Part shown: one piece after another, positions 1 through 64,000 of the stretch
How the letters are laid out: each line of letters starts with the position of its first letter
Numbering within the stretch: the first letter of the stretch is position 1
Assembly (NCBI GenBank): GCA_030710605.1
Contig: CP092886.1
Location: 48,151,794-48,215,793, forward strand
DNA: 64,000 nt
Direction of reading: 5' to 3'
Source of the DNA: Cordylochernes scorpioides
Taxonomy: Eukaryota; Arthropoda; Arachnida; Pseudoscorpiones; Chernetidae
The notes under the pieces: generated by a model
The model's input: only the letters and a program-made list of their open reading frames with translations
What the model was told of the DNA's origin: nothing
The model's database searches: none
Translations under genes and position numbers: made by a program

Positions 1-1100
1 TTTATTATTCCCACGACTGCAAAACAGTATCATAACTTTACCTGACAAATACAAAACAAGTTGTTTACACACACACACACACAATAAAGACCAATACACC
101 AAGTTTAATAGATTCTGCAGGCTGTATATTTTAAGGCGAAAGTATTGACTGTTGACTCGTTCTGATGTAATCATTGGATGTATTAATTTACTTAGTCTAC
201 ACGCTGTTCTAACTGTTGTAAATGGCAAATTTGTGTAGACACTTCATGATTATACGGTATACATATTTCAAGCTACTATTTCTAATTACTATATGTAAAA
301 TTTGACATCGAATATGTAATTTCAAAATAAAACTACAACCTTTCGCAATGAGTTTCTTTTATTATAGATAATAAAAGAAACTCATTGCGAAAGGTTGTAG
401 TTTTATTTTGAAATTTGTAACGCAATTATTCGTTTACTTCAAATGTGTAATTTGTGTGCTTTCCAATGTTTAATTATGTTAATTTCACGTTGATTTGTAT
501 ATAATTTCAGATTTACACGCTATTATCCTAATTGTGGATATATGGCGTGTCTTTGCAACTGTTAAATAATAAAATAAATAATGATTAAACAAATCACTTA
601 TACAAAATCTAAACCTTATCTTAACAGTTCCAAAGTCAACAGCAGAAATCATCTTATTTATAACATACGTATATATAAGAACGTAATATTTTAAACTCTC
701 CTCACTTACCTTCTCTACTTGGGTCAATAAGGGAAGACTGTGGATGACGGTAATGCTGAACGATATCGTTAGTAGGCCTAGGCACACATAACATGAATCA
801 TTCATAGCCCGACAAACTATTTACGAACAAAATATTTATAATTTCTTGCAAAATCATGGAGATATTTGCTTTTTAATAGTTAGAAGCTTTATACATATTT
901 GTTAAAAAAGGTGCATGAAAGTAATTATAATTAAAAATTATTATATTAGAAATGGTAATCGAAACATAGAACTACGATTAAAAAATCGTTATGAATATTT
1001 CTATGAGAGAGAGAAAACGTTATAATTTATTTTCTCATAATGATTTTTTTTTTTTTATTTCGAGAACATTTTTGTAGTTTTTAAACACTTTTTTTTATTC
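1..1100. other. AT-rich flank without recognised gene
   Basis: I see no coding exon here. It holds a short CA microsatellite near 68-82 and the hairpin at 318-415. It lies outside the inverted duplication, so only one copy is present in the window. Confidence 0.6.
318..415. repeat. Near-perfect hairpin (fold-back repeat)
   Basis: Two arms of about 48 bp, centred near 366, are reverse complements of each other with almost no loop. The arms carry CTACAACCTTTCGCAATGAG and its complement. The form matches the other fold-back elements of this window, including one that proves to be a recent insertion (40065-40186). I see no coding capacity. Confidence 0.85.
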
Positions 1101-1402
1101 GATGGAAGGGTGGTCTAAACCGTTGGTTTTCGATCACTACGACCCGGGTTCAATTCCCGCATTGGGCACTTTTTTCTGTTAAAAAAAATGCTTCAATGGC
1201 CCCGAATTCTTGTGAAAGTCCAACCCCACCAGCGAGTGCAAGTAACCAAATGGGGCTCTGGCACATTTGTAAGTGCAAAAGTCGAACTGCTTTTCACATG
1301 TGTAGTTATGTGGTGCACTTACAGTAAAAGCAGTCGCCTACTTCTACCCACCATGATTATCATGGCCTGTACCACGTTTACTAGGGATAAGAAAAAAAAA
1401 AA
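1101..1402 (+). mobile_element. tRNA-derived SINE, copy 1
   Basis: About 300 bp. The head contains a B-box-like GGTTCAATTCC inside a tRNA-like segment. A conserved body follows, with a block reading CCACCATGATTATCATGG, then a CTAGGGATAAG end with a poly-A tail. Related copies lie at 15806-16105, 27093-27412, 33663-33968, 58142-58458 and, more diverged, 61840-62095. The inverted duplication begins inside this element, at 1341. The short open frames here are chance. Confidence 0.85.
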
Positions 1403-2391
1403 CACTTTTTTACAATTTTGTCTTGAATCATGAAAACGTTGCTTAACCAAATACTTTTACATTTTTTAAAAATATTTTCAATAAATATACATTGAATTTA
1501 CTTGATTTCAATGCATTACTAAATATGAAATATATCACATAGGTTTTTCATAACATAATTTTCAAGAAAATCTTTTACTTCAAGTCTCCCAAAGGTAATT
1601 CAAAGTGAAAAATCGGTGTCAGGTAGTTCATATCACACAGGTTTCAAATAATTTAAAATCGATTAAGAATATCTGGACAACTTCCTCCAGATGCATCAAA
1701 ATCTGCAGTGATTATAATGTTGTTTAATGTACGTTCTTAAAAAAGTAGTAAGACACTCAGTCAGTAAATATCTGATCTCAAGACTGCTACAGGAGTTCTT
1801 GTCTGTAGTTTGTCTCTGTATATAAATAATTTTCGCTTCAAACACATAATTAAATATTTTGTAAAAGGCTTATTTTGGATTTTAATAATATTTTTAATCA
1901 ATCCAATGTTTCGATGGACCAATCGTCCATCTTTTACGAGTTTTTTTTTTTTTTTGGTGTTTTGTTTTGAAGCACACAGCAGATCGCGAAAATGAATTGA
2001 ATAAGTTAGAAGTAGACTGGAAGTAGAGATGAAGTACCCCAGAGGTAGATATGTTGACAAGAATTTTACAAGAGGTATGCAAGAATTCAACAGAGCAATG
2101 TACATGTTTATGCTCTCAAACGTTGTATGCAAATAGAAGTGACCGGGAGAGTCTAATACGCGACGATAAGACTGGTTCTCTCGGCAGGCAACAATATTCG
2201 AATTTTTATAAGATCGAGAAAGACCGCGCTTCTATCAATTCGAGATGCCAGGATAATCTAGTCACCATGTGACACGCCACGTGAAGCGTTGTGTCTTCTC
2301 CAGTCGTTGTGATTGGAGAGTGGACCTCGCGTGGTACCTACACATGTGTACTGGCCCAAAATCGCAATAAATAATGTCAAATAGAGAGGAT

Positions 2392-2510
2392 ATAGGATAT
2401 ATAATAATGAATAGATTCAAAAAGGATGAGGTTTCTTATTTGAAAAATTAATTCGAGCTTTCGGGCGCAAGCTGCCCTTCTACAGGAATAATATATATAT
2501 ATAGGATATA
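2392..2510 (-). mobile_element. Short PLE-tail insertion, left haplotype only
   Basis: About 109 bp present here but absent at the matching place in the other arm (near 47780), flanked by a repeated ATAGGATATA. On the minus strand it has CTGTAGA, a GGGC/GCCC stem, GAAA and then GCTCG, the layout of a hammerhead core with one core substitution. The end resembles the PLE-type insertion at 32085-32390, so both are probably ends of one PLE family. Confidence 0.7.
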
Positions 2511-3242
2511 TGAACAATGTATATAAGGAGCCGTTGTTTAGCATAAAACTATATTGGAGATGAATATATGATCTCTGTGCCCTTATCCTATCCTGCCAAT
2601 AAGGTCAATACATTTAAAAAAGGGATCGGTCTTAATATCGCGTAACGTTAATTACAGGGTGATCATCGGTGTACGGACGTTAATGCCACTATGTTGGGTT
2701 ACATTTTCATAATGTCAGGATTTGGGACTCCAAGTAATCGACGCCGCACTATGTGGTAGCAAAATCTCCATACGTGCTTTTGACCGTGCTCAAAAACCAA
2801 CATAGTCGTTTGCCTAAAGCCCGAATAAGACAAAGGATAGCAATAAATTTAGCTATTTTGTGCGATGAATAATAACCCAGTCAATGTTTCGATTTTTTCT
2901 CCTTTCATCCTAGCTATAAGCTGGTAAAAGAACATATTTGGTTGAAAGTTTTCATCCCTTCAAAATAAAAGATACGCTTTGTTCAACAACTAATTGTTCT
3001 TATTTAAAAAAGTAAAACTATGAACTTCTATGATTCTTGTGCTCACATTCATGAAAATAAGAAATATATATATTATCGCATGCTGTGCACAACCTCACCT
3101 CCTTTGTCGAATATCACTATTCACAATGTATCATGATACAAGCTGCCGTAACTTACCAAAATTGACATATTTTAAGAAAAAGACATGATCTTACAAGCTT
3201 CTGATGGCTTTCCCCATATACTGTAATAAAATCAACTAATCT

Positions 3243-3720
3243 TTGATTTTTAATTATTCCAGAATATGGACTAAATATATTTTATTCGTTAATCACGAAA
3301 AGCCAATCACCATGCGTTTCAGACTGTTGGCCCTCGTCAACGTGGTGCAGGCAGTACCTCAACAACCAAATAAAAACCTTATCCCAGTACAATTTCACTT
3401 TAGCGTTCTCGGCAATTTATGGTTTTAAATACCCATTCCTTAATTTTTCAGGAAACCTCAAAGAATCAGATTTTTTGGTCGTTGAGGTACAGCTTGCACC
3501 ATGCTGACAAGCGATAATAGGCTGAAGGGCGTACGTTTTGGCTCTTTTCTAGATTAACGGAGAATAGGTATTTGCCAATATTCTGGAATAATTTTTAAAA
3601 ATCAAAGATTTGTTGATGATTACTTCGACAGATGGCGCAAGCCATCAGCAACTTTCAGTTACACGACCAGGAGATGATTTTATCTTAATTTATCAACTTG
3701 TCCCAGCACAATTTCACTCT
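3243..3720. mobile_element. Two head-to-head hammerhead-type repeat copies
   Basis: The minus-strand copy (about 3243-3400) has TTGACGA, a short stem and GAAACGC near 3311-3339. A plus-strand copy follows (about 3390-3720) with CTGACAA at 3504. Both share the GTACAATTTCAC and GGTCGTTGAGGTACAGC blocks of the better preserved element at 18369-18725, and the segment ends with a related AGATGGCGCAA block. The ribozyme cores are degenerate, so these are probably relics. Confidence 0.6.
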
Positions 3721-6700
3721 TGTATTGTTTGAACATATTTGTTATAGAGGAGATCAGCATGATATATTGAAAATGCACCTCCAGATGATGAAGCTGGAAG
3801 TTGCTAATGGTCACTGCTATATATCGGGAAATTATTAAATCATCAACTGGAAAATTCAATGGAAAATAAAATCACCAGTTAGTTGAGTTTCTGCAATGTC
3901 TCCTTTCTGGCCACATACAATTTGGTCGTATATGAAATCATTTGCGCTACCGTTATTTTAAATATCAACTCAAATTATTTATAAGAATTTAGTGATTTTC
4001 ATAATCAGTAATTTTATTTAACCTTTTAGGTATTTAAACTCGAAATGGTTTTTTTCCTTACTAAATAATTCATTATATGTTTCGTGACAAGTCTATAAAT
4101 AGGAATGCATTTTTTAAATTAGTGACAGGTTCTGAGAAGATTTTCACTATTCGGTGTGAAGGAAATCATTATTGTAGGTTGGTGACTTTTATGATCAAGT
4201 AAAGATAGATCAACCATGAAAACTTCGAAGGTTGCTGCGTTTCTATCTATAATATTCGATAAGTATTCGCTCTCTTTGGTCGTCTTTGAATAAATCAGAG
4301 AATATTTTTTAAATATAGAATGTGAAAATTATAATTAGAATATTTATACTCAAAGGTATTCTATAATAAAAATATTCTATTTTAAACCAAATTATTAAAC
4401 CCTTTCCTTACAATTCACAATATTTCAATTCAATAATTGTAAATTTTTATTAAAATATTTTATGTTAACCTTTCAGGATGTTATGATTAAAAGTAAAAAT
4501 AAAAACTATGCAATTTAACCTCATTTATATATTAACACTTAATCCGACTTTTTTTTGCCTATCAAGAGGTTTTATAAATATGTATTTATATTATAATATG
4601 ATATAGCGTGTTATTTGTTAATCACTCTCAAAAGTATCTATTCCTTTATTTCCATTATTGTTCCTCTGGGAACGAAAGTATTGGAAAGCCTCTAGTTCCT
4701 CAACCATTTCTGGTCAAGAGAAGAAGTCAGGGAGCTAAACTGGTAATGCCTCTCGATCCACTACTGATGAGACAGGTCAATCCAAGACGTTTTCCAAGTA
4801 TAGAGATAGTACTAAATGTGGACAACTTTTAAATTTCAGTAGTTGCAGACAATTGCTGCGTTCACCAACTTCCTACATGTATAATATGAAGGTCTCCTGC
4901 CTGCGCATGGAATATTTCAGAGGAGGCGAGCGACCAAATCATCTCAAACAAAGAGATGAATATGCATGTAGACTCAACTAAATATCATTGGGAAATATCA
5001 ATATCGTCATAAAACTTTATAATATTTATGTTTGTCAAATATGTCAAATTTTACAAAATTATTTGTTCGAGATATTTATGAATTACTTTTAATAATATGT
5101 ATCTGATTTTTTAAATGCTTGAAGCATTATCCAACATTTTTTCTGCATCATAATTTAAGTGGTTAGACAATTTATAGCAATCTTTTGATTTATAATAAAA
5201 TTCACAGAGAAAAATGTTTTTTCATGGAAACAAGATTCGGCATTGTTGGAGCTGTGTTAGAAGACATACCAAGTTCTAGAGCTTGCCCATCTGCTGCGAC
5301 CAAACTTCTGCTGAAGCTCTGAAAAATAATGAAGTGTTATTTCAGACCACGGTGTAGCATTTCTTAGGATAAACTCCCTTGTTGGTGCCTGTCTTTTACA
5401 AAATCATAACTGAAATATGTGATTTTCTAATAACAGCATAGGGTTTTACAGTTGGAACAATAATTTATGTTATTGTGTCTTAGATTTATGTTAGGAATGT
5501 TTCTGCGACAATCCGATAGTCGCATTCCCGGGTAATTCTTGTAAAATGTTCTTTTCGTCCATTTCTTCATCTTTTTAATGATTATAATAAAATTCACATT
5601 TTAAAAATTATTTTATAATTTAACAATTGATTGAATTTACTTTAAAAATATGTACAATTTTCATTTTTCTATATTTATGATTATAAGGTATTATATATCC
5701 TGATAAAGATATTTACACTTTCAATATTTTCAGCTATGTTTAATGAGATGCAACTTCTTTAGTATTTTAAAAGAATACTTTCTTCTTCTAAAATGATGAA
5801 CAAATTGGCAGAATAAACCAGACTATATATAAGAAAAATTTTAAGAAAATTATATATTTCAATATAAAATGTATTTACATAGACTTTGGTATTTTTTATG
5901 CTGAAAATTTTACTGATTTTACTTGATTAACATTGTTTTTTTAGGGGTTTCAATATCTCATTTACAAGTTTCCAACATTTCTTGATAAAATTAATTGGTG
6001 ACGTTTATTGCAAGCTTTGTATATTAAAATATTGCGATAAATTATGCAAGTTGCTGCAGAAAATTTTTCATGGTCTAGAAATTCCACTATAAACAAGTTA
6101 TTGAATTTTTTTTTTTTTTTGAACAGTTGTTTGACTACATTGATATTATATATTTATTTATTATCAAATAAGACGCGAAATCCCCACAAGGGATGCTTGC
6201 GTCAAGAAACAACACTAAGATACTATATTACATAAACAATTTAATAATTACATGGTTTGAGTAGAGTTTAAGAAGAAAAGAAAGGAAAGTACTCTAAAAT
6301 CATGCTTGAATTTACAAACAACTAATGAAATAAATACAAATAAATATACCTAGATTTTATGTATACTATACGAATGTGAAACATGTTCTTCTTTTCATTA
6401 TGTTAAAAGATTGTAATGTTATCCTGTTCAGAAATTGCAAGAATATTGTACCTGAAGATGCCTTGAATTAAATATTTGCCTCAGATTTGTAAATATTGCT
6501 TTGCGTGGGTTACTTATTTGATTCTCTCTATTAGTTCACCTCTACACAATGCCGTACTCTCTAACAAACAAATCCTGCTCATTTACTATCAAATAATTAT
6601 AAACCTTTTAGGCGAAATATGAAAAATAGCTTGTTATGAGGTAAATTTGACAAATAAAACAGATGTGTGAGCATTTTATTATAAATAATAATTCGAATTT

Positions 6701-7009
6701 GAAAAAAGAAATTACTTTTGTTTGATGGCGAGAGAAATTATTCCATTTTTTAATCTTAATTTTTTGTTTAAGTTTTCATCTATTTATAAATTAATATATT
6801 TATTTCTATATAAGAAGAAATTGAAATACCAAGTTGAAAGTGATATTCGTAACTTTAAATGATATTCATAAAATTGTTATTGAAAAATTCATTAGGAATT
6901 AAAACAGGAAAGATGATCTCATATCAATATAACCGATGTACTTGGAAATGTATTATTTATGAATACCTACATATACATGCATATTAATTTAAAAGGCATA
7001 TATTGAATC
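3721..7009. other. AT-rich non-coding DNA
   Basis: I find no exon, RNA gene or repeat family I can name. The stretch is strongly AT-rich and present in both arms (right copy about 43300-46570). Open frames are short and show no domain. Confidence 0.5.
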
Positions 7010-7240
7010 AAAATATCATTTATTTTACATTTTAAAAAATATTTCAGCTGGCTAAACGCTCCCCTTTTTCAAGGTATTATAACATATTAATGTATTTTGA
7101 AAATAGAGCAATCCATAAATAAATATTTAGTTAAAAAGCATATATTTGGATCAAAATATCATTTATTTTACCAATATTTCAGTTGGCTGAACGCCAACCC
7201 TTTTCAAGGTATTATAACATTTTATAACATATTAATGTGT
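7010..7240 (-). mobile_element. Two tandem PLE-tail-like repeats
   Basis: Two direct copies of a roughly 110-bp unit. On the minus strand each reads CCTTGAAAAGG, a GTTGGC/GCCAAC-type stem, GAAATATT, then an AT-rich tail ending near a CAATATATGCC-like block. Related copies are at 12690-12780, 23085-23230, 28915-29090 and 61000-61095. The GAAA-after-stem layout recalls a decayed hammerhead. Both haplotypes carry the pair (right copy 43050-43300). Confidence 0.6.
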
Positions 7241-7669
7241 GTCAACAACAAACTCGGCACCACATAACGTCAATAGAATTAAGTTTAACAAATATTTTTG
7301 CTTATATATATATATATATTCAATAGGGAGAAAAAAATTGATATATATATGGTAATTTAAACCAACAACCCTATATTGTTTAATACTTATAACAAGATTG
7401 TAATGTTGTATATAGAAACACATCTATAAATAATTATACGCATGATTGACATGTGTCATTGCATCACCATATGTAATGTACTTTGTACAAACTGAGGATG
7501 AATAAATAAAACTATGTAATAGATTAAGAGCTGAGTTAAAGCAAGATTGAGAAGTTCAAAAATGTCTAAAATCGAGAGAGAAATCCAACAACCCTGGCAA
7601 GTCGTTGCCATCGAGGTCAAAGGGTGCAGAATGCCGCAGACGTTCAAAGTCCAACCCCCCCCCCTCCTC

Positions 7670-7735
7670 GGGAATGGTATATAAAAAACCTCGATTTTAG
7701 CCCTACTCAGTCAGTCACTTCACCGTCGGCGTGAG
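7670..7735 (+). promoter_or_regulatory. Candidate TATA/initiator promoter with short first exon
   Basis: TATATAAAAAA at 7678-7688 is followed by TCAGTCAGTCAC at 7707-7718, about 30 bp from TATA to the initiator A. A GTGAG donor-like site follows shortly downstream near 7731. The same layout stands at 13558-13615 and at the chitin-binding gene (62660-62720). I could not find the protein it would serve, so this may be a non-coding transcript or chance. Confidence 0.4.
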
Positions 7736-8663
7736 CCCTTGTTGGTTGCAGCCAGGTCCACCTCATCGACCATGTAAAACAGTAAGACTCATCTAACTCC
7801 ATCTTGCTCTTAGCTCGACTCCTATCTGTTCATGGAACTTTCCTACTACAGGTGTGTCTCTTCGTTTTGTGTGTGTGGACATTCCCAAGCTTTCCACTCT
7901 GCCTCGACCACGACTGCCTTCTACTCTGTGAAAACTGTTAAAGGTCTTCCAAAGTGCAGAGAGGTGCTGGAAAACTCTCCACGCCCTGACTGTCCCTCTC
8001 GGTTACTACAGGTTTGACCCCCGGTTACCACAGCTTATAGCGAGAGTCGACAGGATACCTCATCACAGAAGAGTCGACAGTATCATATCACATATATATT
8101 TATATTATGAACAAAATAAATTTTGTAAATTAGGGTGTGAATATTTTGAATATTAACAATAACGCCTATTTTGATCCAATAAAGATTCATTTATGGATGG
8201 CTCTATTTTAAAAAAATACATGTATATGTGATGAAATTTTAAATCCTGATCATGTGAACTTCTCAAAACCTTCTATTAGCAGATTCATTTTTTTATAATT
8301 GAAATGTGAAAATTATATGGTAGTTGAGAAATTGTGCCACATTAACAAATATTACTTCATTTATTGTTAACCCTCGAAGACTGCCACTTTTATAAAGGGA
8401 CTGATACACAATCCTCTGATGAAGATAGTCTTTTAAACGCCTGGTTAACGCATAATAATGTTAACACACGTCGCAATATTATCTATAAGTGTTGAAAACC
8501 ATTCTCATTTCTAGCTTCCTAGATTTTTGAATAAATAGCAATTAACTACTCACTTATTTGAAGTGGCCCCATGGTTGGAACCTGCAAACAAACATTCCGT
8601 TAACTACTTTTAGTCTTCGATTTATACAATTCTGATTTGCGTGCGGATATGGTTTTCAAATTA
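7736..8663. other. Possible transcript body, otherwise non-coding
   Basis: Downstream of the candidate promoter there are acceptor-like TTGCTCTTAG near 7815 and a 61-codon frame at 7832-8017 with several cysteines but no recognisable domain. A short PLE-tail-like piece with ATGGATGGCTCTATTTT sits near 8165-8215. I cannot support a gene. Confidence 0.3.
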
Positions 8664-8851
8664 CAAGGTTGTCCCAAAAGTTCGTAAACACTTGCAAAAA
8701 ATTGAAATACCAATATTATTCGTCGTTATGTATAATGTATTTGTATTATGAATAAAGTAATTGTATTATGTATTCGTCGTAATAGTTTTATTCGTCAAGT
8801 AATAAGAAAAACAACGTTTTAAGAAAAACACGAACTTTTGAGACAACCTTA
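8664..8851. mobile_element. MITE C, inverted-repeat transposon (about 190 bp)
   Basis: Terminal inverted repeats of about 20 bp: AAGGTTGTCCCAAAAGTTCGT at the left and its near complement ending GACAACCTT at the right. No coding capacity, so probably a non-autonomous element mobilised by a Tc1/mariner-type transposase. A second copy is at 21810-21980. Confidence 0.75.
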
Positions 8852-9654
8852 TATTATATAAATGATATTCAACAGGACTATATATATATAATGCAAGATT
8901 GCGGAAGGATAGTTTTCATGTATAGAAAGGGGCACATCTTTCTTTAAAATTGCGCTTAAACAAGGCATTTGGTCTATCATTCTAATAAAGCTGGTGGTAC
9001 ATATTCCTCAATACCAACTGTACGTTTTGTACTGGGGTGGTAAGAAAGGTATTGTTAAAGGAGAGGGGCCTCTTTCAATATATATTTCTTCCTAGGACTT
9101 GGGATTTCTAGTAAAAAAAAAATTATAATTTATATAGAAACCCCCACACAGTCCTAGATGAAATATCAGGCATTCAGATTGTTGAAGTATTCCAAAGAGT
9201 GTAGAAGTGAATGAATTATATTAACCCAAGGTAAATTCATTAAAATGAAGAACGGCGAATGTATGTACTAGAATAAAACATCCTATTGAATGAAATATAA
9301 ATTTATTTGCTTTATATGTAAACAAAAAGAGAAAATGTAGAGCAAACCCTGTTCTAAGTGGCCACTCAAATGAGCCAAAATAGATTGATTATTGATTACA
9401 GGTTCCCGCTTATGACAGGGTCTGCTTAAAACACAAATTCTCTAGTATAATTTAAAAAAAAACTTCAGACAAACGGCAACAAGACTAAAGGTAGATGAAA
9501 TAGTTCTTGAAGTATATTGATCGATGAAAATAAATGCTCCCACTCCCGTAAAAATACATGCTAAACTAAGGGCGAATTGTCGGATTCGGGTTGATGACAA
9601 AGATACAGTAGCATGTTTGGAAATGCATTATATATATAATGAATTCTAAATAAT
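8852..9654. other. Non-coding DNA, nothing recognised
   Basis: AT-rich, with a TA run near 8880. I see no gene or repeat family. The right-arm copy is about 40600-41425. Confidence 0.5.
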
Positions 9655-9965
9655 TCATCCTCTCTCTTTCGTTATTCCCCCCCCCCCCACTATTTTTAAC
9701 CCACATACACACATGCATATATGTCGTAACCCCGAGTAAGCCGACGTGTGAATGAACTGTTCAGTCGTAGCCGTGGGCGAGAGTGGTGAGGCACTTCCCG
9801 CACGTGAGCAGCAAGAAGCAGAGGCAGGGTAGGTCTTAGCACCGAGCGGATTGGAGACAGCCCACGGGACAAAGGTGGGGGCCATGGACGCATACCGGGA
9901 TACCGCACACAGGCGAATGTATGGAACGAGAGTGGCCGGCATAGAATGGACACACGCTATGATTA
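9655..9965. other. GC-rich island bordered by a C/G run
   Basis: About 250 bp far more GC-rich than its surroundings, next to a run of 12 C (9677-9688). The matching run in the other arm is about 25 G (40573-40597). Overlapping open frames of up to 95 codons exist on the minus strand, but they show no domain and differ between the two copies by indels. It could be a first exon or regulatory island. I cannot decide. Confidence 0.4.
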
Positions 9966-9977
9966 ATCTATGAGCTG

Positions 9978-10200
9978 ACTCCGCGATAAAGAAATATACA
10001 GAACTACATAGTTTTAGTCACTTATAGAACAGGTTACCGCTTAACAGAAAACTGCGATAAAGAATAACCAAGGGACTACATAATTTTAGCTGCTTAAAAC
10101 AAGTTCCTACGTAACAGAGAACTGCGATAAAGAAGAATTCAGGACTTCCTTTCTTCATAATTTAACTGTCGTACAACAGGTTCCTACTTAATAAAGATTT
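9978..10200. repeat. 70-bp tandem repeat, three copies
   Basis: The block GCGATAAAGAA recurs at about 9982, 10052 and 10122, each followed by a diverged ACTACAT..TTTTAG..AACAGGTT segment. The spacing is 70 bp. The copies are imperfect and present in both arms. In the right arm the middle unit hosts the fold-back insertion at 40065-40186. Confidence 0.7.
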
Positions 10201-10516
10201 TATCATATTGAAAACAGATTAATGGTATAGTCAAAATCTCTCTATTTTGAAAAAAAACTAAATAAACATTTCAACATATAAAAATAATTAAGTCGTTATG
10301 AATGCTTAACTTCAGGGTCTTATATTTCCAAAGAGTATAAATCATTCGACATAGTTCTGTTATTTCCAGTTTTTGTGATGCAATGAAAAGAACATATTCT
10401 TTATAATATCCATGGAATAGCCATATATTGTATAACTAGAGTAGGTTGTGAATGGCTAAAGCATTTCCTAAACACGATAAACACTTTTAAATCGGATCAT
10501 CATTCTGAACACGACA

Positions 10517-10721
10517 TACACTCATAGACAAAACTTAAGAAAGTCGTAACTTTTAATAGGATTCAGACAATAACTCTGAAAGCTATTTGATACACAGTGA
10601 CCTTTATTGAAGACACGCGAGATAACCAAGTGTGAATATAATTGCCTTTGTCTGCTTCAAAAAATAGACGACCGGCGATATCAAAGACACACCACTTCCT
10701 TAATTTTTTTCCATAAGTGTA
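10517..10721. mobile_element. MITE A, inverted-repeat transposon (about 205 bp)
   Basis: Left end TACACTCATAGACAAAACTT and right end TAATTTTTTTCCATAAGTGTA are imperfect inverted repeats. The interior has no transposase. Further copies are at 17544-17760 and 58991-59218, with a partial copy at 35105-35250. TA at both ends fits Tc1/mariner-type insertion. Confidence 0.75.
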
Positions 10722-11165
10722 TTTGTGACAAAAGCTCTCTGGACAAAGGACGAAGGCTCTCTGTATCTCCGCATAGCAATGTTGGAGAAAAGACATTTAT
10801 AATAGCTGCCGTATATATTATAGATCTGTTCATTTATTTTGATAAAATTACCCTTTGGTCACTATAAGATATTTATTTTTTACAGGAAAATAAAATATTT
10901 TTTCTGTCCGAATTTTCTTTTCTGAACAAATATAAGTTCCCCTGCAAGGCCAAATCCTTTAAATCGATTTAATGTTTAACAATTAATGACATTTATATAA
11001 TGCTTGGAAGTAAATCAAGTATTATGTCATATCACCGTTATGACAATAATTTTATTTGTTAGTTTTCTGACACGCTGAGTGATAAATATTTTATTTTTAT
11101 TTTAGTAAAAGGAATTTTGATGTTTAAATTGTAATACTACTTTTTTTTTGTTATAAAAACTAATT
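10722..11165. other. Non-coding DNA, nothing recognised
   Basis: AT-rich spacer between two MITEs. No exon or RNA gene seen. Confidence 0.5.
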
Positions 11166-11415
11166 CCACAAGCCTTATAATGTAATGGTTATAGTGAAAT
11201 GGAGGCCATGGCTAATCAGTCCTGAATCTCCCAGCGGTTTCGTCAGTTTAATCTCCAAAGCTATTTCTACAGACCTTATACTGCAATAATAAAATTAGAA
11301 ATGGGAGGGAAAATCTGGAGATTAAACTGGCGAAACCGTTTGGAGGGTTCACCACCGAAGAGCCATTCCCTCTCCCATTTCAATTATTATCATTACAATC
11401 TGTAGGAATAGCTTT
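11166..11415. mobile_element. MITE B, long-inverted-repeat element
   Basis: The two halves are imperfect inverted repeats. An inner block around CAGCGGTTTCGTCAGTTTAA pairs with TTAAACTGGCGAAACCG, and the outer ends run from TTCCACAAG to TGTAGGAA. The related copy at 13895-14085 has the same CGGTTTCGCC core. No protein is encoded. Confidence 0.65.
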
Positions 11416-12330
11416 TTATTTATAAAGAGTAGCGAGTTATAAAACGTGTAGTTGTTTATAACGCTATGATGGTGGAAATATTCAAAACCGGGTCGATTTT
11501 AAACATTTATTTGGGAAATTTCCGGATCTTACCCGTTATAGCCTGAAAAAATCATAAAGAGCTAAACAGAAAGATTAGTACTGGAGACAATAACAAAGGG
11601 AGGGCTACCAATAATCTTAAATCAAAGTTCCATACAACTTACGAAGTTATATTGTACTTTGTGTGTGTGTGTCAAAGAAATAAAATCAATATATAAAAAA
11701 ATACAAAATTAAAAATATTTACAAAACAAAATTCAAACACGTACCTTCTCCATACCGAATAATCAGGCTTTAACCAGGCTTATAGGTGCCCTATAAGTAT
11801 ATTAAAAACCGATCATAATATTTAAAAGTAAAAATAAATTTGCCAAATCCCGAACACCTAGAATTCTGAAACTTTGTCACTTGATTAACCATTAGGTTTA
11901 AACAAGTGTAGCAAATTTTAGACTTCAAGTGGCTCTGCACTTATATAAAAAATCACTAACAATATTTTTGGACTCACAGACGAGCAGACAAACAGATTAG
12001 CAAGTTAAATAAAAGCGTTTTAAAAAAAGGTTCTAATCATTATATTTTAACAAGCTTGAGTGAGCTTGTGTGAACCACAACCTATATTATTATCACGTTA
12101 GTTATTGCACATAACGAATAAGCCTTTAAAACGATATAAACTTTTGAGTCAAAAGAGAGAGAAATAAGGATAACCCAGGCCCCTGGAGCGCAAGAAACGC
12201 CAACTGCCCGGGAGAGTCAAAAGACGATCCAGTGAATATATATATATATATTAGAATTATTTTTAAAAAACATTTTTTTCATGTATATATATATATGAAA
12301 AGATATTAGAGAGAGAGAAAAAAATAAAAG
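11416..12330. other. Non-coding DNA with microsatellites
   Basis: A GT run near 11660 and TA runs near 12235-12295. No gene recognised. The right-arm copy is about 37800-38680. Confidence 0.5.
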
Positions 12331-12590
12331 GGTCAGGTGTTGATATTAAAAATAAAAAAAGTATATCCTGACCAGGAGCACACGTTTTTACAGATGGCAG
12401 AGCGCTATCTGGTGAAACAGAAATCAACTAAACATTGATTTAGCCTGTTCCCTGATATTTGGCCAACCCAATTTCTTGATAAATCAAGAAAAGCCATCCA
12501 CGAACGCGTTTCTCGCCGTTGGCGCTCTGCCATCTGTAAAGCACATATGCTCCTGGTCAGAATATGCCTTTTAATTTTTTAATATGTATA
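12331..12590. repeat. Fold-back element with GGTCAGG ends
   Basis: Inverted arms: CCTGACCAGGAGCACACG at 12367 pairs with GCTCCTGGTCAG near 12548, and both arms contain a GATGGCAGAGCGC block. The minus strand of the interior has GAGAAACGCG near a GCC/GGC stem, resembling the hammerhead 3' core but without a CTGANGA box. The same family recurs at 20270-20545. Confidence 0.65.
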
Positions 12591-12689
12591 TATATTAAAA
12601 ACAAAAAACATATCTCTCTCTCTCCTGACCACTCATATGAGCATTTTAGACATCAGTGCGCCATATATTTCTCTCATATTTTTAATATA

Positions 12690-12780
12690 TATTTAAAAAT
12701 GCCTATTTTGGATCATAAAGTTTTTATTTCCGATATTTCGTGAGGCAACTGGCCAAACTTCCTCAGGCGACAATATATAT
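12690..12780 (-). mobile_element. PLE-tail insertion, left haplotype only
   Basis: A roughly 85-bp segment with CTGAGGA and CGAAATATC on the minus strand, ending in a TTTGGATCATAAAG-type tail. It is absent at the matching site in the other arm (near 37430), where only a TATA repeat remains. It inserted into an AT dinucleotide run, as the other tail copies did. Confidence 0.65.
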
Positions 12781-12799
12781 ATGTTAAAGCTTACCTGGA

Positions 12800-13550
12800 T
12801 ATGTGAAAGAGAGAAAAAAAACATTTTTTTTTTTCTCAAAATATTTCGAGGGATTTCTCTCTTCTCAAATCCAGTTACGCCTTTTTTCTATAGAAAGATA
12901 TCAACTCTGTCTTCATTATCGCATTTTTCAACGCACACCTGCGGATTTACCGTGAAAGTGAACTTTCTGATTCCTTGTGTAAATCTTAAGTTGCTTTAAA
13001 ACGGGTTTCACTGATTGAAATTTCGACAAGGCTCGACCCGTAGGCGTTCCAGAAATTTTAAATTCCTTATGGAAGCCGAGAATTCCAAAGTTGGAATATT
13101 TTCTAAGAATCTCAACGTTATCGTTGAGAAGATGTAGCAAAATTTGGATGCCACGCGTAACCATTTATTAAATAATTGATAATGAAATGCTGACACGCGG
13201 CCTTAACATTTTAACATTTTATGAGGTGTAACTTTCAGACTCTTTAAGAAAAATTTCCAACTTTGGTATCCTCAGGTTCCAGAACTAATTTTAAGTTTAT
13301 TTAAGTTTCTATAACACCTACAGACCGAGATTTGTCGAAAGCTCAATCATTGAGAAATTCGTTAGAAAACTCCCGTATGGGCACCCAGAAGAAATATCTA
13401 AAGGTTATTAAATAGAGAAATTGAATGATTTATTGTACATAAATCATTGCGCTAAAAGTATCAATATCATATAGAAGTATTCAAATCAGGTCGCGCGTAC
13501 AAGGGTTACTAGCAAGAGAATATGTGGCCTGAAGAGAGAGAGGGTGGCCG
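12800..13550. other. Non-coding DNA, nothing recognised
   Basis: Moderately AT-rich sequence present in both arms. It has short open frames on both strands and no identifiable domain. Confidence 0.45.
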
Positions 13551-13557
13551 AGCCGCA

Positions 13558-13615
13558 ACTTACCGCACGCCGCTACTGACGCCCGGCCCGAGTGCCCAGC
13601 GCTATTTGTAGCCGT
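13558..13615 (-). promoter_or_regulatory. Candidate promoter with tiny first exon
   Basis: On the minus strand TACAAATA at 13610-13603 is followed 33 bp later by GTCAGTAG (A at 13577). After 14 nt comes a strong donor, GTAAGT, at 13563-13558. The surroundings are GC-rich. This is the layout of the promoter at 62660-62720, and both use TACAAATA. I did not identify downstream coding exons. Confidence 0.4.
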
Positions 13616-13894
13616 GCCAGGATCAAGGTCACTCTGTGAAACACATTAATCTGAAGAACGTTCTCTTCATTTTTCTTCCCCGAAAGCAAGCGGGGGAGCA
13701 GCTCCGAATGGAAATTCCGCTTCAGATAGCCAACCGTTATCTTCGCCCAGTTAATTGTTGCCACGTACCCTTTGGAGAATTCTGCTGGAATTTCTTTTTA
13801 AAATGTGAATCTATTATCGTGATGAACGCTAAATATTTTGTTCTAGTTATTAAAAAAGAGACATTTTTTTAAACATTCACCAAATATTAGGGGA

Positions 13895-14085
13895 GTTTAC
13901 TGGAGAACCCTCCAAGCGGTTTCGCCAAGTTGATCTACCCGATCGCTACAGATATCACATAGGCTATTCGCTTATAAAGTCTGCATATTGCTTCTTATCC
14001 GTAGTACATAATACTTGTAGCGTTCTGGAAGGTCAAATTGATGAAACGGCTTGGAGAGTTCACCACTAATGAGCAGTGCTTTTCC
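13895..14085. mobile_element. MITE B, second copy
   Basis: CCTCCAAGCGGTTTCGCC at 13909 pairs with GGCTTGGAGAGTTCACC near 14050 as imperfect terminal inverted repeats. The interior has no coding capacity. The right-arm copy is about 36130-36320. Confidence 0.65.
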
Positions 14086-15805
14086 AATATTTTCATATTC
14101 AGTGTAGTTTTGGAAATTTATATTTTCAAAAAATGTTCAAATTTAACTTTTAGAAATTGTATTTTGATTTGAATGGGAGCGTATTTAAACACTATAATGT
14201 ATAGCCTAATAGCAAACTCTTTGACAATTTGTCATGAGAAACAGGCACTCTTATAAAACTCGCCACTCTAGTCGCTCTGTTGCTTTAGCTCTCAATACTT
14301 TATTAGTCATGTTTAAATAGTTCGTAAGATTTTAAAATGGCCGAAAGAAGACGTAAAGTGATGCTATAGAAAGAAGCCGGAAGACGAGTGGACAACCAAT
14401 CACTGGCGTGGATAGATTCTTCTCTGTTAAATAATCTCTGTAATATCAAAAATATATTCTTTAGACATCAATTAGTATAGGGCTTGTCTCAGGCCAGTTG
14501 GCGAGAGCATCTCATGCCCAATATAATTATAATAAATAATAAACCATTCAATATTCTTTAATAAAACGAAGAGAGCCAGTAAAGTCAGAGTATTTAGAAC
14601 CTTCTGGAAATTCAGTATCTGTAATTACTGAGAGGAAAAGGTTTCAAAAGTGTGGTCGCTATTCGAAAAGATCAGCCTTTGTTTCCAATTCATTACAGAT
14701 CACAAGGGCGATCAAACCGCAGCAAGCTTGGTGACACCAACACAACTTGACCGTGTAGTAACAGAGCAATGTTCTATCAACGAAGGAAGCAGGGGACACA
14801 TATTTTGGTCTAGAGAGGTCCTGAGTCTAATTAATATCCTTGGATCATTACTGAAGATTCAATTTTAGTGAAGACATTGTGAATGTAAGGGCAAGGCTTT
14901 CTTTGAGCCGGGGGGGGGGGGGGGATGATCCGAAAGATGGGGCAAACCATTAGCAAATGAAAGTTGTAAGGTCAAGAGAGGCTTTTTCCTAAAGTATCCA
15001 CCTGATTCCGGTATAATTTTACTTTTGACTAAATTTTTCTATATTTATATTTGTACTAATTTTTCTATAGTTTCATTTATATGTTTAGTGCTAATGATAC
15101 TATATTTCGGGCATAACCTTTCGAAGGAAGTATAATTAAATGAGCATACATTACGGTATTTAAACCACCGTTCAAATAACTGTGTATATCACTAGAGACC
15201 CATCTCATAGTAACGAAGGCTCTAAACATAGCTTTTAATTCTGAGATGTCGAGGTAAAACCAAGGAAAAAATTTAATTCAAGTGGTTCGTCTAATTGGAT
15301 TTCAGGAATTTAGACTTAGATTTATTCCTAATCATTTTTCCTATAAACATTTTTCTTTTCTTAATCCTAGGAGGGATGAGAGTCGTGGAAGATCCTTCAC
15401 TGTCCGGAAGAGAAATTTATCGATAGATAACATTCTTGACTAATTATTGTACGTATTTCCAGGTAGGAAAAAACACAGCTCTCTTTTAATAAATGCAATG
15501 GAAAGTTATATTTAGTAAATACATCCAAACAATTCATCTTTTGATATTCCCTGTGGAATACACGCATATTAAGATTAGTGAATAAACCATAAAATCAGCT
15601 TTGGAAATGTGAAAAAAAGCTTTTCTATATACCATGGTTTCAGGCTGTGACTCTCATCAGTACAGGAAGACGTATTTGTTGTTCACGACAAAATGCATTG
15701 AACGAAATGTTTAATATTTCGGAGTTAATCTAAATTTTGTACAGGACATTTGCTGAAACATGACTTCATACAATACTGATAAGCATTCTATGTTTTTTAA
15801 AATAT
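14086..15805. other. Non-coding DNA with a G run
   Basis: Holds a run of about 14 G near 14911-14924. At this point the other arm carries a 398-bp extra segment (34868-35265). No gene is recognised. The 72-codon frame at 14650-14868 is also open in the other copy but has no known domain. Confidence 0.45.
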
Positions 15806-16105
15806 ATTATCCCTAGTACACGTGGTACAGGCCACGATAATCATAGTGGGTAGAAGTTGGCGAATGCTTTTACTGTAAGTGCCCCACATGTCTACACATG
15901 GGAAAAGCAGTTCGACTTTTGCACTTATAAATGAGCCAGAGCCCCGTTTGGTTACTTACACTCGCTGGTTGAGTTGGACTTTTGCAAGAATCGGGGGCCA
16001 TTGGAGAATTTTTTTCAATCAGAAAAAAAAGTGCCCAATGCAGGATTCGATCCCGGGTCGTAGCGGTCGAAAACCAATGGTTTAGACATCCTTCCATCGA
16101 CTCCT
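15806..16105 (-). mobile_element. tRNA-derived SINE, copy 2
   Basis: Minus-strand copy running from a tRNA-like head with GGGATCGAATCC (near 16050) to the CTAGGGATAA end at 15806. Its allelic partner lies at 33663-33968. Overlapping open frames on both strands are shadows of the SINE. Confidence 0.85.
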
Positions 16106-17543
16106 TAGCATTATATGTGAATTTGGCTAATGGCAAATCAAACGGGAAACTTTGTGGTAAACGAGTCAGTTCTTTTACACGTAGAGCTTTGTCGTGCGAT
16201 GTGTATTCTAGCTCCATATGTGCTGCTATTGTCGTCTCTCGTGAGTCATTCCAGATTCTTACTGAAAATTCAGCAATCTTAGACCTAATACTCCCATAAC
16301 ACCAATAGAATTATCAATCTGTAATAATATACGGTTAGGTAAAGGAATAATACCCAAGTAGTCATGGACACAGAGTGGAGCTGTAAATATATTAATGCAA
16401 TAATGAATAAAAATTAAAACGAGAGATAAAGTGTCAAGATATCAAATAATAAAAAAAAGAAGAGAGATCATTTGAAAATAAGCAGGTTATTCTGATCAGG
16501 AGCCTTTGTCTCATATTTAAAGTCTTTTTTTTTATTTCCATGAATCACGACTAAATACGCTAGAAATTTAAAAAAAAATGGCTAAAAGGGTATCTATTAT
16601 TTATAGAATGAAATTTGATACTTTACCGACCTCATTGAAAAAAAAAATCAGCACTTCACGCCTCTCAAAGAGCTCTGTATGAGGTATCCCTTCTTATTTA
16701 CATACTGCATTTGAAAGTATAAAACATTGTACATGCTCTTTCTCTGCGTTGCTTTGATTTCTTGTCTACATCTCTCTGGTATTTTTATTTTCTTATATAC
16801 TTATTACCTGCTATTTGTTCACCTCTTATACACTTGTAGACCATTTAACGAATATTTTCCTATTGTATATTCGCCCATATATGTGCAAAAAACCATCTCT
16901 CCTGTTAAAATTACATCGAAACAATATAAATTGTCTCCTGTACAAGAACGAAACAATTGGAGCTAAAGAATGTGCCACAACATGGGTAATAAGGAAAATG
17001 ATTTATTTTAACACATTTTAAAACGAAGATACTCCTTCTCTCTGGTACATGGATACCATCCTCCTTTAACTTTGCGTTTTATTCTGTTCTGAAAATTGAC
17101 CCTGGCATATTACCAACTAAAACACCATTTGAGCCAACTTAGCCGAATTGAAAACTCTCCTACATCGAATGTTATCAAATTGGAACTGTCCTTGTGCTGA
17201 TGAAGAACCGAGACCATGAGATTGTCTTTTGTCTGAATTTGTGAAATCTGATGTTGTATTCTTTATCTCCATCTTTGCGTTTCACATAGGGCTGATAAAA
17301 TGCATCGTTTGAATCCATTTTTAAAAGGAAAGGTATTTCTTCTGATACATAAATATAATCATTACCCAAACTTTGCGTTAAAAATGTATATATATATATA
17401 TTATATATAGGTTCTTAGAATAATTTCAAAAGTAGAAATACAATCAGGAAAATTGAAACAAGTTTCTTTATCAGTTTAAAATGGCAAGTTTTCAAGCGTC
17501 AACTGATCATCAGTCCAATTGTTTCGCGGTTACATATACAATA
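16106..17543. other. Non-coding DNA
   Basis: No gene recognised. A segment near 16640-16760 (with AAGTATAAAACATTGTACAT) is duplicated in inverted orientation in the extra right-arm segment at 34868-35265. Confidence 0.45.
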
Positions 17544-17760
17544 TACACTCATAGAAAAAACTTAAGGAAATAGAAAGTCTTTTTCTGTTTTTTTTTTTTT
17601 TTTTTTGAGAGACAGAGACAATTTTGTTCATACTTAGCTATCTCGTTTGGTCTTCAATATAGATCACTGTATAAAATATTTTTCATAGTTATTGTCTGAA
17701 TCCTGATATACATGCTAGGTAACAAAGGTACAACTTCCTAAAGTTTTGTCCATGAATGTA
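17544..17760. mobile_element. MITE A, second copy
   Basis: Ends TACACTCATAG and CATGAATGTA in inverted orientation, with the shared interior blocks CAGACAATAA and GATAGCTAAG on the minus strand. About 217 bp and non-coding. The allelic copy is 31733-31938. Confidence 0.75.
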
Positions 17761-17788
17761 TATATAAATGTGCTGAAATAATATTGAT

Positions 17789-17879
17789 ATTTTACACAAA
17801 TAAATTTACTGGCAATGCGTTTCTTTTAAATATCATCAAATATTATCTATTGCCAGTAAATTTATTTGTGCAAAATTTT
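17789..17879. repeat. Hairpin repeat
   Basis: CAAATAAATTTACTGGCAAT near 17797 pairs with ATTGCCAGTAAATTTATTTG near 17849. The loop is about 34 bp. Present in both arms. Confidence 0.8.
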
Positions 17880-18302
17880 AACGATAGATGGCAATTAAAT
17901 TTATAAATATGGATATTTACATATTCAAAAAATTTATCTTTACTCTGAGTACTTTAGAGACTTAAAAAACTTATACTAAATATACATCGAATAAAATTTT
18001 GAAAATGTGCAAAGGAAATATTTTAATTGATTAAGAAATTGTTGAAAATGAAGGGGGAGAGAGATAACAAATCATAACACCTTTGGATAAAATTACATGG
18101 ATTTATCTCTGTAATGTGTGTTGGTATTGCTGAGGTATTTCAATTCTACGCTTTAATTTTTTTCTCAGAATATCTTTCAAATTCTTTTCAATATATTTGG
18201 CACATAAGTAAACCAGTTTTAGAGGATAAATATATTTTAAGTATTGAGATTTTTAGCTAAACTTTTCAGATATGTATGTCACCTCTATTTATGAAAAAAA
18301 AA

Positions 18303-18415
18303 AAGAACAAATGTGAAATTGTACTGGGATAATGTAAATAAATTAAGAAAAAGGCATAAGGAAATGCCCTTTTCTTAATTTATCCACCTTATCCAGTACA
18401 ATTTCACATTTGTTC
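18303..18415. repeat. Inverted repeat of hammerhead-element ends
   Basis: GAACAAATGTGAAATTGTAC at 18304 pairs with the complementary block ending at 18415, and the centre carries AATTAAGAAAA and its complement. It is the head-to-head junction of two copies of the element that continues to 18725, a common arrangement for PLE-type insertions. Confidence 0.75.
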
Positions 18416-18725
18416 TATTTTTCACATTGTTTCGTGTCCTCGCGCACTTCTGGCCTTAATTACCCGTTTCTTGATTTTTCAAGATGCCTGATATCCAGTT
18501 TTTTGGTCGTTAAGGTACAGCTTTGCACCACACTGACGAGGGCCAAAAGCCCCGAAACGCGTACGTGGTTAACTTTTTTTTTATTAATCAAGAATGGGTA
18601 TATGGCCAATTCTGGAATAATTTAAAAAGCAACGAATAGTTGATGTTTATTCCGATAGATGGCGCAATCCAGCAGCAACTTTCAGGTTCACGATGAGGAG
18701 ATGCATTTTTCTTAATTTACCTCTA
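18369..18725 (+). mobile_element. Retrozyme- or PLE-like element with hammerhead
   Basis: A roughly 340-bp non-coding unit flanked by direct TTCTTAATTTA blocks at 18373 and 18710. It contains GTACAATTTCAC, a GGTCGTTAAGGTACAGC block, a hammerhead-like core at 18526-18568, and an AGATGGCGCAA block near the end. Non-autonomous retroelements (retrozymes) and PLE terminal repeats are known to carry type I hammerheads, and this unit fits that class. It is also present in the other arm at 30770-31140. Confidence 0.6.
18526..18568 (+). ncRNA. Candidate type I hammerhead ribozyme
   Basis: CTGACGA at 18533-18539 matches the CUGANGA box. A stem of GGGC with GCCC follows, closed by a CAAAA loop, and then GAAA and CGCGTAC. 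CCAC before the core can pair with GTGG after it as helix I, and helix III would be very short, as in PLE hammerheads. This copy has one extra C between stem II and GAAA. The allelic copy at 30925-30970 lacks it and has an exact core. Self-cleavage is inference. Confidence 0.6.
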
Positions 18726-18929
18726 AATTTATTGTAGGCATTTGCGAAATAATTGGCCTGATGACTGGTTAACTTTTGAAAGCTCGCCATTTTAAATTAA
18801 TAACTAAACATTTTGGAATTCTCCTTATTGATATATTGTGTTTATATATGTATATAATTAAAATAGGGGCATATTTTGGATCAAAATATTCATTAAATTT
18901 CAATATTTCGACGAGGCTGTTCGCCTATC
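18726..18929. mobile_element. Hammerhead-like relic and PLE tail piece
   Basis: At 18757 an exact CTGATGA is followed by a weak stem and GAAAGCTCGCC. A block reading TATTTTGGATCAAAATATTC near 18871 matches the PLE-tail family, oriented on the minus strand. Both arms carry it. Confidence 0.45.
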
Positions 18930-19290
18930 TTCTTCTCGGAAAAATTAAAACTCCTTGTAAGTTTATTATCCGCGTGATGCGCGCACGAGAAGTGTTGTTT
19001 TACATAACATATGTTGGTGTGACCAGACCATTTAATTTGAATTATTGTATCTTCAGAAATAAAATGCTATATAATCGTATATATTTGACTATTTTTGTTT
19101 TAACTGTAGGTATGATTGTTAAAATCAGTTAAAACAAAAATAGTCAAAATATATATAGTATTTTATTTCTGAAGATACAACAATTCAAATTAAATGGTCT
19201 GGTCACACCAACATATGTTATATAAAACAACACTTCTCGTGCGCGCATCATGCGGATAATAAGCTTACAAGGAGTTTGAATTTTTCCGAG
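18930..19290. repeat. Inverted repeat adjoining the mariner copy
   Basis: About 150 bp at 18935-19085 returns inverted at 19140-19290. The arms share CATAACATATGTTGGTGTG and a CTCGTGCGCGC block. The second arm runs straight into the mariner coding sequence and replaces its expected 5' part. The ends match neither mariner nor the MITEs. Confidence 0.75.
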
Positions 19291-19297
19291 AAGATAG

Positions 19298-20246
19298 GTG
19301 AACAGCACTTCAACAACAGACGAAAAAATTAATGAAGTGGAGAAAATGATATTGGCCAATCGTCGAATCACCGTTAGAGAAGTTGCTGAGGACCTAAACA
19401 TATCGATTGGCTCGTGCCTTTCGATTTTTATCAATGATTTGGGCATGAGACGGGTCGCCGCGAAATTCGTACCAAAATTGCTCAATTGCGACCAAAAACA
19501 GCATCGCATGAACCTTGCTAATGAGATGTTAGACTCTGTCCGCGACGACCCAAATATGCTCCAGAGGGTCATAACTGGTGACGAAGCGTGGGTTTATGGT
19601 TATGACGTGGAAACCAAAGCTCAATCATCTCAATGGAAGCTGCCGCACAAACCAAGACCGAAAAAAGCACGCCAAGTTCGGTCGAATGTGAAAGTTTTGC
19701 TGACAGTTTTCTTCGATTGCAGGGGCGTGGTGCATCATGAGTTCTTGCCACAGGGTAGAAGGGTCAATAAGGAATATTACCTGCAAGTTATGCGCAATTT
19801 GCGCGAAGCAATCCGCCAGAAACGCCCGGATTTGTGGAAGAACAAAAATTGGCTTTTGCACCACGATAACGCCCCTGCTCACACATCGTTGCTTGTGCGC
19901 GACTTTTTGGCCAAAAAACAACACACTAATGATGCCGCAGCCACCGTATTCGCCAGATCGGGCCCCCTGTGACTTTTTCTTGTTCCCTAAACTGAAGAGG
20001 CCCATGAAAGGACGACGTTACGCTACGCTTGACGATATAAAGACGGCATCGAAGGAGGAGCTGAAAAGGTTTTTTAAAAAATGATTTTTTGAAGTGCTTC
20101 GAAGATGGAAAAACCGTTGGCACAAGTGTATAATATCTCATGGGGATTACTTTGAAGGGGACAAAATAGGTATTCATGAATAAATAAATAATATTTGAAA
20201 AAAAAAAACACAAAAGTCGCGATACCTTTTGAACACACCTCGTATA
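19298..20246 (+). pseudogene. Mariner-family transposase, 5'-truncated, frameshifted
   Basis: The reading frame encodes the second helix-turn-helix region and the DDE/D catalytic domain of an irritans-like mariner transposase, which would cut and paste the element at TA sites. Visible landmarks are TGDEAWVYGYD (first Asp), HHDNAPAHTS (second Asp) and YSPDRAPCDFF (third Asp, the D,D34D pattern). The first helix-turn-helix and the 5' inverted end are missing; an unrelated inverted repeat adjoins instead. An A-run one base too long near 19915 shifts the frame before the third Asp. Downstream, the 3' inverted repeat ends with GAACACACCTCGTA at about 20231-20244. It cannot encode a working enzyme as written. 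The allelic copy (29251-30185) is intact at this A-run but broken elsewhere. Confidence 0.9.
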
Positions 20247-20269
20247 TATATATATATATGAAAAAAAAT

Positions 20270-20545
20270 AAAAGATAAGTGGGTCAGGTGTTGATATTAA
20301 AAATTAAAAAGGCATCTCCTGACCGCTCTGCCATCTAAAAAGCACATGTGCTCGTGGTCAGGAGATGCCCTTTTTTATTTTTAATATATATATATATATA
20401 TCTCGGAGCAAGCTAAATAAACGTTTAGTTTATTTTTGCTCCACTAGATGGCGCTCTGCCATCTAAAAAGCACATGTGCTCGTGGTCAGGAGATGCCTTT
20501 TTTATTTTTAATATCAACACCTGACCCACTTATCTTTTTTTTTTT
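20270..20545. repeat. Nested fold-back element with GGTCAGG ends
   Basis: GGGTCAGGTGTTGATATTAA at 20280 pairs with TTAATATCAACACCTGACCC near 20511. Inside, GGCATCTCCTGACC and GGTCAGGAGATGCC repeat in both orientations with GATGGCGCTCTGCCATCT. It looks like several copies of one short element inserted into each other. The other arm has the same structure with an extra PLE-tail pair inserted. Confidence 0.75.
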
Positions 20546-20742
20546 TTCATATATATATATACCGATTGAGGCGTATATTATAGTAGATAATCAACATTGG
20601 CTAAAGGAATTCTGTTGTGTTTATGGGCATACATCCACTTGGGTAGTGCCAGAGAGAGGTTGCATAATATATGTTGCATATATTAATCGAAAGATAGAGG
20701 TTGCCTGGCCAGAATTCATATTTATATTTAAAAAAAAAATAG

Positions 20743-20796
20743 ACACTTCGGCCAGTTGGAGTTTTTTATTTTAAAAAACTCCAACTGGCCGAAGTG
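20743..20796. repeat. Short perfect hairpin
   Basis: CACTTCGGCCAGTTGGAG at 20743 pairs with CTCCAACTGGCCGAAGTG ending at 20796 across an AT loop. Present in the other arm at 28508-28563. Confidence 0.85.
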
Positions 20797-21809
20797 CATA
20801 TATTAATGTCTATAGTTGTCTCGGGCACAACGCGCCATATTATGGATTAGAAGGTTCCAGGTTCGGATCCTTGTAGCTTTTTAAAAAATAATCGTGAAGG
20901 TAGCTCCCTTAAGACATTTTTGTGACATACCAACATTGTCATTTTGCCCCATAGTCATCCCAAGGTCATGTACCATGCTGAATTTCATTTAGATGGTAAA
21001 ATCACGATTTTGATGAAAATATATCGTCAAATAATCTCTAGACTTCTAAACTATAGTTTAGAAACACATATAGAAAGATTATAAATTATAAAGAGAAAAT
21101 TTCTTATATTGGAGTTGCACTGAAAGAGGATATACTCTAAAAAAAAACCTCAATGGAAATGGAGGGCACGCGTGTTATATTTAGTATATGTATAATTTAT
21201 CAAATTCACAATAGAGAATATTCCAACTAATCGAAAGAAAATCGTAATTTCTCGGTACAAACATTCTTGAATTCATTTTTAAAATTAATGTCATTTCGAT
21301 CTTTTTTTCGCTAAAATATATTTAAAGTTATTCAAATCCAAGCGAGAACGCACGAATATTTCCTTGCAAAATTTCTCTCACGGGAAAATTTGATGTCAAT
21401 ATCTTTATGAAAAGGTTCTAGAAACCCAAAGCTTTACGAATGATTCTACAATGAAGTTCGAATAACGGTTGCCTGGTCCCCGGCCGTCGGTCGGACGACC
21501 TCGAATCGCGCGGTGGTGAAAACGCGATCACAGCTGATGTCACTGTCCCCCGAGATAGATTGACCACTGTAGGAAATGGGATTCTAATTGTTTCTCACCA
21601 CCTGACTGACAACTTCTTTCTTCTGATTTTATCAGCTAGCGCGCACGAATAATGAACAATAGCCATATCTAGCAGACTTATACCGCCTATTTAAAGCAGA
21701 ATTTTCATATTCCCAAAAATATATATTATTTTTTAAAGATTGATACAAGTATATTGTATATTGTGTATATTGTATACTTGTTTATTGTGTACGTTTGTTA
21801 CAATATTAT
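20797..21809. other. Non-coding DNA with a short GC-rich patch
   Basis: A CpG-rich patch lies near 21475-21565 (CGGCCGTCGGTCGGACGACC) in otherwise AT-rich sequence. It could be regulatory, but I see no TATA/initiator pair or exon. The right-arm copy is about 27730-28500. Confidence 0.4.
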
Positions 21810-21980
21810 ATGGTTGTCCCAAAATTTCGTGTTTTTTTTTTGTTTTTTTGCGAATACATAATACAATTACTTTATAAATAATACAAAGACATTATACATA
21901 ACGACGAATAATATTATGGCGAATTATATTGGTATGTCAATTTTTTTGCAAGTGTTTACGAATTTTTGAGTCAACCTTGT
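21810..21980. mobile_element. MITE C, second copy
   Basis: TGGTTGTCCCAAAATTTCGT at 21811 and its near complement ending TCAACCTTGTA at 21981 form terminal inverted repeats. In the other arm this element (26988-27490) is split by a SINE. Confidence 0.75.
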
Positions 21981-22203
21981 ATCTGCCTTTATGTCACATC
22001 TAATATTTTTTAGTTTGTGGTCATCTGGCTTTTCAGACAACTTTTATTAAACAAATAAACTTAAAAGAAATAAGTGATTTGTCAAGAAATATATCAATAA
22101 ATTCTATAAGTTAATAATTTAAATGGTTAGCATAGATTTATTTATAATTATCAATTGTATTTGGCTCTATAACCTTCATCTGTTCAGCCTTCCCAAGTAT
22201 CGA

Positions 22204-22400
22204 CTGCAATGATTGGATTGCCTAGGCCATGTGGATAGATCTAACACCCTCCCCAGCAAGGCCTTGGAGGGTTTAAACCCAGGAGAACGAGGAAGAGGAA
22301 GACCAATGACCAATTAAATCGATAACGTCAAAAGAAATGGACGAACCAATCTCCCAAAAGAGAAAATACCGTCCAAGCCAATTATGGAAACCTTTTTTGA
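22204..22400 (+). pseudogene. Relic of a non-LTR retrotransposon C-terminus
   Basis: In one plus frame the translation reads LGHVDRSNTLPSKAL, then GERGRGRPMTN, a stop, and IDNVKRNGRTNLPKE. The pattern of a WLGH-type motif, a spacer, RGRP and an acidic/basic tail is typical of the end of non-LTR (RTE/Jockey-type) polyproteins. In-frame stops show it is dead. No other part of the element is recognisable nearby. The right-arm copy is 26590-26785. Confidence 0.5.
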
Positions 22401-23084
22401 GGAATTTTTATTTGAACTGCCCCAATGATCTTGAATGGACTATGCATTGACAACACACAACAAATAATTTTGATAATGTAGCATACTTCATGATATCTTT
22501 ATAAATTCTTTTAACATAAATATCAAACTTATTTTGAATGTAATTTTTTTGTTTTATCCTCTCAAGTTTCCATTTCATATCCATTTCTCGCTCTTACTCT
22601 CCCTCTTTTTTACACTGAAACAACATAAATTACCTATAGCTTTTTAATGTCTTACAAACAATTGTATGTTCTATTTTGTTTCCATTACTTTATTATCTTC
22701 ATGAACAATTCTTCTCAATTTAAATATTGGCAAAGCATTTGGCAACAAGATATTTGAGAAAGTTCATGCAGTCTTCGGCCCCCAAAAACCCATCTCTATG
22801 CAGAAATCATTTGTAACCTATTTTGTACACCCAATGAACAACTCTGCTGTGTCAAAGGTCCTACAAATTGTTGCCCGCAAAAAAAAAAAGAAAAAAAAAG
22901 AGCTCGGTTCACTTAGAATCTGTGGATACATCTATTCATTATGGATTACTCAAACAGCAAGCTAAGATGTGTTGCTACGCAGAATATTTGTCCGCCATTG
23001 TAAATAACTAAAGTTCGACTTACATCCCTGGTATATAGTTAGAGATACATTTTAAACGCTCCAGGAACTTGGGTTTCGGGGTTT
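22401..23084. other. Non-coding DNA; end of left arm
   Basis: No gene recognised. An A-rich run lies near 22880-22900. Homology with contig 2 stops exactly at 22980. Confidence 0.5.
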
Positions 23085-23230
23085 TTAAAAATTATATATG
23101 TATATATTAATTAAAAGGCTTATTTTTGATTTAAAATAAAACAAACATTTTATTTATAACAAAATGCCAATATTTCAATTGGCTATACGCCTAACTTTGT
23201 CAGGGCTTTTCTTGTTTTTAAACTGTTTTG
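23085..23230 (-). mobile_element. PLE-tail-like repeat with hammerhead-like motif
   Basis: On the minus strand CCTGACAAAG is followed by a TTAGGC/GCCAA stem and GAAATATTGGC, then the AT-rich tail of the family at 7010-7240. One position of the CUGANGA box is changed. Outside the duplicated region. Confidence 0.6.
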
Positions 23231-23379
23231 ATTGATCCCGCGATGCCTTCACGCGACGATATATAAAATATTGACAACTATGGGGCTAAAATCTTTTAAA
23301 TATATACACACAAATATAAATAAACTATAAAAATTAAATAATAATATATGAGCCCTAATAAGTTTAATAAAAGAATTTT

Positions 23380-25135
23380 AAATAGATTGTAACTGTAAAT
23401 ATAACGGAGGGAGATCAATTTTTCTATTAATACTGCTCTAATCTTTCATTGAGGTCCAACTTTCTAAAAAGAGTCTTGAGTGTTTATCTTGAATGTTGTT
23501 ATATATAATTTCTATTTTTTCAAAATTTTGTATATGGTCCTGTTTGAGTAAGTGATCTACTAAATGTGATAATGGGCTATGGTTTTATAAAGGCTGTTTT
23601 GTGTTGATTTACTCTTTCTTTTAGTTTTAGCGGTTTCTCCTATGTAGTTTGCAGGGCATGATTTGCATGGAATGCGATATACTATGTTTGATTTAAATTC
23701 ATGGTTGCTATTATGTTTAGTGTTGGGATGGCGTAGAATTTCTTTTAGATTTGCTGTGGTTTTGTATTGAGTTTTGATATTGTAATTTTTAAGTATTCTT
23801 GTTATTCTTTCAATGCTATAATTGTATGGCAGTGCGCAGTATATGTTCGAATCTTCACTATTGTTTGTAGGACTGTTGGTGGGCTTATATATGTTTCTTG
23901 ACGAAACCTGGAGGATATTCATTATTTTTCATCTCAATGTAAAATAAGTTTTGTTCAGCTTTAATATTTTTAATATTTGAGAAGCAGTGGGTGGAAATTC
24001 TTTTAGATAATGTTTTTGTATTGGATATTTATGATTAATGGGGCCAAATGAATTAAAATTGAAATATTTGCCTGTATGCGTTGGTTTTCTATATACTGTA
24101 TACTGGTTTCTATTTTGATATTTATTCTGGTAAGCTTGATGTCTAAGAATGCTAAAGACCTGTTATTTTCTATTTCGTATTTAAGGTTAAAAATGGCTTC
24201 AAACTCTTTTGAGGGAGGTTAGAATATTTTCGAGGTTGCTATTTTCACTAATACAGATGATGTCATCAATATATCGTTTACAGACTATTATTCTGAGATG
24301 TTTGGTTGCAATGATAATATTAACAATATGATTCATATAAATATTGGCGAAGGCCAAAGAAATTGGATTGTCTATTGGAAGGCCTTTAATCTGTTTATAA
24401 TACTGGTTTTTGTAACTGAACTAACTGAAGGATAAACATAGATCGAGTAAGTCTTTAAGTGCTTCTCTGGAAATTGTTAAAGTAAGTTGTGGATTGGCGT
24501 CTATAAATTTGAAATTTCACTAATGGCTTCTTTATGTGGGATAGACGTGTATAAATATTCAACATCAAATGAAACCATGTGGTAATTTTGGGGTATCGCT
24601 ATTCCTTGCATAACCTCTACCACTGATGTGGCGTTCTGAATGGTGTGGGGGGAGAAATTTCTGAAACGGCGATATTATTGTTGAGAGATATTTAGCTAAC
24701 GGATAGATTGGTGAACCGGTGTAGGAGACTATGGAACGAAGTGATTTATTAGGTTTATGGATTTTCGGTAAGCCATATAATATTGGTAGATTACATTTTG
24801 ATGCTTTGATTTTTTCAACAACTTTGTTGTCTAATTTGTGCGTGCGTTTTATTCTATTCAAACTTCTGTTGAAATCTTTATGATATTCTGTAGAGGATTA
24901 ATAGTTAACAGTTCGTATATTTCTTTGTCTTGAAGTAATTGCTGTATTTTGCTGTCATAGTCTGCTATATCTATTATCACTGTGTTTTTATCTTTGTCTG
25001 AAGGAGAAATTATAATATTATTATTTTCTTTTAGGAAACTGATGGCTTTTCTTTCCTCATGATTTATATTGGTCTTGTTCTGGCGATTCAGATTTTTCAG
25101 AATAGGAATGACTTCTGAACTACGTGAAAACTTTC
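23380..25135 (-). pseudogene. Penelope-like element (RT plus GIY-YIG), decayed
   Basis: Read on the minus strand, the order is N-terminal, reverse transcriptase, then a GIY-YIG nuclease, as in Penelope-like retroelements. Near 25050-24900 is an IIISPSDKDKNTVI segment. At 24861-24700 comes LYGLPKIHKPN with SPIYPLAKYL, both PLE reverse-transcriptase blocks. RYIDDII near 24260 is the catalytic YxDD box. At 23922-23560 there is IVYRIPCKSCPANYIGET, the GIY-YIG domain with its zinc-binding-like cysteines. Several frameshifts and stops separate the blocks, so it is inactive. PLEs copy RNA into DNA at nicked ends. Its 5' part stops where the second element starts. Confidence 0.85.
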
Positions 25136-25149
25136 TCCATTGAATATTT

Positions 25150-25903
25150 TAAAATAGAAATGAAAATTAAGGAGAAAATATTTTTATTCAGATAAACGTG
25201 TGACAAGCTTTCGGGCAGTCACGCCCTTCAACAGGTAGCAAACTAAGGTAATTAAACACTTATATAGGAATCCATTAGAGGTATATTTGCATATGTGATG
25301 TATATTGTACGGCGAAAATACAATTCAGGTTAAAATTTGCATATCTAAATTATTGATATATAACAACTACGTAAGCATGCTAATCGTGAAAAATGTAAAA
25401 AAAATTAAAAAACTTAAAAAAACGATACAAATTGCAGAACGGCTATGGTAAAACATGAATCCGGGAAGTAACCTGAATCAGCGCTAAAAAACTATCAACT
25501 GTTCAACCTGCCATCAGCGACCACACCCACCAATAGACGGGGGGGGGGGGGGTTATCCGTTTTAAATTACTACATATATCATGGTATTGGGCAGGTAAAT
25601 CAATATGACGGTTAACACTGTTTTTGGAAATGGATAAAATGGCTTCTATGATTAATCTTGGTGTTTACTGGGAATGTTGGTGTATAGGGTGGTGGGAGAA
25701 GCTAAATTGAAAGAATGCCAGTATTAAGTGTGTGTTCGTATATGAGGGATCTGCTATCTTTATTGTTGATACATCTACCATGTTCGATCATCCTGACGGC
25801 CACGGACCTACCGGTCTCACCCACGTAGGTTGCACTACAATCGCTGCATGAGACCGAGTAGACCGAGCCACCGGACGATCGAACACTGGTAGGTCTCTGT
25901 ATG
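25150..25903 (-). pseudogene. Second Penelope-like element, cut by contig end
   Basis: The 25903-25702 segment encodes VYSVSCSDCSATYVGETGRS with RMIEHGRC downstream, a clear GIY-YIG domain different in sequence from the one at 23560-23922. The reverse transcriptase lies beyond the gap. The 3' region (25260-25700) is non-coding with a G run near 25540. The end near 25205-25240 has CTGTTGA, a GGGC/GCCC stem and GAAAGCTTGTC, resembling the hammerhead of PLE termini. It adjoins the broken 5' side of the first element, so it may have inserted into it. Confidence 0.75.
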
Positions 25904-26003
25904 NNNNNNNNNNNNNNNNNNNNNNNNNNNNNNNNNNNNNNNNNNNNNNNNNNNNNNNNNNNNNNNNNNNNNNNNNNNNNNNNNNNNNNNNNNNNNNNNN
26001 NNN
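25904..26003. other. Assembly gap, 100 N
   Basis: Exactly 100 unknown bases, the usual placeholder for a scaffold join of unknown size. The left contig ends inside a PLE, and the right contig begins with sequence complementary to 22980. Confidence 0.98.
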
Positions 26004-26589
26004 GCGTAGCAACACATCTTAGCTTGCTGTTTGAGTAATCCATAATGAATAGATGTATCCACAGATTCTAAGTGAACCGAGCTCTTTTTTTTTGCGTGCA
26101 ACAATTTGTAGGACCTTTGACACAGCAGAGTTGTTCATTGGGTGTACAAAATAGGTTACAAATGATTTCTGCATAGAGATGGGTTTTTGGGGGCCGAAGA
26201 CTGCATGAACTTTCTCAAATATCTTGTTGTCAAATGCTTTGCCAATATTTAAATTGAGAAGAATTGTTCATGAAGATAATAAAGTAATGGAAACAAAATA
26301 GAACATACAATTGTTTGTAAGACATTAAAAAGCTATAGGTAATTTACGTTGTATCAGTGTAAAAAAGAGGGAGAGTAAGAGCGAGAAATGGATATGAAAT
26401 GGAAACTTGAGAGGATAAAACAAATAAATTACATTCAAAATAAGTTTGATATTTATGTTAAAAGAATTTATAAAGATATCATGAAGTATGCTACATTATC
26501 AAAATTATTTGTTGTGTCAATGCATAGTCCATTCAAGATCATTGGGGCAGTTCAAATAAAAATTCCTCAAAAAAGGTTTCCATAATTGG

Positions 26590-26785
26590 CTTGGACGGTA
26601 TTTTCTCTTTTGGGAGATTGGTTCGTCCATTTCTTTTGACGTTATCGATTTAATTGGTTATTGGTCTTCCTCTTCCTCGTTCTCCTGGGTTTAAACCCTC
26701 CAAGGCCTTGCTGGGGAGGGCGTTAGATCTATCCACATGGCCTAGGCAATCCAATCATTGCAGTCGATACTTGGGAAGGCTGAAC
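26590..26785 (-). pseudogene. Relic of non-LTR retrotransposon, allelic copy
   Basis: Reverse complement of 22204-22400, with the same RGRP region and stop codons. Confidence 0.45.
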
Positions 26786-26987
26786 AGATGAAGGTTATAG
26801 AGCCAAAATACAATTGATAATTATAAATAAATCTATGCTAACCATTTAAATTATTAACTTATATAATTTATTGATATATTTCTTGACAAATCACTTATTT
26901 CTTTTAAGTTTATTTGTTTAATAAAAGTTGTCTGAAAGCCAGATGACCACAAACTAAAAAATATTAGATGTGACATAAAGGCAGATA

Positions 26988-27490
26988 CAATGTTGACTCA
27001 AAAGTTCGTAAACACTTGCAAAAAAATTGACATACCAATATAATTCGCCATAATATTATTCGTCGTTATGTATAATGTCTTTGTATTATTTATTTATTAT
27101 TATTATTTTTTTTGCTTATCCCTAGTACACGTGGTACAGGCCATGATAATCATGGTGGGTAGTTAGCGACTGCTTTTACTGTAAGTGCACCACATGTCTA
27201 CACATGTGAAAAGCAGTTCGACTTTGCACTTACTAATGCCAGAGCCCCGTTTGGTTACTTGCACTCGCTGGTGGGGTTGGACTTTTGCAAGAATCGGGGG
27301 CCATTGGAGCATTTTTTTTTCTTTAAACAGAAAAAAGTGTCCAATGCGGGTTCGAACCCGGGTCCTAGTGGTCGAAAACCAAACGGTTTAACCAGCCTTC
27401 CACCGACCCCCATTGTATTATTTATAAAGTAATTGTATTATGTATTCGCAAAAAAACAAAAAAAAAAAACACGAAATTTTGGGACAACCA
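26988..27490. mobile_element. MITE C copy split by a SINE
   Basis: The inverted ends (GTTGACTCAAAAGTTCG at 26991 and TTTTGGGACAACCA near 27478) match 21810-21980. The interior is interrupted at 27093-27412 by a SINE, so the MITE is older than the SINE. Confidence 0.8.
27093..27412 (-). mobile_element. SINE insertion, right haplotype only
   Basis: Full-length minus-strand SINE with a GGGTTCGAACCC B-box core near 27350 and a TAA-rich tail at 27093-27112. It is flanked by a 12-bp duplication, TTGTATTATTTA, at 27081-27092 and 27413-27424. The other arm has the uninterrupted site near 21875-21890. This is a clear presence/absence difference between the two copies. Confidence 0.92.
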
Positions 27491-28507
27491 TATAATATTG
27501 GAACAAACGTACACAATAAACGAGTATACAATATACACAATATACAATATACTTGTATCAATCTTTAAAAAATAAATATATATTTTTGGGAATATAAAAA
27601 TTCTGCTTTATATAGGCGGTATAAGTCCGCTAGATATGGTTATTGTTCATTATTCGTGCGCGCTAGCTGATAAAATCAGAAGAAAGAAGTTGTCAGTCAG
27701 GTGGTGAGAAACAATTAGAATCCCATTTCCTACAGTGGTCAATCTATCTCGGGGGACAGTGACAACAGCTGTGATCGCGTTTTCACCACCGCGCGATTCG
27801 AGGTCGTCCGACCGACGGCCGGGGACCAGGCAACCGTTATTCGAACTTCATTTGTAGAATCATTCGTAAAGCTTTGGGTTTCTAGAACCTTTTCATAAAG
27901 ATATTGACATCAAATTTTCCCGTGAGAGAAATTTTGCAAGGAAATATTCGCGCGTTCTCGCTTGGATTTGAATAACTTTAAATATATTTTTAAAAATATA
28001 TCGAAATGACATTAATTTTAAAAATGAATTCAAGAATGTTTTTGTACCGAGAAATTACGATTTTCTTTCGATTAGTTGGAATATTGTCTATTGTGAATTT
28101 AATAAATTATACATATACTAAATATAACACGCGCGCTCTTCATTTCCATTGAGTTTTTTTTTTTTTTTTAGAGTATATCCTCTTTCAGTGAAACTCCAAT
28201 ATAAGAAATTTTCTCTTTATAATTTATAATCTTTCTATATGTGTTTCTAAACTATAGTTTAGAAGTCTAGAGATTATTTGACGATATTTTCATCAAAATC
28301 GTGATTTTACCATCTAAATGAAATTCAGCATGGTACATGACCTTGGGATGACTATGGGGCAAAATGACAATGTTGGTATGTCACAAAAATGTCTTAAGGG
28401 AGCTACCTTCACGATTAATTTTTAAAAAGCTACAAGGATCCGAACCTGGAACCTTCTAATCCATAATATGGCGCGTTGTGCCCGAGACAACTATAGACAT
28501 TAATATA

Positions 28508-28563
28508 TGCACTTCGGCCAGTTGGAGTTTTTTAAAATAAAAAACTCCAACTGGCCGAAGTGT
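28508..28563. repeat. Short hairpin, allelic copy
   Basis: Same hairpin as 20743-20796. Confidence 0.8.
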
Positions 28564-28769
28564 CTATTTTTTTAAAATAAAAATATGAATGCCGGCCAGG
28601 CAACCTCTATCTTTTCGATTAATATATGCAACATATATTATGCAACCTCTCTCTGGCACTACCCAAGTGGATGTATGCCCATAAACACAACATAATTCCT
28701 TTAGCCAATGTTGATTATCTACTATAATATACGCCTCAATCGGTATATATATATATATATGAAAAAAAA

Positions 28770-29220
28770 AAGTTAAGTGGGTCAGGTGTTGATATTAAAA
28801 ATAAAAAAGGCATCTCCTGACCACGAGCACATGTGCTTTTTAGATGGCAGAGCGCCATCTAGTGGAGCAAAAATAAACTAAACGTTTATTTAGCTTGCTC
28901 CGAGATATATATATATATTTTGAAAATAGAGCAATCCATATTTAATTCATTAGATAATAAAAAGGCATATATTGGATTTAATAAAATATTTATTTTGCCA
29001 ATATTTCGGCTGGCTGAACGCCAACCTAAATATTGGCAAAATAAATATTTTATTAAATCCAATATATGCCTTTTTAATATCTAATATATATATATATTAA
29101 AAATAAAAAAGGCATCTCCTGACCACGAGCACATGTGCTTTTTAGATGGCAGAGCGGTCAGGAGATGCCTTTTTAATTTTTAATATCAACACCTGACCCA
29201 CTTATCTTTTATTTTTTCTA
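28770..29220. repeat. Nested fold-back element, allelic copy
   Basis: Matches 20270-20545, but about 170 bp longer because of the PLE-tail pair at 28915-29090. Confidence 0.7.
28915..29090. mobile_element. Inverted pair of PLE tails, right haplotype only
   Basis: CCAATATATGCCTTTTTAAT near 29060 and its complement near 28960 flank a GGCTGGCTGAACGCCAACC block. The whole lies in an AT repeat, and the other arm (near 20385-20400) has only the AT repeat. Confidence 0.6.
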
Positions 29221-29250
29221 TTGTTTTTTCATATATATATATATATATAT

Positions 29251-30185
29251 ACGAGGTGTGTTCAAAAGGTATCGCGACTTTTGTGGTTTTTTTTTTCAAA
29301 TATTATTTATTTATTCATGAATACCTATTTTGTCCCCTTCAAAGTAATCCCCATGAGATATTATACACTTGTGCCAACGGTTTTTCCAATCTTCGAAGCA
29401 CTTCAAAAAATCATTTTTTAAAAAACCTTTTCAGCTCCTCCTTCGATGCCGTCTTTATATCGTCAAGCGTAGCGTAACGTCGTCCTTTCATGGGCCTCTT
29501 CAGTTTAGGGAACAAGAAAAAGTCACAGGGGGCCAGATCTGGCGAATACGGTGGCTGCGGTATCATTAGTGTGTTGTTTTTGGCCAAAAAGTCGCGCACA
29601 AGCAACGATGTGTGAGCAGGGGCGTTATCGTGGTGCAAAAGCCAATTTTTGTTCTTCCACAAATCCGGGCGTTCTGGCGGACTGCTTCGCGCAAATTGCG
29701 CATAACTTGCAGGTAATATTCCTTATTGACCCTTCTACCCTGTGGCAAGAACTCATGATGCACCACGCCCCTGCAATCGAAGAAAACTGTCAGCAAAACT
29801 TTCACATTCGGCCGAACTTGGCGTGCTTTTTTCGGTCTTGGTTTGTGCGGCAGCTTCCATTGAGATGATTGAGCTTTGGTTTCCACGTCATAACCATAAA
29901 CCCACGCTTCGTCACCAGTTATGACCCTCTGGAGCAAATTTGGGTCGTCGCGGACAGAGTCTAACATCTCATTAGCAAGGTTCATGCGATGCTGTTTTTG
30001 GTCGCAATTGAGCAATTTTGGTACGAATTTCGCGGCGACCCGTCTCATGCCCAAATCATTGATAAAAATCGAAAGGCACGAGCCAATCGATATGTTTAGG
30101 TCCTCAGCAACTTCTCTAACGGTGATTCGACGATTGGCCAATATCATTTTCTCCACTTCATTAATTTTTTCGTCTGTTGTTGAAG
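29251..30185 (-). pseudogene. Mariner transposase, allelic copy with different break
   Basis: Same element as 19298-20246 on the other strand. The third catalytic region is in frame here and reads YSPDLAPCDFF. A base missing from an A run near 29672 instead shifts the frame between the first Asp and HHDNAPAHTS. The inverted end TACGAGGTGTGTTCAAAAGG begins at about 29250. The N-terminal domain is absent here too, so the truncation is shared while the frameshifts are not. Confidence 0.9.
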
Positions 30186-30189
30186 TGCT

Positions 30190-30570
30190 GTTCGCCTATC
30201 TTCTCGGAAAAATTCAAACTCCTTGTAAGCTTATTATCCGCATGATGCGCGCACGAGAAGTGTTGTTTTATATAACATATGTTGGTGTGACCAGACCATT
30301 TAATTTGAATTGTTGTATCTTCAGAAATAAAATACTATATATATTTTGACTATTTTTGTTTTAACTGATTTTAACAATCATACCTACAGTTAAAACAAAA
30401 ATAGTCAAATATATACGATTATATAGCATTTTATTTCTGAAGATACAATAATTCAAATTAAATGGTCTGGTCACACCAACATATGTTATGTAAAACAACA
30501 CTTCTCGTGCGCCCATCACGCGGATAATAAACTTACAAGGAGTTTTAATTTTTCCGAGAAGAAGATAGGC
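30190..30570. repeat. Inverted repeat beside mariner, allelic copy
   Basis: Matches 18930-19290. Confidence 0.7.
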
Positions 30571-30769
30571 GAACAGCCTCGTCGAAATATTGAAATTTAA
30601 TGAATATTTTGATCCAAAATATGCCCCTATTTTAATTATATACATATATAAACACAATATATCAATAAGGAGAATTCCAAAATGTTTAGTTATTAATTTA
30701 AAATGGCGAGCTTTCAAAGGTTAACCAGTCATCAGGCCAATTATTTCGAAAATGCCTACAATAAATTTA

Positions 30770-31140
30770 GAGGTAAATTAAGAAAAATGCATCTCCTTAT
30801 CGTGAACCTGAAAGTTGCTGCTGGATTGCGCCATCTATCGGAATAAACATCAACTATTCGTTGCTTTTTAAATTATTCCAGAATTGGCCATATACCCATT
30901 CTTGATTAATAAAAAAAAAAAGTTAACCACGTACGCGTTTCGGGCTTTTGGCCCTCGTCAGTGTGGTGCAAGCTGTATCTTGACGACCAAAAAACTGGAT
31001 ATCAGGCATCTTGAAAAATCAAGAAACGGGTAATTAAGGCCAGAAGTGCGTGAGGACACGAAACAATGTGAAAAATAGAACAAATGTGAAATTGTACTGG
31101 GATAAGGTGGATAAATTAAGAAAAGGGCATTTCCTTATGC
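30770..31140 (-). mobile_element. Hammerhead-bearing element, allelic copy
   Basis: Matches 18369-18725 on the other strand, including the direct AATTAAGAAAA ends. It carries the better preserved ribozyme core. Confidence 0.6.
30925..30970 (-). ncRNA. Candidate hammerhead ribozyme, intact core
   Basis: On the minus strand CTGACGA is followed directly by a 4-bp stem (GGGC with GCCC, loop CAAAA) and directly by GAAA, with no extra bases in the core. CGCGTAC and GTGG follow, and CCAC precedes the core. GTA would be the cleavage triplet if helix III is the minimal form seen in PLE hammerheads. The base pair next to the cleavage site would be a C-A mismatch, which may lower activity. Confidence 0.65.
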
Positions 31141-31599
31141 CTTTTTCTTAATTTATTTACATTATCCCAGTACAATTTCACATTTGTTCTTTTTTTTTCA
31201 TAAATAGAGGTGACATACATATCTGAAAAGTTTAGCTAAAAATCTCAATACTTAAAATATATTTATCCTCTAAAACTGGTTTACTTATGTGCCAAATATA
31301 TTGAAAAGAATTTTGAAAGATATGCTGAGAAAAAAATTTAAAGCGTAGAATTGAAATACCTCAGCAATACCAACACACATTACGCAGATAAATCCATGGT
31401 ATTTTATCCAAAGGTGTTATGATTTGTTATCTCTCTCCCCCTTCATTTTCAACAATTTCTTAATCAATTAAAATATTTCCTTTGCACATTTTCAAAATTT
31501 TATTCGATGTATATTTAGTATAAGTTTTTAAGTCTCTAAAGTACTCAGAGTAAAGATAATTTTTTTTAATATGTAAATATCCATATTTATAAATTTAAT

Positions 31600-31700
31600 T
31601 GCCATCTATCGTTAAAATTTTACACAAATAAATTTACTGGCAATAGATAATATTTGATGATATTTAAAAGAAACGCATTGCCAGTAAATTTATTTGTATA
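31600..31700. repeat. Hairpin repeat, allelic copy
   Basis: Matches 17789-17879. Confidence 0.75.
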
Positions 31701-31732
31701 AAATATCAATATTATTTCAGCACATTTATATA

Positions 31733-31938
31733 TACATTCATGGACAAAACTTTAGGAAGTTGTACCTTTGTTACCTAGCATGTATATCAGGATTCAGACA
31801 ATAAGATATTTTATACAGTGATTTATATTGGAGAGCAAACGAGATAGCTAAGTATGAACAAAATTGTCTCTGTCTCTCAAAAAAAAAAAAAAAACAGAAA
31901 AAGACTTTCTACTTCCTTAAGTTTTTTCTATGAGTGTA
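31733..31938. mobile_element. MITE A, allelic copy
   Basis: Matches 17544-17760 with a different poly-A length. Confidence 0.75.
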
Positions 31939-32084
31939 TATTGTATGTAACCGCGAAACAATTGGACTGATGATCAGTTGACGCTTGAAAACTTGCCATT
32001 TTAAACTGATAAAGAAACTTGTTTCAATTTTCCTGATTGTGTTTCTACTTTTGAAATTATTCTAAGAACCTATATATATATATT

Positions 32085-32390
32085 TTTAAACTTTAAATTT
32101 ACTCATGCAGCCTTAAACTGTATCGTGGCTTAATCGTGAAGTCTCTTGTGTTTTTCCTACTTGATATGCTCGGGACACGCGGTTATTTCTCGCTATTACT
32201 TTTCTAACTGATTGGCTGATACGTTTGATTTTTGTATATAAGCTGATTTTTGTCAATATGGATATGTATATAAGATGCAAGAACAGTCAGATATGATGTC
32301 CTGAAGAAGGGTTATTAGCCCGAAAGCTCGCCTTTATTAAAACTAATAAGATACGCATCCTCGCATGCTTTGATTCTATTACTTATACAT
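32085..32390 (+). mobile_element. PLE-terminal insertion, right haplotype only
   Basis: About 300 bp absent from the matching site at 17375-17400, where only TATA repeats stand. Near 32301 it has CTGAAGA (a valid CUGANGA), a GGG/CCC stem and GAAAGCTCGCC, and it ends near TTGATTCTATTACTTATA. The same 3' end occurs in the short insertion at 2392-2510. No coding sequence is present, so it is a 5'-truncated or non-autonomous PLE. Confidence 0.7.
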
Positions 32391-33662
32391 TTTTAACGCA
32401 AAGTTTGGGTAATGATTATATTTATGTATCAGAAGAAATACCTTTCCTTTTAAAAATGGATTCAAACGATGCATTTTTATCAGCCCTATGTGAAACGCAA
32501 AGATGGAGATAAAGAATACAACATCAGATTTCACAAATTCAGACAAAAGGCAATCCCATGGTCTCGGTTCTTCATCAGCACAAGGACAGTTCCAATTTGA
32601 TAACATTCGAAGTAGGAGATTTTTCAATTCGGCTAAGTTGGCTCAAATGGTGTTTTAGTTGGTAATATGCCAGAGTCAATTTTCAGAACAGAATAAAACG
32701 CAAAGTTAAAGGAGGATGGTATCCATGTACCAGAGAGAAGGAGTATCTTCGTTTTAAAATGTGTTAAAATAAATCATTTTCCTTATTACCCATGTTGTGG
32801 CACATTCTTTAGCTCCAATTGTTTCGTTCTTGTACAGGAGACAATTTATATTGTTTCGATGTAATTTAAAAAGGAGAGATGGTTTTTTGCACATATATGG
32901 GCGAATATACAATAGGAAAATATTCGTTAAATGGTCTACAAGTGTATAAGAGGTGGACAAATAGCAGGTAATAAGTATATAAGAAAATAAAAATACCAGA
33001 GAGATGTAGACAAGAAATCAAAGCAACGCAGAGAAAGAGCATGTACAATGTTTTATACTTTCAAATGCAGTATGTAAATATATATATATAAGAAGGGATC
33101 TTTGAGAGGCGTGAAGTGCTGATTTTTTTTTTCAATGAGGTCGGTAAAGTATCAAATTTCATTCTATAAATAATAGATACCCTTTTAGCCATGTTTTTTT
33201 TTAATTTCTAGCGTATTTAGTCGTGATTCATGGAAATAAAAAAAAAGACTTTAAATATGAGACAAAGGCTCAGAATAACCTGCTTATTTTCAAATGATCT
33301 CTCTACTTTTTTTTTTATTAATTTGATATCTTGACACTTTATCTCTCGTTTTAATTTTTATTCATTATTGCATTAATATATTTACAGCTCCACTCTGTGT
33401 CCATGACTACTTGGGTAATATTCCTTTACCTAACCGTATATTATTACAGATTGATAATTCTATTGGTGTTATGGGAGTATTAGGTCTAAGATTGCTGAAT
33501 TTTCAGTAAGAATCTGGAATGACTCACGAGAGACGACAATAGCAGCACATATGGAGCTAGAATACACATCGCACGACAAAGCTCTACGTGTAAAAGAACT
33601 GACTCGTTTACCACAAAATTTCCTTTTGATTTTCCATTATCCAAATTCACATAGAATGCTAA

Positions 33663-33968
33663 GGGGGTCGGTGGAAGGATGTCTAAACCATTGGTTTTTC
33701 GACCGCTACGACCCGGGATCGAATCCCGTATTTGGCACTTTTTTTTTCTGATTAAAAAAGAAAATGCTCCAATGGCCCCCGATTTTTGCAAAAGCCTAAC
33801 AGCGAGTGCAAGTAACCAAATGGGGATCTGGCATCTGGCTCATTTATAAGTACAAAAGTCGAACTGTTTTTCACATGTGTAGATATGTGGTGCACTTACA
33901 GTAAAAGCAGTCGCCAACTTTTACCCACCATGATTATCGTGACCTGTACCACGTGTACTAGGGATAAT
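33663..33968 (+). mobile_element. tRNA-derived SINE, allelic to 15806-16105
   Basis: Head GGGTCGGTGGAAGGATG at 33665, B-box-like GGGATCGAATCC near 33715, tail CTAGGGATAA at 33958. Present in both arms, hence older than the SINE at 27093. Confidence 0.85.
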
Positions 33969-34867
33969 ATATTTTTTAAAAATCATAGAATGCTCATCAG
34001 TATTGTATGAAGTCATGTTTGAGCAAAATGTCCTGTATAAAATGTTTATTAATTCTGAAATATTAAACTTTTTGTTCAATGTACATTCTCGTGAAATACG
34101 TCTTCCTGTACTGATGAGAGTCACAGCCCGAAACCATGGTATATAGACAAGCTTTTTTTCACATTTTCCAAAGCTGATTTTACGGTTTATTCACTAATCT
34201 TAATATGCGTGTATTCGACAGGGAATATCAAAAGATGAATTGTTTGGATGCATTCACTAAATAGAACTTTCCTTTGCATTTATTAAAAGAGAGCTGTGCT
34301 TTTTTCCTACCTGGAAATACGTACAATAATTAGCCAAGAATGTTACCTATCGATAAATTTCTCTTCCGGACAGTGAAGGATATTCCACGACTCTCATCCC
34401 TCCTAGGATGAAACATAAGAAACATGTTTATAGGAATAATGATTAGGAATAAATCTAAGTCTAAATTCCTGAAATTCAATTAGACGAACCACTTGAATTA
34501 GTTCCTTGAATTCGAGATTCCAGAGATTTAAAAGCTATGTTTAGAGTCTTCGTTACTATGAGATGGGTCTCTAGTGATATACACAGTTATTTGAACAGTG
34601 GTTTAAATACCGTAATGTGTGCTCATTTAATTATACTTCCTTCAAAAGGTTAGGCCCGAAATATAGTATCATTAGCACTAAACATATAAATGAAACTATA
34701 GAAAAAATTAGTACAAATATAACTATAGGAAAAACTAGTACAAATATAACTATAGGAAAATTTAGTACAAAAGTAAAATTATACCGGGATGAGGTGGATA
34801 ATTTAGGGAAAAAAGCCTCTCTTGACCTTACAACTTTCTGTTGCTGATGGTTTGCCCCATCTTTCGG

Positions 34868-35265
34868 AATAAGAATCACCTAAAAAAGTTGAATGGAATT
34901 GTTTGATATGTTCAGACGGATCTAATCTACCAAGCATTATTTATAGTCTCCGTTAATATCATTGAAAAAAAAATTTAAAAATCGGCGCTTCACGCCTCCC
35001 AAGGAGCTCTGTATTAGGTATCCCTTCTTATATATATTTTACATACTGCATTTGAAAGTATAAAACATTGTACATGCTCTTTCTCTGCGTTACCTAGATT
35101 TCTTGTCTACATCGGAATTCAGACAATAACTCAGAAATATATTTGATATACAGTGTCATTTATTGAAGATACACGAGATAACCAAGAGTAAACAAAATTG
35201 TCTCAAAGACCTTCCACTTCCTCAAGTTTTGTTAATGAGTGTATGTGTATATAAATGTAAATAGC
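34868..35265. other. 398-bp segment found only in right arm
   Basis: At the matching point the left arm passes directly from the GCCCCATCTTTCGGA region into a G/C run. The extra segment contains a copy, in inverted orientation, of 33010-33130 (with AAAACATTGTACATGCTC) joined to one end of MITE A (about 35105-35250). It may be a transduced duplicate or a left-arm deletion. Confidence 0.6.
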
Positions 35266-36129
35266 CCCCCCCCCCACCCGGCTCAAAGAAAGCCTTGCCC
35301 TTACATTCACAATGTCTTCACTAAAATTGAATCTTCAGTAATGATCCAAGGATATTAATTAGACTCAGGACCTCTCTAGACCAAAATATGTGTCCCCTGC
35401 TTCCTTCGTTGATAGAACATTGCTCCGTTACTACACGGTCAAGTTGTGTTGGTGTCACCAAGCTTGCTGCGGTTTGATCGCCCTTGTGATCTGTAATGAA
35501 TTCGAAACAAAGGCTGATCTTTTCGAATAGCGACCACACTTTTGAAACCTTTTCCCCTCAGTAATTACAGATACTGAATTTCCAGGAGGTTCTAAATACT
35601 CTGACTTTACTGGCTCTCTTCGTTTTATTAAAGAATATTGAATGGTTTATTAACAGTTTCGTCGAGCCAAAAAATTGTATTAAATTATATTGGGCATGAG
35701 ATTTTCTCGCCAATAGGCCTGAGACAAGGCCTATACCAATTGATGTCTAAAGAATATATTTTTGATGTTACAGAGATTATTTAACAGAGAAGAAGCTATC
35801 TATGCCAGTGATTGGTTGTCCACTCGTCTTCCGGCTTCTTTCTACAGCATCACTTTACGTCTTCTTTCGGCCATTTCAAAATCTTACGAACTATTTAAAC
35901 ATGACTAATAAAGTATTGAGAGCTAAAGCAACAGAGCGACTAGAGTGGCGAGTTTTATAAGAGTGCCTGTTTCTCATGACAAATTGTCAAAGAGTTTGCT
36001 ATTAGGCTATACATTATAGTGTTTAAATACGCTCCCATTCAAATCAAAATAAAATTTCTAAAAGTGAAATTTGAACATTTTTTGAAAATATAAATTTCCA
36101 AAACTACACTGAATATGAAAATATTGGAA

Positions 36130-36320
36130 AAGCACTGCTCATTAGTGGTGAACTCTCCAAGCCGTTTCGTCAATTTGACCTGCCAGAACGCTACAAGTAT
36201 TATGTACTACGGATAAGAAGCAATATGTAGACTTTATAAGCAAATAGCCTATGTGATATCTGTAGCGATCGGGTAGATCAACTTGGCGAAACCGCTTGGA
36301 GGGTTCTCCAGTAAGCTCCC
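36130..36320. mobile_element. MITE B, allelic copy of 13895-14085
   Basis: Same inverted ends around CCAAGCCGTTTCGTC and GGCGAAACCGCTTGG. Confidence 0.65.
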
Positions 36321-36600
36321 CTAATATTTGGTGAATGTTTAAAAAAATGTCTCTTTTTTAATAACTAGAACAAAATATTTAGCGTTCATCACGATAATAG
36401 ATTCACATTTTAAAAAGAAATTCCAGCAGAATTCTCCAAATGGTACGTGGCAACAATTAACTGGGCGAAGATAACGGTTGGCTATCTGAAGCGGAATTTC
36501 CATTCGGAGCTGCTCCCCCGCTTGCTTTCGGGGAAGAAAAATGAAGAGAACGTTCTTCAGATTAATGTGTTTCACAGAGTGACCTTGATCCTGGCACGGC

Positions 36601-36653
36601 TACAAATAGCGCTGGGCACTCGGGCCGGGCGTCAGTAGCGGCGTGCGGTAAGT
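36601..36653 (+). promoter_or_regulatory. Candidate promoter, allelic copy
   Basis: TACAAATA at 36601, GTCAGTAG at 36631 and the GTAAGT donor at 36648 are all conserved relative to 13558-13615. Confidence 0.4.
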
Positions 36654-37544
36654 TGCGGCTCAGCCACCCTCTCTCTCTTCAGGCCACATATTCTCTTGCT
36701 AGTAACCCTTGTACGCGCGACCTGATTTGAATACTTCTATATGATATTGATACTTTTAGCGCAATGATTTATGTACAATAAATCATTCAATTTCTCTATT
36801 TAATAACCTTTAGATATTTCTTCTGGGGGCCCATACGGGAGTTTTCTAACGAATTTCTCAATGATTGAGCTTTCGACAAATCTCGGTCTGTAGGTGTTAT
36901 AGAAACTTAAATAAACTTAAAATTAGTTCTGGAACCTGAGGATTCCAAAGTTGGAAATTTTTCTTAGAGAGTCTGAAAGTTACACCTCATAAAATGTTAA
37001 AATGTTAAGGCCGTGTGTCAGCATTTCATTATCAATTATTCAATAAATGGTTACGCGTGGCATCCAAATTTTGCGACATCTTCTCAACGATAACGTTCAG
37101 ATTCTTAGAAAATATTCCAACTTTGGAATTCTCGGCTTCCATAAGGAATTTAAAATTTCTGGAACGCCTACGGGTCGAGCCTTGTCGAAATTTCAATTAG
37201 TGAAACCCGTTTTAAAGCGACTTAAGATTTACACAAGGAATCAGAAAGTTCACTTTCACTGTAAATCTGCAGGTGTGCGTTGAAAAATGCGATAATGAAG
37301 ACAGAGTTGATATCTTTCTATAGAAAAAAGGCGTAACTGGATTTGTGAAGAGAGAGAAATCCCTCGAAATATTTTGAGAACAAATTTGTTTTTTTTTTAT
37401 CTCTTTCACATATCCAGGTAAGCTTTAACATATATATATATTAAAAATATGAGAGTAATATATGGCGCATTGATGTCTAAAATGCTCATATGAGTGATCA
37501 GGAGAGAGAGATATGTCTTTTGTTTTTAATATATATATATATTA

Positions 37545-37800
37545 AAATATTAAAAGGCATATTCTGACCAGGAGCATATGTGCTTTACAGATGGCAGAGC
37601 GCCAACAGCGAGAAACGCGTTCGTGGATGGCTTTTCTTGATTTATCAAGAAATTGGGTTGGCCAAATATCAGGGAACACTCTAAATCAATGTTTAGTTGA
37701 TTTCTGTTTCACCAGATAGCGCTCTGCCATCTGTAAAAACGTGTGCTCCTGGTCAGTATATACTTTTTTATTTTTAATATCAACACCTGACCCTTTTATT
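37545..37800. repeat. Fold-back element, allelic copy
   Basis: Matches 12331-12590. Confidence 0.65.
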
Positions 37801-38689
37801 TTTTTCTCTCTCTCTAATATCTTTTCATATATATATATACATGAAAAAATTGTTTTTTAAAAATAATTCTAATATATATATATATTCACTGGATCGTCTT
37901 TTGACTCTCCCGGGCAGTTGGCGTTTCTTGCGCTCCAGGGGCCTGGGTTATCCTTATTTCTCTCTCTTTTGACTCAAAAGTTTATATCGTTTTAAAGGCT
38001 TATTCGTTATGTGCAATAACTAACGTGATAATAATATAGGTTGTGGTTCAGACAAGCTCACTCAAGCTTGTTAAAATATAATGATTAGAACCTTTTTTTA
38101 AAACGCTTTTATTTAACTTGCTAATCTGTTTGTCTGCTCGTCTGTGAGTCCAAAAATATTGTTAGTGATTTTTTTATATAAGTGCAGAGCCACTTGAAGT
38201 CTAAAATTTGCTACACTTGTTTAAACCTAATGGTTAATCAAGTGACAAAGTTTCAGAATTCTAGGTGTTCGGGATTTGGCAAATTTTATTTTTACTTTTA
38301 AATATTATGATCGGTTTTTAATATACTTATAGGGCACCTATAAGCCTGGTTAAAGCCTGATTATTCGGTATGGAGAAGGTACGTGTTTGTATTTTGTTTT
38401 GTAAATATTTTTAATTTTGTATTTTTTTATATATTGATTTTATTTCTTTGACACACACACACAAAGTACAATATAACTTCGTAAGTTGTATGGAACTTTG
38501 ATTTAAGATTATTGGTAGCCCTCCCTTTGTTATTGTCTCCAGTACTAATCTTTCTGTTTAGCTCTTTATGATTTTTTCAGGCTATAACGGGTAAGATCCG
38601 GAAATTTCCCAAATAAATGTTTAAAATCGACCCGGTTTTGAATATTTCCACCATCATAGCGTTATAAACAACTACACGTTTTATAACTC

Positions 38690-38965
38690 GCAACTCTTTA
38701 TAAAATAAAAAGCTATTCCTACAGATTGTAATGATAATAATTGAAATGGGAGAGGGAATGGCTCTTCGGTGGTGAACCCTCCAAACGGTTTCGCCAGTTT
38801 AATCTCCAGATTTTCCCTCCCATTTCTAATTTTATTATTGCAGTATAAGGTCTGTAGAAATAGCTTTGGAGATTAAACTGACGAAACCGCTGGGAGATTC
38901 AGGACTGATTAGCCATGGCCTCCATTTCACTATAACCATTACATTATAAGGCTTGTGGAATTAGT
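38690..38965. mobile_element. MITE B, allelic copy of 11166-11415
   Basis: Same inverted repeat structure in the other orientation. Confidence 0.6.
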
Positions 38966-39404
38966 TTTTATAACAACAAAAAAGTAGTATTACAATTTAA
39001 ACATCAAAATTCCTTTTACTAAAATAAAAAATAAAAAATTTATCACTCAGCGTGTCAGAAAACTAACAAATAAAATTATTGTCATAACGGTGATATGACA
39101 TAATACTTGATTTACTTCCAAGCATTATATAAATGTCATTAATTGTTAAACATTAAATCGATTTAAAGGATTTGGCCTTGCAGGGGAACTTATATTTGTT
39201 CAGAAAAAGAAAATTCGGACAGAAAAAAGATTTTATTTTCCTGTAAAAAATAAATATCTTATAGTGACCAAAGGGTAATTTTATCAAAATAAATGAACAG
39301 ATCTATAATATATACGGCAGCTATTATAAATGTCTTTTCTCCAACATTGCTATGCGGAGATACAGAGAGCCTTCGTCCTTTGTCCAGAGAGATTTTGTCA
39401 CAAA

Positions 39405-39610
39405 TACACTTATGGAAAAAAATTAAGGAAGTGGTGTGTCTTTGATATCGCCGGTCGTCTATTTTTTTGAAGCAGACAAAGGCAATTATATTCACACTTG
39501 GTTATCTCGCGTGTCTTCAATAAAGGTCACTGTGTATCAAATAGCTTTCAGAGTTATTGTCTGAATCCTATTAAAAGTTACGACTTTCTTAAGTTTTGTC
39601 TATGAGTGTA
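39405..39610. mobile_element. MITE A, allelic copy of 10517-10721
   Basis: TACACTTATGG at 39405 and CTATGAGTGTA ending at 39610. Confidence 0.75.
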
Positions 39611-40064
39611 TGTCGTGTTCAGAATGATGATCCGATTTAAAAGTGTTTATCGTGTTTAGGAAATGCTTTAGCCATTCACAACCTACTCTAGTTATACAAT
39701 ATATGGCTATTCCATGGAGATTATAAAGAATATGTTCTTTTCATTGCATCACAAAAACTGGGAAATAAGAGAACTATGTCGAATGATTTATACTCTTTGG
39801 AAATATAAGACCCTGAAGTTAAGCATTCATAACGACTTAATTATTTTTATATGTTGAAATGTTTATTTAGTTTTCAAAATAGAGAGATTTTTGACTATAC
39901 CATTAATCTGTTTTCAATATGATAAAATCTTTATTAAGTAGGAACCTGTTGTACGACAGTTAAATTATGAAGAAAGAAGTCCTGAATTCTTCTTTATCGC
40001 AGTTCTCTGTTACGTAGGAACTTGTTTTAAGCAGCTAAAATTATGTAGTCCTTGGTTATTCTTT

Positions 40065-40186
40065 TTTAAACATGGAAACTTTCTCCTTGAATTATAAATA
40101 CTATAGAATAAAGCGTTAGGAGAAAATAATTTTTAATGTTTAATCTTTTTTAAAATTATTTTCTCCTAACGCTTTATTCTATAGTA
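40065..40186. mobile_element. 122-bp fold-back insertion, right haplotype only
   Basis: Flanked by a 13-bp duplication, TTGGTTATTCTTT, at 40052-40064 and 40187-40199. The other arm has a single copy and no insert near 10062-10074. Arms of about 35 bp (TACTATAGAATAAAGCG at 40099 and its complement ending at 40186) form a hairpin. It is the clearest case of a fold-back repeat of this window moving as an element. Confidence 0.85.
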
Positions 40187-40299
40187 TTGGTTATTCTTTA
40201 TCGCAGTTTTCTGTTAAGCGGTAACCTGTTCTATAAGTGACTAAAACTATGTAGTTCTGTATATTTCTTTATCGCGGAGTCAGCTCATAGATTAATCAT

Positions 40300-40600
40300 A
40301 GCGTGTGTCCATTCTATGCCGGCCACTCTCGTTCCATACATTCGCCTGGTGTGCGGTATCCCGGTATGCGTCCATGGCCTCCACCTTTGTCCCGTGGGCT
40401 GTCTCCAACCCGCTCGGTGCTAAGACCTACCCTGCCTCTGCTTCTTGCTGCTCACGTGCGGGAAGTGCCTCACCACTCTCGCCCCACGGCTACGACTGAA
40501 CAGTTCATTCACACGTCGGCTTACTCGGGGTTACGACATATATGCATGTGTGTATGTGGGTTAAAAATAGTGGGGGGGGGGGGGGGGGGGGGGGGGAATA
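40300..40600. other. GC-rich island, allelic copy
   Basis: Matches 9655-9965 but with a G run of about 25. Small indels change every open frame between the copies, which argues against coding. Confidence 0.4.
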
Positions 40601-41426
40601 ACGAAAGAGAGAGGATGAATTATTTAGAATTCATTATATATATAATGCATTTTCCAAACATGCTACTGTATCTTTGTCATCAACCCGAATCCGACAATTC
40701 ACCCTTAGTTTAGCATGTATTTTTACGGGAGTGGGAGCATTTATTTTCATCGATCAATATACTTCAAGAACTATTTCATCTACCTTTAGTCTTGTTGCCG
40801 TTTGTCTGAAGTTTTTTTTAAATTATACTAGAGAATTTGTATTTTAAGCAGACCCTGTCATAAGCGGGAACCTGTAATCAATAATCAATCTATTTTGGCT
40901 CATTTGAGTGGCCACTTAGAACAGGGTTTGCTCTACATTTTCTCTTTTTGTTTACATATAAAGCAAATAAATTTATATTTCATTTCAATAGGATGTTTTA
41001 TTCGAGTACATACATTCGCCGTTCTTCATTTTAATGAATTTACCTTGGGTTAATATAATTCATTCACTTCTACACTCTTTGGAATACTTCAACAATCTGA
41101 ATGCCTGATATTTCATCTAGGACTGTGTGGGGTTTCTATATAAATTATAATTATTTTTTTTACTAGAAATCCCAAGTCCTAGGAAGAAATATATATTGAA
41201 AGAGGCCCCTCTCCTTTAACAATACCTTTCTTACCACCCCAGTACAAAACGTACAGTTGGTATTGAGGAATATGTACTACCAGCTTTATTAGAATGATAG
41301 ACCAAATGCCTTGTTTAAGCGCAATTTTAAAGAAAGATGTGCCCCTTTCTATACATGAAAACTATCCTTCCGCAATCTTGCATTATATATATATATAGTC
41401 CTGTTGAATATCATTTATATAATATA

Positions 41427-41612
41427 AGCTTGTCTCAAAAGTTCATGTTTTTCTTAAAACGTTGTTTTTCTTATTACTTGACGAATAAAACTATTACGAC
41501 GAATACATAATACAATTACTTTATTCATAATACAAATACATTATACATAACGGCGAATAAAATTGGTATTTCAATTTTTTGCAAGTGTTTACGAACTTTT
41601 GGGACAACCTTG
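41427..41612. mobile_element. MITE C, allelic copy of 8664-8851
   Basis: GCTTGTCTCAAAAGTTC at 41429 and ACTTTTGGGACAACC near 41595. Confidence 0.7.
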
Positions 41613-42559
41613 TAATTTGAAAACCATATCCGCACGCAAATCAGAATTGTATAAAACGAAGACTAAAAGTAGTTAACGGAATGTTTGTTTGCAGGTTCCA
41701 ACCATGGGGCCACTTCAAATAAGTGAGTAGTTAATTGCTATTTATTCAAAATCTAGGAAGCTAGAAATGAGAATGGTTTTCAACACTTATATATAATATT
41801 GCGACGTGTGTTAACATTATCATGCGTTAACCAGGCGTTTAAAAGACTATCTTCATCAGAGGATTGTGTATCAGTCCCTTTATAAAAGTGGCAGAGTCTT
41901 CGAGGGTTAACAATAAATGAAGTAATATTTGTTAATGTGGCACAATTTCTCAACTACCATATAATTTTCACATTTCAATTATAAAAAAATGAATCTGCTA
42001 ATAGAAGGTTTTGAGAAGTTCACATGATCAGGATTTAAAATTTCATCACATATACATGTATTTTTTTAAAAATAGAGCCATCCATAAATGAATCTTTATT
42101 GGATCAAAATAGGCGTTATTGTTAATATTCAAAATATTCACACCCTAATTTACAAAATTTATTTTGTTCATAATATAAATATATATGTGATATGATACTG
42201 TCGACTCTTCTGTGATGAGGTATCCTGTCGACTCTCGCTATAAGCTGTGGTAACCGGGGGTCAAACCTGTAGTAACCGAGAGGGACAGTCAGGGCGTGGA
42301 GAGTTTTCCAGTACCTCTCTGCACTTTGGAAGACCTTTAACAGTTTTCACAGAGTAGAAGGCAGTCGTGGTCGAGGCAGAGTGGAAAGCTTGGGAATGTC
42401 CACACACACAAAACGAAGAGACACACCTGTAGTAGGAAAGTTCCATGAACAGATAGGAGTCGAGCTAAGAGCAAGATGGAGTTAGATGAGTCTTACTGTT
42501 TTACATGGTCGATGAGGTGGACCTGGCTGCAACCAACAAGGGCTCACGCCGACGGTGAA

Positions 42560-42610
42560 GTGACTGACTGAGTAGGGCTAAAACCGAGGTTTTTTATATA
42601 CCATTCCCGA
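42560..42610 (-). promoter_or_regulatory. Candidate TATA/initiator promoter, allelic copy
   Basis: The TATATAAAAAA and TCAGTCAGTCAC arrangement of 7670-7735 is conserved on the minus strand. Confidence 0.4.
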
Positions 42611-43049
42611 GGAGGGGGGGGGGGGGTTGGACTTTGAACGTCTGCGGCATTCTGCACCCTTTGACCTCGATGGCAACGACTTGCCAGGGTTGTTGGATTT
42701 CTCTCTCGATTTTAGACATTTTTGAACTTCTCAATCTTGCTTTAACTCAGCTCTTAATCTATTACATAGTTTTATTTATTCATCCTCAGTTTGTACAAAG
42801 TACATTACATATGGTGATGCAATGACACATGTCAATCATGCGTATAATTATTTATAGATGTGTTTCTATATACAACATTACAATCTTGTTATAAGTATTA
42901 AACAATATAGGGTTGTTGGTTTAAATTACCATATATATATCAATTTTTTTCTCCCTATTGAATATATATATATATATATATATAAGCAAAAATATTTGTT
43001 AAACTTAATTCTATTGACGTTATGTGGTGCCGAGTTTGTTGTTGACACA

Positions 43050-43300
43050 CATTAATATGTTATAAAATGTTATAATACCTTGAAAAGGGTTGGCGTTCAG
43101 CCAACTGAAATATTGGTAAAATAAATGATATTTTGATCCAAATATATGCCTTTTTAACTAAATATTTATTTATGGATTGCTCTATTTTCAAAATACATTA
43201 ATATGTTATAATACCTTGAAAAAGGGGAGCGTTTAGCCAGCTGAAATATTTTTTAAAATGTAAAATAAATGATATTTTGATTCAATATATGCCTTTTAAA
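43050..43300 (+). mobile_element. Tandem PLE-tail repeats, allelic copy
   Basis: Matches 7010-7240. Confidence 0.6.
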
Positions 43301-46300
43301 TTAAATATGCATGTATATGTAGGTATTCATAAATAATACATTTCCAAGTACATCGGTTATATTGATATGAGATTCATCTTTCCTGTTTTAATTCCTAATG
43401 AATTTTTCAATAACAATTTTATGAATATCATTTAAAGTTACGAATATCACTTTCAACTTGGTATTTCAATTTCTTCTTATATAGAAATAAATATATTAAT
43501 TTATAAAATAGATGAAAACTTAAACAAAAAATTAAGATTAAAAAATGGAATAATTTCTCTCGCCATCAAACAAAAGTAATTTCTTTTTTCAAATTCGAAT
43601 TATTATTTATAATAAAATGCTCACACATCTGTTTTATTTGTCAAATTTACCTCATAACAAGCTATTTTTCATATTTCGCCTAAAAGGTTTATAATTATTT
43701 GATAGTAAATGAGCAGGATTTGTTTGTTAGAGAGTACGGCATTGTGCAGAGGTGAACTAATAGAGAGAATCAAATAAGTAACCCACGCAAAGCAATATTT
43801 ACAAATCTGAGGCAAATATTTAATTCAAGGCAACTTCAGGTACAATATTCTTGCAATTTCTGAACAGGATAACATTACAATCTTTTAACATAATGAAAAG
43901 AAGAACATGTTTCACATTCGTATAGTATACATAAAATCTAGGTATATTTATTTGTATTTATTTCATTAGTTGGTTGTAAATTCAAGCATGATTTTAGTTA
44001 CTTTCCTTTCTTTTCTTCTTTAAACTCTACTCAAACCATGTAATTATTAAATTGTTTATGTAATATAGTATCTTAGTGTTGTTTCTTGACGCAAGCATCC
44101 CTTGTGGGGATTTCGCGTCTTATTTGATAATAAATAAATATATAATATTAATGTAGTCAAACAACTGTTCCAAAAAAAAATTCAATAACTTGTTTATAGT
44201 GGAATTTCTAGACCATGAAAAATTTTCTGCAGCAACTTGCATAATTTATCGCAATATTTTAATCTACAAAGCTTGCAATAAACGTCACCAATTAATTTTA
44301 TCAAGAAATGTTGGAAACTTGTAAATGAGATATTGAAACCCCTAAAAAAACAATGATAATCAAGTAAAATCAGTAAAATTTTCAGCATAAAAAATACCAA
44401 AGTCTATGTAAATACATTTTATATTGAAATATATAATGTTCTTAAAATTTTTCTTATATATAGTCTGGTTTATTCTGCCAATTTGTTCATCATTTTAGAA
44501 GAAGAAAGTATTCTTTTAAAATACTAAAGAAGTTGCATCTCATTAAACATAGCTGAAAATATTGAAAGTGTAAATATCTTTATCAGGATATATAATACCT
44601 TATAATCATAAATATAGAAAAATGAAAATTGTACATATTTTTAAAGTAAATTCAATCAATTGTTAAATTATAAAATAATTTTTAAAATGTGAATTTTATT
44701 ATAATCATTAAAAAGATGAAGAAATGGACGAAAAGAACATTTTACAAGAATTACCCGGGAATGCGACTATCGGATTGTCGCAGAAACATTCCTAACATAA
44801 ATCTAAGACACAATAACATAAATTATTGTTCCAACTGTAAAACCCTATGCTGTTATTAGAAAATCACATATTTCAGTTATGATTTTGTAAAAGACAGGCA
44901 CCAACAAGGGAGTTTATCCTAAGAAATGCTACACCGTGGTCTGAAATAACACTCCATTATTTTTCAGAGCTTCAGCAGAAGTTTGGTCGCAGCAGATGGG
45001 CAAGCTCTAGAACTTGGTATGTCTTCTAACACAGCTCCAACAATGCCGAATCTTGTTTCCATGAAAAAACATTTTTCTCTGTGAATTTTATTATAAATCA
45101 AAAGATTGCTATAAATTGTCTAACCACTTAAAATATGATGCAGAAAAATGTTGGATAATGCTTCAAGCATTTAAAAAATCAGATACATATTATTAAAAGT
45201 AATTCATAAATATCTCGAACAAATAATTTTGTAAAATTTGACATATTTGACAAACATAAATATTATAAAGTTTTATGACGATATTGATATTTCCCAATGA
45301 TATTTAGTTGAGTCTACATGCATATTCATCTCTTTGTTTGAGATGATTTGGTCGCTCGCCTCCTCTGAAATATTCCATGCGCAGGCAGGAGACCTTCATA
45401 TTATACATGTAGGAAGTTGGTGAACGCAGCAATTGTCTGCAACTACTGAAATTAAAAAGTTGTCCACATTTAGTACTATCTCTATACTTGGAAAACGTCT
45501 TGGATTGACCTGTCTCATCAGTAGTGGATCGAGAGGCATTGCCAGTTTAGCTCCCTGACTTCTTCTCTTGACCAGAAATGGCTGAGGAACTAGAGGCTTT
45601 CCAATACTTTCGTTCCCAGAGGAAAAATAATGGAAATAAAGGAATAGATACTTTTGAGAGTGATTAACAAATAACACGCTATATCATATTATAATATAAA
45701 TACATATTTATAAAACCTCTTGATAGGCAAAAAAAGTCGGATTAAGTGTTAATATATAAATGAGGTTAAATTGCATAGTTTTTATTTTTACTTTTAATCA
45801 TAACATCCTGAAAGGTTCACATAAAATATTTTAATAAAAATTTACAATTATTGAATTGAAATATTGTGAATTGTAAGGAAAGGGTTTAATAATTTGGTTC
45901 AAAATAGAATATTTTTATTATAGAATACCTTTGAGTATAAATATTCTAATTACAATTTTCACATTCTATATTTAAAAAATATTCTCTGATTTATTCAAAG
46001 ACGACCAAAGAGAGCGAATACTTATCGAATATTATAGATAGAAACGCAGCAAACTTCGAAGTTTTCATGGTTGATCTATCTCTACTTGATCATAAAAGTC
46101 ACCAACCTACAATAATGATTTCCTTCACACCGAATAGTGAAAATCTTCTCAGAACCTGTCACTAATTTAAAAAATGCATTCCTATTTATAGACTTGTCAC
46201 GAAACATATAATGAATTATTTAGTAAGGAAAAAAAAAAAACATTTCGAGTTTAAATACCTAAAAGGTTAAATAAAATTACTGATTATGAAAATCACTAAA

Positions 46301-46574
46301 TTCTTATAAATAATTTGAGTTGATATTTAAAATAACTGTAGCGCAAATGATTTCATATACGACCAAATTGTATGTGGCCAGAAAGGAGACATTGCAGAAA
46401 CTCAACTAACTGGTGATTTTATTTTCCATTGAATTTTCCAGTTGATGATTTAATAATTTCCCGATATATAGCAGTGACCATTAGCAACTTCCAGCTTCAT
46501 CATCTGGAGGTGCATTTTCAATATATCATGCTGATCTCCTCTATAACAAATATGTTCAAACAATACAAGAGTGA

Positions 46575-47045
46575 AATTGTGCTGGGACCAAGTTGATAAA
46601 TTAAGATAAAATCATCTCCTGGTCGTGTAACTGAAAGTTGCTGATGGCTTGCGCCATCTGTCGAAGTAATCATCAACAAATCTCTGATTTTTAAAAATTA
46701 TTCCAGAATATTGGCAAATACCTATTCTCCGTTAATCTAGAAAAGAGCCAAAACGTACGCCCTTCAGCCTATTATCGCTTGTCAGCATGGTGCAAGCTGT
46801 ACCTCAACGACCAAAAAATCTGATTCTTTGAGGTTTCCTGAAAAATTAAGGAATGGGTATTTAAAACCATAAATTGCCGAGAACGCTAAAGTGAAATTGT
46901 ACTGGGATAAGGTTTTTATTTGGTTGTTGAGGTACTGCCTGCACCACGTTGACGAGGGCCAACAGTCTGAAACGCATGGTGATTGGCTTTTCGTGATTAA
47001 CGAATAAAATATATTTAGTCCATATTCTGGAATAATTAAAAATCA
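46575..47045. mobile_element. Head-to-head hammerhead-type repeats, allelic copy
   Basis: Matches 3243-3720. TTGACGA near 46949 is followed by a stem and GAAACGC, and CTGACAA lies on the minus strand near 46785. Confidence 0.6.
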
Positions 47046-48789
47046 AAGATTAGTTGATTTTATTACAGTATATGGGGAAAGCCATCAGAAGCTTGTAAGA
47101 TCATGTCTTTTTCTTAAAATATGTCAATTTTGGTAAGTTACGGCAGCTTGTATCATGATACATTGTGAATAGTGATATTCGACAAAGGAGGTGAGGTTGT
47201 GCACAGCATGCGATAATATATATATTTTTTATTTTCATGAATGTGTGCACAAGAATCATAGAAGTTCATAGTTTTACTTTTTTAAATAAGAACAATTAGT
47301 TGTTGAACAAAGCGTATCTTTTATTTTGAAGGGATGAAAACTTTCAACCAAATATGTTCTTTTACCAGCTTATAGCTAGGATGAAAGGAGAAAAAATGGA
47401 AACATTGACTGGGTTATTATTCATCGCACAAAATAGCTAAATTTATTGCTATCCTTTGTCTTATTCGGGCTTTAGGCAAACGACTATGTTGGTTTTTGAG
47501 CACGGTCAAAAGCACGTATGGAGATTTTGCTACCACATAGTGCGGCGTCGATTACTTGGAGTCCCAAATCCTGACATTATGAAAATGTGACCCAACATAG
47601 TGGCATTAACGTCCGTACACCGATGATCACCCTGTAATTGACGTTACGCGATATTAAGACCGATCCCTTTTTTAAATGTATTGACCTTATTGGCAGGATA
47701 GGATAAGGGCACAGAGATCATATATTCATCTCCAATATAGTTTTATGCTAAACAACGGCTCCTTATATACATTGTTCATATATCCTATATCCTCTCTATT
47801 TGACATTATTTATTGCGATTTTGGGCCAGTACACATGTGTAGGTACCACGCGAGGTCCACTCTCCAATCACAACGACTGGAGAAGACACAACGCTTCACG
47901 TGGCGTGTCACATGGTGACTAGATTATCCTGGCATCTCGAATTCATAGAAGCGCGGTCTTTCTCGATCTTATAAAAATTCGAATATTGTTGCCTGCCGAG
48001 AGAACCAGTCTTTCTTATCGTCCCGTATTAGACTCTCCCGGTCACTTCTATTTGCATACAACGTTTGAGAGCATAAACATGTACATTGCTCTGTTGAATT
48101 CTTGCATACCTCTTGTAAAATTCTTGTCAACATATCTACCTCTGGGGTACTTCATCTCTACTTCCAGTCTACTTCTAACTTATTTAATTCATTTTCGCGA
48201 TCTGCTGTGTGCTTCAAAACAAAACACACAAAAAAAAAAAAACTCGTAAAAGATGGACGATTGGTCCATCGAAACATTGGATTGATTAAAAATATTATTA
48301 AAATCCAAAATAAGCCTTTTTACAAAATATTTAATTATGTGTTTGAAGCAAAAATTATTTATATACAGAGACAAACTACAGACAAGAACTCCTGTAGCAG
48401 TCTTGAGATCAGATATTTACTGACTGAGTGTCTTACTACTTTTTTAAGAACGTACATTAAACAACATTATAATCACTGCAGATTTAGATGCATCTGGAGG
48501 AAGTTGTCCAGATATTCTTAATCGATTTTAAATTATTTGAAACCTGTGTGATATGAACTACCTGACACCGATTTTTCACTTTGAATTACCTTTGGGAGAC
48601 TTGAAGTAAAAGATTTTCTTGAAAATTATGTTATGAAAAACCTATGTGATATATTTCATATTTAGTAATGCATTGAAATCAAGTAAATTCAATGTATATA
48701 TATTGAAAATATTCAAAAAAATGTAAAAGTATTTGGTTAAGCAACGTTTTCATGATTCAAGACAAAATTGTAAAAAAAGTGTTTTTTTT

Positions 48790-48842
48790 TTCTTATCCCT
48801 AGTACACGTGGTACAGGCCATGATAATCATGGTGGGTAGAAG
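48790..48842 (-). mobile_element. SINE fragment at contig end
   Basis: The 3' end of the SINE, allelic to 1341-1393, after which the contig stops. A break inside a high-copy repeat is a common reason for contig termination. Confidence 0.85.
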
Positions 48843-48942
48843 NNNNNNNNNNNNNNNNNNNNNNNNNNNNNNNNNNNNNNNNNNNNNNNNNNNNNNNNNN
48901 NNNNNNNNNNNNNNNNNNNNNNNNNNNNNNNNNNNNNNNNNN
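48843..48942. other. Assembly gap, 100 N
   Basis: Second 100-N scaffold join. It separates the probable haplotig from the contig carrying the chitin-binding gene and cuts off that gene's 3' end. Confidence 0.98.
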
Positions 48943-51900
48943 TTTCTCCTTTGAGGGCTGGTTAGGAGAGATTATTTCTTCATTCAACTTTGATAAATCA
49001 GAAATTTCGGCTTGTTTAATATTAACCTGACCATCAGATTGAACAGATTGTTTCTTTACGCTCGAACTCTGGTTGGAGGAAATGATAATTTCAATCAACT
49101 TATATAATTGGGGATATATCTAATTGCTGCTTTTTAACTGGACTGTCGGATTGAGGTGATGAACCCTCCTCCTTAGATGGTTTGTTAGGAGAAACAAGTT
49201 CCTCAATAAGTTTAGAAATTTCGATGATATTTACCTGCTTCCTATTAACTGGACTGTCGGATTGTGGTGATGGACCCTTTTCCTTAGAAGGCTGGTTAGG
49301 TGAGACTAGTCCCTCAATAATTTCAGAGATATCAGGGATATCTGCTTGTGGCTTCTTAACTGGACCTTCGGATTGTGGGGATGGACCCTTCTCCTTAGAA
49401 GGTTGGTCAGGCGAAACTAGTTCTTCAATACGCTTTATTATTTCATTGATATCTACCTTCTGCTTTTTAACTGGACTGTCGGATTGTGGGGATGGACCCT
49501 TCTCTTTAGAAGGCTGGTTAGGCGAAACAAGATCCTCAATAAGCTTTGAAATTTCGATGATATTTACCTGCTTCTTATTAACTGGGCTGTCGGATTGTGG
49601 TGATGGACCCTTTTCCTTAGAAGGCTGGTTAGGTGACACTAGTCCCTCAATAAGTTTAGAGATATCAGGGGATATCTGCTTGTGGCTTCTTAACTGGACT
49701 CTCGGATTGTGGTGATGGACCCTTCTCCTTAGATGGCTGGTTAGGTGAGACTAGTCCCTCAATAAGTTTAGAGATATCAGGGATATCTGCTTGTGCTTCT
49801 TAACTGGACTCTCGGATTGTGGTGATGGACCCTTCTCCTTAGATGGTTGGTTAGGCGAAACAAGTTCTTCAATACGCTTTATTACTTCATTGATATCTAC
49901 CTTCTGCTTTTTAACTGGACTGTCTGATTGTGGGGATGGACCCTCTCATTAGAAGGCTGGTTAGGCGAAACAAGTTCCTCAATAAGCTTAGAAATTTCAT
50001 TGATATCTAACTGCTTCCTATTAACTGGGCTGTCGGATTGTGGTGCTGGACCCTTCTCTTTAGAAGGCTGGTTAGGTGAGACTAGTCCCTCAATAATTTC
50101 AGAGATATCTGCTTGTGGCTTCTTAACTGGACTCTCGGATTGTGGTGATGGACCCTTCTCATTAGAAGGCTGGTTAGACGAAAGAAGTTCCTCAATAAGC
50201 TTAGAAATTTCATTGATATCCACTTGCTTCTTAATAACTAGACTGTCAGATTGTGGTGATGGACCCTTCTCCTTAGATGGTTGGTCAGGCGAAACAAGTT
50301 CTTCAATACGTTTTATTATTTCATTGATATCTACCTTCTGCTTTTTAACTGGACTGTCGGATTGTGGGGATGGACCCTTCTCTTTAGAAGGCTGGTTAGG
50401 TGAGACTAGTCCCTCAATAATTTCAGAGATATCAGGGATATCTGCTTCTGGCTTCTTAACTGGACTCTCGGATTGTGGTGATAGACCTTTCTCCTTAGAT
50501 GGTTGGTTAGGCGAAACAAGTTCTTCAATAAGTTTTGAAATTTCATTGATATCTAACGGCTTCTTATTATCTGGACTGTCGGATTGTGGGGATGGACCCT
50601 TCTCATTAGAAGGCTGGTTAGGCGAAACAAGTTCCTCAATAAGCTTAGAAATTTCATTGATATCTATCGGCTTCTTATTATCTGAACTGTCGGATTGTGG
50701 TGATGGACGCTTCTCTTAGATGGTTGGGTCAGGCGAAACAAGTTTTTCAATACGTTTTATTATTTCATTGATATCTACTTTCTGCTTTTCAACTGGACTG
50801 TCGGATTGTGGAGATGGACCCTTCTCATTAGAAGGCTGGTTAGGCGAAACAAGTTCCTCAATAAGTTTAGAAATTTCATTGATATCTAACCGCTTCCTAT
50901 TAACTGGACTGTCGGATTGTGGTGATGGACCCTTCTCCTTAGATGGTTGGTTTGGTGAGACTAAGCCCTCAATAATTTCAGAGATATCAGGGATATCTGC
51001 TTGAGGCTTCTCAACTGGACTGTCGGATTGTGGGGATGGACCCTTCTCCTTAGATGGCTGGTTAGGGGAAATTAGCCCCTCAATAAGTTTAGAGATATCA
51101 GGGGTATCTGCCTGTGGCTTCTTAACTGGACTCTCTGATTGTGGTGATGGACCTTTCTCCTTAGATGGTTGGTTAGGCGAAACAAGTTCTTCAATACGCT
51201 TTATTATTTCATTTATATCTACCTTCTGCTTTTTAACTGGACTGTCTGATTGTGGGGATGGACCCTTCTCATTAGAAGGCTGGTTAGACGAAAGAAGTTC
51301 CTCAATAAGCTTAGAAATTTCATTGATATCTACTTGCTTCTAATAACTGGACTGTCGGATTGTGGTGATGGACCCTTCTCCTTAGATGGTTGGTCAGGCG
51401 AAACAAGTTTTTCAATACGTTTTATTATTTCATTGATATGTACTTTCTGCTTTTCAACTGGACTGTCGGATTGTGGAGATGGACCCTTCTCATTAGAAGG
51501 CTGTTTAGGCGAAACAAGTTCCTCAATAAGTTAGAAATTTCATTGATATCTAACCGCTTCCTATTAACTGGACTGTCGGATTGTGGTGATGGACCCTTCT
51601 CCTTAGATGGTTGGTTTGGTGAGACTAAGCCCTCAATAATTTCAGAGATATCAGGGATATCTGCTTGAGGCTTCTCAACTGGACTGTCGGATTGTGGGGA
51701 TGGACCCTTCTCCTTAGATGGCTGGTTAGGGGAAATTAGCCCCTCAATAAGTTTAGAGATATCAGGGGTATCTGCCTGTGGCTTCTTAACTGGACTCTCT
51801 GATTGTGGTGATGGACCTTTCTCCTTAGATATTTGGTCAGGCGAAACAAGTTCTTCAATACGCTTCATTATTTCATTTATATCTACCTTCTGCTTTTTAA

Positions 51901-54500
51901 CTGGACTGTCCTGATTGTGGGGATGGACCCTTCTCATTAGAAGGCTGGTTAGACGAAAGAAGTTCCTCAATAAGCTTAGAAATTTCATTGATATCTGCTT
52001 GCTTCTTAATAACTGGACTGTCGGATTGTGGTGATGGACCCTTCTCCTTAGATGGTTGGTCAGGCGAAACAAGTTTTTCAATACGTTTTATTATTTCATT
52101 GATATCTACTTTCTTCTTTTCAACTGGACTGTCGGATTGTGGAGATGGACCCTTCTCTTTAGAAGGCTGGTTAGGCGAAACTAGTTCCTCAATAATCTTA
52201 GAAATTTCATTGATATCTAACTGCTTCCTATTAACTGGGCTGTCGGATTGTGGTGCTGGACCCTTCTCTTTAGAAGGCTGGTTAGGTGAGACTAGTCCCT
52301 CAATAATTTCAGAGATATCAGGGATATCTGCTTGTGGCTTCTTAACTGGACTCTCGGATTGTGGTGATGGACCCTTTTCCTTAGATGGCTGGTTAGGTGA
52401 AATTAGCCCCTCAATAAGTTTAGAGATATCAGGGATATCTGCCTGTGGCTTCTTAACTGGACTCTCGGATTGGGGTGATGGACTCTTCTCCTTAGATGGC
52501 TGGTTCGGTGAAATTAGCCCCTCAATAAGTTTAGAGATATCAGGGATATCTGCCTGTGGCTTCTTAACTGGACTCTCGGATTGTGGTGATGGACCCTTTT
52601 CCTTAGATGGCTGGTTAGGTGAAATTAGCCCCTCAATAAGTTTAGAGATATCAGGGATATCTGCCTGTGGCTTCTTAACTGGACTCTCGGATTGGGGTGA
52701 TGGACCCTTCTCCTTAGATGGCTGGTTCGGTGAAATTAGCCCCTCAATAAGTTTAGAGATATCAGGGGTATCTGCCTGTGGCTTCTTAACTGGACTCTCG
52801 GATTGTGGTGATGGACCTTTCTCCTTAGATGGTTGGTTAGGCGAAACAAGTTCTTCAATACGCTTCATTATTTCATTTATATCTACCTTCTGCTTTTTAA
52901 CTGGACTGTCTGATTGTGGGGATGGACCCTTCTCATTAGAAGGCTGGTTAGACGAAAGAAGTTCCTCAATAAGCTTAGAAATTTCATTGATATCTGCTTG
53001 CTTCTTAATAACTGGACTGTCGGATTGTGGTGATGGACCCTTCTCCTTAGATGGTTGGTCAGGTGAGACAAGTTTTTCAATACGTTTTATTATTTCATTG
53101 ATATCTACTTGCTTCTTATTAACTGGACTGTCGGATTGTGGAGATGGACCCTTCTCTTTAGAAGGCTGGTTAGGCGAAACAAGTTCCTCAATAAGTTTAG
53201 AAATTTCATTGATATCCAACTGCTTCCTATTAACTGGGCTGTCGGATTGTGGTGATGGACCCTTCTCCTTAGATGGCTGGTTAGGTGAAATTAGCCCCTC
53301 AATAAGTTTAGAGATATCAGGGATATCTGCCTGTGGCTTCTTAACTGGACTCTCGGATTGTGGTGATGGACCCTTCTCCTTAGATGGCTGGTTAGGTGAA
53401 ATTAGCCCCTCAATAAGTTTAGAGATATCAGGGGTATCTGCCTGTGGCTTCTTAACTGGACTCTCTGATTGTGGTGATGGACCCTTCTCCTTAGATATTT
53501 GGTCAGGCGAAACAAGTTCTTCAATACGCTTCATTATTTCATTTATATCTACCTTCTGCTTTTTAACTGGACTGTCTGATTGTGGGGATGGACCCTTCTC
53601 ATTAGAAGGCTGGTTAGATGAAAGAAGTTCCTCAATAAGCTTAGAAATTTCATTGATATCTGCTTGCTTCTTAATAACTGGACTGTCGGATTGTGGTGAT
53701 GGACCCTTCTCCTTAGATGGTTGGTCAGGCGAGACAAGTTTTTCAATACGTTTTATTATTTCATTGATATCTACTTGCTTCTTATTAACTGGACTGTCGG
53801 ATTGTGGAGATGGACCCTTCTCTTTAGAAGGCTGGTTAGGCGAAACAAGTTCCTCAATAAGTTTAGAAATTTCATTGATATCCAACTGCTTCCTATTAAC
53901 TGGGCTGTCGGATTGTGGTGATGGACCCTTCTCCATAGATGGTTGGTTAGGTGAGACTAATCCCTCAATAATTTCAGAGATATCAGGGATATCTGCCTGT
54001 GGCTTCTTAACTGGACTCTCGGATTGTGGTGATGGACCCTTCTCCTTAGATGGCTGGTTAGGTGAAATTAGCTCCTCAATAAGTTTAGAGATATCAGGGA
54101 TATCTGCTTGTGGCTTCTTAACTGGGCTCTCGGATTGTGTTGATGGACCCTTCTCCTTAGATGGCTGGTTAGGTGAAATTAGCCCCTCAATAAGTTTAGA
54201 GATATCAGGGATATTTGCCTGTGGCTTCTTAACTGGGCTCTCGGATTGTGGTGAAGGACCCTTCTCCTTAGATGGCTGGTTAGGTGAAATTAGCCCCTCA
54301 ATAAGTTTCGAGGTATCTAGGATATCTTCCTGCTGCTTCTTTACCTGGCTATCAGGTTGATTTGATTGGTTCTTTTCTTTAGATTCCTGTTTGGAAGAAA
54401 CAAGTTCTTCAATAAGTTTAGCTATATCGTTTATATCCATCTGCTGCCATTTTTTAGGTTTGTCCGATTGATCTTTCGGGCTATTCTCATCAGAGGGTTG
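48943..54500 (-). repeat. 111-bp coding tandem repeat, about 50 units
   Basis: Each unit encodes 37 residues: an amphipathic core such as DINEISKLIEELVSPNQPS, then KEKGPSPQSDSPV and a KK/NR-rich linker. The hydrophobic positions I, L, I and L recur with 3-4 spacing, which suggests a short helix. The rest is rich in P, S, Q and K and lacks cysteine. Several variants occur in fixed order, forming a six-unit 666-bp block. More diverged units extend back to about 55080. The complementary strand is also open for 790 codons, a by-product of repeat composition. Confidence 0.9.
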
Positions 54501-57500
54501 TTCAGGAGCGATAATTCCTCTAACTAATTGATCTAAATCAGAGATATCTGCTAATTTACTATTAACCTGTCCATCTGATTGAACTGATTGGTTTGAACCT
54601 TTAGCACCGGAAATTATTCCTTCAATTAATTTTCCTAGATCTGTAATATCCGCCTGCCTAGAAGGATTCAATGAGTCAACCTGTTGGGAACTATTCTTCT
54701 GTGATAACAATTTTTCAATTAATTTATAAAGATAAGAAATTTCGTCCCGTTCTAAATTGCTATTTTTTTCATATTGCACAGAAGCGTCTTTATCAATAAT
54801 TTTTCGGTTAGACTCAAGAATTTCTTCAATTAAAGCTTTTAATTCCATAATATCTGCAAGCTGCTTTTGTGAAGACTTACTTTTTGGGTTTCGCCTGATT
54901 CTATACTTCTTTTTATATTCGATAATATTTCCTCGATAATACCTCTAATTTCAGAAATATAAACCTCTTCGCTCTTTGCATCATCATCCATTTGAGATGA
55001 TCCTTTCTCCTCGTTATTTGACAAAAGTTCTTTGATCAATTTGCTTAATTCTGAAATATCGACTTGCCTCATCTCATCCCTAACTACAGAATCATCAGAG
55101 TCTGAAGAGAGAATTCTGTTAATCAAATCTCTGATTCTATCTATAAGTTCCTTTTTAGAGCTATCCGATTTTATAGAAATCTTTAGCGAATTTTCTGGAC
55201 GTTCTTTCGGAATGACCTCCTCAATAATTTTGTTTACATCTGGTAAACCAAGTCCCTGTTTATCACGATCATTTTCATCTTCTACCATCTCTACACCATC
55301 TTGATCCTTAGCTGGACCAAGGACACCCCATGAATCTTTCTCATCGCCCCATTCACCCATGTTATTTGCATTATTACTCTTGTCTGCATTGTTTTCCCCA
55401 TGAATTCTACTATTTCCAACAAGGCTATTTGGAATTTGATTATTTTGAATGTTTCCATTGTTTAGAGAAGACTCATTATTTACATCAACATTCCCAGGTT
55501 CTTGAATCTGGGACTTGCCTGAATCTTCATTTTCCTCTAAATTAGAGGCGCCATTTTGATTCATTTGTTGATCTGGGCTATTTTCCTCTTGGGAAGACCA
55601 CGCAGACATTGGTTGGTGAGGAATACTCGGCCTGGATGCTTCCCATTTGGATAGTAGTCAGGCGAAAGCTCACAGGGTAAAGCCTCGTGAGCATGAACGC
55701 ACACTTGGTAACGTTGGTCATACAGAGTTCCAAGGGGGCAATAATAGCTATAGCGCATATTGCGAATGAGCTCACCAGATGGATCATATATGGCATGGCA
55801 GATGTGGAAAATCTTACACTCGTTATCCATATCTGCATAATAACCATCATACCGGCCTCTGCACGAGAAATCGGTCGAGATATCCTGGATAACCTGTTGG
55901 TATCCGCTGGGCAGGTTCAGTTCTCTCGCCGCGATCTCGTCCTAGGCAAACCAAGTCAGCATTAGGTCACCTTCGTCTAATGGAAATTATTTCAATATAA
56001 TTGGAAAAGAGAAATATATTTTTTTTTCCAATGGAATTTTTTACTTGAAAATTACATGTAAAATCCAACTACTGTAAATAATTAAGTTTTAAATGAAATG
56101 TTGTTATATCAACCATTTCAACTCTTTCAGATTTACCCGACATTTCGGCGACTCTCTGTCGCCTTTATCAAAAGAATTGTAGGCTGGAATACTAGTCTCT
56201 ATTTGCTAGGCTATGTTTCCAAGCTATAGGTTTTCATTACTTGAGATGACAGGGGGTCGCGTCGGGTGAAAATAAAGGAGTTTAAATTGTTTGGTAAACA
56301 ATATTCTCTCTGCAAAAAACTTCCCAACCAGCAAATATCTTCACTAATAATTAAGTGTGCTACATATTAATACAATACGTCAAATATTGGATTTAAAACA
56401 TTTAACTGGAATTTGATTGGCGTTCTGAAATTAAGAATATTAATACCCCTACATATATGAATAGTTGCTAAAACCCATTATTTGCATGTTCTTTTTTTAA
56501 ACATAAATATAATTATTAACATCTATATACTCATTTTAAGATTTTAAATATTATTGATATGATTAAAAAATACGTTTAAGGTTCAAAATGATGCTTCGAC
56601 ATTGTGTAATTTCTAGAAACAAGTGAAAAAAGTTTTTACCCGCAGAACTGCCTGCAAAGTTGTTCTTTTTTTTTGTAAATAATAAATATAATTTATTTTA
56701 TTGCTAAATCATATATTCATATGTTTCACTAAGATATTATTTTTCGATACGGTCATTCATTAATCTACAGTAGAGTTTCCCATGAAAGACTATGGCCTAA
56801 AAACATGGCTAAACCCAATTTCTACTGGAGGTGGTCTCAAAACTCTGTCATGTCACGCCAAGTCATGGGAAGTATCTCAACAGAGTCTCTAATGGGAATC
56901 ACTTTCAGGAAAATCAGAGTTGCTTTAGCTGGCCTCTCGTGGAAGACTGCAATACATTTTCTATTGAATTATTCTACTGTAAACACTATAAACCCTCAAA
57001 AAAGCTTCAGAGAATCGTCTTAATAATCTGTTTTGACACTTTTTGATAAACATATAATAAAATTGTAGATTGCTTAGTTCTTAGAAATATAAAAATTACC
57101 ATTTCTTCAGGGGAGAGCATTCTTCCGGGTTGTTCTTCGTTCTCCATGTCATGTTCGCCATGGCCACCGTGGTGGTGGTGGTGGGCGTGCGGGTAGGCGC
57201 GGGCTGCCGAGAGGCACACGGCTGCACCAACACCGGGGTGATGAGAACATCGCTTCTCTTTGGGGAAAAGTCTCCTTGGCACTCCCTAGTATATTTCCAG
57301 GTAGAAAATGGAGAAAACAATCGTAAGGATGACGTTTTATTTTGATTAAAACAATTAAACCAAATTAGTAAAGTTCAAAACTCTGACTTTGCCGGTCCCA
57401 AGCCCAGATGAAAAAGGAGGAGGGGGAGCAGTAACAAGCTCACTAAAAAAACCTGGGCTAAGCTGGCCCGGCTGATAGTACCCTGTAAGGGCTCCTGATC

Positions 57501-60500
57501 CAGGTATACAGGATGAGCAGCGTTTGTACTCCATGTTAGGAGCGGCTGCACATGGCGTCTGTTCGTCATGTCAGAGGCGGCCATTTCTTTTGGAGCTAAG
57601 TCGGCCTGCCACTGAGTAATGCTCCCAGTCTTAATGACAAAGGCAGACGCATTCTACTTCACCCAGTGTGAAGATAATAAAGAAGAGTAAAGTTCAATCG
57701 CTAACATACGAGATTCAAATCCAAGTACTCTAATAATAGGCGATGAGTCTCTATTATTAAGACAAAAAATTCGAGCTTTCGGTTTCTTTGCGAAGTGAAA
57801 ATATCATGTGTCAATTTTAATAAATCGAAAACAAAATTTCTGTAGTTCTGATTTTTATCACTGTATGTCAAAAACACGTGCCTAGGCATTCTTAAGAGAG
57901 CAGTTAAAATATTTGGGAGCCATATATGAAGGTATTCCGCCTTTATTAATATTGATTCAGGAATCTTATTTTGCATTTTACTCATCGATTGGAAGTTGAA
58001 ACCAAGAAAGTTCGAGTGGCGATATTTGGTAGGTAATGAAATGTATCTCTTGATATGACTGTTCTATAAATAATAAATGAAATAAAAATACATTCAAAAT
58101 AGCGGTGGGTTAGCCGGCGGGTTTTTATACATCTTTTTTTGCTTATCCTTAGTACACGTGGTACAGGCCATGATAATCATGGTGGGTAGGGGTTGACGAC
58201 TGCTTTTACCGTAAGTGCACCACATGTCTACACATGTGAAAAGCAGTTCGACTTTGCACTTACAAATATGCCAGAGCCCCGTTTGGTAACTTGAACTCGC
58301 AGGTGGGGTTGAACTTTTGCAAGAATCGGGAGTCATTGGAGCATTATTATTATTATTATTTTTTTTTTTAATCTGAAAAAAGTTCCCAATGCGGGAATCG
58401 AACCCGGGTCGTAGCGGTCGAAAACCAACGGTTTTAGACCATCCTTCCACCGACCCCCTCATCTTTAAAAAGGTTTTTTTTAAAGCAAAAATATCATGTG
58501 GCAATTTTAATAAATCGAAAACAAAATTTCTGCAGTTCTGATTTTTATCACTATAGTGGTAGCACTAGCAAGGCTAATACATAACTTTGGTTGCAATTTT
58601 CTGTATAATGTTTTTATATTAAATTATTTAACCGATTATATATATAGGCATCCTAACGAAACTTTGCTGAAATACACCTTGATAAGACCTGTGCAAATAT
58701 GGGTCCTAAGATTAGTTAGAAATATAACTACTTAGTAGTGATGATTTATTTTAGTTATAATGTGAGTGAGTATATTCGCAGATGAAAAATAGCAACCTAG
58801 TCAAATATTCTGATCAATAAAACGTATTTCAGTAGTTTTATCAACCATTGAAAGTTTTAATGAGAGATTGTTTAGTGAAACAACAACAACAACAAAAAAG
58901 AGAGAGATAAATATGAAATTAATTTCTCTATTTTTAAAGAGGGAAAACTTTGAGTGTATCACTTTCTAAGAGCCAAAGTTATATTTGAAATACACTCGTG
59001 GACAAACTTAAGGAAGTTGTACCTTTTAGAATGTATATCGGGTATTCTGACAATAACTCTGAAAGATATTACAGTGACCTTTATTGAAGACACACGAGAT
59101 AATCAAGTGTAAACAAAATTGCCTGTCTCCTTAGAAAAAAAAAAAAAAAAAAAAAAAAAAACAGACAACAGCGAAGTTAAAGACTTTCCACTTTCTTTAG
59201 TTTTGCCCATGAGTCTATGTCAGGCTCACACTTAGAAAAGTGAAATACTCGAAATCTTCCTATTTCAATAATGACATCGTTGCAGTTGGTAACCCTATTG
59301 CATGGATTATTATGTGAATATTAAAAACTATTGATCTTGATCTAGAAATCGTAAGTTGCTATATAGGAAAAACGTTTCAAACGCACCGAATTATGAATAC
59401 ATAAAAATATATATTCTGTATACACACACACAACAAAAGAGAGAGAGAGAGAGCTTTACAAATGTTGAATATTACAAAGTGGAGATGCAACTCACTAAAT
59501 TATACGGATAATTCAATTTAAATCGCAGATAGAAATCAGAAAGTTTTAAAATATCGAATTGGAAAAAAAAATATTTCGCAAGTTGGTTTTAAATTTGAAT
59601 TCCGCGCTAATAGTTTCAAAATCCCATAACAGATGGCGCGCTATGTGTGCTATATTGTAGATAGTGTTGTTACTTTTTGGTTTTAAGGAGAGGGGGGGAG
59701 GAAGTCATTATCTCCCCGCGAAGGTCGGGGGAGGTGGGTAAGTGATAGATTGGCGATAGGTGGAATTGGAGCAACCCATGTACTGTTTATTTTAACGCCA
59801 AGTGTATCTCGGTAGCTTCTACCCGTCTGTCTAGATAGACCGGACCCCGATCAGAAGTTGCCAGCTTTCGCAAGGCATACCTCTATATCGTCTACATAAT
59901 TTGAAGAAACTGTGATGTAACGATGTCGTCAGTTATCTGCAAGGTTGACTTATCTATATTTATAGTAAATAGCTTGGATAACGAGAGCGTACAGAAGTCG
60001 CCAGTTGTTGGTAAAACTTGTTTTATATCTATTTTACCTAGTTCGAAATTTCTCCGGGAGCGTACAGAAGTCGCTAAATGTCCGTAAAGCTCGTTTTCTA
60101 ACGATATTTTATTTATCTCGGACTCCGGAGCGTACATAAGTCGCCAACTATCCGTAAAACTTGTTTTCTATCTATCTTTTATTTATCTCGGACTCCGGAG
60201 CGTACAGAAGTCGCCATCTATCCGTAAAACTTGTTTTCTAACTATCTTTTATTTATCTCGGACTCCGGAGCGTACAGAAGTCGCCAACTATCCGTAAAAC
60301 TTGTTTTCTAACTATCTTTTATTTATCTCAGACTCCGGAGCGTACAGAAGTCGCCAACTATCCGAAAATTCATCTTCTCTTTGTCACAAAGAGTGACACA
60401 AACTTCTCGCAAGTCAGAGTGAATTTTAAGCTCTCTGAGATGTATCGGTTTGAAAGTACGCCCAAATGTCAAACAAATACTGCTCACACGGGATTTTCTA

Positions 60501-60921
60501 TTAGAACATTCAACCATTCAAATTGAGGCGGGTAATATGTGAATAATTTCTTAAGAATCAATATATCTAATTTATATGTGTATTGATATATAGTTAAATG
60601 TGTTACGATATATATTTTCTGTAGCCATATTCTCGAAAGGAGATATACTTCTAGTGTTATGAATACTATAATGAATGAAACAGACATTTCCTATGGAAGA
60701 GAATCAAATATAACACAAAATTCATACTATAAAGAAAACGTTATTTTAAAAATAGAACATATCAATTGCTTATTTTTCTTAGCCGCAAGGGCGCGCACAC
60801 ACAGTAGAAGGTTTGTTTGATTTGGATTTAAAAGAAACATTCTTGCCTAATGGGTTATTTCTTATGTATATATATATATAGAGAGAGAGATAGAGTGGAC
60901 ATTGTTGTCTAATGTTTATCC

Positions 60922-60953
<32 letters not shown>

Positions 60954-61598
60954 AAAAATCGCTATCTTATTCTATTTAATTAAAAAGACATATATTGAAT
61001 CAAAATATCATTTATTTTACCAATATTTCAGTTGGCTGAACGCCAACCTTTATCAAGTTGTTATAACATATTTATGGATTGCTCTATTTTCACAATCTTA
61101 TCCTATTGTGCTCCAAAACTGTAATTTTATTAAGATGTCTCAAATATAATCATCCAAATATTTTCTTTATAACACTGCTTTTTACAACTAATAAATTGTA
61201 AGATAATTTTCAAAAAAACATTAGATATTTATATAAATTATTTATAAATGTGAATGTGATTGTTTCGCATATGTTTAAACAATTTTGGATCTCTCTCTAT
61301 CTGGAATATAGGGTTGCATATTTTGTGAACTCGGAAGATAGTTATTTTACTTGTAGTAACAATAAAAATAATGAAAATATCATTTTTTAAACATTTGGTA
61401 AAGATTCGCCAATTAAGAACCCAGGCGAAGCCAAGAATCATTCGCTAGTTGTTCTATAAACCCCTTGTTAATCTATTACTCCGAGAAAAAAATAGCTAAA
61501 ATCTAAAAAATAGTATTACAAGCTAGTAGTAAATTGGAGAAAGACTGATAAATGTGTAGTTTTATAGAATACTCACCCAGTAATATCCAGCCTCTCAT
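48943..61598 (-). CDS. Secreted chitin-binding (CBM14) protein with long repeat tail
   Basis: Spliced gene read right to left. ATG at 61598 opens a 22-nt coding piece (61598-61577, donor GTGAGT). Exon 57221-57100 completes the signal peptide MRGWILLAVCLSAARA and a His-rich segment (donor GTAATT). The last exon starts at 55941 after acceptor TTTGCCTAG. Phases fit: 1 nt joins 2 nt at the first junction, and the second is phase 0. One CBM14 domain with six cysteines follows, then about 50 repeats of 37 residues. At least 2,370 residues are encoded before the gap and no stop is reached. The domain set resembles single-domain arthropod cuticle or peritrophic chitin-binding proteins (CPAP1-like). 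It would bind chitin outside the cell. Frameshifts near 55640, 54880, 51910 and below are most simply sequencing errors. Confidence 0.8.
55630..55941 (-). other. CBM14 (peritrophin-A) domain exon segment
   Basis: After acceptor CAG-like TTTGCCTAG (55950-55942) the frame gives about 20 residues and then FSCRGRYDGYYADMDNECK, with HIC, YYC, QVC and LPC completing six cysteines spaced 14, 5, 19, 12 and 8. GYYAD, the aromatic residues before the fourth cysteine and GTLYDQ are the usual CBM14 chitin-contact and fold positions. The frame leaves the repeat frame by one base near 55640, within the PNG/WEAS junction. Confidence 0.9.
55942..57099 (-). other. Intron 3 of the chitin-binding gene
   Basis: Bounded by donor GTAATT (57099-57094) and an acceptor at 55942. 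A CTAATGCTGAC-like branch site stands about 20 nt before the acceptor. Inside is AT-rich sequence with no other recognised feature apart from short chance frames near 56800-57046. Confidence 0.7.
57100..57221 (-). other. Coding exon: signal peptide end and His-rich N-terminus
   Basis: 122 nt. Acceptor GGTGTTGGTGCAG precedes 57221 and donor GTAATT follows 57100. Encodes VCLSAARA, a likely cleavage site, YPHAHHHHHGGHGEHD and an acidic end. The His run could bind metal or respond to pH, which is inference. Confidence 0.8.
57360..57690. other. GC-rich repeat-like segment
   Basis: Distinctly GC-richer than the rest of the intron, with stop-broken frames on both strands (for example a 69-codon minus frame at 57584-57375). 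It resembles the body of a dead retroelement, but I do not recognise the family. Confidence 0.3.
57760..57870 (-). repeat. PLE-tail-like piece and first copy of a direct repeat
   Basis: Minus strand: a stem followed by CCGAAAGCTCG, as at 2392-2510. The adjoining 70 bp (57798-57868, containing AAATCGAAAACAAAATTTCT) returns in direct orientation at 58488-58558, beyond the SINE. Confidence 0.5.
58142..58458 (-). mobile_element. tRNA-derived SINE in intron 2
   Basis: Minus-strand full-length copy with GGGTTCGATTCCCGC near 58400 and a TTATCCTTAG end at 58144. CATCTTT stands on both sides and may be a short target duplication. It lies between the two 70-bp direct repeats. Confidence 0.88.
58488..58558 (+). 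repeat. Second copy of 70-bp direct repeat
   Basis: Matches 57798-57868 with few differences. The sequence between the copies includes the SINE. Confidence 0.75.
58559..58990. other. AT-rich intron sequence
   Basis: An ACAACA run near 58880. Nothing else recognised. Confidence 0.5.
58991..59218. mobile_element. MITE A copy in intron 2
   Basis: TACACTCGTGGACAAACTTA at 58991 and an inverted end GCCCATGAGTCTA at 59206-59218. The interior has CTGACAATAACTCTGAAAG as in the other copies, and a long A run at 59135-59161. Confidence 0.75.
59219..59974. other. Intron sequence, nothing recognised
   Basis: A GA microsatellite near 59437-59452 and a GGGGGAGG-rich patch near 59690-59740. No exon seen. 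Confidence 0.45.
59975..60370. repeat. 70-bp minisatellite, about six copies
   Basis: GACTCCGGAGCGTACAGAAG recurs at 60121, 60191, 60261 and 60331, spacing 70 bp. Two more diverged copies lie before it (GAGCGTACAGAAGTCGC near 59984 and 60059). The inner copies are the most alike, as expected from recent unequal exchange. Lies in intron 2. Confidence 0.9.
60371..60999. other. Intron sequence with CA and GA microsatellites
   Basis: CA run at about 60922-60949, TA/GA runs near 60867-60892. Nothing else recognised. Confidence 0.6.
61000..61095 (-). mobile_element. PLE-tail-like repeat in intron 2
   Basis: Minus strand: CTTGATAAAGG, a GTTGGC/GCCAAC stem, GAAATATTGG and the AT-rich tail, close to the units at 7010-7240. 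Confidence 0.6.
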
Positions 61599-61606
61599 TC
61601 TGGTTC
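61577..61606 (-). other. First coding exon with start codon
   Basis: 30 nt: 8 nt of leader, ATG at 61598-61596, codons for MRGWILL, and one base of the next codon, followed by donor GTGAGT. It is preceded by CTGTGTTTTAG, a good acceptor, so a non-coding exon lies upstream. The partial codon G joins CC of the next exon to give Ala and continues a hydrophobic signal peptide, which strongly supports the start. Confidence 0.8.
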
Positions 61607-61839
61607 CTAAAACACAGCAGAGAGTTAGCATCGCTACATAACTAGGCAATAACATACTCTATCACCATAGTGCTCTGAAGTGTCTACTTGGAGAACAGGA
61701 AAGTGCCTGAGCTCGATCACCTATTGTTCTTTATGTGTACATAGCACATTCCCGTTATGGATTTAAAACCTAAGATAGATACTGTGCGTTTCGTGTGTGG
61801 GAAGCTTTAGTTTTTACTTGTATCTGTTAGATCATCTAA

Positions 61840-62095
61840 GTACACATAGTACAGGCCATAATAAACCTGGCGGGTATTTATCGAATACACTTTATTTACT
61901 GTAAATGCATCACATGCCTACGCATGTAGAAAGCAGTTGGACTCTTTGTACTTAAAACGTATCAGAGCGTCTGGTTAATTGCAATCATTGAATAAATTGG
62001 ACTTATGCAAAAGCCTAAAGTGCCTATTGCGGGATTCGATCCCGGGTGGTGTTGTCGAAAATCTACAGTGTCTAGCACTACGTCAACACTCCCGT
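61840..62095 (-). mobile_element. Diverged SINE in intron 1
   Basis: AAGTACACATAGTACAGGCC at 61841 and GGGATTCGATCCCGGG near 62031 match the SINE family with many substitutions. An old copy. Confidence 0.7.
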
Positions 62096-62189
62096 TTCTT
62101 AATAATCATGAGTAGCTGTTTAATGATATAAAAAAACACATGAAAATAATAAGTCAGAAAAATGAATTAAGCTCGGTCAAACATATACT

Positions 62190-62265
62190 AGCATTAAATG
62201 TTCCTAGTTGTTTGTTTGTTAAACTATCATTAAATGTTTCTAGTTGTTTGTTTGTTAGTTGAACT
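62190..62265. repeat. Short tandem duplication
   Basis: CTAGTTGTTTGTTTGTTA occurs twice about 38 bp apart, with ACTATC after each. Within intron 1. Confidence 0.75.
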
Positions 62266-62659
62266 ATCGTCACATCTGCGCCCTTTCTATACATTCGGCT
62301 GACATTGGTGTTGGATTCAAATTTCCGACACATCCAATTTCTATATATGAAGATGTTAGAATATTTCTTGAGTTCTATTGGAAAATGCATAAATTCCCTT
62401 GATGCCATTCTTTACTTAGATAATAAGAATGTCTCTCAATATGTATACGACATTCCAAAATATTAAATAATTAAATAATACTATAGCTTTTGTCATTATA
62501 TTTGCTGCACTAATTATAGCACATAACCGTTCAAAAATCAAGTCAAAATTTTAAAGAATTCTAAAAGAGCCAATGTGGTATATTGTAAAGGTTAGAAAAG
62601 ATTGCTCTTAAAGATCGCTGTGTTCCCTCCGTTTGAAGGGAAGAGCGGTGAGGCACCGT

Positions 62660-62720
62660 ACTCACCAGCTGAGGGAGGTGGACTGCCCAATCACACCACT
62701 GCCCCAGTATTTGTACCGAG
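62660..62720 (-). promoter_or_regulatory. Promoter and 5' non-coding exon of chitin-binding gene
   Basis: Minus strand: TACAAATA at 62715-62708, and an initiator GCAGTCC with A at 62684, 31 bp downstream. A 19-nt exon ends at 62666 and a strong donor GTGAGT follows at 62665-62660. It is in the right orientation, about 1.06 kb before the first coding exon, which has an acceptor. Very short non-coding first exons are frequent in arthropod cuticle genes. Confidence 0.55.
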
Positions 62721-63254
62721 GCCCAAGGTCAGCTCGCCCCTGACAGCCACCTTCCGAAATTAATTATTCCAATCGTAGACAGCAACCCCCGCGATTTAGC
62801 CAGGATGGGGATGACAATGGGGGAAGTAGTTATTTGATCCGTTATGATGATGAATCGCCCCAATGTAATTAGAATGCAAGTGCGCCACTTATTCTGCTAT
62901 ATTGCAGACATTTTACTAAGCAGCCACTTTCAATAATTATCGAAAGGAATTCCTTTTGTGAATGACCGCTTGCCAGGTTGACCACATGTATTTTATTTAA
63001 TTCCCGGAGGGGACATCCAGTCACTCTCACCTTCGGCCGATTAATTGCCAGGTGGCCGACCTTCGCCCAAGATCAGGGTTAATAACGGCAGTTTTCAATG
63101 ATTATATAAACAATGATTTCTTTAAATTTTCAATTTATTTGTAAAGCTATCCTTATATTAGATATCCTACATTTACTATTTATTACATTATATATATTAA
63201 GTTATATATCTTTAACCCTGAAGGGATTCAAGCTTTACTTGGTGATAAACGAAA
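62721..63254. other. Upstream region of the chitin-binding gene
   Basis: GC-richer stretches near 62740-62870 and 63000-63080 in AT-rich surroundings. They could hold control sites, but no specific motif is supported. Confidence 0.35.
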
Positions 63255-63500
63255 AAGGGAGATGAAATCTGAAACTTACATGAAACCATTTTACCGCAGA
63301 TACATCAATATCAATATCTGGAACTTGCATAAAGTCATTATACAACAGGGTCATTAATGATAAAACCTGAAACTTGAATGAAGCCATTTTTATTCACAGG
63401 GAAAACAATATTCGAATCATACATAAAATCATTTTACTACAGAGGCACATCAATGATCATATCTGAATCTTGCATGAAACCATTTTTTTCCACGAAAGAA
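63255..63500. repeat. Degenerate tandem repeat of about 50 bp, five copies
   Basis: A block like ATCTGAAACTTGCATGAAAC with CATTTT recurs near 63266, 63315, 63365, 63412 and 63462. The copies are diverged, so the array is old. The open frame at 63378-63626 overlaps it and is probably not a gene. Confidence 0.65.
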
Positions 63501-64000
63501 CAAATATTAATTTTCAACAAAATGTTTACAGCTAAATTGGCTTCTTCAGAAAGAAACGTGCGGCATTTTAGGCGCTTGAATCAATATTTATTTACGGCGC
63601 GCCTTCAAGCGTGTATTCAGCATTAACACATCTTTCGGAGTTTATGCAAATAAAAAAATATAATTTGTTTAAATTACAGAGACCCAACTCTCCCGAGTAG
63701 TGAAAATCTTAGCAAAGCTTGCAAGTGAAACATAAAATGGGATTCTACCCTTCAGTACCAATAGTTCTAGTCTATTTTGAACAATTGAAGAATAGAAAAT
63801 AAATCTACGCATTACTTTATTCATTCAGCAACTAGAAAAACTAATCGCATTGACCTATATACTATAAAATCTCTCTATTCAGTTCTTAGGAAATATTTTT
63901 TAATACTTGGATGAATGACCCTTATTTTATTATTATTATTATTTTTTGCCCGGGATCTGCCTGAGTAAATGTTCTCCCAACTAACATTAATTTAGTAAAA
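63501..64000. other. Right edge, nothing recognised
   Basis: AT-rich sequence with a TTATTATTA run near 63925. The window ends here. Confidence 0.5.

Follow-up and report, generated by a model that had tools for sequence, protein, structure and literature searches.

The window, i.e., the whole stretch of 64,000 nucleotides of Cordylochernes scorpioides DNA that was analysed, carries on its minus strand a gene (Table 1) which most likely encodes a secreted chitin-binding protein in which a single CBM14 domain is combined with a very long tail of about 50 repeat units, corresponding to a known cuticle-protein layout in an unusual form. The four-exon gene model put forward in a preliminary description largely stands, whereby intron candidates located at two frame changes possibly raise the number of exons to five or six. 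The donor and acceptor sequences and the phases of the proposed junctions were found as claimed, and the junction figures given therein (62665/61607, 61576/57222 and 57099/55942) denote intron ends, not exon ends.

Table 1. Features of the predicted chitin-binding gene (positions within the window)
Feature	Position	Strand	Basis or remark
Proposed exon 1, non-coding leader, approximately 19 nt	62666..62684	-	CTG/GTGAGT donor; start estimated
Exon 2, 30 nt	61577..61606	-	ttttag acceptor, ATTACTGG/GTGAGT donor
Exon 3, 122 nt	57100..57221	-	tgcag acceptor, ATG/gtaatt donor
Exon 4 as assembled	48943..55941	-	reading frames, unit alignment; possibly one or two short introns inside
CBM14 (peritrophin-A, ChtBD2) domain	55672..55863	-	Pfam PF01607
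Tail with diverged, irregularly spaced repeat-unit versions	54438..55243	-	profile built from 47 units
Repeat array, 50 x 111 bp (37 residues per unit)	48943..54437	-	TRF, wrap-around alignment
Candidate intron, 137 nt	55673-55537	-	strong donor 55673, pyrimidine-rich in-phase acceptor
Candidate intron, 227 nt	54880-54654	-	AAA/GTAAGT donor at 54880, pyrimidine-rich in-phase acceptor

The start of exon 1 was placed post hoc by means of a TACAAATA box (62715) with a CAGTC about 31 bases downstream. A scan of both strands of the window turned up this pattern 5 times, the one at exon 1 included, with the remaining four being two duplicated-contig pairs as judged by their coordinates. Exon 2 provides a start codon (61598) and 7 codons plus 1 nt, which represent the first half of a signal peptide, and exon 3, with a GC content of 0.62 versus 0.45 and 0.34 in its 300-base flanks, encodes the second half together with a His-rich stretch and ends on a complete codon. 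As described before, the predicted signal peptide MRGWILL/AVCLSAARA is thus restored in phase across the exon 2/3 junction; the underlying test is a crude hydropathy and cleavage rule applied to the spliced model. Within 63990-57300, six candidates join in phase and have a GTRAG donor; three of them yield a signal-like start and all three use the exon 2 donor. Upon relaxing the donor rule to GT alone, the same crude test accepts 22 of the 68 resulting joins with exon 3, hence the signal peptide by itself is weak proof.

Exon 4 comprises the CBM14 domain, the diverged repeats and the repeat array. Its assembled end at 48943 is not an exon end but the end of the contig, at the edge of a 100-N gap (48843-48942) which, like the frame changes described below, had been missed before; exon 4 is cut off by this gap, and with it the C-terminus of the protein. 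The CBM14 domain matches the full PF01607 profile (1-53) with E=1e-8 and 35.6 bits (cut-off 22.1), and this single match bears out the earlier claim of one such domain, whose six cysteines are spaced 14-5-19-12-8 in the translation. The Pfam scan was carried out with ten gene pieces, with some short stretches (e.g., between 49945 and 49668), the junctions and everything past the gap lying outside, and beyond CBM14, Chlamy_scaf and DUF6508 nothing reached the cut-off within these pieces. The latter two exceeded their gathering scores in a 1015-residue repeat piece but were taken as spurious, since no single stretch passed alone, and the Pfam and NCBIfam matches in the repeat were judged to be driven by composition. 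The Rfam scan (at gathering level) and the tRNA scan returned no match.

Relatives of the CBM14 region were found neither in viral contigs, where nothing matched the pattern, nor among PDB sequences, and none of 19 pattern-matching stretches from prokaryote genome contigs was confirmed. For the repeat, 27 pattern matches in viral contigs (query 54437-51948) likewise remained without confirmation, and no relatives were found in phages (query 54437-53439) or among PDB sequences. As these collections are not meant for animal genomes, the empty searches say little on novelty. Modelling of the CBM14 domain, for which no alignment was used, yielded a poor structure, and a fold search with it returned no PDB match at E<=0.001; the structure models obtained were of low confidence, with mean pLDDT values of 49.8 and 52.2.

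The figure of about 50 repeats was reproduced by TRF (48.1 copies) and by wrap-around alignment, the latter counting edge and partial units, and 47 units located at 54326-49121 were taken as core units. A six-unit (666-bp) higher-order pattern was identified, lag 6 showing the highest mean identity (0.884) among lags 1-24. Ahead of the array, the profile matched at 55060-54995 (3.6e-5), 54650-54555 (1.9e-6) and 54548-54441 (3.4e-8), and more weakly at 55243-55157 (0.21), 54958-54893 (0.025), 54854-54789 (0.021) and 54731-54687 (0.0027). Comparison of the core units revealed a dS of 0.444 and a dN of 0.136 (dN/dS 0.305), with the third codon position varying most (entropy 0.325/0.248/0.641), while the two other frames gave pN/pS values of 1.72 and 1.31 together with 72 and 272 stops. 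The residues I9, E10, L12, S14, S19, E21, Q27 and S28 are constant in all 47 units. The tail ORF spans 272 residues, whereas the longest one among 2000 Markov resamples reached 180. On the plus strand, an ORF of 819 aa also runs through the array (51901-54360); it was regarded as a by-product, as the codon-position variation suits the minus-strand frame. Changes common to two to six units divide into 14 synonymous and 15 non-synonymous ones. Of the 28 changes private to one unit, 7 are synonymous, 20 are non-synonymous and one is a stop adjacent to an indel, which is near the proportions expected under neutrality (24.5, 70.9 and 4.5 percent, respectively); recent changes thus either show no sign of selection or are partly errors. 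Within the array, 22 of these 28 fall into units 22-47, where the array frameshifts sit save the last of the nine (unit 48).

A short amphipathic helix in each 37-residue unit, as had been claimed, is predicted by two approaches: the helix moment amounts to 0.735, a value not reached in any of 20000 shuffles, and a low-confidence AlphaFold2 model of four units contains four helices of 12-14 residues joined by linkers below pLDDT 50. In the charge-hydropathy comparison the composition places it on the disordered side of the boundary (0.383 vs 0.421). The tail is predicted to be mostly disordered with one short helix per unit. Of the formerly proposed disordered tail of more than 2,000 residues, the disorder is therefore upheld by prediction, while length and end are hidden by the gap and the frame changes.

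An uninterrupted 7-kb exon was not confirmed: as assembled, the CBM14 frame runs into a stop at 55563-55561, the tail continues in other frames, and the region contains eleven frame changes in total, one of them between domain and tail. Two precede the array (between 55657 and 55564 and between 54944 and 54842) and nine are single-base frameshifts within it, ranging from 51912 to 49105, with those at 50730 and 50715 cancelling each other. These nine were obtained from 22 indel rows, of which nine others form one in-frame 9-base deletion and four belong to the diverged stretch before unit 0 and were set aside, as the frame is open there. The frame changes, nine in the array and two ahead of it, together with the seemingly neutral private changes, would be in line with a decaying gene, in which array and link to CBM14 were once coding but genuine frameshifts have since put an end to production of the long protein. 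This was considered unlikely, as the 47 units contain no clear nonsense substitution (the lone apparent stop, in unit 27, adjoins an alignment gap) and as all nine frameshifts lie between 51912 and the contig end with none in 54437-51913 (chance about 0.007). Moreover, judged from the sequence contexts, eight of the nine gain or lose a base beside an identical one, where fractions of 0.42 (insertions) and 0.53 (deletions) are expected, and they are no denser than the indels between contigs of the window. Precisely, an alignment of two duplicated contigs shows 87 single-base indels over 21,687 columns (64 of the 87 inside runs of 2 or more). Split evenly between the two copies, this makes about 2 per kb for each, versus 9 in 5.5 kb (1.6 per kb) for the array, whereby these differences include true polymorphism and hence set only a bound on the error rate. 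Based on this density the array frameshifts were read as assembly errors, which is the favoured explanation.

The two upstream frame changes were read as errors or short introns, and each is accompanied by one strong donor, with the in-phase acceptors of Table 1 as examples. Splicing of 55673-55537 would delete the sixth CBM14 cysteine, the donor being located inside its codon, which argues against an intron; in 54880-54654 the very good donor speaks for an intron, and two weak repeat matches in the downstream frame (0.021 and 0.0027) against it. The tail is joined to the CBM14 domain only if the intervening frame change is an error or a short intron. Alternatively, two separate things would be present, namely a short CPAP1-like protein of 174 residues, terminated by the stop at 55563-55561, and an array outside its frame, belonging, e.g., to another gene. 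Short CPAP1-type proteins do exist, and the assembled CBM14 frame does close; however, the tail frame opens at 55657 on the same strand, shares 94 bases with the end of the CBM14 frame and stays open for 272 codons, and the diverged repeat units run on into the array, rendering this explanation improbable.

A mucin-like peritrophin with densely O-glycosylated repeats is the least probable alternative and was considered very improbable: nine Drosophila mucins or mucin-related proteins with peritrophin-A domains are named in the available portion of PMC2515642, which share this domain and long proline/serine tandem repeats with the protein described here, and wrap-around alignment did identify tandem repeats, but Ser+Thr amounts to 16.4% and Thr to 0.4% of the repeat (counted over the 1727 residues that make up the 47 core units), below the 25% cut-off used there, and each unit contains a conserved amphipathic helix. 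The boundary of the mucin class is soft, as the low-Ser/Thr member Mur11-A2 was admitted in PMC2515642.

The best reading is a CPAP1-like secreted protein that combines a single CBM14 domain with a very long repeat tail, supported by the domain, the splice signals and their phase, the repeat, the low dN/dS among units and the predicted helix. According to PMC3504105, CPAP1 proteins possess one ChtBD2 domain, no other identifiable domain and a variable remainder making up most of the protein, a description already covering a large, non-conserved remainder; a signal peptide is added in PMC5377371, and both sources place expression in cuticle-forming tissue, not in the midgut. Six characteristically spaced cysteines are a further CPAP1 feature. 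The six cysteines (cysteine count and full-length Pfam match) and the predicted signal peptide of the spliced model (crude hydropathy and cleavage rule) agree with this, so in these respects the layout conforms to CPAP1, which is loosely defined. The repeat stands out by its size and type, not a large remainder itself: a tail of about 50 homogenised helix-bearing units is absent from the descriptions in the available parts of these two papers. Disordered repeats in a likely chitin-matrix protein also recall the pharyngeal cuticle of C. elegans, whose disordered low-complexity proteins (IDPA-C, APPG, NSPB and FIPR families; PMC9629831) serve as a model of how a matrix may arise from many weak contacts; the likeness is one of description.

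The gene product is probably secreted and structural, forming part of an extracellular matrix that contains chitin, with CBM14 as anchor and a tail of 37-residue units. Expression, secretion, chitin binding, self-association, tissue and function within a chitin matrix are proposed for the predicted protein, with cuticle, gut lining and eggshell as the putative sites suggested earlier. The signal peptide would direct its export from the cell, the single CBM14 domain would serve as anchor on chitin, and the tail, with a length of some 2,000 residues or above, would project from this anchor. In each unit the short amphipathic helix, located within DINEISKLIEELV, may form a weak sticky face, with the proline/serine/lysine/glutamate-rich linker remaining unfolded between helices. 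Many weak helix-helix contacts might then allow tails to bind one another or other matrix proteins, yielding a chitin-bound network in a hydrated or condensed state. A more far-reaching and rather doubtful version assumes a chitin-anchored "sticker and spacer" polymer, in which a CBM14 anchor carries about 50 or more evenly spaced amphipathic helices on a polyampholyte chain that has grown via six-unit block copying, and in which the Ser-x-Glu motif, invariant in 47 of 47 core units, possibly acts as phosphorylation switch for condensation or mineral binding. Such a matrix-protein architecture with one chitin anchor was not found in the available parts of the literature searched.

As a probable coding array was broken by the assembly, similar proteins may be absent from gene sets. 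How chitin is linked to disordered protein networks is a poorly resolved question for arthropod cuticles and linings, and a single chitin anchor combined with a regular helix array would provide a simple natural test system for how number and spacing of contacts relate to matrix properties.

On the minus strand, good splice signals were read at all proposed exon borders, and the reading frame joined from exons 2 and 3, which contribute 22 and 122 coding bases respectively, continues in phase into the exon carrying the CBM14 domain. The joined product MRGWILL-A-VCLSAARA, followed by a His-rich stretch, is predicted to be a signal peptide by a crude signal test, in line with the preliminary description, which had assumed a split signal peptide rebuilt in correct phase. 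When GTRAG donors were required, a signal-like start was obtained for three of six in-phase start-exon candidates between 63990 and 57300, whereby all three share the originally proposed donor and differ solely in the choice of ATG. With the donor requirement relaxed to GT alone, 22 of 68 joins to exon 3 passed the crude test, because half of the hydrophobic stretch already lies within exon 3. The weight of the exon model rests on the splice signals. As a candidate promoter, assessed post hoc, a TACAAATA box was identified ~31 bases upstream of a CAGTC start-like site, a combination occurring at five places in the window (both strands scanned); judging by their coordinates, the remaining four form two duplicated pairs.

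The single CBM14 domain proposed earlier was recovered as a full-length Pfam CBM_14 match (E=1e-8, 35.6 bits versus a cut-off of 22.1). The 7-kb exon proposed earlier is not a single open frame: the CBM14 frame closes at 55563-55561, the repeat-bearing tail beyond the domain is read in a different frame starting at 55657, a second frame change, which by eye coincides with an A-run near 54878, falls in 54944-54842, and nine single-base events, of which those at 50730 and 50715 offset each other, are found inside the array from 51912 to 49105. Judged by sequence, the two pre-array changes could be short introns. Close to each lies one strong donor that pairs in phase with pyrimidine-rich acceptors; the candidate intron would span 137, 572 or 590 nt for the first change and 227 nt for the second. 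Splicing at the first donor would remove the sixth cysteine; the second donor is near-perfect, yet the 227-nt intron would take out two weak repeat copies.

Coordinates of the proposed gene model, its repeats and neighbouring elements
Feature	Position	Strand	Remarks
Exon 1	~62684-62666	-	donor CTG/GTGAGT
Exon 2	61606-61577	-	acceptor ttttag; donor ATTACTGG/GTGAGT
Exon 3	57221-57100	-	acceptor tgcag; donor ATG/gtaatt
Exon 4	55941 to gap edge 48943	-	acceptor cctag
CBM14 domain	55863-55672	-	
Repeat array	54437-48943	-	
Array in intron between exons 2 and 3	59985-60368		70-base unit, 5.5 copies
Mariner-type transposase remnant	19298-19972	+	Pfam Transposase_1 E=1.2e-18
Mariner-type transposase remnant	29566-30195	-	putative, as counterpart of the former on the duplicated contig
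Dispersed ~300-base element	1099-1399, 15807-16101, 27107-27411, 33662-33967, 58134-58458		copies 81-89% alike

The earlier count of about 50 repeats agrees with TRF (111-base unit, 48.1 copies) and with wrap-around alignment, which delineated 50 units. Divergence affects unit one and the final two, the very last of which is truncated by the gap. A profile built from the 47 core units identified diverged upstream copies at 55060-54995, 54650-54555 and 54548-54441 (E <=4e-5) and four further, weaker upstream matches (E up to 0.21). Between-unit identity peaks at lag 6 (0.884), followed by lags 15 (0.879) and 21 (0.869), the remaining lags among 1-24 giving 0.80-0.845; the array therefore grew partly via copying of 666-base blocks. 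Over all pairs of the 47 units dS was 0.444 and dN 0.136 (ratio 0.305), and variation falls mostly on third codon positions, with the reverse pattern in the other two frames, which contain 72 and 272 stops; the sole in-frame stop, in unit 27, adjoins an alignment gap. On the other hand, changes found in a single unit (7 synonymous, 20 non-synonymous, 1 stop) are about as expected without selection, and those shared by 2-6 units number 14 synonymous and 15 non-synonymous. Purifying selection thus shaped the array in its past, given the low dN/dS and the third-position variation. A 9-base in-frame deletion near 50126-50109, at a two-unit junction, is the only single frame-keeping length change in the array alignment.

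Eight positions of the consensus unit DINEISKLIEELVSPNQPSKEKGPSPQSDSPVKKQQV are invariant across the 47 units, including Ser19 and Glu21, which form a Ser-x-Glu motif that may be linked to Fam20-type kinases. Unit composition predicts overall disorder, and the short amphipathic helix postulated for each unit was reinforced by the helical moment of INEISKLIEEL (0.735; 0 of 20000 shuffles as high) and by an AlphaFold2 model of four units, of low overall confidence (mean 49.8, pTM 0.36) and based on an alignment of 18 four-unit stretches from the window itself, which shows four helices of 12-14 residues each, joined by linkers with pLDDT <50.

Assembly error is the likelier source of the array frameshifts, as argued by indel density in a duplicated region, contig-end clustering and sequence context. 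The window consists of three contigs joined through 100-N gaps, and the two other than the gene's own, A (1341-22980) and B (48842-26004), are inverted near-copies with 92.7-98.7% identity (eight blocks >1 kb), probably two alleles of one region set side by side in scaffolding; they are separated by, and end at, 100-N gaps. Contig B follows the gene past 48943; since it near-copies contig A, it may not be the gene's true neighbour. Across 21,687 columns the copies differ by 12.9 mismatches per kb and by 87 single-base indels, 64 of them within runs of >=2. Shared equally, these amount to ~2 per kb per copy versus 1.6 per kb in the array (9 in 5.5 kb). Since true polymorphism contributes, the A-B rate is an upper bound on error, so that decay of the gene may still be the source, though less likely. 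The frameshifts are confined to the contig-end part of the array (chance ~0.007), and eight of nine gain or lose a base adjoining an identical one (expected 0.42-0.53 each; contexts read by eye). The dispersed element looks like a tRNA-derived SINE; ARAGORN found no tRNA, and GGTTCGATTCC, which we take to resemble box B, is present in the one copy read.

The locus is real and unusual and most likely coding, and its assembly is incomplete and probably error-bearing. The CBM14 type and the layout of the gene point to an arthropod source. According to the parts of PMC3504105 consulted, CPAP1 proteins possess one ChtBD2 without other identifiable domain, are variable in length, and are conserved only in the ChtBD2, itself a small fraction of the protein; within the pieces scanned with Pfam, which take in all but some short stretches up to the gap, the gene fits those of these features that could be tested. 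Nine Drosophila mucin-type proteins carry peritrophin-A domains, and the Ser+Thr cut-off of 25% applied to this class exceeds the 16.4% of the repeat (PMC2515642, in part). The brown planthopper eggshell mucin-like protein NlESMuc, as excerpts of PMC6530529 describe it, has 1626 residues, repeats a 7-residue unit and resembles the chitin-binding domain only weakly. A CBM14 protein with such a repeat was not found in a literature search covering few subscription papers. In C. elegans, disordered, phase-separating proteins were argued to contribute to the chitinous pharyngeal cuticle, and by analogy a network role would be plausible for the protein described here (PMC9629831, in part).
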